A stretch of DNA of 64,000 nt, taken from NCBI RefSeq assembly GCF_027622855.1, contig NZ_JAPZVR010000001.1, positions 28,068 to 92,067 of the forward strand. The letters are read 5' to 3'. This document shows positions 1 to 64,000 of this stretch, in pieces (the stretch's first letter is position 1; every line of letters starts with the position of its first letter). Below the pieces are notes generated by a model. That model was not told the DNA's origin, ran no database searches, and saw nothing but the letters and a program-made list of their open reading frames with translations. The position numbers were made by a program, and so were the translations under genes. The stretch comes from Glycomyces algeriensis (GTDB taxonomy: Bacteria; Actinomycetota; Actinomycetes; Mycobacteriales; Micromonosporaceae).

Positions 1-58
1 ATCACACCCGCAACCCCCCCCAAACCGACCCCCCCGTCGCTCACCCCCACCCCCGCGC

Positions 59-78
59 CCCGCGCCTTCAGGCGCGGG
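59..78. terminator. GC-rich hairpin downstream of the monooxygenase-fold gene
   Basis: A perfect 8-bp stem (CCCGCGCC / GGCGCGGG) with a TTCA loop lies 33 bases beyond the stop codon of the minus-strand gene ending at 111. There is no T-run, so termination is inferred only from position and stem strength. The rest of bases 1-110 is C-rich and shows no gene. Confidence 0.45.
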
Positions 79-110
79 CCGCTCGCTGCAATGCCGTCTA
101 GCCGGTGTGC

Positions 111-401
111 CTAGTCGATGTCGTTGAAGTGTTCGACAAGCGGGGGCTGGGCGAAGAACGGGCCGATGGCCTCGCGCCATTTCACGTACCGGTCGGTCTC
201 GCGGAAGCCCTGCTCATGGGCCTCGACCGAGTCCCACTCGATGAGGAGCACGAAGCGGCCCGGCGATTCGACGCCCTGCGTCATGCGCATGGTGCGCAGG
301 CCGGGGGAGGCCTTCACGAGCTCGCGGGCGGAGCGGTACGCCTCCTTGAAAGCGTCTTCCTGCCCGGGGGTGACCTTGATTTCAGCGACTTCGAGAACCA
401 T
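111..401 (-). CDS. antibiotic biosynthesis monooxygenase (ABM) domain protein
   Basis: The product is about 96 residues, the usual size of a single ABM-fold dimeric alpha/beta barrel protein. It opens with MVLEVAEIKVTPG and has the family pattern of a first strand, an EDAFKEAYRSA helix, then the strand RFVLLIEWDS and a helix carrying HEQGFRETD. Members include quinol monooxygenases and heme-degrading enzymes, but many have no known substrate. No heme-ligand motif can be assigned here. An upstream in-frame ATG would add 28 residues unlike the family; the ATG at 401 has GGAAGG 8 bases ahead of it and is preferred. It is divergent from the TerC gene, with no clear functional link. Confidence 0.8.
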   Translation of the reverse strand: MVLEVAEIKVTPGQEDAFKEAYRSARELVKASPGLRTMRMTQGVESPGRFVLLIEWDSVEAHEQGFRETDRYVKWREAIGPFFAQPPLVEHFNDID

Positions 402-478
402 GAGCGGAGCCTTCCACAGCTGCCGCCGAAGCGGCACCACCTGGCGTACTGTCGAGAGTGAAGTCACATATCCGACTG

Positions 479-507
479 ATGACAAGTCGGCTTCCGGCAG
501 GCAGAAT
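479..507 (+). promoter_or_regulatory. putative promoter of the TerC riboswitch transcript
   Basis: ATGACA (479-484) and CAGAAT (502-507) are separated by 17 bases and resemble -35 and -10 boxes. Transcription would start near 514, about 15 bases before the riboswitch aptamer. Assignment is by eye only. Confidence 0.4.
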
Positions 508-528
508 AGTCCCGTCTGTTCAGAATCA

Positions 529-644
529 GGTATGTGGGGAGTATCCCGCAGCGCTCGCCGCTGTTAGCGTCGTCGTCAATGCACGGGACCGCGATCGGTC
601 CCCGGTGGCGCTGGTCCGCAAGGACCGGGAGAGACCATGTGACC
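529..644 (+). promoter_or_regulatory. yybP-ykoY family manganese riboswitch
   Basis: The leader carries the two signature segments of the yybP-ykoY aptamer: GGGGAGTA (536-543) and GAGACC (631-636). They are closed by a P1 helix in which GGTATGTG (529-536) pairs with CATGTGACC (636-644) with one bulged base. The two conserved loops therefore face each other as in the Mn2+-binding three-way junction. The 3' side of P1 ends 8 bases before the GGAAGG ribosome binding site of the TerC gene, so control of translation initiation is plausible. TerC-family genes are well-known targets of this riboswitch class. No terminator with a T-run is visible between aptamer and start codon. Confidence 0.8.
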
Positions 645-669
645 CTCCAAAGGCAAGGAAGGCAACACA

Positions 670-1731
670 TTGGACCTCCCCCCGTGGGCCTGGGCTCTCA
701 CGATGGTGGTGCTGGCCTCCGTGGTCGTACTCGACCTCGCGATGGCCATCCGCAACCCCCACAAGCTCTCGACGAAGGAAGCGGCCTCCTGGGCCGGCGT
801 CTACATCGGCGCGGCGCTGGTCTTCGGCGTCATCATGTTCGTCACCCAAGGCGCGACTTACGGCGGGCAGTTCTACGCCGGCTACCTGACCGAGCTGGCG
901 CTCTCGGTCGACAACCTCTTCGTCTTCCTGCTCATCATCCAGGGCTTCCGCGTCCCCGCGGTCCTCCAGTCGCGCGTGCTGCTCGTCGGCATCGTCCTCT
1001 CGATCATCCTCCGCGGCGGGTTCATCGCGGTGGGCTCCGTGCTCATCGCTAAGTTCAGCTGGGTCTTCCTCATCTTCGGCGCGATCCTCATCTGGACCGC
1101 GATCGGGCAGCTCCGCGAGAACGCCCACGAAGGCGAGGAGGGCGAGGAGCACTACGAGAAGTCGCGCTTCATGAAGTTCGCCGAGTCGAAGATGCGCGTC
1201 AGCGCCGACTACCACGGCAGCAAGCTCTTCACCCGCATCGACGGCGTCAAGTTCGTGACGCCGCTGCTGCTGGCGATGATCGCGATCGGCTCGACGGACA
1301 TCCTGTTCGCGCTCGACTCGATCCCGGCCATCTTCGGCCTCACCCAGGAGCCGTACCTGGTCTTCACCGCCACGATCTTCGCGCTCATGGGCCTGCGCCA
1401 GCTGTACTTCCTGCTGGCCGCGATGCTCAAGTCGCTGAAGTACCTGCACCTGGGCCTGGCCGCGATCCTCGGCTGGATCGGCGTCAAGCTCGTCATGAAC
1501 GGCCTGGCCGAGAACCAGCTGCCGTTCATCAACGGCGGCCACCACATCGAGTGGATGCCGCACATCCCGACCACGATCTCGCTCGGCATCATCGCCGGCG
1601 TGCTGGCCGCGGTCGTGCTGGCGAACTGGATCCTGCTGCGCCGCCAGGGCAAGTCCTTCAATGAGCTCTTCGCGGAGTCCGAGGCCGAGATGGCGGCGAC
1701 CTCCCCCGCGGTCGCAGGCGTCGAGAAGTAA
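670..1731 (+). CDS. TerC family integral membrane protein (probable Mn2+ exporter or metal-resistance protein)
   Basis: The protein has 353 residues and about nine hydrophobic segments, matching the TerC/Alx family. The family signature is visible in AGYLTELALSVDNLFVF (Glu and Asp in a membrane helix) and again in IGSTDILFALDSIPAIF, the paired acidic motifs thought to bind metal. TerC proteins have been linked to tellurite resistance and, more recently, to manganese export during metallation of secreted proteins. The Mn2+ riboswitch directly upstream supports a manganese role. Translation starts at a TTG (670) with GGAAGG at 656-661; no ATG or GTG gives a better start. It stands alone and ends at a strong hairpin terminator. 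Confidence 0.92.
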   Translation: MDLPPWAWALTMVVLASVVVLDLAMAIRNPHKLSTKEAASWAGVYIGAALVFGVIMFVTQGATYGGQFYAGYLTELALSVDNLFVFLLIIQGFRVPAVLQSRVLLVGIVLSIILRGGFIAVGSVLIAKFSWVFLIFGAILIWTAIGQLRENAHEGEEGEEHYEKSRFMKFAESKMRVSADYHGSKLFTRIDGVKFVTPLLLAMIAIGSTDILFALDSIPAIFGLTQEPYLVFTATIFALMGLRQLYFLLAAMLKSLKYLHLGLAAILGWIGVKLVMNGLAENQLPFINGGHHIEWMPHIPTTISLGIIAGVLAAVVLANWILLRRQGKSFNELFAESEAEMAATSPAVAGVEK

Positions 1732-1743
1732 GCACAGCGAGCG

Positions 1744-1781
1744 AACGGCCCGCCTCCCCGAAAAAGGGAAGGCGGGCCGTT
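1744..1781. terminator. bidirectional rho-independent-like terminator
   Basis: A perfect 12-bp stem, AACGGCCCGCCT with AGGCGGGCCGTT, is extended by three inner G-C pairs around a GAAAAA loop. It lies between the convergent TerC and NlpC/P60-like genes and can serve both. Confidence 0.75.
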
Positions 1782-1809
1782 TCGTCGCTGCCGTCTCGTT
1801 TCCGGCGTC

Positions 1810-2739
1810 TCAGGCCTGCACGGGCAGGCGGCGGCAGGCGGTGATGCCGGCCAGTTCGGAGTCTTTGAGGGATTCGACGACGACCTTGCCGTAGACCGAG
1901 GACGAGAAGATGACCTCGGGCAGGTCGGTCTGGCTGCGCTCGGCCATGATGGCCGGGGTCCGGGGGTCGCCGCCGTGCTCGATGAACACCAGGTCGCCGG
2001 GGTGGAGGTCCTCGAACTGGACCGCTTCGCCGGACTCGATGAGCGCGTCGTTGAAGCGCGGCACGTCGATGCCGAGCTGGCGGTAGACGATCCAGACCAG
2101 GCCGGGGGCGTCGATGCCGTAGGCGCTGACGCCGCCGTGGAGGTACGGGATCTCCAGGAGCTGCTGGGCGAGTTTCACCGCGTCGAGCCCGGCCGCGATT
2201 AGCGCGGTCGAGGGCGCTGCGGTGACGGGCTCGTTGGCGAGGTCGCGCTGGGGCACCCAGCCGGGCTGCCGCGGCCCGGGCAGGCCCACGGGGACCCAGC
2301 CGCGGTAGGCGGCGCCGACGACCCGCAGGCGGGTGCCGAGGGTGACGCCCGGGATGGCCACGTCGCCGCCGGGCTCGTCCCGCACGGCGGTCGCAGTGGC
2401 GCTCACGAAGTGCTCGACGCCCTCGGTGTCGCCCTCTGCGGGGTACACGAGCTGGTCGAGCGGGACCCAGCCTGAGGTGTCCTGCTGCGGGCAGGCGACC
2501 TCGGCCCAGCCGTCGGCCACTTGGCGGACGTCGACGCGGGTGCCGAGGAGGCACTGGGTGCGCACGCGTCCCTTGAGGCCGTTGGCGCGGATGTCGTTGG
2601 TGAGCCGGGCGACCCATTCGCGGATGGCGGACGGCACGCCGAGCGCGAGGCGGTCCTCCGGTCCTGGGGCCGAGGGCTGGGCCCAGAGGGTCGCGACTGC
2701 GACGGCGATCAACGCCGGTTGTCCAGGTGCGATCGGCAC
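1810..2739 (-). CDS. SH3 domain / NlpC-P60-like protein with a degenerate active site
   Basis: The 309-residue protein has two SH3b-like domains in its first half (SGWVPLDQL and PGWVPQRDL mark their ends) and an NlpC/P60 fold in the second, the layout of gamma-D-glutamyl-amino-acid peptidases that trim cell-wall peptides. The normal catalytic motif D-C-S-G-L reads IDAPGLVW, so the nucleophilic Cys is Ala. After the conserved HPGDLVFIEHGG there is no His in the usual HVGIY position. It is therefore probably a non-catalytic wall-peptide binder. The GTG start at 2739 has GGAGAG about 10 bases upstream. The hydrophobic N-terminus (ALIAVAVATLWA) may be a weak signal peptide. The gene is divergent from bioB. 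Confidence 0.75.
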   Translation of the reverse strand: MPIAPGQPALIAVAVATLWAQPSAPGPEDRLALGVPSAIREWVARLTNDIRANGLKGRVRTQCLLGTRVDVRQVADGWAEVACPQQDTSGWVPLDQLVYPAEGDTEGVEHFVSATATAVRDEPGGDVAIPGVTLGTRLRVVGAAYRGWVPVGLPGPRQPGWVPQRDLANEPVTAAPSTALIAAGLDAVKLAQQLLEIPYLHGGVSAYGIDAPGLVWIVYRQLGIDVPRFNDALIESGEAVQFEDLHPGDLVFIEHGGDPRTPAIMAERSQTDLPEVIFSSSVYGKVVVESLKDSELAGITACRRLPVQA

Positions 2740-2948
2740 GGTTGGTTCTCTCCGGATGGCTCGAGCGGTTCGTCGTGTGAAACGCGAGCAGGGGGGACCT
2801 CCACCAGCCCGCCGCGTTCTTCGCAGCACCGACCACCCACTGTAGCAAGTGTATCCGGATCGCGACGCTGCGGTCTGAGGGTGATGCGGGAGGCGTATTG
2901 CACGCAATGGCCGTGAACCATGCGAAAGGTCCCGCGCCTCCGCGCTGT

Positions 2949-2963
2949 GGCAAGATTTTTGCC
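2949..2963 (+). promoter_or_regulatory. inverted repeat and -10-like box abutting the bioB start
   Basis: GGCAA-GATTT-TTGCC is a perfect 5-bp inverted repeat ending immediately before the ATG of biotin synthase. AAGATT at 2952-2957 looks like a -10 box only 6 bases from the ATG, suggesting a leaderless transcript. A repressor could bind the repeat, but it does not match the BioQ operator as I know it. Confidence 0.35.
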
Positions 2964-4031
2964 ATGACCGCAGTGCACGAAGCCCTCAGCCGCCTGTCCG
3001 CCGCCGCAGACGCGGGGGAGGCCCCGGCCGCCGCCGACCTCGAAGCGGTGCTGGCGAGCGCGGACGCCGAGCTCATGGACGTGGTGGCCGCGGCGGCGCG
3101 GCTCCGATTCCGCCACTTCGGGAACACGGTCAAGCTCAACTACCTGGTGAACCTGAAGAGCGGGCTGTGCCCGGAGGACTGCAACTACTGCTCGCAGCGG
3201 CTCGGCTCGAAGGCCGACGTCCTCAAGTACACGTGGCTGAGCCCGGAGCAGGCCGCCGAGCAGGCCGCGGCCGGCGTCTCGGGCGGCGCCTCGCGGGTGT
3301 GCCTGGTCGCGAGCGGGCGCGGTCCGACCGATATGGACGTCGAGCGCGTGGGCAAGACCATCGCCGCGGTGAAGAACGCCGCCCCCGGCGTCGAGGTGTG
3401 CGCCTGCCTGGGCCTGCTCAAGGACGGCCAGGCCGAGCGCCTCGCCGACCTCGGCGCGGACGCCTACAACCACAACCTCAACACGTCGGAGGACACGTAC
3501 GCCGAGATCTGCTCGACCCACACCTTCAGCGACCGCGTGGACACCGTCAACGCGGCGCACGGCGCGGGCCTGTCCCCGTGCTCGGGCCTGATCGCGGGCA
3601 TGGGGGAGTCGGACGCCGACCTCGTCTCGGTCGCCCTGGGGCTCAGGGGGCTCGACGTGGACTCGATCCCGGTGAACTTCCTGCTGCCCTTCGACGGCAC
3701 GCCCCTCGAGGCCACGTGGGAGCTCGACCCGCGCCGGTGCCTGCGCATCCTCGCGATGGTGCGCTTGGCGAACCCGGCCGCGGAGGTGCGCCTCGCGGCG
3801 GGCCGCGAGGTCCACTTGCGGCACATGCAGGGCGTGGCGCTCCAGATCGTCAACTCGATCTTCCTGGGGGACTACCTCACCAGCGAAGGCCAGGCGGCGA
3901 AGGACGACCTCGCCCTCATCGCCGACGCCGGGCTGGTGCCCCTCGGCCTGGAGACCGCCCCGGAGGCGGTTCGCGAAGCGGTGAAGCCCCGCAAGCGCGG
4001 CGCGGGCACCGACGTGGCCCCCAACGCCTGA
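2964..4031 (+). CDS. bioB: biotin synthase
   Basis: A 355-residue radical SAM enzyme that inserts sulfur into dethiobiotin in the last step of biotin synthesis. The radical-SAM cluster motif CPEDCNYC (CxxxCxxC) is visible near residue 70, followed by the BioB patterns [18 protein letters not shown] and [13 protein letters not shown]. The start at 2964 gives the family's usual N-terminus; an upstream ATG at 2898 would add 22 non-conserved residues. No bioA, bioD or bioF lies nearby, so the other biotin genes are elsewhere. The gene may be transcribed without a leader (-10-like box 6 bases before the ATG). Confidence 0.95.
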
Positions 4032-4114
4032 ACCGGGGACGGTGTCGGACCCCGTCCGTACGATCGGGACGGGGCGCCGCGCACCGTGGCCGGCGCCGGA
4101 CAGGAGGCACCGAC

Positions 4115-4453
4115 ATGGCCCGATACCTGATCTCGTTCGACGACGGCGCGATGACCTTCCCCGAGGAGGACCTCGCCGAGGTCGGCCGGGAGACCCGCGC
4201 GGTGGTCGAGGCGGCGAAGGCCGCCGGCGTCTGGATCTTCGGCGCGGGGATGGAACGCCAGCGCGCCCAGATCGTGGGCACCGACGGCACGGTCACCGAT
4301 GGACCGTTCCCCGAGACCAAAGCGGTCCTCGGCGGGTTCTCGATCCTCGAAGTGGACTCGCACGAGGAGGCCCTGGCATGGGCCGCGAAGCTCGCCGCGT
4401 CCTGCCGGTGCGCGCAGGAGGTCCGGGTCCTGCTGTACGACCCGGACTCCTGA
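4115..4453 (+). CDS. YCII-related (DGPF domain) protein
   Basis: A 112-residue protein of the YCII/DGPF family. It has the hallmark VTDGPFPETKAVLGGF segment around residues 60-75 and a MARYLISFDD first strand. Such proteins form a ferredoxin-like fold; many sit beside ECF sigma factors, but none is present here and the reaction is unknown. AGGAGG (4102-4107) precedes the ATG at good spacing. A longer reading frame upstream belongs to an alternate frame of bioB. It ends 7 bases from the convergent LacI gene, with no obvious terminator between them. Confidence 0.85.
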   Translation: MARYLISFDDGAMTFPEEDLAEVGRETRAVVEAAKAAGVWIFGAGMERQRAQIVGTDGTVTDGPFPETKAVLGGFSILEVDSHEEALAWAAKLAASCRCAQEVRVLLYDPDS

Positions 4454-4460
4454 ACCGCCC

Positions 4461-5480
4461 TCAGACGAGCGGCGCGGTGGACTCGCGGACGACGAGCTCG
4501 GTGGCGAGCTCGAGGCGGGGCGAGTCGATGTCGTTGCCGGCGGCCATCTCCAGGACCGTGCGGGCGGCGAGGGCGCCCATCTCGGCGAGGGGTTGGCGGA
4601 CGGTGGTCAGCGGCGGGCTGGTCCAGCGCGACTCGGGCAGGTCGTCGAAGCCGATGACGCTCACGTGCTCGGGGATGCGCAGGCCCGCTTGGCGGATGGC
4701 CTCGTAGGCGCCGAAGGCCATCTGGTCCGAGGAGGCGAAGATCGCGGTGGGCGGCTCGGGGAGGCGCAGGAGCGAGGAAGCGGCGTCGAAACCGGACTGG
4801 TGGTAGAAGTCGCCGTCGTAGATCAGCGTCGGGTCGTAGGTGAGGCCGGCCGCGTCGAGGGCGGCGCGGTAGCCGTCGAAGCGCGCCCGGGAGCAGAGCA
4901 CCTGCTTCGGGCCATGGATGAAGCCGATACGGGTGTGGCCCAAGGAGATCAGGTGCTCGGTCGCGGCCAGGCCGCCGGCCCAGTTGGTGGCGCCGATCGC
5001 CGGCGCGTCCATCGTGGGGCCGCCGGAGGGGTCGAGCACGACCATCGGGACGCCGAGGTGGCGCAGCTGCTCCAGGATCGGGGACGCGAGCTGGGAGACC
5101 ACCAGGATCACGCCGTCGGAGGCGCGGGTGCGGAGGTTGTCCAGCCACTGTTCGGTCGAGGCGCGGCGGCGGTGGACCGCCGAGACCACGGTGCCGACGC
5201 CGGAGGCGTGGGCCGCGTCCTCGACGCCGCGGATGATCTCCACGGCCCAGGGGCTGTCCAGCTCGTTGAAGACGAGGTCGACCAGGCGCGCGCGGCTGGG
5301 TGCGCGGGTGGAGCGGCGGCGCTGGTAGCCGCGCTCGTTCAGCAGTTCCTCGACGCGTTTGCGCGTCTCGGGGGCGACGTCCGAGCGGCCGTTGATGACG
5401 CGCGAGACCGTCGGCACGCTGACGCCGGCCTCGTCGGCGATGGCGCGGATCGTGATGCGCCCATGTTCGTCTTCGCTCAA
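4461..5480 (-). CDS. LacI family transcriptional regulator (divergent from the GH3 gene)
   Basis: A 339-residue LacI/GalR repressor. The N-terminal helix-turn-helix is ITIRAIADEAGVSVPTVSRV, followed by the hinge, then a periplasmic-binding-protein-like sugar domain ending in SVIGFDDLPESRWTSPPLTT, the usual LacI signature. The TTG start at 5480 has AGGAGG 5 bases upstream. It is transcribed away from the GH3 operon and most likely represses that operon and itself through the CGAAA/TTTCG elements between them. The inducer is inferred to be a plant oligosaccharide. TATAAG on the minus strand (5522-5527) could be its own -10 box. Confidence 0.9.
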   Translation of the reverse strand: MSEDEHGRITIRAIADEAGVSVPTVSRVINGRSDVAPETRKRVEELLNERGYQRRRSTRAPSRARLVDLVFNELDSPWAVEIIRGVEDAAHASGVGTVVSAVHRRRASTEQWLDNLRTRASDGVILVVSQLASPILEQLRHLGVPMVVLDPSGGPTMDAPAIGATNWAGGLAATEHLISLGHTRIGFIHGPKQVLCSRARFDGYRAALDAAGLTYDPTLIYDGDFYHQSGFDAASSLLRLPEPPTAIFASSDQMAFGAYEAIRQAGLRIPEHVSVIGFDDLPESRWTSPPLTTVRQPLAEMGALAARTVLEMAAGNDIDSPRLELATELVVRESTAPLV

Positions 5481-5556
5481 GGGTCCTCCTGGTCGTTCCT
5501 GCCCAACCGTAGTGCCGACATCTTATAGTGGCGCCTCTGGGCTCCCGGATTCCACC

Positions 5557-5575
5557 CGAAACTTTCGAGAAGTTT
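5557..5575. promoter_or_regulatory. CGAAACTTTCG operator (LacI/XlnR-type element)
   Basis: CGAAACTTTCG (5557-5567) is a near-perfect palindrome, and AAACTT / AAGTTT (5559-5575) forms a second, overlapping inverted repeat. The same CGAAANTTTCG element is known in front of xylanase and xylosidase genes of Streptomyces. Here it lies between the LacI gene and GH3. Confidence 0.6.
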
Positions 5576-5664
5576 GCTCGATAAATCGTCGTGGGCAAAC
5601 GCATCCCAAGCTCAGATTGAGCCTAGAAGTACCCCGTCATCAATGTTATGGTGTGCAAACCTGT

Positions 5665-5695
5665 ATCGAAAACGATCAGAAAAGTTTCAGAAACT
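5665..5695. promoter_or_regulatory. second operator cluster before GH3
   Basis: Two adjacent palindromes: ATCGAAAACGAT (5665-5676) and AGTTTC-A-GAAACT (5683-5695). They repeat the GAAA/TTTC words of the 5557 element about 110 bases away, so a looping or cooperative repressor is plausible. Confidence 0.45.
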
Positions 5696-5698
5696 ATC

Positions 5699-5731
5699 GG
5701 CCCGGAACCAGCAGTTCCAATGCTCCGGGCC
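5699..5731 (+). promoter_or_regulatory. leader hairpin ahead of the GH3 ribosome binding site
   Basis: GGCCCGGA (5699-5706) pairs with TCCGGGCC (5724-5731). An alternative inner pairing, GGAAC (5704-5708) with GTTCC (5714-5718), competes with it. The stem ends 17 bases before the start codon and could stabilise or regulate the mRNA; no function is shown. Confidence 0.4.
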
Positions 5732-5747
5732 GCTTGAGTGGAGCAGC

Positions 5748-8072
5748 ATGGACACCGACACCCCCGCGGACGCGGCCGAACGCGCCGCCGGTCTTGTCAA
5801 GCGGATGACGCTCGAAGAGAAATGCGCGCAGCTGTACGGCCTGTGGCGCGGCGTCGACGCTGACGCCGGCGACATGGCCCCGCACCAGAGCGAGCAGAAC
5901 AGCGGGGTCTCCGAGGACGAGGCCATCGCGCACGGGCTGGGCCAGCTGACCCGCCCCTTCGGCTCGGCGCCCGTCCCGGCCGCCGAAGGCGCGGCCAACC
6001 TCGCCGCCCTGCAGCAGCGCATCCGGGCCTCCAGCCGCTTCGGCATCGCCGCCCTGGCCCACGAGGAGTGCCTCACCGGCTTCATGGCCCACGGCGCGAC
6101 CATCTTCCCGACCGCCCTCGCCTGGGGCGCGACCTTCGACCCCGAGCTCGTCGGCGCGATGGCCCAGCAGATCGGCGTCACCATGCGCAGCGTCGGCGTC
6201 CACCAGGGCCTCGCCCCCGTCCTGGACGTCGTCGCCGACTCGCGCTGGGGGAGGACCGAGGAGACGATGGGCGAGGACCCGTACCTGACGGGCACACTCG
6301 CGACCGCGTACGTCTCGGGCCTGCAGGACTCCGGAATCATCGCCACCCTGAAGCACTTCGCCGGCTACTCCGCCTCGCACGCGGCCCGCAACTTCGGCCC
6401 GGTCTACATGGGCCCCCGGCAGTTCGCCGAGACCTACCTGACCCCCTTCGAGATGGCCGTGCGCATCGGCCGCGCCGGCTCCGTGATGCCCTCCTACGCC
6501 GCCAACGACGGCGTCGCCTCCCACGCCAACCCCCAACTGCTGCAGACCGTCCTTCGCGACGAATGGGGCTTCGAGGGCACCGTCGTCTCCGACTACTTCG
6601 GCGTCAACTTCCTCAACTCCCTCCACGGCGTCGCCGCCGACCGCGCCGAAGCGGCCGTCCTCAGCCTCGCGGGCGGCGTGGACGTCGAGCTCCCCAGCGT
6701 CGACTGCTACGGCGAGCCCCTGCAGTCCGCCGTCGCCGCCGGCCGCATCGACGAAGGCGTGATCGACCGCGCCGTCGAGCGCGTGCTCACCCAGAAGATC
6801 GAGCTCGGCCTGCTCGACGAGCTCCCCGAGCCCGCCGCGGAGATCGACCTCGACCCGCCCCACGCCCGCGCGCTGGCCGCCGAGGTGGCCCGCAAGTCGA
6901 TCGTGCTGCTCGCCAACGACGGCACGCTGCCGCTCGCGGCCGAGCCCGGGCGGATCGCCCTCGTCGGCCCCGTCGCGGACGACAAGGCCGTCATGCTCGG
7001 CTGCTACGCGTTCCCGAACCACCACGGCCGCAACGACGCCGCGTCCATCGACTCGGACGACCCGTACCCGCACGTGGACATGGGCGTCTCGATCGCGACG
7101 CTCGTCGAGCGGCTCACCGCGGACCTCCCGGCCGCGGCGATCGAGCACCTCGCGGCGGGCTCCGTGCTCGACGCCTCCGACGCCGAGATCGCCGCCGCGG
7201 CGAACGCGGCCGCCGCCGCCGACCTCGCGATCATCGCCGTCGGCGACCGCTCCGGGCTCTTCGGCCGGGGCACCTCCGGCGAGGGCTGCGACGCTCCGAC
7301 CCACGCGCTGCCGGGCCGCCAGCCCGAACTGCTCGAAGCGGTGCTCGACTCGGGCACGCCCACGGTGGTCGTCGTGATCTCCGGCCGCCCGTACGCGCTC
7401 GGCACGGCCCCCGACCGGGCCGCCGCCATCGTGCAGGCGTTCCTGCCCGGCCAGGAGGGCGCGAGCGCGATCAGCGCGGTGCTCACCGGCGCGGCCGAGC
7501 CCGAAGGCCGCCTGCCCGCGGGCGTCCCGGCGCGCCCCGACTCGCCGCCCGCCACCTACCTGGCCCCCGAGCTGGCCCGCCGCTCCTCGGTATCCACAGT
7601 GGATCCGACTGCCCGCTACCTCTTCGGCCACGGCCTCTCCTACACCGAGTTCACCTGGGACGAGGCGGCGCTCGTCTCCGGCGCGCAGGTCGAGCCCGAC
7701 GGGACCGTCGAGCTCGCAGTGCGCGTGCGCAACACCGGCGAGCGCCACGGCACCGAGGTCGTGCAGCTCTACCTCCACGACCCGGTCGCCTCCGCGGTCC
7801 GCCCGGTGCAGCGCCTGGTCGGCTTCGCACGGCTCGACCTGGCCCCCGGGGAGGCACGCGAGGCCCGCTTCGCCATGCCCGTCGAACTGGCCGCGTTCGT
7901 GGGCGTCGACGGCGAGTGGACCGTCGAGGCCGGGGCGCTCGAACTTCGCCTCGCTCGCTCGGCGGCGGACACCGTGGCCGCGCTGAACGTCGAGGTGACC
8001 GGCACCCGCCGCCTGGAACCGGGCACCCGGGCGCTGGCGACCCAAGTCACTGCCGCGACCGTTGTCGGCTAA
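5748..8072 (+). CDS. glycoside hydrolase family 3 (beta-glucosidase / beta-xylosidase type)
   Basis: A 774-residue GH3 enzyme with the TIM-barrel domain (to about residue 330), the alpha/beta sandwich domain and a C-terminal fibronectin-III-like domain. KHFAGYSASHAARNFGP and VVSDYFGVNF are visible; Asp in SDY is the expected nucleophile. There is no signal peptide, so it probably hydrolyses imported oligosaccharides inside the cell. Sequence alone does not separate glucosidase from xylosidase activity. The ATG at 5748 follows GTGGAGC; an upstream in-frame ATG would add 58 unrelated residues through the operator region. It heads a run of four plus-strand genes. Confidence 0.92.
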   Translation: MDTDTPADAAERAAGLVKRMTLEEKCAQLYGLWRGVDADAGDMAPHQSEQNSGVSEDEAIAHGLGQLTRPFGSAPVPAAEGAANLAALQQRIRASSRFGIAALAHEECLTGFMAHGATIFPTALAWGATFDPELVGAMAQQIGVTMRSVGVHQGLAPVLDVVADSRWGRTEETMGEDPYLTGTLATAYVSGLQDSGIIATLKHFAGYSASHAARNFGPVYMGPRQFAETYLTPFEMAVRIGRAGSVMPSYAANDGVASHANPQLLQTVLRDEWGFEGTVVSDYFGVNFLNSLHGVAADRAEAAVLSLAGGVDVELPSVDCYGEPLQSAVAAGRIDEGVIDRAVERVLTQKIELGLLDELPEPAAEIDLDPPHARALAAEVARKSIVLLANDGTLPLAAEPGRIALVGPVADDKAVMLGCYAFPNHHGRNDAASIDSDDPYPHVDMGVSIATLVERLTADLPAAAIEHLAAGSVLDASDAEIAAAANAAAAADLAIIAVGDRSGLFGRGTSGEGCDAPTHALPGRQPELLEAVLDSGTPTVVVVISGRPYALGTAPDRAAAIVQAFLPGQEGASAISAVLTGAAEPEGRLPAGVPARPDSPPATYLAPELARRSSVSTVDPTARYLFGHGLSYTEFTWDEAALVSGAQVEPDGTVELAVRVRNTGERHGTEVVQLYLHDPVASAVRPVQRLVGFARLDLAPGEAREARFAMPVELAAFVGVDGEWTVEAGALELRLARSAADTVAALNVEVTGTRRLEPGTRALATQVTAATVVG

Positions 8073-8082
8073 TATCTACCAG

Positions 8083-8098
8083 AACGCTGGAAAGCGTT
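8083..8098. promoter_or_regulatory. LacI-type operator upstream of the oxidoreductase gene
   Basis: AACGCT-GGAA-AGCGTT is a perfect 6-bp inverted repeat. TGGAAAGCGTTTACA (8088-8102) looks like a classical LacI/CcpA-type site with its A/T-rich flanks and central CG. It lies between GH3 and the Gfo/Idh/MocA gene, suggesting a second control point in the locus. Confidence 0.6.
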
Positions 8099-8127
8099 TA
8101 CAGGCCCTCGTGACAAAGGAGTCCACT

Positions 8128-9225
8128 GTGTCCTCCCCTTACCGCCTCGCCGTAGTCGGCACCGGCGGCATCGCCCACCTGCACGCCGAGCAGCTGCGCG
8201 ACCACTGTCAAGGCCGGATCGAGCTGGTCGCGGCCGTCGACCCCGACGCCGACCGCCTCAGCGCGTTCAAGGAGAAGTTCGGCGTCGAGCACGGCTACGC
8301 CTCCATCGAGGAGCTGCTCGCCGCCGAGACCCTCGACCTGGTCGACCTCTGCACCCCGCCCGTGGCCCACGCGCCCGGCGCCATCGCCGCCCTCGAGGCC
8401 GGCGTCGGCGTCATCTGCGAGAAGCCCCCGGCGCTGAGCCTCGCCGAGTTCGACCGGATCGCGGCCGCCGCGTCCGCCTCGAAGGGCGACTTCGCGCTCA
8501 TCTCCCAGCACCGCTTCGGCTCCGCCGCCGAACGCGTGCGCGACATGACCGCCTCGGGCGTCCTCGGACGCCTCGCCGTCGCCAAGTGCGACACCCTCTG
8601 GTACCGCCCCGAGGAGTACTTCGCGGTCGAATGGCGCGGGCGCTGGGAGACCGAGGGCGGCGGCCCCACCATGGGCCACGGCATCCACCAGATCGACACG
8701 CTGCTCTCCCTGGTCGGCCCCTGGTCCGAAGTGGTCGCCACCGCGCACCGCCACCGCCGCATCACCAACACCGAGGACGTCTCCCACGCGATCGTCACCC
8801 TCGAGTCCGGCGCGTCCGTGGTCATCACGAATTCGCTGCTCAGCCCGCGCGAGGTCTCGCAGATCCGGCTCGACTACGACAACGCCACCGTCGAGCTCGA
8901 CCACCTCTACGGCTACGGCGACGACAACTGGAGCATCCACCCGGTCGACGCGGCCGCCGAGGAAGTGAACCTCGCCTGGGCGGGCGAGCCCCGCGGCAAG
9001 TCCTCGGGCCACTACGCGCAGTTCCTGCGCATCGCCGACGCCCTCGATGGCAAGTCCGCCCCGCCGGTCACCGTCGGCGAGGCACGCCGCACCCTGGAGC
9101 TGCTCGCCGCGATCTACGCCTCCGCCTTCACCGGCAAGCGCGTCCGCGCCGGCGAGATCGACCCGACCTCGCCGTTCTACCAGCGCATGGACGGCTCAGG
9201 CGCCCCCTGGCCCGACCGCAAGTGA
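8128..9225 (+). CDS. Gfo/Idh/MocA family oxidoreductase
   Basis: A 365-residue NAD(P)-dependent sugar dehydrogenase-like protein. It opens with the Rossmann motif VVGTGGIAHLHA, followed by CEKPPALSL with the conserved EKP lysine and GGGPTMGHGIHQIDTLL, matching the catalytic HxxD region. The family oxidises or reduces sugars and inositols. The GTG start at 8128 has AAAGGAG just upstream; other starts at 8062 or 8110 are possible but lack a good site. Neighbours are a GH3 enzyme and a DUF6807 protein, a grouping that suggests processing of a keto-sugar or modified glycoside. That role is inference. Confidence 0.88.
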   Translation: MSSPYRLAVVGTGGIAHLHAEQLRDHCQGRIELVAAVDPDADRLSAFKEKFGVEHGYASIEELLAAETLDLVDLCTPPVAHAPGAIAALEAGVGVICEKPPALSLAEFDRIAAAASASKGDFALISQHRFGSAAERVRDMTASGVLGRLAVAKCDTLWYRPEEYFAVEWRGRWETEGGGPTMGHGIHQIDTLLSLVGPWSEVVATAHRHRRITNTEDVSHAIVTLESGASVVITNSLLSPREVSQIRLDYDNATVELDHLYGYGDDNWSIHPVDAAAEEVNLAWAGEPRGKSSGHYAQFLRIADALDGKSAPPVTVGEARRTLELLAAIYASAFTGKRVRAGEIDPTSPFYQRMDGSGAPWPDRK

Positions 9226-9272
9226 CCGCCCGACAGCGCTGCTGAACCGAACCACGACTGGAGAGCACACCG

Positions 9273-10184
9273 ATGACGCTGCAACTCGACGACAACGGCA
9301 CCGCCGTCACCGTCAACAAGGGCGGCCTGACGATCCTGCGGTACGTCTACCGCCCCGACAACGACCAGTTCGAATCCCCGCGGCCCTACTTCGAGCCGCT
9401 CTACGACCTCGCCGGCAACCAGGTGAGCCTCTACCGCCCGCACGACCACGTCTGGCACAAGGGCATCGCGCTCTCCCTGCCGAACGCGGGCCCCGAGAAC
9501 TTCTGGGGCGGGCGCACCTTCCGCCGCGGCCAGGGCTACGTGGACGAGAAGAACGACGGCTCCATGGTCCACCAGGAGTTCACCGAGCTCACCGCTGACG
9601 AGAACGGCGTCAAGGCCGTCGAGCGCCTCGACTGGATCACCGAGGACGGCCGCCACTTCTTCTCCGAGACGCGCACCTTCGCCGTGACCGTCCTCAGCGC
9701 GGACACCTGGGTGCTGTCGTTCTCGACCGCGTTCACCAACGACACCGAGAACACGGTCGTCATGGGCAGCCCCACCACCGAGGGCCGCGAGAACGCCGGC
9801 TACGGCGGCTTCTTCTGGCGCGGCCCCCGCTCCTTCACCGAAGGCACCGTCTACACCGCCGAAGGCGAAGGCGGCGACGAGAAGATGGGCGAGCGCGGCG
9901 ACTGGCTCGCCTACCGCGGCAAGCACGACTCCACCGACGCCGTCTCGACGCTGGTCTTCACCGACCACCCCGAGAACCCGACCGCGCCGGTCAAGTGGTT
10001 CGTCCGCACGACCCCGTTCGCCGCGGTCTGCCCGGCGCCGTTCTTCGACACCGAGCTGCCGATGGAGCCCGGCGACACCGTGACCCTGCGCCACGCCGTC
10101 GCCGTCTGCAACGGCGACACCGGGATCGACGGCGCCGCCAAGACCGCCGCGCTCGCCGCCGCCGAACTGGACCGGCTGGGGTAG
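9273..10184 (+). CDS. DUF6807 / PmoA-like family protein
   Basis: A 303-residue protein resembling the DUF6807 (PmoA) family. Typical segments are SLYRPHDHVWHKGIALSLP, the GGRTFRRGQGY turn and MGSPTTEGRENAGYGGFFWR. Despite the old PmoA name these are not methane monooxygenase subunits. They recur beside Gfo/Idh/MocA dehydrogenases in carbohydrate loci and have a beta-sandwich-rich predicted structure. The His pair in HDHVWH may bind a metal or substrate, but this is unproven. GGAGAG precedes the ATG by about 8 bases. It lies 47 bases after the oxidoreductase, in the same probable operon. Confidence 0.8.
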   Translation: MTLQLDDNGTAVTVNKGGLTILRYVYRPDNDQFESPRPYFEPLYDLAGNQVSLYRPHDHVWHKGIALSLPNAGPENFWGGRTFRRGQGYVDEKNDGSMVHQEFTELTADENGVKAVERLDWITEDGRHFFSETRTFAVTVLSADTWVLSFSTAFTNDTENTVVMGSPTTEGRENAGYGGFFWRGPRSFTEGTVYTAEGEGGDEKMGERGDWLAYRGKHDSTDAVSTLVFTDHPENPTAPVKWFVRTTPFAAVCPAPFFDTELPMEPGDTVTLRHAVAVCNGDTGIDGAAKTAALAAAELDRLG

Positions 10185-10186
10185 CG

Positions 10187-10906
10187 ATGAGCGGCTTCCC
10201 GGGCGGCACGGCCGTCTCCCTCGTCTCGGTCTACGACTGGCCGACGGTCGACGGCCAGGCGGGCGGCAGCCCCCACCTGCACACCGCGTCCACCGAGGGC
10301 TACGTCGTCGTCGGCGGCACCGGGGCGGTCGAGACCCTCTCGGGGAACGGCTACGAGCGCCACGAGCTCAAGCGCGGGACCGTCCTGTGGTTCACCCCCG
10401 GGACGGTCCACCGCGCGGTCAACGGCTCCGGCGACCTCCAGATCGTCGTGGTCATGCAGAACGCCGGCATCCCCGAGGCCGGGGACGCCGTGTTCACCTT
10501 TCCCGAAGCGACCCTTGCCGACCCGGAGGCCTACCGGGCCGCCGCGACGGCACCGGCCGCCGAAGGGCTCACCGAGAGCGAGCGCGGCGAGGCCACCCGG
10601 GCCCGCCGGGACCTCGCGATCGAGGGCTACCTCGCCCTGCGCGAACGCGTCGGGGCCGAAGGCCCCGCGGCCATGAAGCCCTTGTGGGACAAGGCGGCCC
10701 AGCTCGTCTCGTCCCGCGCGGAGACCTGGCGGCGGATCTGGGCCGCCGGGCCCAGGGCCCAGGCCGACGCGACGGGCGCCCACCTGGACGCCCTCGAGCG
10801 GGCCGACGCGACCCACCTGTGCGACGCCCACGCCGGCAGTGCCGGTGACGCCGTTGCCAAGTGGGGCATGTGCGGACGCCTGGAGACCTGGGACCTGCGC
10901 CCCTGA
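10187..10906 (+). CDS. cupin domain protein
   Basis: A 239-residue protein with one cupin-2 barrel in the first ~100 residues: GSPHLHTASTEGYVVVGGTG carries the two His and the Glu of cupin motif 1, and FTPGTVHRAV carries the His of motif 2, so metal binding is likely. The remaining ~130 residues are helical and unassigned. The ATG lies 2 bases after the DUF6807 stop, so the two are translationally linked. As the last gene of the operon it may isomerise or sense the sugar product; the exact role is unknown. It ends just before a strong hairpin. Confidence 0.75.
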   Translation: MSGFPGGTAVSLVSVYDWPTVDGQAGGSPHLHTASTEGYVVVGGTGAVETLSGNGYERHELKRGTVLWFTPGTVHRAVNGSGDLQIVVVMQNAGIPEAGDAVFTFPEATLADPEAYRAAATAPAAEGLTESERGEATRARRDLAIEGYLALRERVGAEGPAAMKPLWDKAAQLVSSRAETWRRIWAAGPRAQADATGAHLDALERADATHLCDAHAGSAGDAVAKWGMCGRLETWDLRP

Positions 10907-10920
10907 CGCCACTGCGACCA

Positions 10921-10952
10921 GGGCCGGGCATTCCGACAGGAGCGCCCGGCCC
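10921..10952 (+). terminator. hairpin ending the GH3-cupin operon
   Basis: GGGCCGGGC (10921-10929) and GCCCGGCCC (10944-10952) form a perfect 9-bp stem 14 bases after the cupin stop. No T-run follows, as is usual in high-GC actinomycetes. Confidence 0.6.
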
Positions 10953-11064
10953 GCTCGCGTCCCAGGTCCGTCGGCGCCGCAGAAGTCCCCGGGCGCCCCG
11001 CGCCGACCGATGCCTGAGGGTGTGGCTGCGGTTACCATTGCGGCTGGACTTCGAAGGAGCGCAG

Positions 11065-12912
11065 TTGGTCGAGCACAACCCAGCCGAGACCGGGATCATG
11101 ATCGACGCCGCGACCACGGTCGACCGCGACGACGCCATCTGGATCGAGCCCGACGGCGACGGCTTCGACGTCTGGATCCACATCGCCCGGGTCGCCGACC
11201 ACGTCGCGAACGGCGGCAGCGCCGACACCGAGGCCCACCGCCGCGTCCACACCCGCTACCGCCCCGAGCACACCAGGCACATGCTCCCCGCGCCCGTCGT
11301 CGAAGCCGCCTCCCTCGAACCGGGCCGCGAGAACGACACCTTCGCCGTCCACCTCAGACTCGACGCCGCCGGCCACGTGCTCTCCACCGAACTCGGCCCC
11401 GGCCGCCTCGTGCAGTCGTGGATCATGACCCACGGCGAGGCCGCGACCGCCGCGAACGACCCCGCCCACCCGCTCCACGCCACGCTCGCGCTCGCCCTGC
11501 GCTTCGCCCAGACCATGCTCGCCGCCCGCCGCAACGCCGGCGCCCTCGCGTTCTACGACCTCCTCTCCGGCTTCGCCACCAACGAGGAGGGCCAGCTCGT
11601 CCGCCTCGACAGCGCCGAGCGCAACTCCGGCTACATCATCGTGCAGGAGTTCATGATCGCCGCGAACGCGCAGATCGCGGCCTGGGCCGTGCGCGAGGAC
11701 CTCCCGATCCTCTTCCGCAACCACCGCCTCGCCGCCGTCGCCGGCGACCCCGCCGAACTGCGCGCCGAACTCGACTCCATCGCCGCCAGCGGCGACGGCG
11801 CCGCCTTCGAGATGCTCCGCACCCGCATGCGCATGGTCGCCCGCGCCGCCACCTACGGCCCCACCGTGCACGGCCACCACGGCCTCCAACTGCCCGCCTA
11901 CACGCACGCGACCAGCCCGATCCGCCGCTACCCCGACCTCGTCGTCCAGCGCATCCTGCTCGCCGCCGCCCTCGGCCGCCCGAGCCCCTACCCCCTCGAA
12001 GCGCTCAACGACGTCGCCGCGCACGTGAACGAACGCGTCGAGGAGGAGCGCCGCGCCAAGGCCGAGTACTTCAAGCAGAAGGCCCACGCGCAGACCGCGA
12101 GGCACGCCGAGGCCGCCGACTTCACCGCCCTGCCCTACAAGCAGTACGCCCGCGTCCTCCAGTTCGCCGTCGAACGCGGCGAGACCCCCGCCGGGCTCGC
12201 CGCGGACACCGCCCGCCGCCTCGACGCCCGCGAACTCCAGCTCCGCGAGTTCGCCTCCGTCTACCTGTACGGCCGCGGCGATTTCGAGCCGCTGCGCGAG
12301 CGCATGAACCGGATGCTCGCCGACGAGCCCCAGCAGGCCCAGTCGATCGTCAACGTCTACCTCCAGGACCGCCTCGGCGGCCCCGTCAGCAACGAGACGA
12401 ACGTCCTCTGGACCGTCGAGGACGCCCCCGGCTTCGAAGGCCCGCTGTTCTCCGCGCAGGTCTCCATCCGCTACGGCGACAAGCAGGTCGACTCACCGAA
12501 ACGCTTGCAGCGCAACAAGAAGGAAGCCCGCAACCAGGCCGCTCTGGCGCTCGTCGCCGCGCTGGCGGGCCTGCCCGACCCGTCCTCGGACGCGGTCGCC
12601 AAGCCCCGCATCGAGGGCCCGAAGAAGCTCCTCGTGGACGCCGCGGTCAACCCGGCCGAAGCGGTCCAGATCTACGCCGCGCGCGGCCTCGTCAAGCCGC
12701 TCAACTGGGAGTTCTCGGTCGACGGTCCCTCGCACGAGCGGACCTTCACGTGCCGCGCCGAGGGCTGGCTTCCCGCCTCCGGCGAGCGCGTCGCGGCCGA
12801 GGGGAAGGGCCCGACCAAGCAGGTCGCGAAGACCAATGCGGCCCTTGAACTGCGCGTCCACATCGAGGTCGCCCTCGCGCTCGGCGTCGCGGGGCGGCGC
12901 GCGGAGGCCTGA
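11065..12912 (+). CDS. RNB-domain ribonuclease with two C-terminal dsRNA-binding-like segments
   Basis: The first ~330 residues are an RNase II/R catalytic domain. The acidic metal-binding motif is IDAATTVDRDDAIW and the RNA-path motif is THATSPIRRYPDLVVQRIL. The cold-shock domains before RNB and the S1 domain after it, normal for RNase II and R, are absent. Two segments instead resemble dsRNA-binding domain ends: SPKRLQRNKKEARNQAAL near residue 480 and GKGPTKQVAKTNAALEL near residue 575. A processive 3'-5' exonuclease targeted to structured RNA is inferred. The TTG at 11065, with AAGGAG 5 bases before it, is chosen; the frame stays open to 10861, so a longer N-terminus overlapping the cupin gene cannot be excluded. 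Confidence 0.8.
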   Translation: MVEHNPAETGIMIDAATTVDRDDAIWIEPDGDGFDVWIHIARVADHVANGGSADTEAHRRVHTRYRPEHTRHMLPAPVVEAASLEPGRENDTFAVHLRLDAAGHVLSTELGPGRLVQSWIMTHGEAATAANDPAHPLHATLALALRFAQTMLAARRNAGALAFYDLLSGFATNEEGQLVRLDSAERNSGYIIVQEFMIAANAQIAAWAVREDLPILFRNHRLAAVAGDPAELRAELDSIAASGDGAAFEMLRTRMRMVARAATYGPTVHGHHGLQLPAYTHATSPIRRYPDLVVQRILLAAALGRPSPYPLEALNDVAAHVNERVEEERRAKAEYFKQKAHAQTARHAEAADFTALPYKQYARVLQFAVERGETPAGLAADTARRLDARELQLREFASVYLYGRGDFEPLRERMNRMLADEPQQAQSIVNVYLQDRLGGPVSNETNVLWTVEDAPGFEGPLFSAQVSIRYGDKQVDSPKRLQRNKKEARNQAALALVAALAGLPDPSSDAVAKPRIEGPKKLLVDAAVNPAEAVQIYAARGLVKPLNWEFSVDGPSHERTFTCRAEGWLPASGERVAAEGKGPTKQVAKTNAALELRVHIEVALALGVAGRRAEA

Positions 12913-12977
12913 CGGCACGGGTCACCACCGGCCTCGGAGCGCGAAAAGCGCTTCTCCCGCTAGGGCACAATGGGGGC

Positions 12978-14234
12978 GTGCATATTCTCGACGATCTCGC
13001 TTGGCGCGGCCTCATCCAGGACTCCACCGGCATCGACGCTCTCCGCGAGCACATCGACGCGGGCCAGGTGACGTTCTATATCGGTTTCGACCCGACGGCC
13101 CCGAGCCTGCACGTCGGCCACCTCATGCAGCTGATCACCGCCCGCCGCCTCCAGCAGGCCGGGCTGCGGCCCCTGCTGCTCGTCGGCGGCGCGACGGGCC
13201 AGATCGGCGACCCGCGCGAGGTCGGCGAGCGCATCATGAACCCGCCCGAGGTCGTCGCCGGCTGGGTCGAGAAGCTCCGCGCGCAGGTGGCGCCGTTTGT
13301 CACCTACGACGGCGAGAACGGCGCGGTGCCGGTCAACAACCTCGACTGGACCAGCGAGATGGGCGTCGTGGAGTTCCTGCGCGACGTGGGCAAGCACTTC
13401 CCGGTCTCGAAGATGCTCGCCCGCGACGTGGTGAAGAGCCGCCTCGAGTCGGGCATCTCCTTCACGGAGTTCTCCTACCAGCTGCTGCAGTCGAACGACT
13501 TCTACGAGCTCAACCGCCGCCACGGCTGCACCCTCCAGTTCGGAGGGTCGGACCAGTGGGGCAACATCACCGCCGGCGTCGACTTCATCCGCCGCCGCTC
13601 GGGCGCGCACGTCCACGCGTTCGTGAGCCCGCTCGTGACCAAGGCCGACGGCACGAAGTTCGGCAAGAGCGAAGGCGGCGCGGTCTGGCTCGACGCCGAG
13701 CTGACCAGCCCGTACGCGTTCTACCAGTTCTGGGTCAACTCCGGCGACGCCGACGTGGTGCGCTACCTGAAGTGCTTCTCGCTCAAGTCCCACGAGGAGA
13801 TCGAGGAACTGGAGCGGGCGACCGCCGAGAAGCCCGCCGCGCGCCTCGCGCAGAAGGCGCTCGCGGAGGAGCTGACCACGCTGCTGCACGGCGCCGAGGA
13901 GACCGCGCACGTCGTGGCCGCCTCGCAGGCGCTGTTCGGCCGCGGCGAGCTCGCCGAGCTGCCCGAGTCGACGCTGCGCGCCGCGCTCGTCGAGGCCGGC
14001 CTGGCCGAGTTCACCAAGCCGGACGTCACGGTGGCGGAAGCCATGAAGGAGTCCGGCGTGGTCGCGAGCCTGGGCGAGGCCCGCCGCGCCGCGAAGGAGG
14101 GCGGGGCCTACCTGAACAACGTCCGTGTGAGTGATCCTGCGGCCGTTATCGACCCCTCTGACCTGCTTCACGGACGGTACGGAGTGATCCGGCGCGGCAA
14201 GAAGACCGTCGCCGGGTTCGAGGTAGTCGGCTGA
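12978..14234 (+). CDS. tyrS: tyrosyl-tRNA synthetase
   Basis: A 418-residue class I aminoacyl-tRNA synthetase that charges tRNA-Tyr. The HIGH-type motif is HVGHL (residues ~46-50), the KMSKS-type loop is KFGKS, and GGSDQWGNI is the TyrRS substrate-binding signature. A C-terminal S4 RNA-binding domain (residues ~350-418) is present. The GTG start is preceded by GGGGG, and a CACAAT -10-like box lies only 6 bases upstream, so the transcript may be leaderless. The tyrS-to-tlyA neighbourhood order is that of other Actinobacteria, including mycobacteria. No T-box leader is seen. Confidence 0.96.
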   Translation: MHILDDLAWRGLIQDSTGIDALREHIDAGQVTFYIGFDPTAPSLHVGHLMQLITARRLQQAGLRPLLLVGGATGQIGDPREVGERIMNPPEVVAGWVEKLRAQVAPFVTYDGENGAVPVNNLDWTSEMGVVEFLRDVGKHFPVSKMLARDVVKSRLESGISFTEFSYQLLQSNDFYELNRRHGCTLQFGGSDQWGNITAGVDFIRRRSGAHVHAFVSPLVTKADGTKFGKSEGGAVWLDAELTSPYAFYQFWVNSGDADVVRYLKCFSLKSHEEIEELERATAEKPAARLAQKALAEELTTLLHGAEETAHVVAASQALFGRGELAELPESTLRAALVEAGLAEFTKPDVTVAEAMKESGVVASLGEARRAAKEGGAYLNNVRVSDPAAVIDPSDLLHGRYGVIRRGKKTVAGFEVVG

Positions 14235-14283
14235 GGCATACACTTGGCTGGTTTTGTCGCGGTGAATAGAGGGGGAGAATCGA

Positions 14284-16821
14284 GTGGCTGAAGACGGCCG
14301 CGCCCGCAAGGGTGAAGATGACCGACGAGGCGGCTACGGCCGTCGCGAGGGCGGCGGCTACGGCGACCGTTCAGGCCGCAGCGGCGGGTACAACCGCCAG
14401 GATGGCCGCGGAGACAGCCGGGGCGGCTACGGCCGCAGTGAAGGCCGCGACGACCGCCCGCGGCGCTATGAGGACCGGGACGACCGTCCGCGCCGCGAAG
14501 GCGACGGTGGCCGCAGTGGCGGTTACAACCGTGACGACCGCGGTGGCCGCAGTGGCGGCTACAACCGCGATGACCGGGGCGGCCCGCGCCGCTTCGAGGG
14601 CAACCGTGACGACCGGCCGCGCCGCGATGGCGACAGCCGGGGTGGCGGCTTTAACCGCGACAACCGCAGTGGCGGTTACAACCGCGATGACCGCGGCCCG
14701 CGCCGTGACGGCGACGGTGGCCGCAGCGGCGGTTACAACCGTGACGACCGTGGTGGCCGCAGCGGTGGCTATAACCGCGACGACCGGCCGCGCAGTGGCG
14801 GTTACAACCGTGACGACCGTGGTGGCCGCAGTGGCGGCTACAACCGCGATGACCGGGGCGGCCCGCGCCGCTTCGAAGGCAACCGCGACGACCGTCCCCG
14901 CCGTGACGGCGACGGCGGCCGCAGTGGCGGCTACAGCCGTGACGACCGCGGTGGGCGTAGTGGCGGCTACAGCCGTGACGACCGCGGTGGGCGTAGTGGC
15001 GGCTACAGCCGTGACGACCGTCCGCGCAGTGGCGGGTACAACCGCGATGACCGCGGCCCGCGCCGCGATGGCGACAGCCGTGGCGGCGGCTTCAACCGAG
15101 ACAGCCGCAGTGGTGGCTACAACCGTGACGACCGGGGCGGCCGCAGTGGCGGTTACAACCGTGACGACCGCGGTGGGCGCAGTGGCGGCTACAACCGTGA
15201 CGACCGTCCGCGCAGTGGTGGCTACAACCGCGATGACCGCGGCCCGCGCCGTGACGGCGACGACCGCGGACCGCGTCGCTTCGAAGGCAACCGCGACGAC
15301 CGCCCGCGCCGCGACGGCGACAACCGCAGTGGCGGCTTCAACCGCGACGACCGCGGTCCCCGTCGTTTCGAGGGCAACCGCGACGACCGTCCCCGCCGGG
15401 ACGACGACCGCCCGCGCCGCTTCGAGGACCGGGACGACCGTCCCCGCCGCGATGACGACCGCCCGCGCAGTTTCGAGAACCGCGAGGGCCAGGGGCCGCG
15501 CCGGTTCGAGGGCAACCGCGACGACCGGCCGCGCCGCGACGGCGACGACGGTCCCCGCCGTTTCGAAGGCAACCGGGACGACCGTCCCCGCCGGGACGAC
15601 GACCGTCCGCGCAAGTTCGAGAACCGCGAAGGCCAAGGCCAGCGCCGGTTCGACCGCGACGACCGTCCGCGCCGTGACGACCGGGGCGACGACCGCTTCG
15701 GCCGCGACGGCAAGGAGCGCCGCGGCAAGGACAACCTGCGTCCGCTCGAGGAGCGCGAGGCCGGCCACGAGGGCCCGATCCGCATGGGCGAGTCCGACGA
15801 GGCGCCCGACCTCCCCGAAGGCGTCGAGTACGGCTTCGACCAGCTCGACAAGGAGACCAAGGCCGGGCTGCGCAGCTTGAACAAGCAGCTCGCCGAGGCC
15901 GTCGGCAACCGGCTCCTCGCCGCTGCCGCGCTCCTCGCCGAGGACGACATCGAAGGCGCGCTCGAGCAGGCCCGCTACGCCCGCCGCAAGGCGTCCCGCG
16001 TGGCCGTGGTCCGCGAGGTCACCGGTGTGGCCGCGTACGGCGCCGAGGAGTGGCAGCTGGCCGTCAACGAGCTGCGCGCCGCGCAGCGCCTGGGCGGCAC
16101 GCACGACCACGTGGCGCTCATCGCCGACTGCGAACGCGCCCTTGGGCACCCGGAGCGTGCGATCGACCTCTACCGCGAGTTCGGCAGTGACGAGAGCGTC
16201 GACCCCGAAGTCCGGGTCGAGCTGCTCATCGTCGCCTCCGGCGCCCGCCGCGACATGGGCATGGGCGAGGCCGCGACCGCGATGCTGAAGGTCGGCGGGC
16301 TCAACTCGCCGAAGACCGAGCCGTGGGTCGCCCGCCTCCGCTACGCCTACGCCGAGGGCCTGCTGGCCGACGGCCGCGAAGACGAAGCCCGCGAATGGCT
16401 CTCGAAGGCGGTCGCCGCCGACGAGACCGGCGAGACCGGCGCCGCCGAGCGCCTGCTCGAGCTCGAGGGCATCGTCGTCGAGGAGTACGACGAGGACGAC
16501 GAGTTCGAAGACGACGAGGAATTCGACGACGAAGACGACCTCGACGAGGACGACGAAGACGATGACCTCGAAGACGACGAGGACGACGACCTCGAGGACG
16601 AGGGCGACGACTACGACGACGAAGACGACGACTTCGACGACGACGAAGATGAAGACTTCGAGGACGACGAGGAGTCCGAGTCCGACGTCGAGGACGACGT
16701 GAGGACCGAGACGACGCCCGCGCCGCCTTCGACCACTCCGTTCGCGACGCCGGCGTCCCCGAGCGCCGGGTCGGCCCCTGACGCTGAGGAGTCAAATGAC
16801 CCGACTGAAAGGCGCGCCTGA
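14284..16821 (+). CDS. RG-repeat / TPR-like / acidic-tail protein
   Basis: An 845-residue, three-part protein. Residues ~1-490 are low-complexity Arg/Gly/Asp repeats such as GGYNRDDRGGRS and RRFEGNRDDRPRRDG, certainly disordered. Residues ~500-730 are a helical repeat domain resembling the TPR-containing actinobacterial protein found after tyrS (Rv1691 in M. tuberculosis by position). Residues ~734-800 are almost pure Asp/Glu, then a Pro/Thr-rich end. The RG region could bind RNA and the acid tail could fold back on it; both are inferences. GTG start with GGGGAG upstream. The last 26 bases overlap the next gene. The repeat region seems far longer than in relatives I can recall. Confidence 0.85.
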   Translation: MAEDGRARKGEDDRRGGYGRREGGGYGDRSGRSGGYNRQDGRGDSRGGYGRSEGRDDRPRRYEDRDDRPRREGDGGRSGGYNRDDRGGRSGGYNRDDRGGPRRFEGNRDDRPRRDGDSRGGGFNRDNRSGGYNRDDRGPRRDGDGGRSGGYNRDDRGGRSGGYNRDDRPRSGGYNRDDRGGRSGGYNRDDRGGPRRFEGNRDDRPRRDGDGGRSGGYSRDDRGGRSGGYSRDDRGGRSGGYSRDDRPRSGGYNRDDRGPRRDGDSRGGGFNRDSRSGGYNRDDRGGRSGGYNRDDRGGRSGGYNRDDRPRSGGYNRDDRGPRRDGDDRGPRRFEGNRDDRPRRDGDNRSGGFNRDDRGPRRFEGNRDDRPRRDDDRPRRFEDRDDRPRRDDDRPRSFENREGQGPRRFEGNRDDRPRRDGDDGPRRFEGNRDDRPRRDDDRPRKFENREGQGQRRFDRDDRPRRDDRGDDRFGRDGKERRGKDNLRPLEEREAGHEGPIRMGESDEAPDLPEGVEYGFDQLDKETKAGLRSLNKQLAEAVGNRLLAAAALLAEDDIEGALEQARYARRKASRVAVVREVTGVAAYGAEEWQLAVNELRAAQRLGGTHDHVALIADCERALGHPERAIDLYREFGSDESVDPEVRVELLIVASGARRDMGMGEAATAMLKVGGLNSPKTEPWVARLRYAYAEGLLADGREDEAREWLSKAVAADETGETGAAERLLELEGIVVEEYDEDDEFEDDEEFDDEDDLDEDDEDDDLEDDEDDDLEDEGDDYDDEDDDFDDDEDEDFEDDEESESDVEDDVRTETTPAPPSTTPFATPASPSAGSAPDAEESNDPTERRA
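14380..15680 (+). repeat. in-frame degenerate tandem repeats encoding RG-rich units
   Basis: Units of about 36-39 bases coding for (R)SGGYNRDDRGG and related ~14-residue RRFEGNRDDRPRRDG units recur for 1.3 kb. Third-position differences between copies (ggttacaaccg, ggctacaaccg, ggctataaccg) show purifying selection on the protein, while near-identical neighbouring copies (about 14930-15010) point to recent duplication. The bias also opens long shadow frames on both strands. Confidence 0.85.
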
Positions 16822-17830
16822 GGCTCTCGCCGGCGCTTACGACCAAGCGCTGCTCGACCTCGACGGTGTCGTCTACCTGCTCAGTCAGCCGATCCCGGAA
16901 GCGGCCGCGACCCTCGCGGCCCTTCCGGGGCTCGACTGCGACCCGGTGTTCGTCACCAACAACGCCTCCCGGAGCCCGGAAGTCGTAGCCGAGGCCCTGC
17001 GCGTCATGGACATCCCGGCCGAGGAGTCCCAGGTGCTCACCTCGGCCCAGGTGGTGGCCGAGATCCTGCGCGAGCGCCTCGGCGAGGGCGGCCTGGTCCT
17101 CGTGGCCGGTTCGGAGGCGCTGCGCGCCGCCGTGGAGTCCCAGGGCCTGGTCGCGACGACCGATCCCAAAGCGGCCCAAGGCATCGGCTACGGCATGATC
17201 CCGTCGATGACGTGGCGGGACCTCGCGGACCTGACCATCGCCGCCCGCAACGGGGCCCTCTGGGTCGCGACGAACCTCGACGCCACCCTGCCCACACCGG
17301 ACGGTCCGCTGCCCGGCACGGGCGCTCTGGCGGGCGCGATCTCCACGGCGCTGGGCCGCGGCCCCGACGTCGTGGCCGGGAAGCCCGAGCCGGGGATCTA
17401 CCGGTCCGCGCTGGCGCGCAAGCCCGGCGCCCGCGCGGTCATGGTCGGCGACCGGCCGGACTCGGACATCGAGGGCGCCAACCGGGCGGGGATCGACTCG
17501 CTGCTGGTGTTCACCGGTGTCGCCACGCCGCGACTGGCGCTGGCGCTGCCGCCCGAGCAGCGGCCGACGTACCTCGGCTGGAGCCTCGCGGCGCTGACCG
17601 AGCCGCACCCGGAGCCCGACTGGAACGATGCGGTGGACCGCATCGAGTGCGGCGGTTGGTCGGCGACCTTGGAGGGCAAGGAGATCCGTCTCCGCGGCGA
17701 GGGCGCCGACCTCGACGCGTGGCGGGCGCTCTGCGAGTTGAGCTGGGCCGCAGCCGATATGGCCGGCTACGACCCCGCCACGGCGCCGGTCCCGGAGGGC
17801 GCGGCGGCGGAGAAGCTCCTGTCGCTGTAA
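16796..17830 (+). CDS. HAD-superfamily phosphatase, NagD/glycerol-3-phosphate phosphatase type
   Basis: A 344-residue HAD hydrolase. Motif I DLDGVVYL holds the Asp nucleophile, VFVTNNASRSPEVVAE is the type-IIA cap entry, and KPEPGIY with MVGDRPDSDIEGA gives motifs III and IV. By family and position (between the TPR-like protein and tlyA) it corresponds to Rv1692, described as a glycerol-3-phosphate phosphatase in membrane lipid recycling. The last ~90 residues are an extra C-terminal domain. GAGGAG sits 5 bases before the ATG, which overlaps the upstream gene by 26 bases, so translational coupling is likely. Confidence 0.88.
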   Translation: MTRLKGAPEALAGAYDQALLDLDGVVYLLSQPIPEAAATLAALPGLDCDPVFVTNNASRSPEVVAEALRVMDIPAEESQVLTSAQVVAEILRERLGEGGLVLVAGSEALRAAVESQGLVATTDPKAAQGIGYGMIPSMTWRDLADLTIAARNGALWVATNLDATLPTPDGPLPGTGALAGAISTALGRGPDVVAGKPEPGIYRSALARKPGARAVMVGDRPDSDIEGANRAGIDSLLVFTGVATPRLALALPPEQRPTYLGWSLAALTEPHPEPDWNDAVDRIECGGWSATLEGKEIRLRGEGADLDAWRALCELSWAAADMAGYDPATAPVPEGAAAEKLLSL

Positions 17831-17843
17831 CGGAGACAAGCAT

Positions 17844-17882
17844 GAAGCCCGGACTGCCGCAGTCCGGGCTTCGTTTTCTCTT
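17844..17882. terminator. rho-independent terminator
   Basis: GAAGCCCGGACT / AGTCCGGGCTTC is a perfect 12-bp stem with a 5-base loop, followed on the plus strand by GTTTTCTCTT. It closes the phosphatase transcript; the convergent SCP2 gene ends 48 bases away. Confidence 0.88.
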
Positions 17883-17929
17883 CAGCGCTGTGCCGGTGGG
17901 GCGCAGCGCTTTGCGACGGTGACGGGTGC

Positions 17930-18277
17930 TTAGTCGACCTTGAGGGCCTTGCGCAGCTTGGCGAGGTCCTTCACGGAGGCCTTGATCTTGATCTTGCCGG
18001 TCAGGATCGCCTTGGCGGGCTTGAGTTCCTTCTTCGACAGGGCGATCAGGTCGTCGGAGCCGATCAGGATGCGCACCTCGGCGTCGGCGGCGTCGCCGTC
18101 GAGCAGGTCGGTGAGCTTGTTGCCGGCGAGCTTGGCGCTGAAGGTCTGGCCCAGGTCGGTGATCTCAACGGCCAGCGTGCGCTCGAAGCCCTCTTCGAGC
18201 TCGAGCTCGTCGGACTTCCTGGCGACCTTGCCCGCCATCTTCTCCAGCACATTGCGGCATTCGTCAACAGTGGCCAT
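17930..18277 (-). CDS. SCP2 sterol-binding-domain protein (copy 1)
   Basis: A 115-residue, stand-alone SCP2-fold protein. It begins MATVDECRNVLEKMAGK and has the SCP2 core strands FSAKLAGNKLTDLLDGD and AEVRILIGSDDLIALSKKEL, then the ILTGKIKIKASVKDLAKLRK end. The fold forms a hydrophobic tunnel for lipids or acyl-CoA; the ligand in bacteria is usually unknown. GGAGG lies 7 bases before the ATG. It is paralogous to the next minus-strand gene (18502-18840), which shares the MAT(V/I)DECR start and K(I)K(I/A) end. A -10-like TGTAAT lies on its strand at 18328-18333. Confidence 0.82.
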   Translation of the reverse strand: MATVDECRNVLEKMAGKVARKSDELELEEGFERTLAVEITDLGQTFSAKLAGNKLTDLLDGDAADAEVRILIGSDDLIALSKKELKPAKAILTGKIKIKASVKDLAKLRKALKVD

Positions 18278-18433
18278 ACGGTCCTCCCGGAATAGTTCTT
18301 GAGCTCGAAGCGCTCGACTGCCGAGAGATTACAACGTGGCTCGAATGCCGTTGCGTCCGACCGGGACGCATTGGACCATCCGGACTCCGCCGCGCTCCCT
18401 TACGGCTCGCAGCCCTGCGCATGACCGCGCGGG

Positions 18434-18451
18434 GCGGGCCTCACGGCCCGC
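18434..18451. terminator. hairpin between the two SCP2 genes
   Basis: GCGGGCC-TCAC-GGCCCGC, a 7-bp stem 51 bases downstream of SCP2 copy 2. It probably separates the two minus-strand transcripts. No T-run. Confidence 0.45.
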
Positions 18452-18501
18452 GCCCGCGCACGCTACGCGCAAGCGGCCCAGAGTGAACCGGAATCGTTCG
18501 C

Positions 18502-18840
18502 CTACAGCACGCCGCGAAGCTTCATGAGGTCCATCATGTTCGCCTTGATCTTGACCTGGCCCCCGGTGAAGGCCTTCATGAAGTCGAGTTCGCCGGCGAC
18601 GAGCTTGAGCAGGTTGTCCGAGGCGACGATCATGCGGATCTCCGCGTCGGGGTTGTCGCCGTCGGTGATGCCGGTCAGCTTGCCCTGGTCGAACTTGCCG
18701 TTGAACGACACCGAGAGGTCGGTGATGTCGGCGGCGAGCGAGCGCTGGAAGCCCTGGAGCTTGCGCACCGACTTCGGGTTCGAGGAGAGGTTCTCCGCGA
18801 ACTGCTCGAGTGCGGTCCGGCATTCGTCGATGGTGGCCAT
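18502..18840 (-). CDS. SCP2 sterol-binding-domain protein (copy 2)
   Basis: A 112-residue paralogue of the protein encoded at 17930-18277. It starts MATIDECRTALEQFAEN, keeps the central VSFNGKFDQGKLTGITDGD and AEIRMIVASDNLLKLVAGEL strands and ends QVKIKANMMDLMKLRGVL. The gene has its own AGGAGGG site and is separated from its twin by 224 bases containing a hairpin, so the pair looks like an old tandem duplication under separate promoters. As with copy 1, lipid or acyl-group binding is expected from the fold and not proven. Confidence 0.82.
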   Translation of the reverse strand: MATIDECRTALEQFAENLSSNPKSVRKLQGFQRSLAADITDLSVSFNGKFDQGKLTGITDGDNPDAEIRMIVASDNLLKLVAGELDFMKAFTGGQVKIKANMMDLMKLRGVL

Positions 18841-18904
18841 GGGCCCTCCTGTTTCGATCGGCGCGGGCGCGGCGGTGCGCCCCGTCAGAATGTTACCGGC
18901 CAGT

Positions 18905-18926
18905 ACGGCCGTGCGGGCACGGCCGT
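18905..18926. promoter_or_regulatory. inverted repeat in the divergent SCP2 / phasin-like promoter region
   Basis: ACGGCCGTG-CGGG-CACGGCCGT, a perfect 9-bp inverted repeat midway in the 202-base divergent gap. It may be an operator or a leader hairpin; nothing in the sequence decides which. Confidence 0.35.
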
Positions 18927-19042
18927 GTCCCGGTAGCTTGGCAGTACCGTTGACGCCAGAGCCAGACTACGGCTCGCGAGCCTCACCGAGGCGGGGACGC
19001 CAACCCGCGGACTCGGCAGACCCTGAAGGGAGTGGGACCGCC

Positions 19043-19447
19043 ATGACGGACTCCGCCCGCGCCTACTTCGACTCATTCCTCGGCATGGCCGGCGAACCCG
19101 CCCGCCGCGCCCGCGAATTCGCCGGCAAGATGCGCGAGGACCTGCGCTCGGGTTCCGAGCAGGTGCGCGAGCACGGCACCCGCACCGCCTCCGATTTCGG
19201 CCGCCTCCTCCGCACCGAGGTCGACGCGGGCCTCACCCGGCTCGGCGTCGCCACCCAGGCCGACCTCGACGACCTCAACCTGCGCCTCGAGCACTCCGAA
19301 GAGCAGATCCGCGACCTCCGCATCCGCCTCGCCGAAGCCGAGGCCCGCGCGAATGCCGCCGAGAAGGGCGCCGACCGCGCGGATCCCGCCGAGACCCCCG
19401 CCGCCGCGACCATGGAGCCGATCGACGACGAGGAAGAGGACGCATGA
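19043..19447 (+). CDS. small phasin-like coiled-coil protein
   Basis: A 134-residue, fully helical and highly charged protein. Residues ~1-60 form an amphipathic helix (SFLGMAGEPARRAREFAGKM); residues ~70-110 are a predicted coiled coil (DDLNLRLEHSEEQIRDLRIRL) typical of polyhydroxyalkanoate-granule-associated or phasin-like proteins; the end is acidic (DDEEEDA). No PHA genes are near, so granule association is only a fold-level guess. GAAGGGAG precedes the ATG at 19043 by about 10 bases. The stop overlaps the next start as ATGA. Confidence 0.7.
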   Translation: MTDSARAYFDSFLGMAGEPARRAREFAGKMREDLRSGSEQVREHGTRTASDFGRLLRTEVDAGLTRLGVATQADLDDLNLRLEHSEEQIRDLRIRLAEAEARANAAEKGADRADPAETPAAATMEPIDDEEEDA

Positions 19448-19644
19448 CCGACACGCCGAGCCCGGGGGCCCTGGCCGGCCGCCTGAAGCCCTCCGCCGAC
19501 TCCGACGATGTCGAGATGGAGGTCGAGGAGGCCCTGGGCCGCCTCGAGGCCCTGCCGGACCTGCCCGTCACCGAGCACGTCCAGGTCTTCGAAGGCGTCC
19601 AGCAGCGCCTCTCCGAGATCCTCAGCAACGTCGACGACGCCTAG
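19444..19644 (+). CDS. small conserved acidic protein upstream of tlyA
   Basis: A 66-residue protein, MTDTPSPGALAGRLKP to SEILSNVDDA, with two short amphipathic helices (VEEALGRLEALPDLP and VFEGVQQRLSEIL). The same position before tlyA in M. tuberculosis holds the small Rv1693. The function is unknown to me. It shares an ATGA overlap with the gene upstream and lies 33 bases from tlyA, so co-translation with both is likely. Confidence 0.75.
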   Translation: MTDTPSPGALAGRLKPSADSDDVEMEVEEALGRLEALPDLPVTEHVQVFEGVQQRLSEILSNVDDA

Positions 19645-19677
19645 CGTCCACCCACTAGAAAGCACCGATCCCGCGCC

Positions 19678-20462
<785 letters not shown>

Positions 20463-20466
<4 letters not shown>

Positions 20467-20649
20467 GCGAAGTCGGCGGCGAGGATCGCCTCCAGGTTCC
20501 GCTCCGCCAGCGCCGTGATCGTCACGAGCGGGTTCACGCCGATCGAACCGGGGAACCAACGTCGAGTCGGTGGAGTACAGCCGCTCGTAGCCGTTGACAC
20601 GACCATACTCATCGGCGGCCGCGCAGATGCAGAACCGCCGAGCGGGTGT
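20463..20649 (-). pseudogene. 3' remnant of a GMC oxidoreductase gene, frameshifted
   Basis: Read on the minus strand this stretch encodes the C-terminal signature of GMC (glucose-methanol-choline / cholesterol oxidase-like) oxidoreductases. GRVNGYERLYSTDSTLVP lies in one frame; GSIGVNPLVTITALAER and then NLEAILAADFA-stop continue in another, so a frameshift falls near 20556. Everything upstream of about residue -60 from the C-terminus is missing, replaced by the TnpB element starting near 20649. It looks like a gene truncated by that insertion or by a later deletion. Confidence 0.78.
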
Positions 20650-20780
20650 TGACATCCTCCCTTCCCAGTGGAAAAGGATCTCCGGCTTGCGGTCCGCCGA
20701 GGCGGTCCGTCTACGGTCGGGTTCCTGCTTCGGCGCCCGCTGCCCGGTCTCCCAGGTCTGACACAAGCTCCACAGGCGTT
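20649..20780 (-). ncRNA. candidate omega (reRNA) guide RNA region at the element's right end
   Basis: In TnpB systems the guide RNA is transcribed from the 3' part of tnpB and the following right end, its spacer being the flanking host DNA. The 132 bases after the stop hold several stem-forming segments (for example GGCGGTCCG-type repeats around 20690-20710) and no ORF. If used, the guide would read out into the GMC remnant (bases below 20649). This is inference from known system design; no transcript is visible. Confidence 0.4.
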
Positions 20781-21938
20781 TTACGTATCCGCCTGTCCGG
20801 CGGCCACGAGACGCTTGCCTTCGCGCCTAATGTTGATTTCAGCGTTCTGGTCACGGTCGTGGACTGCGCCGCATCCGCAGGTCCATTTCCGGACGCCGAG
20901 CTCGGCGACGCCTTTCGGGCCAGTCAGGTCCCCGCAGGCCGAGCACAGTCGCGTAGACGGGAAGAACCGGTCCACCCGCGCGAATGTTCGCCCGGCTCGT
21001 GCGGCCTTTGATTCGAGCCGGGTCAGGAACATGCCGGCGGCCGCGTCGTGCCACGACTTCGCGGCGTGTCCGCGGATCAGGGCCTTGACATGAAGGTCTT
21101 CGACGTAGATGCCTTGGTTTTCGGCAACGATCGTCGCAACCTGCTTGTTGATCCAGTCCGATCGGCTGTTTTTGATCTTCTCGTAGACAAGTGCGACCTT
21201 GATCCGAGACTTCGCCCGGTTCGCTGAGCCCATCACCCTTCGCGACAGGGCCCGCTGCGCCTTCTTCAGCCTGCGCTCCAGTCGCTTGAAGAATCGCGGG
21301 TTTTGGATCACCTTCCCACCCCGCAGCACCGCGAAGTCGGCGAGGCCCAGGTCGATCCCGGTCTCGGTGTCTGAGTCGGCCAGCGGCTCCATCATGTCGG
21401 AATCGTCTTCGACCGCCACGACGAAGCTTGCGTAGTACTTGCCGGTTGTCGTCTTGATGATCGTCACCGATGATGGCTCGGCCGGCAGCTCCCTAGACCA
21501 AGCGACCTTGAGGTCGCCGATCTTTGGCAGCCGCAGTCGCCCGCAGGGGAGCAATGCAAATCGAGCGTTCCTGGTGAACCGCGCTGTCTGCGTGTTCGAC
21601 CGGCGTTTGAATCGCGGTGGCCCGACTCGACCACCCGCCCGCTTCCCTGCCAAGGAGTCGAAGAAGTTTCGATGCGCTCGGTCTGCGTCGGCGAGGGCCT
21701 GCTGGAGCGGGACCGCGGATACCTCAGCCAGCCACGCCCGCTTAGGGCTGCGCTTTGCCTCGGTGATCAACGCCCTCGACAACAGGGCCTTGGTCGGGTA
21801 CGGCAATCCCTCGGAGTGTGCGAGCTTGCGAGCGGCAACCGCGTCGTTGAACACCACCCGGCACGACCCGAACACCCGAGCGAGCGCGCCCCGCTGGGGG
21901 CGTGTCGGGTAGAGCCGGAACCGGTAGCGAAGGTGCAC
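20781..21938 (-). CDS. tnpB: TnpB RNA-guided nuclease / IS605-family accessory protein
   Basis: A 385-residue, apparently full-length TnpB. The N-terminus VHLRYRFRLYPTRPQ is the helix-turn-helix start typical of the family. The RuvC-like triad is present: Asp in GIDLGLADFAVL, Glu in GIYVEDLHV and Asp in VHDRDQNAEINI, with an intact zinc ribbon between the last two (CSACG and CGCG). All catalytic residues are retained, so cleavage activity is possible. The GTG start at 21938 is chosen because upstream in-frame sequence is not TnpB-like. Codon use is less GC-biased than in neighbouring genes, fitting horizontal gain. Confidence 0.92.
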   Translation of the reverse strand: MHLRYRFRLYPTRPQRGALARVFGSCRVVFNDAVAARKLAHSEGLPYPTKALLSRALITEAKRSPKRAWLAEVSAVPLQQALADADRAHRNFFDSLAGKRAGGRVGPPRFKRRSNTQTARFTRNARFALLPCGRLRLPKIGDLKVAWSRELPAEPSSVTIIKTTTGKYYASFVVAVEDDSDMMEPLADSDTETGIDLGLADFAVLRGGKVIQNPRFFKRLERRLKKAQRALSRRVMGSANRAKSRIKVALVYEKIKNSRSDWINKQVATIVAENQGIYVEDLHVKALIRGHAAKSWHDAAAGMFLTRLESKAARAGRTFARVDRFFPSTRLCSACGDLTGPKGVAELGVRKWTCGCGAVHDRDQNAEINIRREGKRLVAAGQADT

Positions 21939-22335
21939 ACCGAAAACCCTATCGACCAGGTACGACAATCCGTCCTGCCTTATCACCCAATCGTGGCAGT
22001 GATCCTGGGTACAGGCACATAGTGCTCCGATGACCCGGGTTCTCCTCCGGGCCGAAGGCCGAACCGCGCTCTCCCGGACACCGGAGCCGAAGAGTTGTCT
22101 GCGTGTCGCCAGCGGGTCTCCCTTGGTTTCGGGTGGTGTTGGGGACAGGTTGTACCGCAAGGGATCACGCTTGGCCAGGGTGCAGAGCGGGTTGCCTCCC
22201 AAGGGAAGCCGGGTGCCGGGCTTTCGCTCCGAACCAGCCGGTGCAAGCGTTATCATGGGTATGCTCTCCGGTACTCCTGGTGAACCCGCCTGGAGTACAG
22301 TTCGAGGCCCTGTAACCGTCTGAGTAGGAGCGCGA
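21939..22335. other. non-coding stretch between tnpB and nadK
   Basis: Holds the undetermined left end of the TnpB element and the nadK promoter region. GTACTCC (22271-22277) and GGAGTAC (22292-22298) form a 7-bp inverted repeat 37 bases before the nadK start and may be a regulatory site. I see no trace of the missing GMC gene here and no convincing ORF. Confidence 0.6.
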
Positions 22336-23235
22336 GTGGAGCCGCAGCAGAAGCCGAGTCGTGTCCTCGTGGTCACGCACCCGCTCCGCCAGGACGTGGC
22401 CGAGCTCGCCGGGAAGCTCGCGGCCGCGCTGGAGGCCGAAGGCGTCGCGGTGAAGATCTGCTCCGGCGCGACCAACTCCCTCCTGCGCCCCGACGCGCTC
22501 GTGGTCGGCGACGACGTCACCGGCGAGAACGCCGACCTCGTGCTCGCCCTCGGCGGCGACGGCACCGTGCTGCGCGCCGCGAAAGTCGCGGCCGAGGCCG
22601 ACGTGCCCCTGCTCGGCGTCAACTTCGGCAAGGTCGGCTTCCTCGCCGAGGCCGAGACCGGCGAACTCGAGACCGTCGTCTCGCGCCTGCTCGACGGCGA
22701 GTACACCGTCGAGGAGCGGACCGCGCTGGCGGTCGAGGCCATGGGCACGGACGGCGAGGAGCACCGCTCCTGGGCGTTCAACGACATCGCGGTGGAGAAG
22801 GCCGAGCCCGCGCGGATGCTCGAGCTGTACATCGAGATCGACGGCACCCGCATCTCCCGCTACGGCTCCGACGGCGTCGTGGTCGCCTCCCCGACCGGCT
22901 CGACCGCGCACGCGATGTCCGCGGGCGGCCCGGTGGTCTGGCCCGATGTGGACGCCCTCGTCGTGGTCCCCATGAACGCGCACGCCCTGTTCGCCAAGCC
23001 GATGGTGGTGCACTCCTCCTCGGTGATCCGCATCGGCGTGGAGTCGGTCGGCACCGAGGGCTCGCTCATCGCGGACGGCAAGGAGCTCACCCGTCTCACG
23101 AGCGGCTCCACCGTCACGATCCGCCGCTCGGCCCGCCCGGTGCGCCTGGTGCGCATGTCCGGCCAGCCCTTCGCCTCCCGCCTGGTGTCGAAACTCTCTC
23201 TGCCCGTTGACGGTTGGCGTCACGGTCGCGTCTGA
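22336..23235 (+). CDS. nadK: NAD kinase
   Basis: A 299-residue ATP/polyphosphate-NAD kinase that makes NADP. Diagnostic motifs are LGGDGTVLRAA (GGDG, phosphate binding), GVNFGKVGFL, the NDIAVEKAEPARML segment (NE/D-type catalytic region) and VVASPTGSTAHAMSAGGP. The GTG at 22336 has AGGAG 6 bases ahead. It is followed 47 bases later by recN, the same neighbour as in mycobacteria and streptomycetes. Confidence 0.95.
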   Translation: MEPQQKPSRVLVVTHPLRQDVAELAGKLAAALEAEGVAVKICSGATNSLLRPDALVVGDDVTGENADLVLALGGDGTVLRAAKVAAEADVPLLGVNFGKVGFLAEAETGELETVVSRLLDGEYTVEERTALAVEAMGTDGEEHRSWAFNDIAVEKAEPARMLELYIEIDGTRISRYGSDGVVVASPTGSTAHAMSAGGPVVWPDVDALVVVPMNAHALFAKPMVVHSSSVIRIGVESVGTEGSLIADGKELTRLTSGSTVTIRRSARPVRLVRMSGQPFASRLVSKLSLPVDGWRHGRV

Positions 23236-23282
23236 CGCCGCTCGGCCGCCGATTGTCAGACGGACCGGCTAGGCTTCGAAGC

Positions 23283-25034
23283 GTGTTGGAGGAGCTTCGC
23301 ATCCAGAATCTGGGCGTGATCGCTGACGCCACCTTGCCGCTCGATTCCGGCCTGACCTGCATCACCGGTGAAACCGGCGCCGGTAAGACCATGGTCGTCG
23401 CCGGTCTTGGTCTGCTGTTCGGCGGTCGTGCCTCCCGTGCCCCCCTAGGCGCAGACCGAGCCCTTGTGGAGGGTCGCTTCGCCGTAGGCGAGAACGCCCT
23501 CGAACTGCGGGAGCGCGCCATCGAGGCCGGAGCCGATCTCGAGGACGGCGAGCTGCTGCTGGCCCGCTCGGTGTCCTCTGAGGGCCGCTCGAAGGCCTGG
23601 GTCGGCGGCCGCTCCGCGCCCGTCGGCGTGCTGGCCGAACTCGGCGAGCTCGCGATCTCGGTGCACGGCCAGTCGGACCAGATGCGGCTGCTGCAGCCCG
23701 CGGAGCAGCGGGCCGCGCTCGACCGCTTCGCCGGGGCCGACCACGGCAAGGTCCTCGACGCCTACCGCGCCGTGTTCCACGAACTCGGCACCTGCGCCGC
23801 CGAGCTCTCCCGCCTGCGCACCAGCGCGCGCGAGATGGCCCGCGAGGCCGACATGCTGCGCCTGGGCCTCGAAGAGATCACCGCCGTCGACCCGCAGGAA
23901 GGCGAGGACGCCGAACTCGCCGAAGAGGCCCGCCGCCTCGAGAACGCCGAGGCCCTGCGCCTCGCCGCCGCCACCGCGCACGGCGCGATCAGCGGCGACC
24001 CGGCCACCGGCGAAGGCGGTGCGACCGACACCGTCGGCGCGGCCGCGCGCGCCCTGGAGCACGACGCCCACTCCGACCCCAAACTGGCCGAGTTCGCCGA
24101 GCGCCTGGCCGAGGCCGGCGCGCTCCTCGCCGAGGCCGCGGTGGACCTCTCCGCGTACCTCGACGACCTCTCGGCCGACCCGCAGCGGCTGGAGGAGATC
24201 TACCAGCGCCAGGCCGCCATGAAGACCCTCTACCGCAAGTACGCCGAGGACCTCCCCGGTGTGCTGGCCTGGGCCGAGAACGCCCGCAAGCGACTCGGGG
24301 AGCTCGACGTCTCCGACGAGCGCGTCGCCGAACTCGAGTCCCAGCACGCGGAGCTCACCGCGCGGGCCGCCGAGCTCGCCGGGCAGCTGCGCGCCTCCCG
24401 CCGCGCCGCCGCAGAGCGCTTCTCCGCCTCGGTCTCGGCTGAGCTCAAGGGCCTCGCGATGCCGCACGCCGAGGTCACGGCCGCGGTAGAGCCGCGCCCG
24501 GCCGGACGGGGCGGCATCGACCTCACGGTTCTGGGAGGCACCGGCGAGCCGGCGGTCTCCGGCGCCACCGAGGACGGCGCCGACGAGGTCGAGCTCCTGC
24601 TGCGCCCGCACCCGGGCTCAGTCCCCGCCGCCCTGCACAAGGGCGCCTCGGGCGGCGAGCTCTCCCGCGTCATGCTTGCGATCGAAGTGGTGTTCGCCGA
24701 GATCGGCGGCCCGCCCGTCCTCGTGTTCGACGAGGTCGACGCCGGCGTCGGCGGCGGCGCGGCCATCGAGATCGGCCGCTGCCTCGCCAAGCTCGCCCGC
24801 CGCCACCAAGTGCTCGTCGTCACCCACCTGCCGCAGGTCGCGGCCTTCGCGGACCGCCACTTGGTGGTCTCGAAGGACACGTCCGGGGCCGTCACGGTCT
24901 CGGGCGTGCGCGTGGTCGACGACGCCGCGCGGGCACGTGAGCTTGCTCGCATGCTCGCCGGGATGCCCGATTCGCACCTCGGCGTGGCCCACGCCGAGGA
25001 ACTGCTGGCAGAAGCGGCGAAGATGAAGTCCTAG
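23283..25034 (+). CDS. recN: DNA repair protein RecN
   Basis: A 583-residue SMC-like ATPase for double-strand break repair. Walker A is GETGAGKTM near residue 30, a coiled-coil middle follows, and the signature and Walker B are GASGGELSRVMLAIE and PVLVFDEVDAGVGGG. The end VLVVTHLPQVAAFADRHLVV is the D-loop/H-loop region. The GTG at 23283 has no ribosome site, but TAGGCT (23270-23275) sits 7 bases before it, suggesting a leaderless mRNA. A longer frame from 23214 would overlap nadK and is not supported. Confidence 0.95.
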   Translation: MLEELRIQNLGVIADATLPLDSGLTCITGETGAGKTMVVAGLGLLFGGRASRAPLGADRALVEGRFAVGENALELRERAIEAGADLEDGELLLARSVSSEGRSKAWVGGRSAPVGVLAELGELAISVHGQSDQMRLLQPAEQRAALDRFAGADHGKVLDAYRAVFHELGTCAAELSRLRTSAREMAREADMLRLGLEEITAVDPQEGEDAELAEEARRLENAEALRLAAATAHGAISGDPATGEGGATDTVGAAARALEHDAHSDPKLAEFAERLAEAGALLAEAAVDLSAYLDDLSADPQRLEEIYQRQAAMKTLYRKYAEDLPGVLAWAENARKRLGELDVSDERVAELESQHAELTARAAELAGQLRASRRAAAERFSASVSAELKGLAMPHAEVTAAVEPRPAGRGGIDLTVLGGTGEPAVSGATEDGADEVELLLRPHPGSVPAALHKGASGGELSRVMLAIEVVFAEIGGPPVLVFDEVDAGVGGGAAIEIGRCLAKLARRHQVLVVTHLPQVAAFADRHLVVSKDTSGAVTVSGVRVVDDAARARELARMLAGMPDSHLGVAHAEELLAEAAKMKS

Positions 25035-25110
25035 CTGCGCCCGATTCGCGGCGGCCGCCCCGGCGAGCCGTCGCCGCGGCGCGTGCGATCGGATGGCATG
25101 ATGATGCACG

Positions 25111-26313
25111 ATGCGTGTACCTAGCTTGCGTTTGCCCGGGCGGAGCCCGGAGGGCGACCCCTCCGATGATCGGCTGGTCGGCACCGCCCGCCTCGACCGC
25201 CGTACGAAGCGGCTGTGCGGCCGGCTCGAAGCCGGCGACATCGCCATCATCGACCACGTCGACCTCGACCGGGTCGCCGCCGACACTCTCGTCGGCACCG
25301 GCGTCCCGGTGGTCGTCAACGCCTCGAAGTCGATCTCCGGCCGCTACCCGAACCTCGGCCCCGAAGTGCTCGTCAAAGCCGGGATCGTCCTCATCGACGG
25401 CGTCGGCGACGAGATCTTCGACCGCGTCCGCGAGGGCCGGTCGGTCTCGGTGGACGTCGAGGCCGGCCAGATCTTCTCCGGCGGCGACCTCATCGCCGAA
25501 GGCGCGGTCCAGACCGAGGCCACGGTCGGCGCCGACATGGAGGCCGCCAAGGAAGGGCTCTCGATCCAGCTCGAGGCCTTCGCGGCGAACACCATGGAGT
25601 ACCTCAAGCGCGAGCGGGACCTCCTGCTCGACGGCGTGGGCGTTCCGGACGTGAAGACTTCCTTCAACGGCCGCCACGCGCTCATCGTGATCCGCGGCTA
25701 CAACTACAAAGAGGACATCGACGTCCTGCGCCCGTACATCCGCGAGTTCAAGCCCGTGCTCGTAGGTGTCGACGGCGGCGCGGACGCGCTCCTCGAGGCC
25801 GGCTACACGCCCGACATGATCGTCGGCGACATGGACTCGGTCTCGGACGACGCCCTGCGCTGCGGCGCCGAGATCGTCGTCCACGCCTACGCCGACGGGC
25901 GCGCCCCCGGCATGGAGCGGATGGACAAGCTCGGGGTCCCCGCGATCCCGTTCCCGGCCGCGGCCACCTCCGAGGACATCGCGATGCTCATGGCCGACGA
26001 GAAGGGCGCCGAGCTCATCTGCGCCGTCGGCACCCACGTCACCATGGTCGAGTTCCTCGACAAGGGACGCGGCGGCATGGCCTCCACGTTCCTCACCCGC
26101 CTGCGGGTGGGCGGCAAGCTCGTCGACGCCAAGGGCGTCTCGCGCCTCTACCGCCAGGACATGTCGATCTCCGCCCTGCTCCTCCTCATCGTCTCCGGGC
26201 TCGCCGCGATGGCCACCGCCGTGGCCATCTCCACCGTCGGGCGCTCCTTCGTCGACGTCATCGCCGACTGGTGGGACGGACTGCTCTTCCAAATCCAAAG
26301 GCTGTTCTCGTGA
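25111..26313 (+). CDS. steA: SteA-like cell-separation protein
   Basis: A 400-residue protein matching the actinobacterial SteA (Rv1697) family. Its core resembles thiamine pyrophosphokinase catalytic domains (LVGVDGGADALLEAGYTPDMIVGDMDSVSD) and one membrane helix lies near residues 350-370 (ISALLLLIVSGLAAMATAVAIS). In Corynebacterium SteA partners SteB to control the peptidoglycan hydrolase RipA at cell separation; it is not known to be a kinase. The ATG has no ribosome site but a CATGAT box 7 bases before it. The stop overlaps the steB start as GTGA. Confidence 0.88.
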   Translation: MRVPSLRLPGRSPEGDPSDDRLVGTARLDRRTKRLCGRLEAGDIAIIDHVDLDRVAADTLVGTGVPVVVNASKSISGRYPNLGPEVLVKAGIVLIDGVGDEIFDRVREGRSVSVDVEAGQIFSGGDLIAEGAVQTEATVGADMEAAKEGLSIQLEAFAANTMEYLKRERDLLLDGVGVPDVKTSFNGRHALIVIRGYNYKEDIDVLRPYIREFKPVLVGVDGGADALLEAGYTPDMIVGDMDSVSDDALRCGAEIVVHAYADGRAPGMERMDKLGVPAIPFPAAATSEDIAMLMADEKGAELICAVGTHVTMVEFLDKGRGGMASTFLTRLRVGGKLVDAKGVSRLYRQDMSISALLLLIVSGLAAMATAVAISTVGRSFVDVIADWWDGLLFQIQRLFS

Positions 26314-27239
26314 TCAACTTCCGCTACCACCTGGTGAGCCTCACCGCGGTCTTCCTCGCCCTCACCGTGGGCCTCATCCTCGGCACGGCCGCCCTCAACG
26401 GCCCCGCCATCGAGGCCTTCGAGAGCAACATCCAGAGCCTGCGCGACAGCAACGAGCAGCTGCGGGACCAGGCCGAGCAGATGGAGAAGGACCTCGAGGA
26501 CGACCAGGCGTTCGCGAACGCGGTCGCCCCGTCCTACCTCGCCGGCCAGCTGACCGCGAAGAACGTCCTCGTCGTCGCCCTCCCCGGCGCGGACACCGCC
26601 CAGGTCGACGGCGCCGTCGAGATGCTCGGCTACGCCGGGGCCACCGTCTCCGGCCGGATCTCGATCCTCGACGACTTCTTCGACCCGGCCAACACCGGCG
26701 CCCTCGGCGACCTCGCCGAGCGCACCACCCCCGAGACGATGACCACGCCCGTCACCTACGACGGCGTGACCGCGATGAGCTACGTGCTCGCCGCCGTCAC
26801 CACCGGCGAGGCCGCCGGTGCGACCGCGACGATCACCCCCGCCGACATCACCACGGTCATCACCGGCCTGACCGACATGGAGATGCTCACCGTCGAGACC
26901 CCGCCCACGGGCGTCGCCGACGGCGTCATCATCCTCGCCGGGCCCGGTTCCACCGACTCCGACGCCGCCGAGCGCAACGCCGGCATGGTCGCCCTCACCA
27001 ACGAGTTCGCCGCCGACGACCCCACGGTCTACGCGGCCACGACCGACACCGGCGACGGCAACCCGATCAAGACGCTCCTCGCCGAGAACGCCGACACGGT
27101 CGCCACCGTCGACAACGTCGCCATCACCCAGGGTCAGATCGCCGCGGTCGCCGCGCTCGCCGATTTCATCAACACCGGCACGGTCAACCACCTCGGCACC
27201 GGGGAGGGCGCTTCAGACCTGCTTCCCGGCGCGGCCTAG
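26310..27239 (+). CDS. steB: SteB / MctB-like membrane-anchored protein
   Basis: A 309-residue protein with one N-terminal membrane helix (LTAVFLALTVGLILGTAAL), an external coiled coil (residues ~38-68, SLRDSNEQLRDQAEQMEKDLE) and a large outer domain. It belongs to the SteB family, also annotated as copper transport outer membrane protein MctB (Rv1698). The coiled coil is the segment expected to bind the RipA-type hydrolase. The GTG start overlaps the steA stop by 4 bases, so the pair is translated together, supporting a shared complex. Confidence 0.88.
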   Translation: MINFRYHLVSLTAVFLALTVGLILGTAALNGPAIEAFESNIQSLRDSNEQLRDQAEQMEKDLEDDQAFANAVAPSYLAGQLTAKNVLVVALPGADTAQVDGAVEMLGYAGATVSGRISILDDFFDPANTGALGDLAERTTPETMTTPVTYDGVTAMSYVLAAVTTGEAAGATATITPADITTVITGLTDMEMLTVETPPTGVADGVIILAGPGSTDSDAAERNAGMVALTNEFAADDPTVYAATTDTGDGNPIKTLLAENADTVATVDNVAITQGQIAAVAALADFINTGTVNHLGTGEGASDLLPGAA

Positions 27240-27249
27240 TATCGCGCCC

Positions 27250-28146
27250 ATGAGCCAGCTAACGCGCACGGTAGGGCGGGCGTTCATCGGAGGCCTCGCC
27301 GCGGGCGGCACGATCGCCGCGATCAGCGCCGTACGCCGCTCCAAGTGGGCGGCCGAACTGGAACGCGTCAACCACAAGGGCGACACCGTGTCCCTGGCCG
27401 AAGGCCCGGGGATCACCGTGGGCGCCACCGCAGGCGCGGTGCTCGGGGCGAACTCCCCGGCGTACGCCGCCGCCGCGGCCGCCGCCGGGCTCACCGCCGG
27501 AGCGGTGGGCCTCTACGACGACATCGCCGACGCCAAAGGCGAGAAGGCCAAGGGCTTCAAAGGCCACGTCGGCGCACTCCTCAAGGGCCGCTTGAGCGCC
27601 GGGTTCATCAAGATCCTCGGCATCTCCACCGCCGGTATCGCCTCCGCGGCCCTGATCGACCTGCAGAACGGCGAACTCACCGACGAGCGCCGCCCGCTGG
27701 TGCGCCGCCTGTGGAACGTCGGCGTCGGCGGCGGCGTCATCGCCGGTGCCGCCAACGTCGTCAACCTCTTCGACCTGCGGCCCGGCCGCGCCCTCAAGGT
27801 CGTCACCCTCGTCTCCGCGCCGCTGTCGCGCCCGGCCGGGGACAAGTCCCGCCGACGCACCGCCGCGGGCGGCGCCAACACCGCGCTCGCGGTCTCCGCG
27901 GCCGCGGGGGCCGCGATGGCCGACGACCTCGACGGCAAGACCATGCTCGGCGACGGCGGCGCGAACGCCCTGGGCGCGCTTCTCGGCCTCGCCTACATCG
28001 CCCGCACCGGCATGATCGGCCGCCACGTCGCCCTCGCGGGCGTCGCCGCCCTCATCGCCGCCTCCGAAAAAGTGAGCTTCACGAAAGTGATAGCCGAGAC
28101 GCCCGTGCTGCGGGAGTTGGACGAGCTGGGTCGGACGAAGTCTTGA
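27250..28146 (+). CDS. WecA/MraY-like membrane protein (glycosyl-1-phosphate transferase family)
   Basis: A 298-residue protein with several hydrophobic segments and reduced versions of the phospho-GlcNAc/MurNAc transferase motifs: GLYDDIADAKGEKAKGFKGH (DDxxD region), NVVNLFDLRPGRALK (NxxNxxD region) and MLGDGGANALGALLG (GDxGS region). Such enzymes attach a sugar phosphate to undecaprenyl phosphate. It is smaller and more divergent than MraY or WecA. TAGTAT, overlapping the steB stop, lies 7 bases before its ATG, again hinting at a leaderless start. It overlaps the MurJ-like gene downstream, suggesting a job in cell-wall polymer assembly. Confidence 0.7.
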   Translation: MSQLTRTVGRAFIGGLAAGGTIAAISAVRRSKWAAELERVNHKGDTVSLAEGPGITVGATAGAVLGANSPAYAAAAAAAGLTAGAVGLYDDIADAKGEKAKGFKGHVGALLKGRLSAGFIKILGISTAGIASAALIDLQNGELTDERRPLVRRLWNVGVGGGVIAGAANVVNLFDLRPGRALKVVTLVSAPLSRPAGDKSRRRTAAGGANTALAVSAAAGAAMADDLDGKTMLGDGGANALGALLGLAYIARTGMIGRHVALAGVAALIAASEKVSFTKVIAETPVLRELDELGRTKS

Positions 28147-29852
28147 CCGAGACCCGACGCGAAGTCGGTCGTGCCGCCTCGGTCATCGGTGCGATCACCG
28201 TCGCCTCCCGCCTGGCCGGATTCGGTCGGACGATGGTGTTCACGTGGGCCATCGGCCTCGGCACCCTCGGCACGGCCTACCAGACCGCCAACTCCATCCC
28301 GAACATCATCTTCGAGCTCGTCGCCGGCGGCGCCCTCGCCGCCCTGGTGATCCCGCTGCTGGCCGCCCCTCTCGCCCGGCATGATCCCAAGCAGGTCGGC
28401 CACATCGCCTCGGCGCTGATGACCTGGGCGCTGACCATCCTCATCCCCGCCGGCCTACTGGTGGCGGCGTTCGCGCGCCCGATCATCGTCCTGCTCATGC
28501 CGGACAACAACACACTCGACGACCCGACCGCCAGAGAAGCGACGATCGACGCCGCCACCGAGATGCTGGTGCTCTTCGCCCCCCAGATCCCGCTCTACGG
28601 GGTCGCGGTCGTCCTCACCGGCATCCTGCAATCGCACCGCCGCTTCGCCTGGCCCGCCCTCGCGCCGCTCCTCTCCAGCATCGTGATGGCCCTGGTCTAC
28701 GTGATCTACGGCGCCATGTCCGGACGCGAGTTCCAGGTCGAGGACGTCGGCCAGCAAGGGATCGTGTTCCTCGCCCTCGGCACCACCTGCGGCGTCGCCG
28801 TCCTCGCGGGCAGCCTCATCTTCCCGCTGCGCGGACTCGGCCTGCGCCTGCGGCCCGCCTGGCGCCTCGACACCCACGTCGCCGCCGGCCTGAAATCCCT
28901 CGCCATCGCCGGGGCCATCACCGTCGGCGCCCAGCAGCTGTGCCAGGCCCTGCTCATCCGCCTCGCCAACGGCGGCTCCGACCCCGGCGCCGTAGCGGTC
29001 TTCACCGTCTCGCAGACCTTCTTCCTCCTGCCGTGGGCGATCCTCGCCGTCCCGCTCGCCACAGCCGCCTACCCCGTACTGGCCGAAGCGTTCTCACTCG
29101 GCGAGCACGACCGCTACCAGCGCCGCCTCTCCCAGACCGGCCGCGCGATCCTCCTCCTCTCCGGCCTCGGCGTCGCCGCACTCGCCGGACTCGCCGAGCC
29201 CATCGCGACCGTGCTCTCCTCGCTGTCGGCCGACAAGAGCGACAACACCCAGATGCAGATCCAGGTCACCCTCACCGGCCTGGCCTTCGGTCTCTTCGGC
29301 TACTCGGTCTTCGCGATCTACTCCCGCGGCCTGTATGCCATCGGCCGCAACAAGTACGCCGCCGGAGCCACCTCGATCGGCTGGGCCGCGGCCGCCGTGG
29401 CCGCCGTCGTCCTCTCCGAGAACATGCCCCTCGCCGACCGCACCCTCGCCCTCGCGATCGCCTGGTCGATCGGCATGACCGTCATCGGTCTCGCCCTCAC
29501 CGCCGCGATCGCCCGACACACCGGCGCCGCGAGCCTCAGGGGCATTCCACGGGCCGCGCTGGCCACCGTCGTCGCCGCGGTCGCGGCCGTCCTCGCCGCC
29601 CGCGAGGTCATCGCGCTGTGGGGCCACGCCGAAACCTTCTACTCGGCCCTCCTCCAAGGCGTCGTCGTCGGCGGTGCCGTGGCCGTCGTCTACCTCGGGG
29701 TGGCCGCGCTCATCGGCGGTTCCGGTGTGGTGCGCCCGGTCTTGCGACGCGCTGGCATAATCCGAGCGTCTGAAGAACCCGACGACAGCGCACTCGACGA
29801 CAACACACCCGATGACCAAGTGCCCGACGAGACCAGTGGAGCAGACAAGTGA
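28143..29852 (+). CDS. MurJ/MviN-like lipid II flippase family protein
   Basis: A 569-residue protein with about 14 membrane helices of the MOP/MviN superfamily. ITVASRLAGFGRTMVFTWAI at the N-terminus and GGALAALVIPLL soon after are MurJ hallmarks. Members flip lipid-linked wall precursors. The C-terminus is an Asp-rich cytosolic tail (DDSALDDNTPDD). Start is a TTG in a TTGA overlap with the stop of the WecA-like gene. Actinomycetes usually carry another, larger MurJ near the origin; this may be a specialised paralogue serving the polymer made by the flanking GT4 and WecA-like proteins. Confidence 0.86.
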   Translation: MTETRREVGRAASVIGAITVASRLAGFGRTMVFTWAIGLGTLGTAYQTANSIPNIIFELVAGGALAALVIPLLAAPLARHDPKQVGHIASALMTWALTILIPAGLLVAAFARPIIVLLMPDNNTLDDPTAREATIDAATEMLVLFAPQIPLYGVAVVLTGILQSHRRFAWPALAPLLSSIVMALVYVIYGAMSGREFQVEDVGQQGIVFLALGTTCGVAVLAGSLIFPLRGLGLRLRPAWRLDTHVAAGLKSLAIAGAITVGAQQLCQALLIRLANGGSDPGAVAVFTVSQTFFLLPWAILAVPLATAAYPVLAEAFSLGEHDRYQRRLSQTGRAILLLSGLGVAALAGLAEPIATVLSSLSADKSDNTQMQIQVTLTGLAFGLFGYSVFAIYSRGLYAIGRNKYAAGATSIGWAAAAVAAVVLSENMPLADRTLALAIAWSIGMTVIGLALTAAIARHTGAASLRGIPRAALATVVAAVAAVLAAREVIALWGHAETFYSALLQGVVVGGAVAVVYLGVAALIGGSGVVRPVLRRAGIIRASEEPDDSALDDNTPDDQVPDETSGADK

Positions 29853-30946
29853 GCCATCGCCGAATCGCCTTGGTGCTGGGCCCCTCGACGGGCGGCATCG
29901 GGACGCACGTCGCGTCGCTCGCGGCGGGCCTCGTCGAACGCGGCGACGCCGTCCTCGTCGTCGGCCCGCCCGAGACCGAGGAGCGCTTCGGCTTCCGCGC
30001 CAAGGGCGCCCGCTTCGCGTCCGCGCCGATCACCGCCAAGCCCTCGCCCGAACTCCCGCTCGCCTGGTGGGCGGCCCGGAACGCCCTGCGCGGCATCACC
30101 GGCCGCGGCGTCGACCTCGTGCACGCCCACGGCCTCACCGCCGGGCTCACCGCGCTCGCGGCCCGCCCCCACGGCGCCGCTCTCGTCACCACCTGGCACA
30201 ACCAGCTCATCACCACCGGAGTCAAGCGGCGTGTCTCCGACCAGATCGAGAAGCGCCTCGCCCGCGGCGTCGACGTGGCCCTCGCGGCCTCCTCGGACCT
30301 CCACGAGCACCTGGTCGACCTCGGCGCCCGCGACGCCCGCCTCGCGCCCGTCGCCGCCCCGCCGCGCGTCGCCGTGAGCGACGCCGGAGCGGTCCGCGCC
30401 GAGCTCGGCATCGGCGACCGCCCGCTGCTGCTCTCCGTCGGCCGCCTGCACCCGCAGAAGGACTACGACACCCTCATCAGCGCCGCCAAGCGCTGGACCG
30501 CGCTCGACCGCCAGCCGGTCGTCGTGGTCGCCGGTGACGGCCCCGAACGGCCGCGCCTGCAAGGACTCATCGACGCCGCCGGGGCCGATGTGCGCCTGCT
30601 CGGCCACCGCACCGATGTCGCCGAGCTCCTCGCCGACGCCGACCTCGCCGTCATCTCCAGCCAGTGGGAGGCCCGCCAGCTCTTCGCGCAGGAGGTCATG
30701 CAGGCCGGCGTCCCGCTCGTGACCACCCGCACCGGCGGCATCCCCGAGCTCGTGGGCGACGCCGCCCTGTACTTCGAGGTCGGCGACGTGGACGGCCTCG
30801 ACCGGACCGTGCGCGCCCTCCTCGACGACCCCGCCCGCCTCGCCGCCCACGGCGAGAAGAGCCTCGCCCGCGCGGCCACGTGGCCCGACGAGGCCCAGAT
30901 GCTCGACTCGCTCGACGCGCTGTACCTGGAACTGACGGGAAGATAG
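29849..30946 (+). CDS. GT4-type glycosyltransferase
   Basis: A 365-residue GT-B fold glycosyltransferase. The N-terminal GPSTGGIGTHVASLAAGL loop and the C-terminal SVGRLHPQKDYDTLI and EARQLFAQEVMQAG (the E-x7-E pair that holds the nucleotide sugar) are visible. The sugar and acceptor cannot be read from sequence. The GTG start overlaps the MurJ-like stop (GTGA), so it is part of the same translationally coupled chain: WecA-like, flippase, transferase, membrane protein. Confidence 0.86.
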   Translation: MSHRRIALVLGPSTGGIGTHVASLAAGLVERGDAVLVVGPPETEERFGFRAKGARFASAPITAKPSPELPLAWWAARNALRGITGRGVDLVHAHGLTAGLTALAARPHGAALVTTWHNQLITTGVKRRVSDQIEKRLARGVDVALAASSDLHEHLVDLGARDARLAPVAAPPRVAVSDAGAVRAELGIGDRPLLLSVGRLHPQKDYDTLISAAKRWTALDRQPVVVVAGDGPERPRLQGLIDAAGADVRLLGHRTDVAELLADADLAVISSQWEARQLFAQEVMQAGVPLVTTRTGGIPELVGDAALYFEVGDVDGLDRTVRALLDDPARLAAHGEKSLARAATWPDEAQMLDSLDALYLELTGR

Positions 30947-30953
30947 CGCCGCC

Positions 30954-34983
<4,030 letters not shown>

Positions 34984-34995
34984 GCGAACACGCGA

Positions 34996-35022
34996 AAGGC
35001 GGGGCTCGATGAGCCCCGCCTT
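34996..35022. terminator. bidirectional terminator after pyrG
   Basis: AAGGCGGGGCT / AGCCCCGCCTT, a perfect 11-bp stem with a 5-base loop, lies between the convergent pyrG and DUF805 genes. Confidence 0.8.
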
Positions 35023-35034
35023 CGTCGTGTCCGC

Positions 35035-35421
35035 TTACGCGCCCTTGGGATTGGGCCCGTACTTGTTAGGGCCCGGCTCGCTGTCGAAGAGGTTGAAGAC
35101 GAGCAGGACGATCCAGCCGACGCACGGGACCAGGCCGATGAACCACCACCAGCCGGTGCGGCCGGTGTCGTGGAGGCGCCGCACCTGCACGGCGATGGTC
35201 GGGATGAGGACGGCGAGGCCGTAGACCAGTCCGAGGTAGTTCCAGAAGTTCGGGTCGTCCCCGAGGTAATCCCAGTAGTTCGCGTCGTCGGGCCGGTTGC
35301 TCAGGCACCCGATGATCGAGCTGATGATGAAGTTGATCAGCACGAACCACCAGAACTCGCGGCGTCGAGAGCGGCCGCTGAAGACCGCGTACTTCTTGAG
35401 GGCGGTCATGTACCAGCTCAT
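35035..35421 (-). CDS. DUF805 family membrane protein
   Basis: A 128-residue protein typical of DUF805. It begins MSWYMTALKKYAVFSGRSRR, has the SRRREFWWFVLIN entry into the first helix, and then AVQVRRLHDTGRTGWWWFI, the most conserved stretch of the family, before the last helices. About four membrane helices are expected. The function of the family is unknown. The ATG at 35421 has AAGGGG about 8 bases upstream. It sits alone between pyrG and the MFS gene. Confidence 0.88.
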   Translation of the reverse strand: MSWYMTALKKYAVFSGRSRRREFWWFVLINFIISSIIGCLSNRPDDANYWDYLGDDPNFWNYLGLVYGLAVLIPTIAVQVRRLHDTGRTGWWWFIGLVPCVGWIVLLVFNLFDSEPGPNKYGPNPKGA

Positions 35422-35526
35422 TGCCGTGCCCCTTCCCTGCTCCGCGCGGCGGAGCGATGCCTGGCCGGCGCAGGACGCGCCGGATCAGGCCATCGTAGGA
35501 CGGAACCGTCGACAGTAGAGCGGACT

Positions 35527-37035
35527 TCAGCGTTCCGAGGACCGCGTGCGCAGGGCCCGGCCGACCGCGACCGTGGCGATGAGGACCAGTGCCGCGGCGA
35601 CGAGCGCCACGGTCCGCAGCCCGTCGGTGAACGCGGTCCTGGCGGCCTCCATGAGCGCGTCGCCCGTTTCGGCGGGCAGTGTCGCGGCCACGTGGGCGGC
35701 CTCGCCGAGGGTCTCGGCCTCGACCGGCGCGTCCGCCATCTCGGTGCGGTAGATCCCGGTCGCGAGCGAGCCCAGGAGCGCGACGCCCATGGCGCCGCCG
35801 AGCTCGTACGCGGTCTCGGAGATCGCCGACGCCGCGCCCGCCCGGTCGGCCGGGGCCGCCGCGAGGATCGCGTCGTTCGTGACCGTCTGGGCCAGACCGG
35901 AACCGGCGCCGATGAGCGCGAACGCCGAAGCGACCACGGCCGCACCGGAGTCGATGCCGATGAACGTCATCGCGGCGAAGCCGGCGATCACGAGCACCAG
36001 TCCGGCGATGATGGTGCGCACCATCCCGGTCCGCTCGGACATGCGGACCGCGAACAGCCCGGACACCACCGAGACGACCATGCCCGGCAGGAGCAGCAGC
36101 CCCGCCTGCATGGGTGAGAAGCCCAGCACCAGCTGGAGGTACTGCGTGAGCAGGAACAGCGCCGAGATCATCGCGAACACGATGGTGAAGTTCGTGGCCA
36201 GCGAGGCGCTGAAGCGCCGCAGCCGGAACAGGCCCACGTCGATCAGCGGGTGCTCCAGGCGCTTCTGGCGCCGCACGAACCACATGCCCGCGACGGCGCC
36301 CGCGGCGATGGCGGCGACCGTCGCCACGGTCACGCCGTGCTCGGCGATGGTCTTGACCCCGTAGACGAACGGGAACATCGCCAGGAACGACAGCGCGACG
36401 CTCGGCACGTCGATCCGGCCGGGGTTCGGGTCCTTCGACTCGGGCAGCAGGAACGGCGCGGCCAGCACGACCGCGATGGAGACGGGCGCGGCCATGAGGA
36501 ACACCGAGCCCCACCAGAAGTGCTCGAGCAGCCAGCCGCCGAGGATCGGCCCGAGGGCCGCCCCCGCGGAGAATCCCGAGGCCCAGATCGCGATCGCGAA
36601 CTTGCGCTGGCGGTCGTCGTGGAACAGGTTCCGCATGAGCGCCAACGTGGTCGGCATGAGGGTCGCTCCGGCGAGGCCGAGCAGCGCCCGCGCGGCGATG
36701 AGCGCTTCGGCGCTCGGCGCGTAGGCGGCGAGCACGCTCGCGACGGCGAACGCGGCAGAGCCGATGACGAGCAGTTTGCGGCGGCCCACGCGGTCGCCGA
36801 GGGTGCCCATGGTGACGAGGAGCCCGGCGAGCACGAAGCCGTAGACGTCGACGATCCACAGCAGCTGCGAGCTGGTCGGGGCGAGGTCCTCGGACAGGAA
36901 CGGCACGGCGAAGCCGAGCACGGTCATGTCGATGGAGATGAGCAGCACCGGCAGCACCAGCGTGGCCAGTGCCCAGCCCTGCTTGGCACTGATGCGGGCG
37001 CGGGGCTCCTGCGGTGCGTGAAGCGTGGCGGCCAT
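35527..37035 (-). CDS. MFS drug exporter, DHA2 (14-helix) family
   Basis: A 502-residue major facilitator with about 14 hydrophobic segments. The DHA2 features are visible: LISIDMTVLGFAVPFL in helix 1, LVTMGTLGDRVGRRKLL between helices 2 and 3, and GPILGGWLLEHFWWGSVFL near helix 5. Relatives (QacA, SmvA) pump cationic compounds out by proton antiport. The ATG at 37035 is preferred over an upstream one at 37155 that would overlap the operator. It is divergent from a TetR gene, with a perfect operator between them, so it is almost surely repressed by that TetR until a toxic ligand is present. Confidence 0.92.
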   Translation of the reverse strand: MAATLHAPQEPRARISAKQGWALATLVLPVLLISIDMTVLGFAVPFLSEDLAPTSSQLLWIVDVYGFVLAGLLVTMGTLGDRVGRRKLLVIGSAAFAVASVLAAYAPSAEALIAARALLGLAGATLMPTTLALMRNLFHDDRQRKFAIAIWASGFSAGAALGPILGGWLLEHFWWGSVFLMAAPVSIAVVLAAPFLLPESKDPNPGRIDVPSVALSFLAMFPFVYGVKTIAEHGVTVATVAAIAAGAVAGMWFVRRQKRLEHPLIDVGLFRLRRFSASLATNFTIVFAMISALFLLTQYLQLVLGFSPMQAGLLLLPGMVVSVVSGLFAVRMSERTGMVRTIIAGLVLVIAGFAAMTFIGIDSGAAVVASAFALIGAGSGLAQTVTNDAILAAAPADRAGAASAISETAYELGGAMGVALLGSLATGIYRTEMADAPVEAETLGEAAHVAATLPAETGDALMEAARTAFTDGLRTVALVAAALVLIATVAVGRALRTRSSER

Positions 37036-37125
37036 GGGTTTCACTCTTTCTTGACGTGAGCCGCGGCACGGCTCGCGAGGCGGCATCCCGGACGCCGGGC
37101 GTGCCGGAGGCCGACACGCCCCTCG

Positions 37126-37149
37126 ACTGTACCGTCCGGACGGTACAGT
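37126..37149. promoter_or_regulatory. TetR operator, perfect 24-bp palindrome
   Basis: The 24 bases at 37126-37149 read identically on both strands (half-site ACTGTACCGTCC). They lie in the 131-base divergent gap, 17 bases before the TetR start and 90 bases before the MFS start, so one site can control both genes. Confidence 0.88.
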
Positions 37150-37166
37150 TGGCACCTGGAGGAAAC

Positions 37167-37706
37167 ATGAAAGAGCCGGAGATCACCACCCGGGACCGCA
37201 TCCTCAACGCGCTGCAGCGCATCCTCATGGACGAGGGCTCCTCGGGCGTGACCTTGGAGAAGGTCGCCGCCGAGGCCGGCGTCTCCAAGGGCGGACTGCT
37301 GTACCACTTCAAGAGCAAGTCCGAGCTGTACGACGGCCTGGCCCGCCGCCACCGCGCCGTGGAGGAGGCCAACATCGCGCAGGCCCGCGAGCGCGGCGTC
37401 GTCGAGAAGTTCCTGGAGGTCTCCTGGGTTGAGTCCGAGGAGTCGGCGGCAGGGCTCTGGGCGCTGCTCACCGCGCTGCGCGGCAAGGGCGAGCTCTCCG
37501 ACCAGGCCCGCGCCGACGTGCTGTTCATCTTCAACGGCTGGCGCGACCTCATCCACGAGCAGGTCGCCGACCCGGTGACCGCCGAGATCGTGCGCCTGGT
37601 CGGCGACGGCCTGTTCCTCTCGGCGCTCTCCGGCGCCCCGCTGCCGGAGCGCGACGTCGTCGAGCGGATCATCCGGCGCCTGAGCGGTGAGGCCGCGGAG
37701 TCCTGA
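37167..37706 (+). CDS. TetR family transcriptional regulator of the MFS exporter
   Basis: A 179-residue TetR-type repressor. The DNA-binding domain is residues ~8-55 (ILNALQRILMDEGSSGVTLE, then KVAAEAGVSKGGLLYHFKSK, the standard helix-turn-helix). The C-terminal ligand domain is all helical. The ATG has GGAGG 5 bases upstream. The first ATG of the open frame lies inside the MFS gene and is not used. Position and operator make self-repression and control of the exporter likely; the ligand is unknown. Confidence 0.92.
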   Translation: MKEPEITTRDRILNALQRILMDEGSSGVTLEKVAAEAGVSKGGLLYHFKSKSELYDGLARRHRAVEEANIAQARERGVVEKFLEVSWVESEESAAGLWALLTALRGKGELSDQARADVLFIFNGWRDLIHEQVADPVTAEIVRLVGDGLFLSALSGAPLPERDVVERIIRRLSGEAAES

Positions 37707-37738
37707 TCCCGAAACCTGAGCCGACTAGTGTGGCCCTC

Positions 37739-38293
37739 GTGCATGAGTACCGAGTCCTCGACAGCGAAATCATCCACCGCGGCTGGGCCTACGACCTGAC
37801 CGCCGAGACCATCGCGATGCCCGGAGGCGGCACCGCCAAGCGCGAGTACCTCCAGCACGTCGGCGCGGTCGTCACCGTCCCGCTCGACGAGCAGGGCCGG
37901 GTCGGCCTGATCCGCCAGTTCCGGGTCCCGGCGAAGGAGCTCCTATGGGAGCTCCCGGCGGGCCTGCGCGACGTCGAAGGGGAGGACCCGGCCCTGGCCG
38001 CCCGCCGTGAGCTCGCCGAGGAGGCCGACCTCCGCGCCGCCGACCTCGTGAAACTCGGGGAGTTCTACTCCACCCCGGGGATCTCGAGCGAGATGATCCA
38101 CTACTACCTCGCCACCGGCCTGAGCCCGGTGCCCGAGGCCGAGCTGCACGAGCGCACGGACGAGGAGACCCACATCGAACTCGCGTGGTGGGACCTCGAC
38201 AAGGCGCTCGCCGCCGTCGCCGACGGGGAGATCCGCAACGGCGTCTGCGCGCTGGCGCTGACCCTTACGAAACTGCACCTGGACCGCAACTAG
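37739..38293 (+). CDS. Nudix hydrolase, ADP-ribose pyrophosphatase type
   Basis: A 184-residue Nudix protein. The Nudix box is seen as GEDPALAARRELAEEADL, and the preceding LWELPAGLRDVEGE is typical of ADP-ribose pyrophosphatases, which cleave ADP-ribose to AMP and ribose 5-phosphate. SSEMIHYYLATGL follows, as in NudF-like enzymes. The GTG at 37739 is preferred because TAGTGT (37726-37731) sits 7 bases before it, consistent with a leaderless transcript; an in-frame GTG at 37730 would lie inside that box. Position after pyrG and before ald is conserved in actinomycetes. Confidence 0.9.
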   Translation: MHEYRVLDSEIIHRGWAYDLTAETIAMPGGGTAKREYLQHVGAVVTVPLDEQGRVGLIRQFRVPAKELLWELPAGLRDVEGEDPALAARRELAEEADLRAADLVKLGEFYSTPGISSEMIHYYLATGLSPVPEAELHERTDEETHIELAWWDLDKALAAVADGEIRNGVCALALTLTKLHLDRN

Positions 38294-38492
38294 CCCTTAA
38301 CAACGAAGGCGCACGCTCACATGGCCCGTCGCATCATGGTGCGGCGGGCCGCTTTACGATCACGGCGACGACGCCGTCCGAACCGCTGAACCCACAAGGA
38401 ATGCGGGCTCCAGGACATCCGGCGTCCTAGACTGCCCGTGCGGGATGCCGACCGGCCCCGAACTGGCACAACGCTTCGGAAGGAACCCGCAC

Positions 38493-39614
38493 GTGAAAGT
38501 CGCCGTCCCCCGCGAGATCAAGAACAACGAGTACCGCGTCGCCCTCACCCCCGCCGGGGTCCACGAGCTCGTCGCCGCCGGCCACGACGTCGCGATCGAG
38601 ACCGGCGCCGGCACCGGCTCCGCGATCAGCGACAACGACTACCGCGAGGCCGGGGCGCTCATCTACCCCGACGCCGACTCCACTTGGGCCGCAGGCGATC
38701 TCGTCCTCAAGGTCAAGGAGCCGATCCAGGCCGAGTTCCACCGGATGCAGCCCGGTCAGACCCTCTTCACCTACCTCCACCTCGCCGCGGGCGCCGACTG
38801 CACCGAAGCGCTCCTCGAGCACCACGTCACCGGCATCGCCTACGAGACCGTGCAGACCGCCGACGGCCGCCTGCCGCTCCTGGCGCCCATGAGCGAGGTG
38901 GCCGGACGCCTCGCCGTCCAGGCCGGCGCCTACCACCTGCAGCGCCCCGAAGGCGGCCGCGGCACCCTCATGGGCGGCGTCCCCGGGACCGCACCCGCGC
39001 GCGTGGTCATCATCGGCGCGGGCGTCTCCGGCATGAACGCCGCCGCCATCGCCGTCGGGATGCGCGCCGACGTCGAGCTCCTCGACCTCAACGTCGACAA
39101 GCTCCACATCGCCGACGACCTGTACCAGGGCCGCCTGCGCACCATCGTCTCCAACCGCTTCGAGGTCAAGCGCGCCTGCAGCGAGGCCGACCTCGTCATC
39201 GGCGCCGTCCTCGTCCCGGGAGCCAAGGCCCCCACCGTGGTCGACGACGAAGTGCTCGCCGAGATGAAGGACGGCGCGGTCCTCGTCGACATCGCGATCG
39301 ACCAGGGCGGCTGCTTCGCGTACTCCAAGCCCACCACCCACGACGACCCCACGTTCACCCACGCGGGCAAACTCTTCTACTGCGTCGCGAACATGCCCGG
39401 GGCCGTGCCGAACACGTCGACGTACGCGCTGACGAACGCCACCCTCCCGTACGTCATGAAGCTCGCCAACCTCGGCTGGGCCGCGGCGCTCAAGGCCGAC
39501 CCGGCCCTCGCGCGCGGCCTCAACACGTACGCCGGGCAGGTCGTCAACGAACCGGTCGCGATCACGCATCACCTGCCGCTCAAGCCGATCGCGCAGGTGC
39601 TCGCGGAGAACTGA
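38493..39614 (+). CDS. ald: alanine dehydrogenase
   Basis: A 373-residue enzyme, the normal size, interconverting alanine with pyruvate and ammonia using NAD. It opens with VKVAVPREIKNNEYRVALTP; the substrate lysine region is LVLKVKEPI and the NAD-binding motif is VVIIGAGVSGMNAAAIAVGM. DIAIDQGGCF and the HDDPTF stretch complete the family signature. The GTG at 38493 has GGAAGGA about 8 bases upstream. Its product links amino acid and central carbon metabolism; no specific regulator is adjacent. Confidence 0.95.
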   Translation: MKVAVPREIKNNEYRVALTPAGVHELVAAGHDVAIETGAGTGSAISDNDYREAGALIYPDADSTWAAGDLVLKVKEPIQAEFHRMQPGQTLFTYLHLAAGADCTEALLEHHVTGIAYETVQTADGRLPLLAPMSEVAGRLAVQAGAYHLQRPEGGRGTLMGGVPGTAPARVVIIGAGVSGMNAAAIAVGMRADVELLDLNVDKLHIADDLYQGRLRTIVSNRFEVKRACSEADLVIGAVLVPGAKAPTVVDDEVLAEMKDGAVLVDIAIDQGGCFAYSKPTTHDDPTFTHAGKLFYCVANMPGAVPNTSTYALTNATLPYVMKLANLGWAAALKADPALARGLNTYAGQVVNEPVAITHHLPLKPIAQVLAEN

Positions 39615-39785
39615 CGTCCCAACAGGACTCGGGCCCCACGCCGCACAGCGGGCGAACTCACGCCGGGTGCCTCGGAGTCTCCCAAGCCGTCGACAGCCTC
39701 GATACACTGACGTACAGTCGCTAAGACAGGCAATGGTGAGACGCCCGGCACCCGGTGTCGACCTCGCACCCGGAGGCGCGAAGAA

Positions 39786-40712
39786 ATGAGCAGTGTGGAC
39801 AGCAACGACAAATGGGCGGCCTTGCGGGGCGCCGCGCAGATGCCTCCCGCTGACCCCGACAGTGATCTCTCCTCGCCCGATCCCGAGGCCTACACGAACA
39901 AGCGCGAGATCCCGCAGCCCCAGCCGCTGGAACGCCACGGCCCGGCCCGCGTCATCGCCATGGCCAACCAGAAGGGCGGGGTGGGCAAGACCACCACGAC
40001 CATCAACCTTGGTGCGGCCCTTGCCGAATACGGCCGCAAGGTGCTCATGGTCGACTTCGACCCGCAGGGCGCGCTCTCGGTCGGCTTCGGCACCAACCCC
40101 CACACCCTCGACCTCACCGTCTACAACCTCCTCATGCAGGACGACGTCGACATCGACGACGTCATGGTCAAGACGAACGTCGCGGGCCTGCGCCTCCTCC
40201 CGGCCAACATCGACCTCTCGGCCGCGGAGATCCAGCTCGTCAACGAGGTCGCCCGCGAGCAGACCCTCGCCCGCGTCCTGCGGCCGGTCATCCCCGACTT
40301 CGACTACATCCTCATCGACTGCCAGCCCTCCCTGGGGCTCTTGACGATCAACGCGCTCACCGCCGCGCACTCCGTGCTCGTCCCGCTCGAGTGCGAGTTC
40401 TTCTCGCTGCGCGGCGTCGCCCTCCTCCTCGACACCGTCGACAAGGTCCGCGAGCGCCTCAACTACGACCTCGAGCTCGACGGCATCCTCGCGACCATGT
40501 ACGACTCGCGCACCACGCACTCGCGCCAGGTCCTCCAGCGCGTCGTGGAAGCCTTCGGCGACAAGGTGTTCTCCACCGTCATCACCCGCACCGTGCGCTT
40601 CCCCGAGACCACCGTCGCCGGCGAGCCCATCACCACCTGGGCCCCCGCCTCCTCCGGCGCGCGGGCCTACCGCCAGCTCGCCCGCGAACTCATCGCGGCG
40701 ACCGACAAGTGA
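39786..40712 (+). CDS. ParA/Soj family ATPase
   Basis: A 308-residue deviant Walker A ATPase. KGGVGKTTTTINLGAALAEY is the deviant P-loop; VDFDPQGALSVGFG and LIDCQPSLGLLTINAL follow. An extra ~55-residue N-terminal tail is Pro- and Asp-rich. It is not paired with a ParB here but with ScpA and ScpB, as in Rv1708-Rv1710, so it probably works with the condensin in chromosome organisation and is not the main origin-segregation ParA. TACACT upstream (near 39705) may be a -10 box. The stop codon lies inside the first copy of a 14-bp tandem repeat. Confidence 0.9.
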   Translation: MSSVDSNDKWAALRGAAQMPPADPDSDLSSPDPEAYTNKREIPQPQPLERHGPARVIAMANQKGGVGKTTTTINLGAALAEYGRKVLMVDFDPQGALSVGFGTNPHTLDLTVYNLLMQDDVDIDDVMVKTNVAGLRLLPANIDLSAAEIQLVNEVAREQTLARVLRPVIPDFDYILIDCQPSLGLLTINALTAAHSVLVPLECEFFSLRGVALLLDTVDKVRERLNYDLELDGILATMYDSRTTHSRQVLQRVVEAFGDKVFSTVITRTVRFPETTVAGEPITTWAPASSGARAYRQLARELIAATDK

Positions 40713-40767
40713 TCACCGACAGGTGGGCACCGAGAAGTGAGCACCGAGAAGTGGGCACCGACAAATA
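40706..40767 (+). repeat. four tandem 14-bp repeats spanning the parA-like stop codon
   Basis: CAAGTGATCACCGA (40706-40719), CAGGTGGGCACCGA, GAAGTGAGCACCGA and GAAGTGGGCACCGA (to 40761) stand head to tail, followed by a partial copy CAAATA. The core is AAGTGNGCACCGA. The first unit contains the parA stop. It could be a protein-binding iteron or simple slippage. Confidence 0.85.
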
Positions 40768-40845
40768 GGGCCCCGAAGTCCTTACGCCCCATGAAACCCG
40801 GAGTTCACCCCGTAGTGGTCCGGGCGCCCGACTAAGCTTGCGTCC

Positions 40846-41721
40846 GTGACCGACCAGCAGCCGCCCCAGCTCCCGACCCAGCGGGAGGGCGAACCGGAGG
40901 AGGCCGAGAGCGGCTTCCACGTCCGGCTCGCCAATTTCGAGGGCCCGTTCGACCTGCTGCTCCAGCTCATCGGCAAGCACAAGCTCGACGTCACCGAACT
41001 CGCCCTCCACCAGGTCGCCTCCGAGTTCATCACCTACGTCACCGGCCTCGACGACGCCTGGAACCTCGAGGAGACCTCCGAGTTCCTCCTCATCGCCGCC
41101 ACCCTCCTCGACCTCAAGACCGCCCGGCTCCTGCCCGGCACCGTCGTCGACGACGAAGAGGACCTCGCCCTCCTCGAAGCCCGCGACCTCCTCTTCGCCC
41201 GGCTCCTGCAGTACAAGGCCTACAAAGAGGCCGCCGGCGCCATCGCGACCTTCGTCGAGTCCGCCTCGACCCGCATCCCCCGCAACGTCGGCCTCGAAGA
41301 CCGCTACAAGGGCCTGCTCCCCGAACTCATCCTCGACCTCACCCCCGAGGAGTTCGCCGCGCTGGCGGGCAAGGCGATGAAACCCAAACCGCCGCCCACC
41401 GTCGGCACCGGCCACATCCACATGCAGCGCGTCTCCGTGCGCGAGCACGCCGTCATCATCTCCCGCCGCCTCCAGCGCGTCCAGACCGCGACCTTCCGGG
41501 CCCTCACCTCCGACTGCGAGTCCCACCTCGAAGTCGTCGCCCGGTTCCTCGCCCTCCTGGAGCTCTACCGCGAGGCCCTCGTCGGCTTCGAGCAGATGCA
41601 GGCCCTCGGCGAGCTCACCGTCCGCTGGCTCGGCGGGAACGTCACCGAGATCGACGTCGACGAGTACGCGGGAGCACCCGCGGAACTGCAGGCACCACCG
41701 GGGGAGGAACCGAGCACATGA
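40846..41721 (+). CDS. scpA: segregation and condensation protein A
   Basis: A 291-residue kleisin subunit of the SMC-ScpAB condensin. The N-terminal kleisin helix region is FHVRLANFEGPFDLLLQLIG, followed by TEFLLIAATLLDLK-type sequence (ETSEFLLIAATLLDLKTARLL) and a C-terminal winged-helix region. The GTG at 40846 lacks a ribosome site but has TAAGCT (40833-40838) 7 bases before it, so it may be leaderless and have its own promoter. The stop overlaps the scpB start as ATGA. Confidence 0.93.
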   Translation: MTDQQPPQLPTQREGEPEEAESGFHVRLANFEGPFDLLLQLIGKHKLDVTELALHQVASEFITYVTGLDDAWNLEETSEFLLIAATLLDLKTARLLPGTVVDDEEDLALLEARDLLFARLLQYKAYKEAAGAIATFVESASTRIPRNVGLEDRYKGLLPELILDLTPEEFAALAGKAMKPKPPPTVGTGHIHMQRVSVREHAVIISRRLQRVQTATFRALTSDCESHLEVVARFLALLELYREALVGFEQMQALGELTVRWLGGNVTEIDVDEYAGAPAELQAPPGEEPST

Positions 41722-42476
41722 CCGAGCACCTGGGGGAGTCCCTCGAGCAGGACCTGGCGACGTGGAAGATGCCCGGCGCGCGCCAGGAGGCCGCGCCGCT
41801 GCGCCCCGACACGCCCGCCGACGAACCGCTCGCCGAAGGCGACGAGTACGCGGCCGCGCTGGCCGCCGTCCCCGCCCAAGCCGCGGAGGACGCGGAACCC
41901 GAGGTCACGGGCACGAGGCCCGTCCCCGACGACGTCGACCTCGGCGCCGTCCTGGAGGCGATCCTCATGATCGCCGAAGAGCCGCTGAGCGAGGAGTTCC
42001 TCTCCTCGGTATTGGAGCGGCCACGTTCACAGGTGCGCGAGCAACTGGGCCGACTCAGCGCCGAATACACTGGTGACGGACGCGGATTCGATCTGCGTCG
42101 CCAAGCCGGCGGCTGGCGCTTCTACACCCGGGCCGACTACGCCCCGTACGTGGAGCGTTTCGTCACCGACGGCGCCTCCGCCCGCCTCACCAAGGCGGCG
42201 TTGGAGACGCTCGCCGTGGTGGCCTACAGGCAGCCGGTCACCCGCGGCCGCATCTCGGCCATCCGGGGCGTGAACTGCGACGGCGTCATGCGCACGCTCG
42301 TCGCGCGCGGCCTGGTCGAGGAGTGCGGGACCGACCCGGACTCGACGGCGACGCTCTACCGCACCACCACCCTGTTCTTGGAGAAGATCGGACTGGACAC
42401 GGTCGCCCAGCTGCCAGAGCTGGCACCGTTCCTACCGGACGACGTGACGGATATCGAGGAAGATGAACAACGCTGA
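41718..42476 (+). CDS. scpB: segregation and condensation protein B
   Basis: A 252-residue ScpB with two winged-helix domains. LEAILMIAEEPLSEEFLSSV starts the first and TKAALETLAVVAYRQPVTRG the second; RISAIRGVNCDGVMRTLVAR is the best-conserved stretch. The ~70 residues before them are acidic and likely disordered, as in other actinomycetes. It binds ScpA within the condensin. It overlaps scpA by 4 bases and the pseudouridine synthase by 14, so all three are translated as one unit. Confidence 0.93.
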   Translation: MTEHLGESLEQDLATWKMPGARQEAAPLRPDTPADEPLAEGDEYAAALAAVPAQAAEDAEPEVTGTRPVPDDVDLGAVLEAILMIAEEPLSEEFLSSVLERPRSQVREQLGRLSAEYTGDGRGFDLRRQAGGWRFYTRADYAPYVERFVTDGASARLTKAALETLAVVAYRQPVTRGRISAIRGVNCDGVMRTLVARGLVEECGTDPDSTATLYRTTTLFLEKIGLDTVAQLPELAPFLPDDVTDIEEDEQR

Positions 42477-43200
42477 CGAAGAGGGCATCCGCCTGCAGAA
42501 AGTCCTGTCGCAGGCCGGGATCGCCTCCCGCCGTGCCGCAGAGGACCTGATCACCCGCGGCAAGGTGAAGGTCAACGGCGAGCGCGCCCACCTGGGCCAG
42601 CGCGTGGACACGTCGAAGGACGTCATCCACGTCTCCGGCAAGCGGGTCATGACCGACGTCGACAAGGTGTACTTCGCGATCAACAAGCCGCGCGGCATCG
42701 TCTCGACCATGGAGGACGACGAGGGCCGCCGCTGCCTCGCCGAGTTCGCCAAGGGCATCGACCAGCGCGTCTTCCACGTGGGCCGGCTCGACACCGACTC
42801 CGAGGGCCTGCTGCTGCTCACCAACGACGGGGAGCTGGCCAACCGCATCATGCACCCCTCGCACGGGCTGCCGAAGGTCTACCGGGCGCAGGTCGCCGGG
42901 ATCATGGACCGCGCCACCTGGAACAAGCTGCTCAAGGGCGTCGAGCTCGACGACGGCATCGCGAAGGCCGACAAGCTCAAGATCATCGACGAGCACGCCG
43001 GCCAGTCGTTGATCGAGATCACCATCCACGAGGGCCGCAAGCACATTGTGAGGCGGCTCATGGACGAGGTCGACCACCACGTCTCGCGCCTCGTGCGCAC
43101 CGAGATGGGCCCGGTCAAGCTGCGCAACCTCAAGCCGGGGACGCTCCGCAGGCTCACTCCGAACGAGGTGGGGGAGCTGTACCGCGAGGTCGGACTCTAG
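42463..43200 (+). CDS. RsuA/RluB family pseudouridine synthase
   Basis: A 245-residue rRNA pseudouridine synthase. An N-terminal S4 domain (RLQKVLSQAGIASRRAAEDLI) precedes the catalytic domain, where the active-site Asp lies in VGRLDTDSEGLLLLTNDG. EGRKHIVRRLMDEV is the C-terminal family motif. RluB modifies 23S rRNA and RsuA 16S rRNA; position after scpB is typical of RluB-like members. The start overlaps scpB by 14 bases. Confidence 0.9.
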   Translation: MNNADEEGIRLQKVLSQAGIASRRAAEDLITRGKVKVNGERAHLGQRVDTSKDVIHVSGKRVMTDVDKVYFAINKPRGIVSTMEDDEGRRCLAEFAKGIDQRVFHVGRLDTDSEGLLLLTNDGELANRIMHPSHGLPKVYRAQVAGIMDRATWNKLLKGVELDDGIAKADKLKIIDEHAGQSLIEITIHEGRKHIVRRLMDEVDHHVSRLVRTEMGPVKLRNLKPGTLRRLTPNEVGELYREVGL

Positions 43201-43244
43201 CTGGCTGTACTGACGGAAGGGCATGGCCCGGTTAATGTTCGGGC

Positions 43245-43619
43245 ATGTCAACGATTCTGAACGTGATCTGGTTCGTGCTGGCCGGGCTCTGGCTCGCGAT
43301 CGGCTACTTCCTCACGGGTCTGCTCTTCTGCATCTTCATCGTGACCATCCCGTTCGGCATCGCCAACATGCGCCTGGCCGGGTACGTCCTGTGGCCGTTC
43401 GGGCGGACCGTCGTCTACGACCGGAACGCCGGCTGCTTCTCGCTGCTGGGCAACGTGCTGTGGCTGATCCTGTTCGGCTGGGAGCTCGCGCTGGCGCACC
43501 TCGTCACCGGGTTCCTCCAGGCGATCACGATCATCGGCATCCCGCTGGCGGTGGCGAACTGGAAGATGATCCCGATGGCGCTGTGGCCGATGGGCGCGCG
43601 AGTGGTGGAGAAGCGCTGA
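43245..43619 (+). CDS. YccF domain inner-membrane protein
   Basis: A 124-residue protein of the YccF family. Two YccF repeats are seen: ILNVIWFVLAGLWLAIGYFL with PFGIANMRLAGYVLWPFG, then LLGNVLWLILFGWELALAHL with GIPLAVANWKMIPMALWPMG. Three or four membrane helices are expected. The function of the family is unclear. The ATG at 43245 has only a TAATGT box 6 bases upstream and no ribosome site, so it may be leaderless and independent of rluB. Confidence 0.88.
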   Translation: MSTILNVIWFVLAGLWLAIGYFLTGLLFCIFIVTIPFGIANMRLAGYVLWPFGRTVVYDRNAGCFSLLGNVLWLILFGWELALAHLVTGFLQAITIIGIPLAVANWKMIPMALWPMGARVVEKR

Positions 43620-43637
43620 TCGGGCGAGTCCCCAATA

Positions 43638-43669
43638 GTGAGGTCATTCCACACCTCACCAGGTATAAC
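43638..43669 (+). promoter_or_regulatory. cmk promoter with overlapping inverted repeat
   Basis: TATAAC (43664-43669) is a likely -10 box. GTGAGGT (43638-43644) and ACCTCAC (43653-43659) form a 7-bp inverted repeat covering the -35 region, a good place for a repressor or activator. The start codon of cmk is 51 bases downstream. Confidence 0.5.
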
Positions 43670-43720
43670 CGGGCATGATGTAGGTTTGCTTGGTTTGCAG
43701 TTGAAGAACGGAGCGCGACA

Positions 43721-44398
43721 GTGCCTGAGCAGAAGAGCGGACCGGTCGTCGCGATCGACGGCCCGTCCGGGGCCGGGAAGTCGACCGTGGCCAAGACCTT
43801 GGCGACGGCGATCGACGCCGCGTACCTCGACACCGGCGCCATGTACCGCGCCGCGACGCTGGCGGTCCTCAACGCCGGCGTCGACCCCTCGCAGACCGCG
43901 CAGGTCACCAAGGCCGTGAAGAACGCGAAGCTCGAGTTCGGGACCACCCCCGAGGACCCGTTCACCCGCGTCGACGGCGAGGACGCCGACCTGGCGATCC
44001 GCGGCGACGACGTGACGAAGGCGGTCTCGGCGGTGGCCGGGAACAAGTCGGTGCGGAAGTTCCTCATCGACGAGCAGCGGCGGATCATCGCCGATGCCAA
44101 GGCGGGCATCGTGGTCGAAGGCCGCGACATCGTCTCGGTCGTCGCTCCCGACGCCGACGTGAAGGTCTACCTGACCGCCGACCCGGTGGAGCGCGCCAAG
44201 CGGCGCGCCGCCGAGAACGGCGCCGACGCGAACGCCACCGCGAAGGACATCGAACGGCGGGACACCGCCGACTCGAAGACCACCAAACCCCTGGAGGCTC
44301 CGGAGGGGGCCGTGGTGATCGACTCCACGACGCTGCCGATCGTGGAGGTAGTGGCCAAGATTCTGGCCTTGCTGAGCAACAGGGAAATTGATGACTGA
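43721..44398 (+). CDS. cmk: cytidylate kinase
   Basis: A 225-residue (d)CMP kinase. The P-loop is [15 protein letters not shown], followed by [16 protein letters not shown] (CMP site) and [24 protein letters not shown], all typical of Cmk. It supplies CDP for nucleic acid and lipid synthesis. The GTG start follows GGAGCG. It overlaps der by 8 bases, the standard arrangement in actinomycetes. Confidence 0.94.
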
Positions 44399-45782
44399 CG
44401 AAGTGACCTGGACCGGCGACGACGGTTGGAGCGAGAGCGACGACGTCGACGAACGCGGTCCGGTCCCGACGGTGGCCGTTGTCGGCCGCCCCAACGTGGG
44501 CAAGTCGACACTGGTGAACCGCATCCTGGGCCGCCGCGCCGCGGTGGTGCAGGACGAGCCGGGCGTGACCCGCGACCGCGTGGCGTACGACGCCGAATGG
44601 GCCGGGCGCGAATTCAGCCTGGTCGACACCGGCGGCTGGGACCCTGACGCCGAGGGCATGGCGAAGTCCATCGCCCTGCAGGCCGAGCTGGCGATGCGCA
44701 CCGCGGACGTGATCGTGTTCGTGGTCGACTCCCGCGTGGGCCCCACGGACGCCGACGAGGCGGCCGTGCGCATTCTGCGCTCGACCCGCAAGCCGGTGAT
44801 CCTCGTGGCCAACAAGGCCGACTCGGAGCGCCAGGAGGCCGAGGTCCATGAGCTGTGGAGCCTGGGCCTGGGCGAGCCGTTCCCGATCTCGGCGCTGCAC
44901 GGCCGCAACTCGGGCGACCTGCTCGACAAGATCATCTGGGCGTTCCCCGAGGAGCCCACGGGCCAGCTCAAGGAGCGCGGCCCCCGCAAGGTGGCCCTCG
45001 TCGGCCGCCCGAACGTCGGCAAGTCGAGCCTGCTCAACCGGATCGCCGGCGAGGAGCGCGCGGTCGTCGACAACGTCGCGGGCACCACGGTCGACCCGGT
45101 CGACTCGCTCGTGGCGATCGACGGCGAGGACTGGGTCCTGGTCGACACGGCCGGCCTGCGCAAGCGCGTCAAGTTCGCCTCGGGCACCGAGTACTACGCC
45201 TCGCTGCGCACTGAGGCGGCCGTGGAGGCCGCCGAGGTCGCTCTGGTCCTCCTGGACGCCTCCGAGCCCATCAGCGAGCAGGACCAGCGGGTCCTGACGC
45301 AGGTGACCGAGTCCGGGCGCGCGATGGTCCTGGCGTTCAACAAGTGGGACCTCGTGGACGAGGACCGGCGCTACTACCTGGAGAAGGAGATCGACCGCGA
45401 ACTCGGCCAGGTCTCCTGGGCCCCGCGCGTCAACGTCTCGGCCATGACCGGCCGCGCCGTGGAGAAGATCGCCCGCGCCCTGCGTGAGGCCCTGGAAGGC
45501 TGGGGCCAGCGCGTCAGCACCGGTGAGCTGAACAAGTGGATCAGCGACCTCCAGGCCGCCACGCCGCACCCGGTGCGCGCGAACAAGGCCCCGAAGGTCA
45601 TCTACGCGACCCAGGCCGCCGCCGAGCCGCCGCGCTTCCTGCTCTTCACGAACGCGCCGTTCGACAAGCAGTACTTGAAGTTCATCCAGCGCAAGCTCCG
45701 CGAGGACTTCGGTTTCGTCGGGACGCCCATCGACCTGGTGGTCAAACCCCGCGAATCCCGCAAGAAGGACAAGCGGAAATAG
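44391..45782 (+). CDS. der: ribosome biogenesis GTPase Der (EngA)
   Basis: A 463-residue protein with two GTPase domains in tandem and a C-terminal KH-like domain. The two P-loops are [16 protein letters not shown] and [16 protein letters not shown]; the switch and G3 motifs DTGGWDP and DTAGLRK and the NKAD / NKWD motifs follow. It is needed for 50S subunit assembly. The ATG at 44391 is preferred to the TTG immediately before it. AGGGAAA lies 4-10 bases upstream, within the end of cmk. Confidence 0.95.
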
Positions 45783-45842
45783 CCATTCTCACACCGGGGA
45801 CCTCGCCGCAGAGGCCCCCAGGACCATAGGCTAAAGTTGGGT

Positions 45843-45863
45843 CCGCCGCGGACAACGCGGCGG
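45843..45863. terminator. hairpin between der and tRNA-Pro
   Basis: CCGCCGCG-GACAA-CGCGGCGG, a perfect 8-bp stem ending 4 bases before the tRNA. It could terminate the cmk-der transcript or act in tRNA 5' processing; a TAGGCT box (about 45828) for the tRNA lies upstream of it. Confidence 0.4.
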
Positions 45864-45867
45864 AAAA

Positions 45868-45941
<74 letters not shown>

Positions 45942-45948
45942 CAGTGAA

Positions 45949-45983
45949 GCCCCAGGCCGGGGACAATGTCCCAGGCCTGGGGC
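45949..45983 (+). terminator. terminator after tRNA-Pro
   Basis: GCCCCAGGCC (45949-45958) and GGCCTGGGGC (45974-45983) form a perfect 10-bp stem with a 15-base loop that can itself partly pair. It starts 7 bases after the tRNA. Confidence 0.65.
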
Positions 45984-46337
45984 ATTGTCGTATGCAGCTC
46001 TCGCTTGTCATTCGCTTGTCTCGATGAACCAGGATGCCTCGGATCGCCTCGGCACGGAACTCCCTGGCTCTATGATCCGGGTCACTCGCGAGCGATCCAA
46101 CTTGAAGGCCCATGACTGCATGCGTTGCTGCAGAACCAGACTTGCGCCGGGACGAAGCGGCTATCCTGGTCCGGCCCAGCAAGCGCCGATCGGCGTCGGG
46201 GAGATCGGGCGTAGTCAGGGTGAAGCGGTACGCCCCTCCTGGGCATCGAGATGCAGGGACGTTCGCATACATTCGCCCGATGAGCTTCAACGCCGCCAGA
46301 TGCAGCGGTGAAATCGTCCTGCTCACGAGAAGCCGCC
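45984..46337. other. non-coding stretch downstream of tRNA-Pro
   Basis: About 350 bases of noticeably lower G+C than the core genes. Short open frames exist on both strands but none has a recognisable product or good start. I found no copy of the tRNA 3' end that would prove an attachment site, and no integrase. It may be decayed mobile DNA. Confidence 0.5.
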
Positions 46338-47132
46338 GTGACCGCAACCGCTGAAAGCTACTTCATCCGTCTCGATCAGCACCGCTACCGGCCTACGGAT
46401 GCGACCAGCGGCGCCTGGAACACCGCCGAGCAGCACATCAGCCCCATGAACGGGTTGATCGTCCAGGCCGTGGAACGATTCTGCAGTGAGCGTGGGCCCG
46501 ACCCGATGGCTCTCAGCCGGATCAGCATCGACATTCTCGGCGCGCTTCCCATGGAACCGTTCAGCGTCGTTGTCGAGGTGATCCGGCCAGGTCGTACCAT
46601 TGAACTGCTCGAGGCGGTAGTCACCTCAGGTGGACGCCCAGCCGTCCGTGCCCGGATCTGGCGCACCATCGGCACCGACACCACCCAGGTCGCGGGCGGC
46701 GAAGCCGACCGGCTCCCTGACCCCAACGATTGCGAACTCCTAGTGCTGAGCGACGACTGGCCCGGCGGCTACATCGACTCGATCAAATTGCGGTCGGTCG
46801 GGACTCCGGAGCCGGGCCGCGGCACAGCTTGGGTCTCGACGGGCACTTCCCTCGTCGCAGACGAGCCCTCGAGCGACCTTGCACGACTCGTCGGTTTGGC
46901 GGACACGGCCAACGGCTTTTGCATGCGTGAGTCCATGGACTCTTGGTTGTTCCCCAACGTCGACTTGGCGATCCAACTGTTTCGTCAACCGACCGGAGTT
47001 CGGCTCGGTCTCGACACGACCGTCGTGTTCGGACCGAGCGGGCTCGGTGTCACCACCACGGCTCTTCATGACGACGCTGGCCACTTCGGCTACGCACAGC
47101 AGTCCCTGACCATCCGAGCCCGCGGCAAGTAG
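46338..47132 (+). CDS. acyl-CoA thioesterase-like (TesB type, double hotdog) protein
   Basis: A 264-residue protein resembling actinobacterial thioesterase-family proteins with two hotdog folds. AWNTAEQHISPMNGLIVQAV and LSRISIDILGALPMEPFSVVVEV suggest the first fold; WLFPNVDLAIQLFRQPTG and LGLDTTVVFGPSGLGVTTTALHDDAGHFGYAQQ the second, the usual TesB-like end. It probably cleaves or binds an acyl-CoA. The GTG at 46338 is chosen; a GTG at 46308 would add 10 residues. Codon use is less GC-biased than in core genes, and neighbours give no pathway clue. Confidence 0.75.
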   Translation: MTATAESYFIRLDQHRYRPTDATSGAWNTAEQHISPMNGLIVQAVERFCSERGPDPMALSRISIDILGALPMEPFSVVVEVIRPGRTIELLEAVVTSGGRPAVRARIWRTIGTDTTQVAGGEADRLPDPNDCELLVLSDDWPGGYIDSIKLRSVGTPEPGRGTAWVSTGTSLVADEPSSDLARLVGLADTANGFCMRESMDSWLFPNVDLAIQLFRQPTGVRLGLDTTVVFGPSGLGVTTTALHDDAGHFGYAQQSLTIRARGK

Positions 47133-47243
47133 CCGTGGTCAACCCGCTTGGCCGTTCCCAAAACCGTTTCTAACAGCGTGGTCAGTGGGGCGGGATTGGA
47201 GGGCCGGCCCGTATTTGGGCGGGGATGATTACCAGGTGCGTCT

Positions 47244-48518
47244 TCAACGCGACTGCGGCACGACCAGGCGGTCAACGGTCACTCGGTGGTCGACCGCGCC
47301 GAAGCGGTTGCCGGCCTTGTCTTTCCAGACTGGTGCTTCACCGGTGACGGTGATGCGCAGTCGATATTCGCTCGTCGGCAGGCGGGGGCTCACGTACCGC
47401 AGGCCATGTTCTGCTTGCAGGCTGTAGAAGTCGACCAGCAGCTCGTGGACGCGATCATCGCCTGCAGCGTCGAAGATCTCGACCAGGGCGTAGCCGCTGC
47501 TCTGATCAGCTGAGCCGTGCACCGCGACTTGATTTCCGGAGAATGGCACTTCGACGAACGCACCGCGTTCCCGGGACGAAAAGCCGATCTCCAGCTCCGC
47601 GCCCTGGAGATCCGTCTCCGCCGCAGACTCGGGACTCCAGCTGGGGAGAAAGCGCGGCAAGGTGATCGCGTCCGATTCGATGTGCAGTGGCAGCCACACG
47701 TAGGTTGCCGCTGAGGCCTGGTGCGGGAATGACCACCGGTCGCCCATGTACATGTGGACTGTTTCGCCGTCCCGCCGCAGCGAAAGTACGAAGGTGCATT
47801 GCGAGTTGTGAGTCAGAGCGCCTTCGGGCGCGATGAGGCCCCGATGGGTCCATGGGCCGTCCACTGACGGCGCCGACAGGTAGTAATTGTCGTTGCGTTC
47901 CCAGCTCGTCTTGTTCGAGAACAGCAGGTAGTACCGGCCCTCCTTCTCGAGCATCGCCGGCGACTCGCCTCCCGGTGCCAGGCCGGAAGCGACCAGGTGG
48001 TCTGCAGTCGCGTAGTCCGCGCTGAGCCGGTAGATGTCGCCGTCGTGCACGAGGAGGTACCCCGTGCCGTCGCGATCTTGGAAGGTGCCCATGTCCCAGC
48101 GCCGGATCGGTTCGCCGCGGTAGTGCAGCGCGCCCTGGAACTGGTATTCGCCGGCGATCCCGTCACTGACGGCCATCCCGATGTGCGGATCGGCGTATCC
48201 GAGGTCGTCGCAGTGCATGTACATCATGTACTTGCCGGTACTGGGGCATCGCATCACCTTGACGCGCTCGCCGATCCGGCCCGGCCCGAGCAGCCCGTCA
48301 TCTTGGCGCGGCAGCACGATCCGCTCGAACGTCCAGTGCACCAAATCGGGGGAGGAATAGCAGGAGAAGCCGATGAACGTGTTCTCGTCGTCGGTCTTGT
48401 ACTCGCCGAACAGGTAATAGCGCCCGGCCTCTTCGACGATGCAGCCGCCGTGGGCGTTGACCGGGGCGCCCCGGTCGTCGAACCAGGGAACACCGTTGAT
48501 GATCGAGTTGTCCGTCAT
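47244..48518 (-). CDS. intracellular GH43-type glycosidase, exo-beta-1,3-galactanase-like (GH43_24)
   Basis: A 424-residue five-bladed beta-propeller of the GH43 type. The N-terminal PVNAHGGCIVEEAGRYYLFG block is characteristic of the exo-beta-1,3-galactanase subfamily, and RWDMGTFQDRDGTGYLLVHD and SPAMLEKEGRYYLLFS carry blade and acid regions. The last ~120 residues are a beta-sandwich. There is no signal peptide, unlike the other GH43 enzymes here, so it would act on imported oligosaccharides. The ATG at 48518 has GGAGG 12 bases upstream, a long spacing. It is divergent from the secreted arabinanase gene. Confidence 0.78.
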   Translation of the reverse strand: MTDNSIINGVPWFDDRGAPVNAHGGCIVEEAGRYYLFGEYKTDDENTFIGFSCYSSPDLVHWTFERIVLPRQDDGLLGPGRIGERVKVMRCPSTGKYMMYMHCDDLGYADPHIGMAVSDGIAGEYQFQGALHYRGEPIRRWDMGTFQDRDGTGYLLVHDGDIYRLSADYATADHLVASGLAPGGESPAMLEKEGRYYLLFSNKTSWERNDNYYLSAPSVDGPWTHRGLIAPEGALTHNSQCTFVLSLRRDGETVHMYMGDRWSFPHQASAATYVWLPLHIESDAITLPRFLPSWSPESAAETDLQGAELEIGFSSRERGAFVEVPFSGNQVAVHGSADQSSGYALVEIFDAAGDDRVHELLVDFYSLQAEHGLRYVSPRLPTSEYRLRITVTGEAPVWKDKAGNRFGAVDHRVTVDRLVVPQSR

Positions 48519-48571
48519 GGCGGGACCGTGCCTCCGGAATCGAGACGGGGAAGCGCGGAATGCGCTTGCCG

Positions 48572-48601
48572 ATTGTATGGTGTTCAGCTGCATCTTGACA
48601 A
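48572..48601 (-). promoter_or_regulatory. promoter of the intracellular GH43 gene
   Basis: On the minus strand TTGTCA (48601-48596) and TACAAT (48577-48572) are 18 bases apart, a good sigma-70-type promoter. GGCAAGCGCATTCC just downstream (48558-48570 region) resembles a LacI half-operator pair. Confidence 0.6.
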
Positions 48602-48745
48602 CGGCCTCAGGGACAGCTCCGCCCCCAACCTCTTGGCGCGGGGATGGCAACCGGTTCGATTGCCATTGCTCGAACTCTTGTGTAACGATCCATGTGTCCG
48701 ATAACATCGACGAATCTCTATTCCTCACAAGAGATCGGTACGCAC

Positions 48746-50233
48746 ATGAGCAAGCAGCACGGGCGGCGCAGATCCTGGTACGCCGGGCTCGCCGCCGCGA
48801 TCATCGCGGCGGCAGGCCTGGCCTTCCTCGCGCCCACGACCGCGAACGCGGCCATCGACACCAGCGCGGACTACGTCCTCACCAGCCGCCACTCCGGCCT
48901 GGTCTTCGACATCGATGGCCGCTCCACCGCCGAGAATGCCGGCCTCATCCAGTGGACCCGCACCGACGCGACCAACCAGCAGTTCAAGTTCGTCGACGCG
49001 GGAGGGGGCTACTACCGCATTCAATCCCGGCACAGCGGCAAAGTCCTCGGCCTGCAGAACCAGTCCACCGCCGACGGCGCGAACGTCGTCCAAGAGACTG
49101 ACGCGAACGCCACCGACCAGCAGTGGACGGTCACCGAGTCCGGCGGCTACGCGTCCTTCGTGAACCGCCTGTCGGGCAAGGCGCTCGACGTGTGGGAGTG
49201 GTCGACCGCCGCGGGCGGGCGCATCTCCCAGTACACCGCCACCGGCGGCACCAACCAGCAGTGGTCCCTCACCGCCCTCGGCACCGGCAACCCCGGCCAG
49301 ACCGACTGCGCGAGCGGCCCGACGCAGCCGCCGAGTATCGGCGGCACCCTCGGCGCCCACGACCCCGCCCTGTGGGCCGGGTGCACCGGGCAGCCCTGGT
49401 TCGTCTACGCCACCGGTGACGGCCGCTTCGGCGGCGGCACGCCCCCGATCTTCCGCTCCACCAACGGCGGCCAGACCTGGCAGCACGCCGGATACATGTG
49501 GAACACCAAGCCCGCCTGGACCTCCCAGCAGATCCCCGGCTCCGAGAACATCTGGGCGCCCGAGATCCACTACGACGCCGCCCAAGGCCTCTACTACCTC
49601 TACTACTCGGTCTCGACCTTCGGCTCCCAGCGCTCGGCCATCGGCCTCGCCACCAGCCCCAGCCTCGACCCGTCCGCGTCCAACTTCGGCTGGACCGACA
49701 AGGGCGTGGTCTTCCAGTCCTACAACGGCAACGCCTACAACGCGATCGACGCGAACATCGTCGTGGACGCCGCGGGCAAGCACTGGATGGTCTTCGGCTC
49801 CTGGCAACAGGGCATCCACACCATCGAGCTCGACTGGCCCTCAGGCAAGCCCAAGGCCGGCGCCACCCCGATCCGCCTCGCCACCAAGAGCGGCGGCATC
49901 GAAGGCCCGTCCATGACCTACCACAACGGCTACTACTACCTGTTCACCTCGATCGGCACCTGCTGCGCCGGGGCGAACTCGACCTACAAGATCACCGTGG
50001 GCCGCTCGACCTCGCCGACCGGACCGTTCGTCGACGCCGCCGGCGTCGACATGCGCAACGGCGGCGGCACCGTGGTCCTCGGGGCGTACGGCGGCAACGT
50101 CGCCTCCGGCGGGCAATCGATCCACAGAGGATTCATGGCGTACCACGCGTACGGCTCGGGCGGCGGCTTCGCGCTCGACATCGAGAAGATCGAATGGAAC
50201 TCGGCGGGCTGGCCCGTCCTGAACGGGAGCTGA
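48746..50233 (+). CDS. secreted CBM13-GH43 arabinanase
   Basis: A 495-residue secreted enzyme. Residues ~1-35 are a signal peptide (LAAAIIAAAGLAFLAPTTANAA). A ricin-type CBM13 lectin trefoil covers ~38-170, with the repeated Q-x-W/Q-x-F segments TNQQFKFVDAGGGYYRI and TDQQWTVTESGG. The rest is a GH43 propeller close to endo-1,5-alpha-L-arabinanases: the Asp in GAHDPALW, Asp in AIDANIVVD and Glu in GGIEGPSMTYH are the catalytic triad, and SENIWAPEIHYD is the family blade. It would cleave arabinan side chains of pectin. It is 2 bases from the next gene, an evident pair. Confidence 0.9.
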   Translation: MSKQHGRRRSWYAGLAAAIIAAAGLAFLAPTTANAAIDTSADYVLTSRHSGLVFDIDGRSTAENAGLIQWTRTDATNQQFKFVDAGGGYYRIQSRHSGKVLGLQNQSTADGANVVQETDANATDQQWTVTESGGYASFVNRLSGKALDVWEWSTAAGGRISQYTATGGTNQQWSLTALGTGNPGQTDCASGPTQPPSIGGTLGAHDPALWAGCTGQPWFVYATGDGRFGGGTPPIFRSTNGGQTWQHAGYMWNTKPAWTSQQIPGSENIWAPEIHYDAAQGLYYLYYSVSTFGSQRSAIGLATSPSLDPSASNFGWTDKGVVFQSYNGNAYNAIDANIVVDAAGKHWMVFGSWQQGIHTIELDWPSGKPKAGATPIRLATKSGGIEGPSMTYHNGYYYLFTSIGTCCAGANSTYKITVGRSTSPTGPFVDAAGVDMRNGGGTVVLGAYGGNVASGGQSIHRGFMAYHAYGSGGGFALDIEKIEWNSAGWPVLNGS

Positions 50234-50235
50234 CC

Positions 50236-51714
50236 ATGCCACTGCACACTCGCCGGCGCTGGCGCACTTTCCTCGCGCTCGCGCTCACCACCGCACTCAC
50301 GGCCCTCGGCCTCGTCGCGGCCTCCAACGCCCCGGCTCAGGCCGCCGTCACACCCGGCACCTGGTACGTCATCACCAGCGCCCACTCCGGTCTCGCCCTC
50401 GACGTCAAGAACGCGTCGACTGCGGCCGGAGCCGAACTCACCCAATGGAACCGCACCGACGGCACGAACCAGCAGTTCCGGTTCGTGGACGCCGGCGGCG
50501 GCTACTACAAGATCCAGGTCAGGCACACGAATATGGTGCTTGACCTCTACCAGAAGAACACCGCGGACGGCGCGACCATCGCGCAGTGGAACGACCTCGG
50601 CGGCACGAACCAGCAGTGGTCCGTGCGCGAGCACTCGGACGGCTCGTACAGCTTCATCAACCGGCTCTCGGGCAAGGCCCTCGACCTGTGGGAATGGTCG
50701 ACCACTCCGGGCAGCCGCATCTCGCAGTACACGTACGAGGGCTCGAACGCCCAGAAGTGGCGGCTGAACCAGGTCGGCGGCGGCAGCCAGACCACCCTCG
50801 CCAACCCGATCCGCAGCAACGGCGCCGACCCCTGGATCGAGTACTGGGACGGCTACTACTACATGTCCACCACCACCTGGAGCTCAACGGTCATCATGCG
50901 CCGCGCCACCACCCTGGCCGGTCTGAAGACCGCGAGCGACACCGTGGTCTGGAACGACGCGAACACCCCGAGCCGCTGCTGCTCGCACTGGGCGCCGGAG
51001 TTCCACCGCATCAACGGCGTCTGGTACCTGATGTACACCTCCGGGAACTCGCAGACGAACCTCGACGGACAGAAGCTCCACGTGCTGCGCTCGACGAGCT
51101 CGACCCCCATGGGGCCGTACGAGTTCATGGGCACGCCGCTGCCGAACCAGTGGAACATCGACGGCTCGTACCTGGAGTTGAACGGCAGCCTCTACCTGAT
51201 GTGGAGCGAATGGGTCGGCGCGGACCAGTCGATCCGCATCGCGGCCATGTCGAACCCCTGGACCGTCACCGGCGCGCACGCCACGATCTCGCGGCCCAGC
51301 CACAGCTGGGAGACCATTGGTGGGCGCGTCAACGAGGCCCCGGCCGTGCTCCAGCACGACGGGAGGACGTTCGTGACGTTCTCGGCCTCCTCGTGCAACA
51401 CGCCGGACTACAAGCTGGGGCTGCTCGAGCTCACCGGCTCGAACCCACTTTCGGCCTCGTCGTGGACCAAGAAGTCGACGCCGGTGCTCCAGCGCGGCAA
51501 CGGCGTCTACGGGCCGGGCCACAACGGGTTCTTCACCTCGCCGGACGGCACCGAGCAGTGGCTGGTCTACCACGGCAATACCTCGACCAGCCAAGGCTGC
51601 GGCGACACCCGCCAGACGCGCGTCCAGAAGATCACCTGGAACGCGGACGGCACACCGAACTTCGGTACGCCGGTCGCCAGCGGCGTCCAGTTCCCCGCAC
51701 CCTCAGGAGAGTGA
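50236..51714 (+). CDS. secreted CBM13-GH43 alpha-L-arabinofuranosidase-like enzyme
   Basis: A 492-residue secreted protein. The signal peptide is residues ~1-37 (ending NAPAQAA), a CBM13 trefoil spans ~40-175 (TNQQFRFVDAGGGYYKI, then TNQQWSV) and a GH43 propeller follows. Catalytic residues are Asp in SNGADPWIEYW, Asp in WNIDGSYLEL and Glu in GRVNEAPAVL. The HWAPEFHRINGVWYLMYTSG block is like exo-acting alpha-1,5-L-arabinofuranosidases of Streptomyces (GH43_26 type). It would release arabinose from what the upstream arabinanase makes. A large terminator follows. Confidence 0.87.
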   Translation: MPLHTRRRWRTFLALALTTALTALGLVAASNAPAQAAVTPGTWYVITSAHSGLALDVKNASTAAGAELTQWNRTDGTNQQFRFVDAGGGYYKIQVRHTNMVLDLYQKNTADGATIAQWNDLGGTNQQWSVREHSDGSYSFINRLSGKALDLWEWSTTPGSRISQYTYEGSNAQKWRLNQVGGGSQTTLANPIRSNGADPWIEYWDGYYYMSTTTWSSTVIMRRATTLAGLKTASDTVVWNDANTPSRCCSHWAPEFHRINGVWYLMYTSGNSQTNLDGQKLHVLRSTSSTPMGPYEFMGTPLPNQWNIDGSYLELNGSLYLMWSEWVGADQSIRIAAMSNPWTVTGAHATISRPSHSWETIGGRVNEAPAVLQHDGRTFVTFSASSCNTPDYKLGLLELTGSNPLSASSWTKKSTPVLQRGNGVYGPGHNGFFTSPDGTEQWLVYHGNTSTSQGCGDTRQTRVQKITWNADGTPNFGTPVASGVQFPAPSGE

Positions 51715-51734
51715 CCGCCACGACCGCATGACCA

Positions 51735-51763
51735 GCGCCCGGCCGGATCCACCGGCCGGGCGC
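51735..51763 (+). terminator. terminator of the two-gene arabinan operon
   Basis: GCGCCCGGCCGG-ATCCA-CCGGCCGGGCGC, a perfect 12-bp stem 20 bases after the stop codon. Confidence 0.78.
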
Positions 51764-51935
51764 CGGCCGTTCTGCCCCTGATGTCGCCGTTACGCCAGCG
51801 GCAATCGATGGCCGCCGATGCGTCCAGTGGTGTTCGATAGGATTCGATGCGATGGCGCCCGCCGCGATGCGAGTCCTCGCGTTCGCTGCGGTGGAGGTGC
51901 CAAAGCATTCGGGCAGGAAACGGGCGGTGGGTGCG

Positions 51936-52937
51936 GTGAATCGCGGCAAGGTCACCATGAGCGACGTCGCGCGGCTCGCGGGCGTATCCCCGATGACCGT
52001 CTCCAACGTCGTCAACGACCGGGTCCCCGTCAGCGACAGAGCCCGTGAACGGGTCCTGGCGGCGATTCGCGAATCCGGCTACCAGGTCAACGCCGCGGCG
52101 CGGCACCTCCGGTCAGGGCGCAGCGGGGTCATCGGGCTCGCCGTCCCCCAGATCGGCAACGCCTACTTCGGGATGCTTGCCGAACTGGTCATCGAGGAGG
52201 CGCGGGGCCACGGCTACCACGTCGCGATCGAGCAGACCGGGGCCCTCGCCACCGGCGAGGCCGCGGCGATCGACCAGTCGCGCAGGCTTCAGTTCGACGG
52301 GCTCATCCTGTCGGCAGTGGAGATCGAGTCGCTGGTGCCCGACAACGGCAATCCGATCGTGCTGCTCGGCCAGCAGGACCTGGCAGGCCGCTTCGACCAC
52401 GTCACAGTGCCGAACGAAGCCGGCACCGCCGCGGCCACCGAGCACCTGATCGATCAGGGATGCCAGCGCATCGCGGTCGTGACCGGGGGCGATCTGCACC
52501 GCCTCACCATGTTCACCCGCCGCTACAACGGCTACCGCTCCGCGCTGGAGAACCGCGGGATCAAGCCCGATCCGCAACTGCGGTTCACGGTCGATGCGCT
52601 CACGCGGGAAGGCGCCCGGGCCACCGGACACCGGATCGCCGACGCGGATCTGGGCATCGACGGCGTGGTGGCCTTCAACGACACCACTGCGATGGGGGTC
52701 ATGCGCGGCCTGCAGGACCGGGGTGTCAGCGTCCCGGGCGACATGCGCGTCATCGGGTTCGACGACGTCCCCGAATCCGCGGTCTACATTCCCTCGCTGT
52801 CCACGGTCAGCCCCGATCACCGGTGGAAGGCCGCCAAGGCGGTCGAACTCGTCGTCGCGCGGATCGCCGACCCCGATACGCCTCCGCGTGAGTTCACCGC
52901 CCCGTTCACCGTCATCCGGCGGGAATCCACTTCCTGA
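51936..52937 (+). CDS. LacI family regulator (arabinan side)
   Basis: A 333-residue LacI repressor. VTMSDVARLAGVSPMTVSNV is the DNA-binding helix-turn-helix, and the C-terminal MRVIGFDDVPESAVYIPSLS is the usual sugar-domain end. The start is ambiguous. The GTG at 51936, with GGTGGG upstream, gives the standard N-terminus; an ATG at 51852 would add 28 residues unlike the family. Sitting between the GH43 pair and the galactan/RG operon, it probably controls one or both in response to arabinose- or galactose-containing oligosaccharides. Confidence 0.86.
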   Translation: MNRGKVTMSDVARLAGVSPMTVSNVVNDRVPVSDRARERVLAAIRESGYQVNAAARHLRSGRSGVIGLAVPQIGNAYFGMLAELVIEEARGHGYHVAIEQTGALATGEAAAIDQSRRLQFDGLILSAVEIESLVPDNGNPIVLLGQQDLAGRFDHVTVPNEAGTAAATEHLIDQGCQRIAVVTGGDLHRLTMFTRRYNGYRSALENRGIKPDPQLRFTVDALTREGARATGHRIADADLGIDGVVAFNDTTAMGVMRGLQDRGVSVPGDMRVIGFDDVPESAVYIPSLSTVSPDHRWKAAKAVELVVARIADPDTPPREFTAPFTVIRRESTS

Positions 52938-52952
52938 GCTCCGATATGGCGC

Positions 52953-52980
52953 TGCGGCCGCCCTGGCGCGGGCGGCCGCA
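52953..52980. terminator. bidirectional terminator between LacI and GH53
   Basis: TGCGGCCGCC / GGCGGCCGCA, a perfect 10-bp stem with an 8-base loop, in the 54-base gap between convergent genes. Confidence 0.78.
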
Positions 52981-52991
52981 GGTCCGTCGGG

Positions 52992-55364
52992 TCAGAGGCC
53001 GGCGCACTGCCCGGTCCTGGGTCCCTTCACTTCGTTGGCCGCACCGTTGTTCACGGGGGCCGGTGCACTGCCAGTGCACGACAGCGGACCGCTGATCTCG
53101 TTGCCCGCGATCACGTTCCACCCGTTCGTCCCGACCACGGTCACCGGACCGGATACCTGGTTCGGATCGCAGCCGTGGGCGGGATTGCCCAGGGTGACCG
53201 AGGCGCTTCCGGCGAGGCTCACCGGTCCGCTGACGTTCGTGCCGCACAGCATGATCAGTGCCGCTCCGTTCGCGGAGAGCGGGCCGGTGATCCGGGCGCC
53301 GTCCGTGACCAGTGCGGCCCCTTCTGCGACGTTCACCGGCCCATACACGCGCGACCCTTCGCTTAGGCAGGTGGTGCCCGAGGCGACCGCGAGCGGACCG
53401 TAATGCGTGCCGCTCACCTCTGCATCGCATGCGACGGCGGCGAACTCGTCCACGACATCGATCACCGCGGTCACTTCGCCGTACTCGGTCGTGCCGGCGA
53501 CCTCGACCCGGCCGGCGGTGCCGGTCGCCCCTGAGGGCGGGTCGTCCCATGCCACCGGGACCGCCGCTTCGGTGCCGTCTGCGGTGGTCAGCACCTGCAC
53601 CGTCTCGGGCAGGGCGAGAGCGCCGCCAGCCTCGACCGCCGTGTAGACCGTGTCCTCGACGACATGCGTTGCGCGGCTGCGGTTGTAGACGTCGATCGAG
53701 GCATTCGGCTCGGAGGTGTTCGCTATGCCGGGCACCGAGCGGAACATCGACTGCCAGCTCGCCGGCTCCCACAGGAGAGCCCCGGCGCCCTGGTTGTCGA
53801 CGACGTCGTTGACCATCTGGAACACGTGCTGGATCGCGTCGGCCTGGCCTTGGACCGTGCGCGGGAACGTCGAGTTGGGCTGCGTGCCACCGCCCGTGGC
53901 CGGGTACGAAGTCTCGGCGATCTCCAGCTTGTACTGCGGGTACGTGGTCGCGAGCGTGTGGAGGTTCGCCTCCATCTGGGCTAGGCTGCCGTGGTGCTCG
54001 GGGTAGTACGAGAGGCCGAGCACGTCGAAGTCCTGGCCCTTGGCATTCAGGCGGGTGGTCAGCTGCTGCCAGTACTCGCCGGCCTTGCCCATGCCGCTGA
54101 TGCGACCGACCACCGAGTGGAGTTCTACTTCGGATTCGGGGGAGGCGTCGCGGACCGCCGCGATGCCGGCGGCCAGGAGTGTCGTGAATCGGTCCCAGGA
54201 GTCGAGGTACAGCTGGCGTTCGGCCGGGTTCTCGGAGTACCGGTACTGCCACAGGATGCCGCCGCCGGGCTGGGACTGGTAGACCGACGCCTGGTTGCGG
54301 AAGTACGCCGGGTTCGCGCCCGCGTGCACCGCCTCAGTGGAGGGCGCCCCGACGGCTTCGCTGCCCCACATGAACCCGTTGGCGATCTCGTTGCCGACCG
54401 CGACCTTGTCCGGCACGGTCCCTTGCGCGACGAGCTGCGACACGTAGTCGTGGGTGTAGTCGTAGACCGCGTCGGTGAGCTCGTCGAATTCCAGTTCGGC
54501 CCAGGCTCGCGGTTTGGGCTGCTTGCCCGGGTCGGCCCACGAGTCGGCGTAGTGGAAGTCGATCCCGAGTCCGAGACCGCGCTCCTCGACCCACTGCGCC
54601 GAGGTCAAGGTCCGCTCGGGCCCTTGGTAGGGCACCGCGTTCAGGCTGCCGGTGGACTCGTTCCGGGGCTCGTTGAACACGCGCAGTCGCGTGTACTCCA
54701 TGCCGCGGTCCTGCATGACGTCCAGCAGGTGAGGGCCCGCGCCGCGGTCCTCGGACTGCGGGTGCACCCAGTACTGACGGCCACTGGGATCGTCCATCCA
54801 GGACAGGTCCGCGCCGAGGACGACATCGTCCCGCAGGTAGTTGAAGACCTCCAGCTCGCTGATGCCGATCGCCGCACCGGGAGATGCCGCGGTGAGGGCG
54901 ACGCGCACGAACCGCGTTCCGGGCTGCGTGAACAGATCCACGCCGCCCGAGCCCGGTGCGGCGCCGGCCGACCGGTCCGCAATGCGATCCCACGACTCGC
55001 CGTCCGGAGAGGCCTCGACGACGTACTGGTAGACGGCGCCGGGATCAGGAAAGACAACGTGGACCTTCCGGAGGTTGTCGTAGGCGCCGCCCAAATCGAG
55101 CTGCAGCCACTGACCCGGGCCGGATTCAGTGGCCAGCCAAGCGGTGTCGGCGTCCTGGTCGACGGCCAGCGCGGCGGTCTCGGCGCCGCTGGCGGCGGTC
55201 GCCACCACCCAGGGCTTCGCGGCGAGATTGCTCTCGATCGGCTGGAGGTCCGCCTCTCCGTAGAGGGCCGCGGCTGGCGCGGCCGGTCCGAGGGCGCCTA
55301 CCAGCGCCCCGGCGAGTACCAGTGCCGCCGATGCACCGGCGGCACTGCGTTGCGGGGGTCTCAT
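52992..55364 (-). CDS. secreted GH53 endo-beta-1,4-galactanase with N- and C-terminal accessory domains
   Basis: A 790-residue secreted enzyme. The signal peptide (~1-33) is followed by an F5/8 type C (CBM32-like) domain to ~170 and then the GH53 barrel, which starts VVLGADLSWMDD. IDFHYADSWADPGKQPKPRAW is the family hallmark; Glu in VAVGNEIANG is the acid/base and Glu in KLEIAETSYP the nucleophile. After a bacterial Ig-like domain, the last ~135 residues are repeats built on GPV/GPL (YGPLAV, YGPVNV, TGPLSA, SGPVSL), which I do not recognise. AAAGGA precedes the ATG. It is the last gene of the minus-strand RG-I operon. Confidence 0.9.
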   Translation of the reverse strand: MRPPQRSAAGASAALVLAGALVGALGPAAPAAALYGEADLQPIESNLAAKPWVVATAASGAETAALAVDQDADTAWLATESGPGQWLQLDLGGAYDNLRKVHVVFPDPGAVYQYVVEASPDGESWDRIADRSAGAAPGSGGVDLFTQPGTRFVRVALTAASPGAAIGISELEVFNYLRDDVVLGADLSWMDDPSGRQYWVHPQSEDRGAGPHLLDVMQDRGMEYTRLRVFNEPRNESTGSLNAVPYQGPERTLTSAQWVEERGLGLGIDFHYADSWADPGKQPKPRAWAELEFDELTDAVYDYTHDYVSQLVAQGTVPDKVAVGNEIANGFMWGSEAVGAPSTEAVHAGANPAYFRNQASVYQSQPGGGILWQYRYSENPAERQLYLDSWDRFTTLLAAGIAAVRDASPESEVELHSVVGRISGMGKAGEYWQQLTTRLNAKGQDFDVLGLSYYPEHHGSLAQMEANLHTLATTYPQYKLEIAETSYPATGGGTQPNSTFPRTVQGQADAIQHVFQMVNDVVDNQGAGALLWEPASWQSMFRSVPGIANTSEPNASIDVYNRSRATHVVEDTVYTAVEAGGALALPETVQVLTTADGTEAAVPVAWDDPPSGATGTAGRVEVAGTTEYGEVTAVIDVVDEFAAVACDAEVSGTHYGPLAVASGTTCLSEGSRVYGPVNVAEGAALVTDGARITGPLSANGAALIMLCGTNVSGPVSLAGSASVTLGNPAHGCDPNQVSGPVTVVGTNGWNVIAGNEISGPLSCTGSAPAPVNNGAANEVKGPRTGQCAGL

Positions 55365-55382
55365 GAATGGTTCCTTTCGGTG

Positions 55383-56888
55383 TCAGCGGAACAAGCCGGC
55401 GGGGACGATCCCCTGGGTGCGCATCTCGTTGCGGACGAGCTGCGCGAACTGGTCGGCGCCGTACTCCGAGGTGTGGGTGTTGTCGCTCGCCTCGTTGGTG
55501 AGGAACAGGGCCTTGGAGCGCTCCGGGCCGAGCTGCTCGACCAGCTGCTTGGTGAGTGCGGTCAGGTCGATGAGGTCCACGCCCTGCTGCTGCGCGAGGG
55601 TCCGCATCTCGCGGGGGAGGTCGACGCCGACACCGTTGACGTGGAGGGCGGTGCCGTTGTTGAGGGTGCCGTCGCTGTTGAACCAGCGGCGGACGATCGG
55701 CGTGACGAGGACCGGCACGCCGCCTTGGGCTTCCACACCGTCGATCAGGCGGGTGAGGTTGCTCCTGAAGGTCGCGGCGTTCGTCTGCTTGTCGTTGTGC
55801 CCGAACTGGATGAGCACCACGTCGCCGGGTCGGATGAGCGGGCGCATCGTCGGGAAGAGCCGAGAATCGGAGAGGAACGAGCCGGAGCTGTCGCCCGAGT
55901 CGGCGTAGTTCGCTACGGAGAGGCCCTGGTTGAAGTACTGCGGGAGCTGCTGCCCCCAGCCGGTGTACGGCCGGGTGGATTGGTCGCAGACGGTGGAGTC
56001 CCCGGCGAGGAACAGCTGCGGTTGGCGTGCGGGCGTGACGGTGACGCTGCTCAGGCGCGGCGCGGATCCGCTGAAGTACAGGTCGAGGCCCTGGCTGCCG
56101 GTGGAGCCGGTGGGTTGGCCTTCGGGGTTGCGTACGTTGACGGTGAAGCTCTTGGTGACCTGCTGGCCGGCCGCAGTGGTAGTGGTGCCGAGCATGGTGC
56201 GGCGCGCTTCCGCGGTGACCGAGGTCGAGCCGGCCTGTGCGCCGCCGAGGACCACGGTGACGTCGTAGGTGCCCGGTGCGACGTTGTAGCGGCAGGTGAT
56301 CGACGCGGTGCCGGTGCAGCCTTCGAGGCTGCCGCCCGGTCCGCCCTCGTCGTCGACGGGGATGAGCTGGAACTGCTGGTTGGTGCCGCCGTTGGCGGTG
56401 TACTGACTGATGCGGGTGCCCGGGGTCGTCGAGCGTTCCCAGACGTCGAGGGCCTTCCCGGAGAGCCGGTTGATGATCGTGGCGTAGCCGCCGCTCTCCT
56501 GGACCTGCCACTGCTGGTTGGTGGAGTTCTGGTCGGTGTACTGGGCGATGGTCGCGCCGTCGGCCAGGCTCTTTCCCCAGACGTCGAGCACCTGGCCCGA
56601 GTGGCGGGCCTGGATCCGGTAGTACCCGCCGCCGGCGTCGATGAAGCGGAACTGCTGGTGCTGGGCGTCGGTCCGGTTCGCCTGCACTAGACCGGCACCG
56701 GTCGCGGTGGAGCCGCCCTGGATCTCGAAGACGAGTCCCGAGGACCTCGACTGGATGACGTACCAGGCCGAGGCGTCAGGCGCGGCCGAGGCCCCAGTGG
56801 GGGCGATGACGAGGAAGGCGAGGACTACTGCGGCGGCGGCCAGGAAGGTCGCCGACCGCCGCAGCCATCGCGCGGGGGAGAAGCGCAT
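55383..56888 (-). CDS. secreted CBM13 rhamnogalacturonan acetylesterase (CE12-like), first copy
   Basis: A 501-residue secreted SGNH hydrolase. The signal peptide covers ~1-36; a CBM13 trefoil follows (HQQFRFIDAGGGYYRIQ, TNQQWQVQESGG, TNQQFQLIP), then a beta-sandwich linker (CRYNVAPGTYDVTVVLGG) and the CE12 esterase. Block I FLAGDSTVCD carries the Ser, QFGHNDKQ is block III and DNTHTSEYGA carries the Asp-x-x-His pair. It would remove acetyl groups from the rhamnogalacturonan backbone so that the PL11 lyase can act. It is 18 bases from GH53 and clearly co-transcribed. Confidence 0.88.
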   Translation of the reverse strand: MRFSPARWLRRSATFLAAAAVVLAFLVIAPTGASAAPDASAWYVIQSRSSGLVFEIQGGSTATGAGLVQANRTDAQHQQFRFIDAGGGYYRIQARHSGQVLDVWGKSLADGATIAQYTDQNSTNQQWQVQESGGYATIINRLSGKALDVWERSTTPGTRISQYTANGGTNQQFQLIPVDDEGGPGGSLEGCTGTASITCRYNVAPGTYDVTVVLGGAQAGSTSVTAEARRTMLGTTTTAAGQQVTKSFTVNVRNPEGQPTGSTGSQGLDLYFSGSAPRLSSVTVTPARQPQLFLAGDSTVCDQSTRPYTGWGQQLPQYFNQGLSVANYADSGDSSGSFLSDSRLFPTMRPLIRPGDVVLIQFGHNDKQTNAATFRSNLTRLIDGVEAQGGVPVLVTPIVRRWFNSDGTLNNGTALHVNGVGVDLPREMRTLAQQQGVDLIDLTALTKQLVEQLGPERSKALFLTNEASDNTHTSEYGADQFAQLVRNEMRTQGIVPAGLFR

Positions 56889-56931
56889 GAGCGCTCCAAT
56901 CTCTGGAGAGTCGAATGGGTTGTGGCAGTTA

Positions 56932-56962
56932 GGGAGCGCCGAGCCGGAGGCCCGGCGCTCCC
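56932..56962 (-). terminator. hairpin between the two esterase genes
   Basis: GGGAGCGCCG (56932-56941) and CGGCGCTCCC (56953-56962), a 10-bp stem 6 bases after the stop of the upstream esterase. One of three stems between the genes of this operon. Confidence 0.55.
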
Positions 56963-56968
56963 GGCGGT

Positions 56969-58210
56969 CTACTTGACGTGCGCTGCGATCGGGAGTGGCA
57001 GTGCCTTGGCGCCTTCGGAGACGATGCGCGCCATCTGGTTCGCGCCGTGCTCCTGGAAGTGGGTGTTGTCGGCGACGCCGTTGGGGAAGGCCGGGTACTG
57101 GCCCGCGGTCAAGTGCAGGAAGACGCGTTTGGCCGCTTCGGGCCCGATGCCGTTGAGGTAGGCGCGCGAGCGGGCCGAGAGGTCGATCATCGCCACACCG
57201 GTCTCGTTGGCGAGTTCGTAGACCCTGTTCACGTAATCGGGGAACGAGACCCGGAAGTTGCCGCTGGAGTCGTAGTCGCGCCGCGAGACGGGGGTGAGCA
57301 GGACTGGGATGGCGCCGCGCGCGGTCGCACCGGCCATGTAGTGGTCCCGCAGGTACATCTTGTAGTCCGCGGGGGAGGTGTACCGCTCGGGTCGCGAGAC
57401 CGTGGCGTCGTTATGTCCGAACTGGACGAAGAGGTAGTCGCCGGGCCGGATCGCGTTGAGGATCGTTGTCAGGCGGCCTTCGTTGATGAACGAGCGCGAG
57501 GAGCGCCCGCCGATGGCGTGGTTGGCCACCGTCGTGTTCGCGTCGAAGTAGCCCGCGAGCTTCTGGCCCCAGCCCATCTGGGGGTAGTAGCCGGAGTTGT
57601 AGGTCTGCGCGGTCGAGTCCGAGGCGATGAAGATCGTCGGCGTCCCGTCGCCCGGCGGGGCCCCGACTGGGAGCGCCCTGAACTGCTGGTTCGTGCCCCC
57701 GTTGGAGTCGTACTGGGAAATGCGGCCGCCGGCGGTGGTCGACCGCTCCCAGACGTCGAGCGCCTTGCCCGAGTTCCGGTTGACGAAACGCAGGTAAGCG
57801 CCGTCGTCGAGGATCTGCCACTGCTGGTTCGTACCGCCGCTGTCGCTCGCTTGGACGACGACCGCACCGTTGTCGCGGCTGCTGCCCTGGACGCTGATCA
57901 CCAGGTTCGAGTGGCGGGCCTGGATCTTGTAGTAGCCGCCGCCGGCGTCGACGAAGCGGAACTGCTGGTTGGTCGCGTCGGTGCGGTTCCACTGCACCAG
58001 AGCTGCGCCGTTCGCAGTGGAGCGTCCCTCGATGTCGAACACCAGCCCCGAATGGCGGCTTTGGAGGAGGTACCAGGTGTCGGTCGCGAAGGCCGCGTGG
58101 GCGGGAGCGGCGCCGAAGAGGCTGCCGGCGGCCGTGCCGGCGACGAGGCCGGCCAGGGTGCGCCGGCTGAGTTTGGATTCGAGCAGGCGGGGTGTGTCGG
58201 GAGTGCGCAT
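56969..58210 (-). CDS. secreted CBM13 rhamnogalacturonan acetylesterase (CE12-like), second copy
   Basis: A 413-residue esterase with the same design as the downstream copy but without the linker sandwich. The N-terminus has a Tat signal (LSRRTLAGLVAGTAAG), so it is probably exported folded. A CBM13 (TNQQFRFVDAGGGYYKI, TNQQWQILDDG, TNQQFRALP) precedes the SGNH domain: FIASDSTAQTY with the Ser, QFGHNDATVS and DNTHFQEHGA with the Asp and His. The two esterases differ enough to suggest distinct acetyl positions or lengths. The ATG at 58210 has GGAG close by. Confidence 0.87.
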   Translation of the reverse strand: MRTPDTPRLLESKLSRRTLAGLVAGTAAGSLFGAAPAHAAFATDTWYLLQSRHSGLVFDIEGRSTANGAALVQWNRTDATNQQFRFVDAGGGYYKIQARHSNLVISVQGSSRDNGAVVVQASDSGGTNQQWQILDDGAYLRFVNRNSGKALDVWERSTTAGGRISQYDSNGGTNQQFRALPVGAPPGDGTPTIFIASDSTAQTYNSGYYPQMGWGQKLAGYFDANTTVANHAIGGRSSRSFINEGRLTTILNAIRPGDYLFVQFGHNDATVSRPERYTSPADYKMYLRDHYMAGATARGAIPVLLTPVSRRDYDSSGNFRVSFPDYVNRVYELANETGVAMIDLSARSRAYLNGIGPEAAKRVFLHLTAGQYPAFPNGVADNTHFQEHGANQMARIVSEGAKALPLPIAAHVK

Positions 58211-58281
58211 GGAGGCTCCAGGAAGCGTCGGCCCCGGCGTCGCCGCCGGAGCCGTTCGAAAGGAAAGGGAATCTGCTTGGA

Positions 58282-58324
58282 CCGCGGGGCCCGGGCGTTC
58301 CGGCACGGCGTCCGGGCCCCGCGG
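58282..58324 (-). terminator. hairpin after the PL11 gene
   Basis: CCGCGGGGCCCGG (58282-58294) and CCGGGCCCCGCGG (58312-58324), a perfect 13-bp stem directly after the PL11 stop and before the esterase start. It probably causes partial termination or protects the upstream mRNA. Confidence 0.6.
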
Positions 58325-58329
58325 GGCTT

Positions 58330-60603
58330 CTACGGGGTGTGGATGTCGGGCCAGGGATAGGCGGTGACATCCGAGCCGATGTAGAAGCTCGGGTGCGGCG
58401 GCTGGTTGTACGCGGTGTTCTGCCAGGCGATGGCGACGCGGTACTGGACGTCGTGCATCAGGGTGGCGATGCGCAGGTTCGTCTGGTGCGGCGTGGCGTA
58501 GATCCGCAGCGCCGAACTGTCCGAGGTCTTCCAGACGACCTCTTCACGCCAGTCCCCGAACAGGTCCGCCGACAGCGCCGGCGTTGACTTGGTGCCGTTG
58601 TTCGACGTGACACCGGAGCCGCTCAAGAGCGTCCCCGACGGGTAGTTGGTGATCTGGGTGCCGTCGAGCAGCTCGCGCTCGCCGTCGCCGTCCCACCAGG
58701 ACAGGAAGTTCATCGAGCCGGGCTTCGATCCGATGTTCTGGCCGGAGGCGTTGAGCAGGCCGCCTACATTAGCCGACCAGTACTCCGCCCCCGGATTGGA
58801 CGCCAGGACGTTCGCCGCGACCCCCCGGCCGTTGTCGCCGCTCGCGCCGGTCTGGAACAGGACCTGCCCGTTCGAGGCGTTCAGGTGGGAGGAGGGCTGG
58901 TTCCCGGCTTCATGCACCATGAACACCTCTTGACCGGCGCGACTGGGGATGAAGTCCGAGACGTGCAGGGCGTCGCCGTGGCCGAACCGGGTGTTCCAGA
59001 GCGCCTGGCCGTTGGAGCCGACCGCCATGGCGCCGTAGACGACGTCCTGGTTGCCGTCGCCGTTCATGTCGGCGATGGAGAGGCTGTGCGCGCCTTGGCC
59101 CGCATACTGCGATCCGGCGGTGTTGGAGTCGAAGGTCCAGCGGGTGGTGAGGTCGGTGCCGTTCCAGTCGACGGCCCAGATCACCGAGCGGGTGTAGTAG
59201 CCGCGGGCGAAGACCATCGACGGGGTCTCGCCGTCGAGGTAGGCCGTTCCGGCGAGGAACCGGTCGACGCGGTTGCCGTAGTTGTCGCCCCAGCCGGACA
59301 CGTTCCCGCGCGGCGGGTTGTAGTCGACGGTGTCCATTGCGGCGCCGGTCTGGCCGTTGAAGACCGTCAGGAACTCCGGACCGGAGAGGATGTAGCCCTC
59401 GCCGTTGCGGTGGTCGGCACTGGCGTTGCCGATCACGGTGCCGGCCCCGTCGCGGGTGCCGTCGGCGGTCTTCATGGCGATCTCGGCCTTGCCGTCGCCG
59501 TCGTAGTCGAACACCTGGAACTGGGTGTAGTGCGCGCCCGAGCGGATGTTGCGGCCCAGGTCGATGCGCCACATGCGGGTGCCGTCGAGCTTGTAGGCGT
59601 CGATGATCGTGTTGCCGGTGACCCCGGCCTGCGCGTTGTCCTTCGCGTTGGAGGGATACCACTTGACGATGTACTCGTAGTCGCCGTCGCCGTCCAGGTC
59701 GCCGACGCTGACATCGTTGGCCTCGTAGGTGAACCCGCTGCCGGAGGGCTTCTGGATCGGGATGTCCTTGTAGCCGCTGGAGTTGAAGGCCGCCTCGACG
59801 CCGGAAGCGGCGCCCTCGGTGCCGTTCACGACCGTCCGGACCGTGTACTGCGAAGACGAGGATCCGCCGGTATCGAGGTAGTTTGTCGCCCCGGTCAGTG
59901 GCGAGGCGTTGACCTTGGTGCCGTCGCGGTAGACGTTGAAGGCCGTGTTCTCGGCGTCCGTGCCCAGCAGCCGCCAGGACACGAGTCGCCCGCTGCCCGA
60001 GGGTACGACGGTGACGCCGCGCGTCAGCGCCTCGACCTCATACCGGCCGTCGCCGCCCTGTCCCGGCCCGCCCGTCGTGGGTTCACCGGTCGGCTCACCG
60101 CTGTCGGTGACCTCGACGTAGTCGATGTTCGGCAGGCCGGCGGCCGTCGAAGCTGACAGCTGGACGGCGTTGCTCCCGGCGTTCACCGGAATGGTGACGG
60201 TCTTGGTCGACCAGGCCGTCCACCCGCCGGTCGCGGCGAACGCGCTCGCCGACTGCACCGTGGACCCGTTGACCAGGATGTTGGCCGAGCGGGTGTCGGT
60301 GCCGCCGTGCGCGTACCGGATCGCCAAGGTGGCGGTGCCCGCGCTCGCGGCGTTGATCGTGAATCGGGACGAGGCCCCGACCACGTTGGTGGAGTTGCAG
60401 AACCCCGAACCGGAGTACCCGGCGTGGTTGGACTCGATCGCGCCGTCGCAGACGGCCGGGGCCGTCTCGGCCTCGTAGCGGGTGGTCGCAGCGTCGGCGG
60501 CGTTCACCGCCATCATGGTGGCCGCGGCGGCGGCCACCAGGCCGGTGACCGCCGCCACGGGTGCTCGCAGGCGTCTCGCCCGTCGAGAGGTTGACGTGGG
60601 CAT
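58330..60603 (-). CDS. secreted rhamnogalacturonan lyase, PL11, with N-terminal CBM35-like domain
   Basis: A 757-residue secreted lyase. Residues ~1-38 are a signal peptide; ~40-165 form a CBM35/CBM6-like sandwich (RYEAETAPAVCDGAIES), and the remainder is a PL11 eight-bladed propeller. It starts RYEVEALTRGVTVVPSGSG and has several calcium-binding turns (DLDGDGDYEY, DYDGDGKAEI, DMNGDGNQDV). PL11 enzymes cut rhamnosyl-galacturonic bonds of the RG-I backbone by beta-elimination. The ATG at 60603 has GGAG 5 bases upstream; a GTG two codons earlier is possible. It follows the alpha/beta hydrolase gene after a large hairpin. Confidence 0.93.
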   Translation of the reverse strand: MPTSTSRRARRLRAPVAAVTGLVAAAAATMMAVNAADAATTRYEAETAPAVCDGAIESNHAGYSGSGFCNSTNVVGASSRFTINAASAGTATLAIRYAHGGTDTRSANILVNGSTVQSASAFAATGGWTAWSTKTVTIPVNAGSNAVQLSASTAAGLPNIDYVEVTDSGEPTGEPTTGGPGQGGDGRYEVEALTRGVTVVPSGSGRLVSWRLLGTDAENTAFNVYRDGTKVNASPLTGATNYLDTGGSSSSQYTVRTVVNGTEGAASGVEAAFNSSGYKDIPIQKPSGSGFTYEANDVSVGDLDGDGDYEYIVKWYPSNAKDNAQAGVTGNTIIDAYKLDGTRMWRIDLGRNIRSGAHYTQFQVFDYDGDGKAEIAMKTADGTRDGAGTVIGNASADHRNGEGYILSGPEFLTVFNGQTGAAMDTVDYNPPRGNVSGWGDNYGNRVDRFLAGTAYLDGETPSMVFARGYYTRSVIWAVDWNGTDLTTRWTFDSNTAGSQYAGQGAHSLSIADMNGDGNQDVVYGAMAVGSNGQALWNTRFGHGDALHVSDFIPSRAGQEVFMVHEAGNQPSSHLNASNGQVLFQTGASGDNGRGVAANVLASNPGAEYWSANVGGLLNASGQNIGSKPGSMNFLSWWDGDGERELLDGTQITNYPSGTLLSGSGVTSNNGTKSTPALSADLFGDWREEVVWKTSDSSALRIYATPHQTNLRIATLMHDVQYRVAIAWQNTAYNQPPHPSFYIGSDVTAYPWPDIHTP

Positions 60604-60639
60604 GTTCACTCCGAAGTCGTTGAGGGAGGACCCGACCGG

Positions 60640-60682
60640 GACGGCGCCGGCGTTTCACGCCGGGTAGGCCGCCGGCGCCGTC
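60640..60682 (-). terminator. hairpin between the alpha/beta hydrolase and PL11 genes
   Basis: GACGGCGCCGGCG (60640-60652) and CGCCGGCGCCGTC (60670-60682), a perfect 13-bp stem in the 121-base gap. It may reduce expression of the downstream lyase and esterases. Confidence 0.6.
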
Positions 60683-60724
60683 ACTGCGGGTGGAACTGAA
60701 TCGTTCTAATCGCTTCGTCGCGGA

Positions 60725-62026
60725 TCAGACCGCTTGGCGGGTGAAGCGCTGGTTGGTGCCGCCGTTGGGGGTGTACTGGGAGATGCGGGCGCCATCGGCG
60801 GTGGACCGTTCGAAGACGTCCATGGCCAGGCCGGATTGGCGGTTGATGATGCTGACGACGTTGTTGCCGTGGTCGGTCAGGCGCCATTGCTGGCTGGTGG
60901 CACCGGTGTCGGTCTGCTGGGTGATGTCGGCGCCGTTGCTGTTGCTCGCGACTTGGAGGACCAGGCCGGAGTGGCGGGCTTTGATCTTGAAGTGGCCGTC
61001 GCCGGTGTCGATGAACTGGAACTGCTGGTTGGTGCGGCCGGTGCTTGACCACTGGTGCAGCAGCGCGCCGGCCGAGGTGGAGACGCCGTTGATGTCGGCG
61101 TACTTCCCGCTGTGCTGCGCGACCAGTCGGTACGTGCCGGGCTCGGTGGGCGTGGTGTCGCCCAGCGCGGACTCCCAGCGAGTGCCGGAGCCGGAGGCGT
61201 CGGCGGGCAGGCGGTCGCGGGCGGCGGTGTCGCCGTACATCGTCCAGCGTGCCCAGTCGACGACCGTGCGCGGGAAGCGCTGGTCGCTCCAGAAGCTCGT
61301 GTGGCTGCCGCCGACAAAGGTGAGGAACGCCTTCGGCCAGGTCATCTCTGTGTACGCCTGCCGGGCCGAGGAGTACGAGGTGGTCGAGTCCTGGTCGCCG
61401 TGGACGAACAGGACCTTGGCGTTGACAGAGCTGGAAGGGTTGCCCATGTCCACGCAGGACTGCGGGTTGGCGGAGATGATGCGGCTGTCGGGCCAGGAGG
61501 TGAGCAGGCCGTGGGTGACCATGCCGCCCAGGGAGTGGCCGGAGACGCCGACGCCGATGTCGGTGCGGAGGTGCCCGGCGAGCGGTCCGCTTGTGTTGAG
61601 AGCGAGGGTGTTGGTGATGATCTGCGAGACGTCCTTGGAGGTGTTGCCGTTGTTGACGTCGGTGAAATTGTGGTTGAAGTGCGGGGCGGGGACGACGAAG
61701 CCCGCCGCCGCGAGGGCCCGGATGATGAACAGGGAGTTCTGCGGGCTGCTGCCGTAACCGTGGGTCATGTTGTAGACGGGGAACACCCCGTTGGCGACCG
61801 GGGCGTCGGTGACCGGATTGCCACCGGCGGTGCCGGTGGCGGGGTAGTAGACGTAGGTCGTGCACGGGCGGCTGCCACGGGTCCAGTTGTACCGGCGCAC
61901 GCCCACGGCGAACGGGTTGGCCGGTGCCGGATCGGCGAGCGCGGCGCCTGCGCCGAAGAGGGACGCGCCCACTCCCACGGCCCCGGCCATGCCCAGGCCG
62001 AGAAAGGTCCGTCGTTGCATTGACAT
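60725..62026 (-). CDS. secreted alpha/beta hydrolase (polyester-hydrolase/cutinase-like) with C-terminal CBM13
   Basis: A 433-residue secreted enzyme. The Tat signal (QRRTFLGLGMAGAVG) covers ~1-31. The alpha/beta hydrolase domain (~32-285) has NMTHGYGSSPQN (oxyanion region), the nucleophile elbow GVGVSGHSLGGM, Asp near LFVHGDQDSTTS and His in GGSHTSFW. This is the layout of bacterial cutinase/PET-hydrolase relatives, although the elbow is GHSLG and not GWSMG. A CBM13 trefoil follows (TNQQFQFIDTGDGHFKI, TSQQWRLTDHGN). In this context the natural substrate may be an ester on pectin or plant cutin. It has AAGGAG 6 bases upstream and leads the operon. Confidence 0.82.
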   Translation of the reverse strand: MSMQRRTFLGLGMAGAVGVGASLFGAGAALADPAPANPFAVGVRRYNWTRGSRPCTTYVYYPATGTAGGNPVTDAPVANGVFPVYNMTHGYGSSPQNSLFIIRALAAAGFVVPAPHFNHNFTDVNNGNTSKDVSQIITNTLALNTSGPLAGHLRTDIGVGVSGHSLGGMVTHGLLTSWPDSRIISANPQSCVDMGNPSSSVNAKVLFVHGDQDSTTSYSSARQAYTEMTWPKAFLTFVGGSHTSFWSDQRFPRTVVDWARWTMYGDTAARDRLPADASGSGTRWESALGDTTPTEPGTYRLVAQHSGKYADINGVSTSAGALLHQWSSTGRTNQQFQFIDTGDGHFKIKARHSGLVLQVASNSNGADITQQTDTGATSQQWRLTDHGNNVVSIINRQSGLAMDVFERSTADGARISQYTPNGGTNQRFTRQAV

Positions 62027-62076
62027 GAGTGCTCCTTCAAGGAGAGTCGTGAGGGTCGCTGATGCAGTTCAGAAAA

Positions 62077-62092
62077 CTGTGAACGTGCACAG
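62077..62092. promoter_or_regulatory. LacI-type operator at the start of the RG-I operon
   Basis: CTGTGAACGTGCACAG is a 16-bp palindrome with a single mismatched pair and a central CG, as LacI-family sites have. It covers the first transcribed bases of the operon, just downstream of the -10 box at 62101, an ideal place for repression. Confidence 0.72.
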
Positions 62093-62100
62093 CGAGGATT

Positions 62101-62129
62101 AATATATCGTTACATTTGTCTATAGTCAA
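62101..62129 (-). promoter_or_regulatory. strong promoter of the RG-I degradation operon
   Basis: On the minus strand TTGACT (62129-62124) and TATATT (62106-62101) lie exactly 17 bases apart. The region is the most AT-rich in the window and also holds ATATATCG (62102-62109) paired with CGATATAT (62136-62143). Confidence 0.78.
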
Positions 62130-62205
62130 GAACTTCGATATATGGTTCCGGCCGCGCCTCAGCACTGGCATCGGTCGAGCGTGGTCGCTCGTCGAGCCGC
62201 GTTGT

Positions 62206-63207
62206 TCAGGTGCTGTCGCGGACGATCAATTCGGTCGGCAGGACGACGGAATCGACCTCCTGCTCGTTGAGCAGGGCGAGCAGCAGGCGAACCGCTTCTC
62301 CGGCGACCTCGGACAGCGGCTGGCGGATCGTGGTGAGCATCGGGTTGGTCGCGGTGGCGACCGCCGAGTCGTCGAATCCGGCGACGGCCACATCACCGGG
62401 CACGCTGCGCCCGGCCGCGTGGAGCGCTTGGAGCGCGCCGGCGGCCATGAGATCGGAGGCGACGAAGACCGCATCCAGGGCCGGGAACTGCTGCAGGAGC
62501 TCGTGCATCGCCTTCTCACCGCCGGCTTGCGTGTAGTCGCCGTGGACCACCATCCGTTTGGTGACACGGCGGCCCAGCACGCTTGTGAATCCCTCCATCC
62601 GCAGCGCCCCGCCCGGGGTGTCCACGGGGCCGGTGATCATGCCGATCTTCTTGCGGCCCTGTTCGAGCAGGTAGGACGTGGCTTGCCTGGCCCCGCCCCG
62701 GTCGTCGGCAGCGGCGTAGGGGACGACGCGCTCCTGCCCGAGCACCACTCCGCACGCAACAGAGGGGACATGCGAGCGCTCGATGGCCTCCAACAGCGGA
62801 TCGTCGGCATGGGTCGATATCAGCAGCGCCCCATCGGCGTGGCCGCCGCGCAGGTAGCGGGCGACCCGGTCGCGGCCGCCGTCGTCCCCGGCGATCATGA
62901 GCACCAGGGACATGTCGCGCTCGGCGAGCCGGTTGGTGGCCACGCGCATGAGCACCGAGAAGTTCGGGTCCTCGAACAGCCGCTCCTGCGGCTCCGAGAG
63001 CACCATGACGACCGACCCGGTCCGGCTGGTCTTCAGGCTCCGGGCGGCCCGGTTGACGACGAATCCGGTCTCGGCGACCGCCCGCCGCACCGCCAGTTCA
63101 GCGGCCAGCGAGACGTTCGTCCTGCCGTTGAGGACACGCGAGACCGTGCCACGGGAGACGCCGGAGGCCGCTGCGACGTCGTTGATCGTGGGTCGTTTCC
63201 GTGCCAA
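62206..63207 (-). CDS. LacI family regulator of the RG-I operon
   Basis: A 333-residue LacI repressor. PTINDVAAASGVSRGTVSRV is the DNA-binding motif, and VAVAGFDDSAVATATNPMLT the C-terminal signature. It reads on the same strand as, and directly upstream of, the operon starting at 62026, from which it is separated by the promoter and operator. The TTG at 63207 is the only start giving a complete motif, with a weak ribosome site. Its likely inducer is a rhamnogalacturonan or galactan fragment. It may also control the neighbouring GH53 gene at the window edge. Confidence 0.88.
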   Translation of the reverse strand: MARKRPTINDVAAASGVSRGTVSRVLNGRTNVSLAAELAVRRAVAETGFVVNRAARSLKTSRTGSVVMVLSEPQERLFEDPNFSVLMRVATNRLAERDMSLVLMIAGDDGGRDRVARYLRGGHADGALLISTHADDPLLEAIERSHVPSVACGVVLGQERVVPYAAADDRGGARQATSYLLEQGRKKIGMITGPVDTPGGALRMEGFTSVLGRRVTKRMVVHGDYTQAGGEKAMHELLQQFPALDAVFVASDLMAAGALQALHAAGRSVPGDVAVAGFDDSAVATATNPMLTTIRQPLSEVAGEAVRLLLALLNEQEVDSVVLPTELIVRDST

Positions 63208-63254
63208 GTTGTTCTCAACCCTTGCGTGAGTTCCAGTAGCGAGCCGACGATGTC

Positions 63255-63286
63255 GAGGGAGGCCGCCTGCTCTGACGGCCCCCCTC
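63255..63286 (-). terminator. terminator of the edge GH53 gene
   Basis: GAGGGAGGCCG (63255-63265) pairs with CGGCCCCCCTC (63276-63286) with one mismatch, 6 bases after the stop codon. Confidence 0.55.
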
Positions 63287-63291
63287 CCGCC

Positions 63292-64000
63292 TCACACGGT
63301 GCGAGTGAGGCTCACTGAATCGAAGTTGATCCAGTTGCCGGGGTTCGCGTTCGAATAGAACCCGATTTCAATTTGCCCGTTGGTGACCTGGACGCCGGTG
63401 AGCGACACCTGCGTCCACGCCGAGGCCACGGGAAGGTTGGCCTGGCGTTCGGACCCGCCGTAGCCCTTGGCGTACATGCGCGCGGCGTTCTGGCCGCCGC
63501 CGTTCATGATCCAGGCGGTGAGCGTGTAGGTCCCGTTCGGAACGCTCAGCGACTGGTAGGTCGAGACGGTGTACGCGCTGGCCTTCCAGTGTGTGAACTT
63601 CGCGCCGCCCTGGTGGAAGCTGCCGCGCGTCTCGCGGAAGGCCGCGTCGAGGTTCGTGCTGCTCGACGCCCACACGCTCCACCCGGTCGCGGTCCGGCCG
63701 CTGCCGGACTCGAAGCCCCCGTTGGCCAGCACGTTCTCACCGGTGCCCGGATCACCGCCGCCGGTGACCTCGCCGAAGAAGTCGAGCGTCGATAGCTTGT
63801 TCCCGTTGTGGTCGAACAGGGTCTGGTTGTCCCAGGAGTTGCTCTCGCCGGCCTGGTCGTTGATGTACGACATGCCGGCCGGCTTGGCCCAGGTGGTGTC
63901 TCCGGTCCAGGCCGCCTCCCACCAGACCAGGCCGCGGCCGCGGTCGTTCGGGACGTCCGCGATGGCGTCCTGGAGGTCGCGCAGGAACTGCGTCTGGCCC
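63292..64000 (-). CDS. GH53 endo-beta-1,4-galactanase with C-terminal galactan-binding-like module (5' end beyond window)
   Basis: The minus-strand frame is open to the window edge, so only the C-terminal 235 residues are seen. Before the internal Met, GQTQFLRDLQDAIADVP and GRGLVWWEAAWTGD match the end of the GH53 barrel, as does SWDNQTLFDHNGNKLSTLDF, which closes GH53 catalytic domains. A ~140-residue beta-sandwich follows (NVLANGGFESGSGRTATGW to NWINFDSVSLTRTV), like the CBM61 modules often fused to galactanases. The catalytic residues lie outside. It is a second galactanase and differs from the one at 52992. Confidence 0.82.
   Translation of the reverse strand, partial: GQTQFLRDLQDAIADVPNDRGRGLVWWEAAWTGDTTWAKPAGMSYINDQAGESNSWDNQTLFDHNGNKLSTLDFFGEVTGGGDPGTGENVLANGGFESGSGRTATGWSVWASSSTNLDAAFRETRGSFHQGGAKFTHWKASAYTVSTYQSLSVPNGTYTLTAWIMNGGGQNAARMYAKGYGGSERQANLPVASAWTQVSLTGVQVTNGQIEIGFYSNANPGNWINFDSVSLTRTV

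Follow-up and report, generated by a model that had tools for sequence, protein, structure and literature searches.

In the 64,000-nt stretch of Glycomyces algeriensis DNA analysed here (the window), an 845-aa open reading frame encodes a protein, designated X, that combines an arginine-rich mixed-charge arm, a predicted TPR-like core and a poly-acidic tail. In most actinobacteria examined the X gene lies right behind an rRNA operon, which makes X a candidate helper of ribosome production. Both the anatomy of X and this linkage are firm. The reading that we consider most likely, with a probability of roughly 45%, is that the ancestral rRNA operon of actinobacteria ended in the protein gene X (16S-23S-5S-X), whose product would act in rRNA or ribosome production.

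Architecture of protein X

The features of the locus are as follows.

12978..14234, + strand: tyrS, the upstream neighbour, 49 nt from X; many relatives hold an rRNA operon in between
14284..16821, + strand: protein X, 845-aa ORF with GTG start and Shine-Dalgarno-like site (RBS-like score 5 of 6)
14284..15735, + strand: N-terminal Arg-rich mixed-charge (R/D/G) repeat of X, about aa 1-485, defined by composition, dipeptides, tandem repeats, charge mixing and codon positions
15736..16470, + strand: linker and TPR-like helical core of X, about aa 485-729, a conserved family domain modelled with AlphaFold2 and compared with Foldseek
16471..16668, + strand: poly-acidic tail of X, aa 730-795, net charge -53 over 66 residues, lineage-specific
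16796..17830, + strand: HAD-IIA family hydrolase gene (HAD), the downstream neighbour, which overlaps X at the 3' end if translated from its first ATG
19678..20466, + strand: tlyA, of the rRNA methyltransferase family, which belongs to the conserved block

An earlier sequence-only reading of this DNA had described a single protein with a low-complexity arm, a helical scaffold and an acidic tail, and this three-part anatomy was confirmed. Tandem Repeats Finder returned 14 rows for the repeat region; they have nine different periods, from 18 to 186 nt, each a multiple of 3. Between in-frame repeat windows, 1643, 1785 and 5015 differences were counted at codon positions 1, 2 and 3 over 1,236 pairs, which are not independent since the windows overlap and were picked by DNA identity. 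The silent variation among copies that had been noted earlier is therefore real. Because copy-to-copy differences pile up at third codon positions, the repeat is under selection at the protein level. Third-position GC was 0.80 in the repeat vs 0.95 in the core. A search of the same genome for a second arm found none at E 0.001; a weak core-like match (L002, E 9e-4) was located on contig 33.

The arm contained 28.7% R, 22.3% G, 19.6% D and 0.8% K, with D+E at 23%, and its net charge was +30 over 485 residues, or +0.06 per residue. RG (21 vs 31.1 ± 4.2 in shuffles), GR (17 vs 30.9 ± 4.2) and RR were rarer than in shuffled sequences, and RD (40 vs 27.3), DR (37 vs 27.3), DD (37 vs 18.3), GG, GY and YN were commoner. 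RGG alone was enriched (13 vs 6.6 ± 2.2), and some RGG flavour of the arm is genuine. The approximate kappa of 0.043, vs 0.141 ± 0.021 for shuffles, indicates that the charges are well mixed. Being Arg-enriched, Lys-poor, D/E-balanced and of low complexity, the arm is an arginine-enriched mixed-charge (R/D) polyampholyte (R-MCD), a type known from human SNRNP70 and NELFE, and it is presumably disordered. Filing it as an RG domain was ruled out, as RG and GR both fall under the shuffled mean. The basic RG repeat of about 480 residues proposed earlier is thus present as a repeat, but it is nearly neutral and depleted in RG and GR.

RGG/RG domains, as in nucleolin, GAR1 and FUS, resemble the arm of X in their richness in Arg and Gly and in the aromatics between the motifs. 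They are marked by motif enrichment together with net positive charge, whereas in the arm Asp reaches two thirds of Arg and net charge is near zero, and apart from RGG the motifs are not enriched. Eukaryotic R-MCDs such as those of SNRNP70 and NELFE share with X a long low-complexity stretch that prefers R over K, is balanced by D/E, is slightly positive and places R and D side by side. Unlike them, X is bacterial, is also rich in G with Y/N/P and comes with a TPR core and with linkage to rRNA operons; the likeness is one of composition. A bacterial protein with a charged disordered arm in an RNA setting is RNase E of the Caulobacter BR-bodies; X has a comparable arm but no nuclease domain.

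The AlphaFold2 model of the core (41 aligned cores, mean pLDDT 91.9) was all-helical and built of repeated antiparallel helix pairs. Its best Foldseek matches, at low sequence identity, were designed TPRs and YrrB, and also MamA and Rap-type proteins; the matches were generic TPRs only, five of them with E at or below 0.001. All Pfam TPR models stayed under their gathering cut-offs (best TPR_14, 16.4 bits vs 23.5). Searched against the sequences of solved structures, X gave a single match at chance level (E 0.35) when used as a lone sequence and none when used as a profile. The modelled core is accordingly described as TPR-like, in agreement with the earlier assignment. It shares a helical-hairpin solenoid with the TPR superfamily (designed CTPR, YrrB, MamA, Rap) and differs from those members in its sub-threshold Pfam scores, in having no related PDB sequence and in its place behind rRNA genes. 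A PrsT or HemY-type TPR identity was rejected, as the NCBIfam matches were far under cut-offs.

The core was found in 359/394 genomes of the class and in 63/149 of a phylum sample (including 12 class members), mostly as a single copy; matches outside the class were weaker (E 1e-29 to 1e-4). The core of the window protein was 83-98% identical to those of 20 Glycomyces records and 50% or less identical to the other records listed.

Arm and tail among orthologues

A total of 219 rows were extracted. Forty-seven were dropped (46 cut by contig ends, and L001, the copy of the window itself), leaving 172 with a usable start. A further six with extensions of less than 60 residues were removed, among them the genuinely short L128, L212 and L165, which left 166. 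Composition over the 166 rows takes in about 22 residues of core edge; the charge and kappa analyses exclude this edge for extensions of at least 83 residues. Automatic start choice misplaced some starts, and L173 and L143 look like artefacts.

In the 166 extensions R ranged from 0.13 to 0.37 (median 0.27), with medians of 0.01 for K and 0.22 for D+E, and length ranged from 71 to 820 residues (median 310). Shorter extensions were seen in L128 (39 residues), L212 (41), L165 (54) and L176 (about 18). Nearly all orthologues whose start could be read therefore carry an Arg-rich extension, though its length varies widely. RG counts ran from 0 to 46, and RG repeats as such are not universal. The sequence-only reading would have been refuted by orthologues that keep their function without RG repeats; orthologues without any RG do occur with the core kept: one is L128, with its 39-aa extension, and three are among the longer 166. 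Arms of this length had also been called rare in bacteria; within the X family they are not, as 86/166 complete orthologues reach at least 300 residues. The acidic tail is lineage-specific, with at least 40 residues of at least 25% acidic content in 100/166 and fewer than 12 residues in 29/166.

Net charge per residue was +0.090 with sd 0.033 over 162 orthologues (four of the 166 with unread bases left out), and none was negative. When acidic content was re-dealt among them, the sd was 0.088 (minimum of 2,000 re-deals, 0.076). For the 96 orthologues that came from genome searches (L081 onward) the mean was +0.102 and the sd 0.037, vs 0.073 re-dealt. The orthologues are related and not independent, so these figures are descriptions and not probabilities. 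Wherever the extension reached 150 residues (126 orthologues), kappa was under that of the arm's own shuffles, in 126/126.

Such an arm could in principle be a functionless product of slippage in GC-rich DNA. Its length spans about 3-fold within Glycomyces (170 to 545), and its R content is weakly correlated with GC (rho 0.30), as this explanation would have it. The third-position excess among repeat copies and a charge balance far tighter than chance speak against it, as does the retention of an Arg-rich arm at loci of 47-53% GC, even with K at 0.10-0.12 in two of these (the GC of the L073 locus, 0.45, was left out, since it probably reflects unread bases). Neutral growth of the repeat is already disfavoured, and we regard it as highly improbable.

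An R-MCD arm could also serve condensation. X would then gather near rRNA genes or RNA polymerase in a nucleolus-like zone, with the acidic tail as modulator. The preference for Arg over Lys and the slightly positive net charge suit this idea; in a human R-MCD study, R/D domains entered speckles more readily as their net charge per residue was raised, up to +0.2 (PMC9324279). In the same study, well-mixed or alternating R/D peptides did not phase-separate alone and blocky ones did (PMC9324279). With a kappa of 0.043 the window protein belongs with the former, and the "ideal design for phase separation" of the sequence-only reading is not supported. Moreover, the arm is down to about 40-100 residues in several lineages, and many orthologues have little or no tail. 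Condensation of X is possible, its charge pattern does not favour it, and as an account of the protein we hold it to be unlikely. Our literature search found no report of condensation or membraneless-body targeting of X.

X genes and rRNA operons

The linkage was counted in 61 complete genomes of the class, representing 14 families, 23 genera and 63 X copies, with distances taken from 5S to the X core. A first count placed 58 X copies in 56/61 genomes within 5 kb of a same-strand 5S, and G258 (224 nt) brought the total to 57/61. At less than 6 kb the total was 59/61, with 5S at 5.6 kb in G100 and, in G232, none closer upstream of X than 5.7 kb. No 5S was near X in G082 and G306 (one 5S match each), and their fetched stretches were without rRNA. 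By a hand estimate, less than one genome would be expected by chance. X was located behind the sole 5S in 16/18 single-5S genomes, 13 of the 16 from one family; in multi-operon genomes, including six-operon ones, usually just one operon carried X.

Over the 129 loci that have both a readable start and a 5S, the median distance from 5S to the X start was 129 nt; it was 200 nt or less in 104 and above 500 nt in 10. A same-strand 5S was found upstream in 134/218 loci. Of the 84 others, 41 were cut by contig ends and 20 of the remaining 43 were the window copy and Glycomyces; only L095, L172, L155 and L161 had at least 1 kb upstream without 5S, L172 coming from G232. Rfam searches of 14 relatives' loci detected rRNA genes upstream of X in 13, all co-oriented, and none in L172. 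In L218 the operon was 2.3 kb from X, and several of the scanned stretches ended before 16S. Outside the class, where 51 genomes had a match, 5S lay within 3 kb upstream of X in 7/10 genomes checked (G422, G440, G497, G414, G439, G468 and G401; two of these, G422 and G497, have weak X matches); the distance was 12 kb in G408, none was near in G467, and G462 starts at a contig end. The RNA-related setting supposed in the sequence-only reading thus gains independent support from this linkage.

The order in the window is tyrS-X-HAD-tlyA, and that of typical relatives is tyrS-16S-23S-5S-X-HAD-tlyA; the window therefore has the core and the conserved block. Of 20 stretches fetched, each about 17-20 kb long, 18 had a 5S before X, and tyrS, HAD and tlyA were found in 15, 17 and 11. 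The full order was seen in 7/20 (L221, L223, L224, L227, L228, L235 and L237). HAD was inverted in L230 and L236 and was not found in the fetched stretches L222, L226 and L231. Complete 16S-23S-5S sets were detected with Rfam in L225, L230, L236 and L239. In L231 (G354) only 23S and 5S were detected, and L232 (G124) had an isolated 5S between tyrS and X that looks like a remnant; because of these two, not every counted 5S represents a complete operon.

The frequent retention of tyrS, HAD and tlyA is what would be expected of a passenger. On that account, tyrS-rrn-X-HAD-tlyA is a frozen old piece of chromosome, and X is a scaffold that works elsewhere, its arm being a solubility or spacing element. 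This is the main rival to a role in ribosome production, and we give it a real though smaller chance of being correct. Five genomes tell against it: tyrS was not found in the fetched stretches (L220, L229, L236, L238 and L239) and X was still behind the operon, at 5.6-5.7 kb in L236 and L239. So does a duplication in three genomes of one genus (G104, G279 and G026). In each, a block of 6.7-6.9 kb containing 16S-23S-5S (Rfam, G104 and G026) is repeated at two operons with 99.1-99.5% identity. Where tyrS flanks it, the block starts 28-188 nt after the TyrS match. Its end falls 7-9 nt beyond the X stop codon in G104 and G279, and 23-26 nt short of it in G026. X was taken along, and tyrS, HAD and tlyA were left outside; of the two copies in G026, one has tyrS beside it and the other has HAD. 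Another genome of this genus, G228, has a contig that starts within a second X copy (94% identity over 280 nt), as a repeat extending through X would predict. The clean co-duplication was seen in one genus and is perhaps one event. Two X copies also occur in G036, which belongs to another family; each follows a 5S of its own, at 280 and 288 nt.

5S adjacency, co-orientation and co-duplication are thus properties of the family and not of the window. No rRNA was found in the 64,000 nt, and the four 5S genes of the same genome are all on other contigs. In 19/20 Glycomyces records a gap of 52-61 nt without any 5S separates the TyrS match from X; the remaining record (L017) is truncated. Since G095 of the same family (L237) retains the operon between tyrS and X, the arrangement is most simply explained by loss of the operon at this site in Glycomyces after the family arose. 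Glycomyces X is presumably transcribed with tyrS. The persistence of X without the operon, in Glycomyces as in G082 and G306, suits the passenger account.

A strong hairpin was predicted in 100/112 5S-X spacers and in 0/112 shuffled ones; in the 34 spacers shown it lies 4-12 nt after 5S. Under a stricter test, a terminator-like hairpin with a T-rich run was present in 78/112, which again suits a passenger. The distance from hairpin to X start had a median of 74 nt, so that together with the terminator-like sites many lineages would have room for an own X promoter. It was 50 nt or less in 28/100 and 30 nt or less in 8/100, three of the eight (L118, L121 and L127; 0-5 nt) perhaps having wrong starts. 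In L144, L171 and L148 only 21-25 nt separate hairpin and start, and these are largely T-rich letters and a ribosome-binding site. As this leaves little room for a promoter, X in such short-spacer lineages is probably transcribed by read-through past the post-5S hairpin, and spacing of this kind argues against a mere passenger.

Possible role of X

The placement of X invites comparison with the mycobacterial proteins Rv1691 and MSMEG_3754, which by gene order would be its orthologues (sequences were not compared). Rv1691 and tlyA both belong to the lprJ-recN run of genes (PMC3072309), and mycobacterial rrnB was already known to lie downstream of tyrS (PMC10218544). MSMEG_3754 is the M. smegmatis orthologue of Rv1691. 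A pull-down with the RNA polymerase beta subunit placed it among the high-confidence proteins, on a list of 275 in all, and the FLAG-tagged protein recovered no DNA (PMC7092591). This listing is a weak clue to function, and it would also suit condensation near the polymerase. MSMEG_3754 is named among ClpC1 partners in M. smegmatis in another study (PMC10433963), which could reflect general protein turnover and so fits a passenger. The Rv1691/MSMEG_3754 TPR protein has the same place as X before a HAD gene and tlyA; the portions of its descriptions at hand mention no long arm, phylum-wide rRNA-operon linkage or co-duplication. Among the matches listed in a literature search on rRNA linkage, X was not described as an rRNA-operon gene.

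If X does serve rRNA or ribosome production, its mRNA would arise at least partly, in part of the lineages, from transcription past the post-5S hairpin, and X output would then follow rRNA output. Close to the transcribing polymerase, the arm might touch rRNA or pre-ribosomes weakly at many points, and the TPR core might hold a protein partner. With rRNA-coupled output, such contacts and such a partner, X could help to produce or fold rRNA or to assemble ribosomes. Against an operon gene of this kind it must be said that genes may stay in the same order even if they share no function (tyrS, HAD and tlyA are also kept), that X survives where the operon is missing, and that one operon out of several usually carries it. 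The literature search turned up no results on RNA binding, transcripts, knock-outs or localisation for any member of the family.

A more far-reaching version of the ribosome-production reading can be drawn. Ancestrally, the fourth gene of actinobacterial rRNA operons would encode a scaffold with a eukaryote-like arginine mixed-charge arm. Supplied in step with rRNA by leaky transcription beyond 5S, the scaffold would gather nascent pre-rRNA and assembly factors at the operon being transcribed, in a nucleolus-like manner; X itself may even tune read-through at the post-5S hairpin. We think this version unlikely.

X is almost universal in actinobacteria and uncharacterised, and its gene is linked to those for rRNA. 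It is therefore a testable candidate for ribosome production in the phylum of Streptomyces, Corynebacterium and Mycobacterium. Its some 160 natural arms, which range from about 40 to 800 residues at a nearly fixed charge balance, form a series for the study of mixed-charge arms in bacteria.

Loci without a complete rRNA operon

A lone 5S gene lies between tyrS and the gene for X, the protein with an Arg-rich mixed-charge repeat, in the 20-kb stretch L232 of genome G124 (positions 10798-10914). Neither 16S nor 23S was found in this stretch, and the isolated 5S gene is perhaps a leftover of operon loss. In genomes G082 (locus L233) and G306 (locus L234), each with one 5S match per genome, the order tyrS-X-HAD-tlyA is retained with no rRNA gene between tyrS and X. 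The rRNA loss at the X locus of these two genomes is separate from that in Glycomyces.

Hairpin between 5S and X

Among the 5S-X spacers of 112 loci, and in L241-L246, a hairpin lies a few nt 3' of the 5S gene, frequently of the form GGGCCACC-loop-GGTGGCCC. Since its T-run is poor or absent in a number of lineages, the hairpin may serve as a leaky terminator or else as a signal for processing.

Neighbouring genes and repeats

The following features were located in the window:

10861-12912, fusion of an RNB-type (RNase II/R) exoribonuclease with a double-stranded-RNA-binding motif
17930-18277 and 18502-18840, minus strand, two adjacent small proteins, mutually similar
40701-40764, 4.6 tandem copies of the 14-base unit ACCGACAAGTGAGC

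The exoribonuclease gene is immediately 5' of tyrS, and such a gene was present in 19 of the 20 Glycomyces loci. The two small proteins, which by eye appear SCP2-like, have relatives that again lie 3' of X in L229, L237, L238 and L239.

Codon usage in the repeat of X

Third-codon-position GC was 0.80 in the repeat of X (window 14284-15735) versus 0.95 in the core. The codons of the repeat look as if they had been varied so as to keep repeat instability at the DNA level low.
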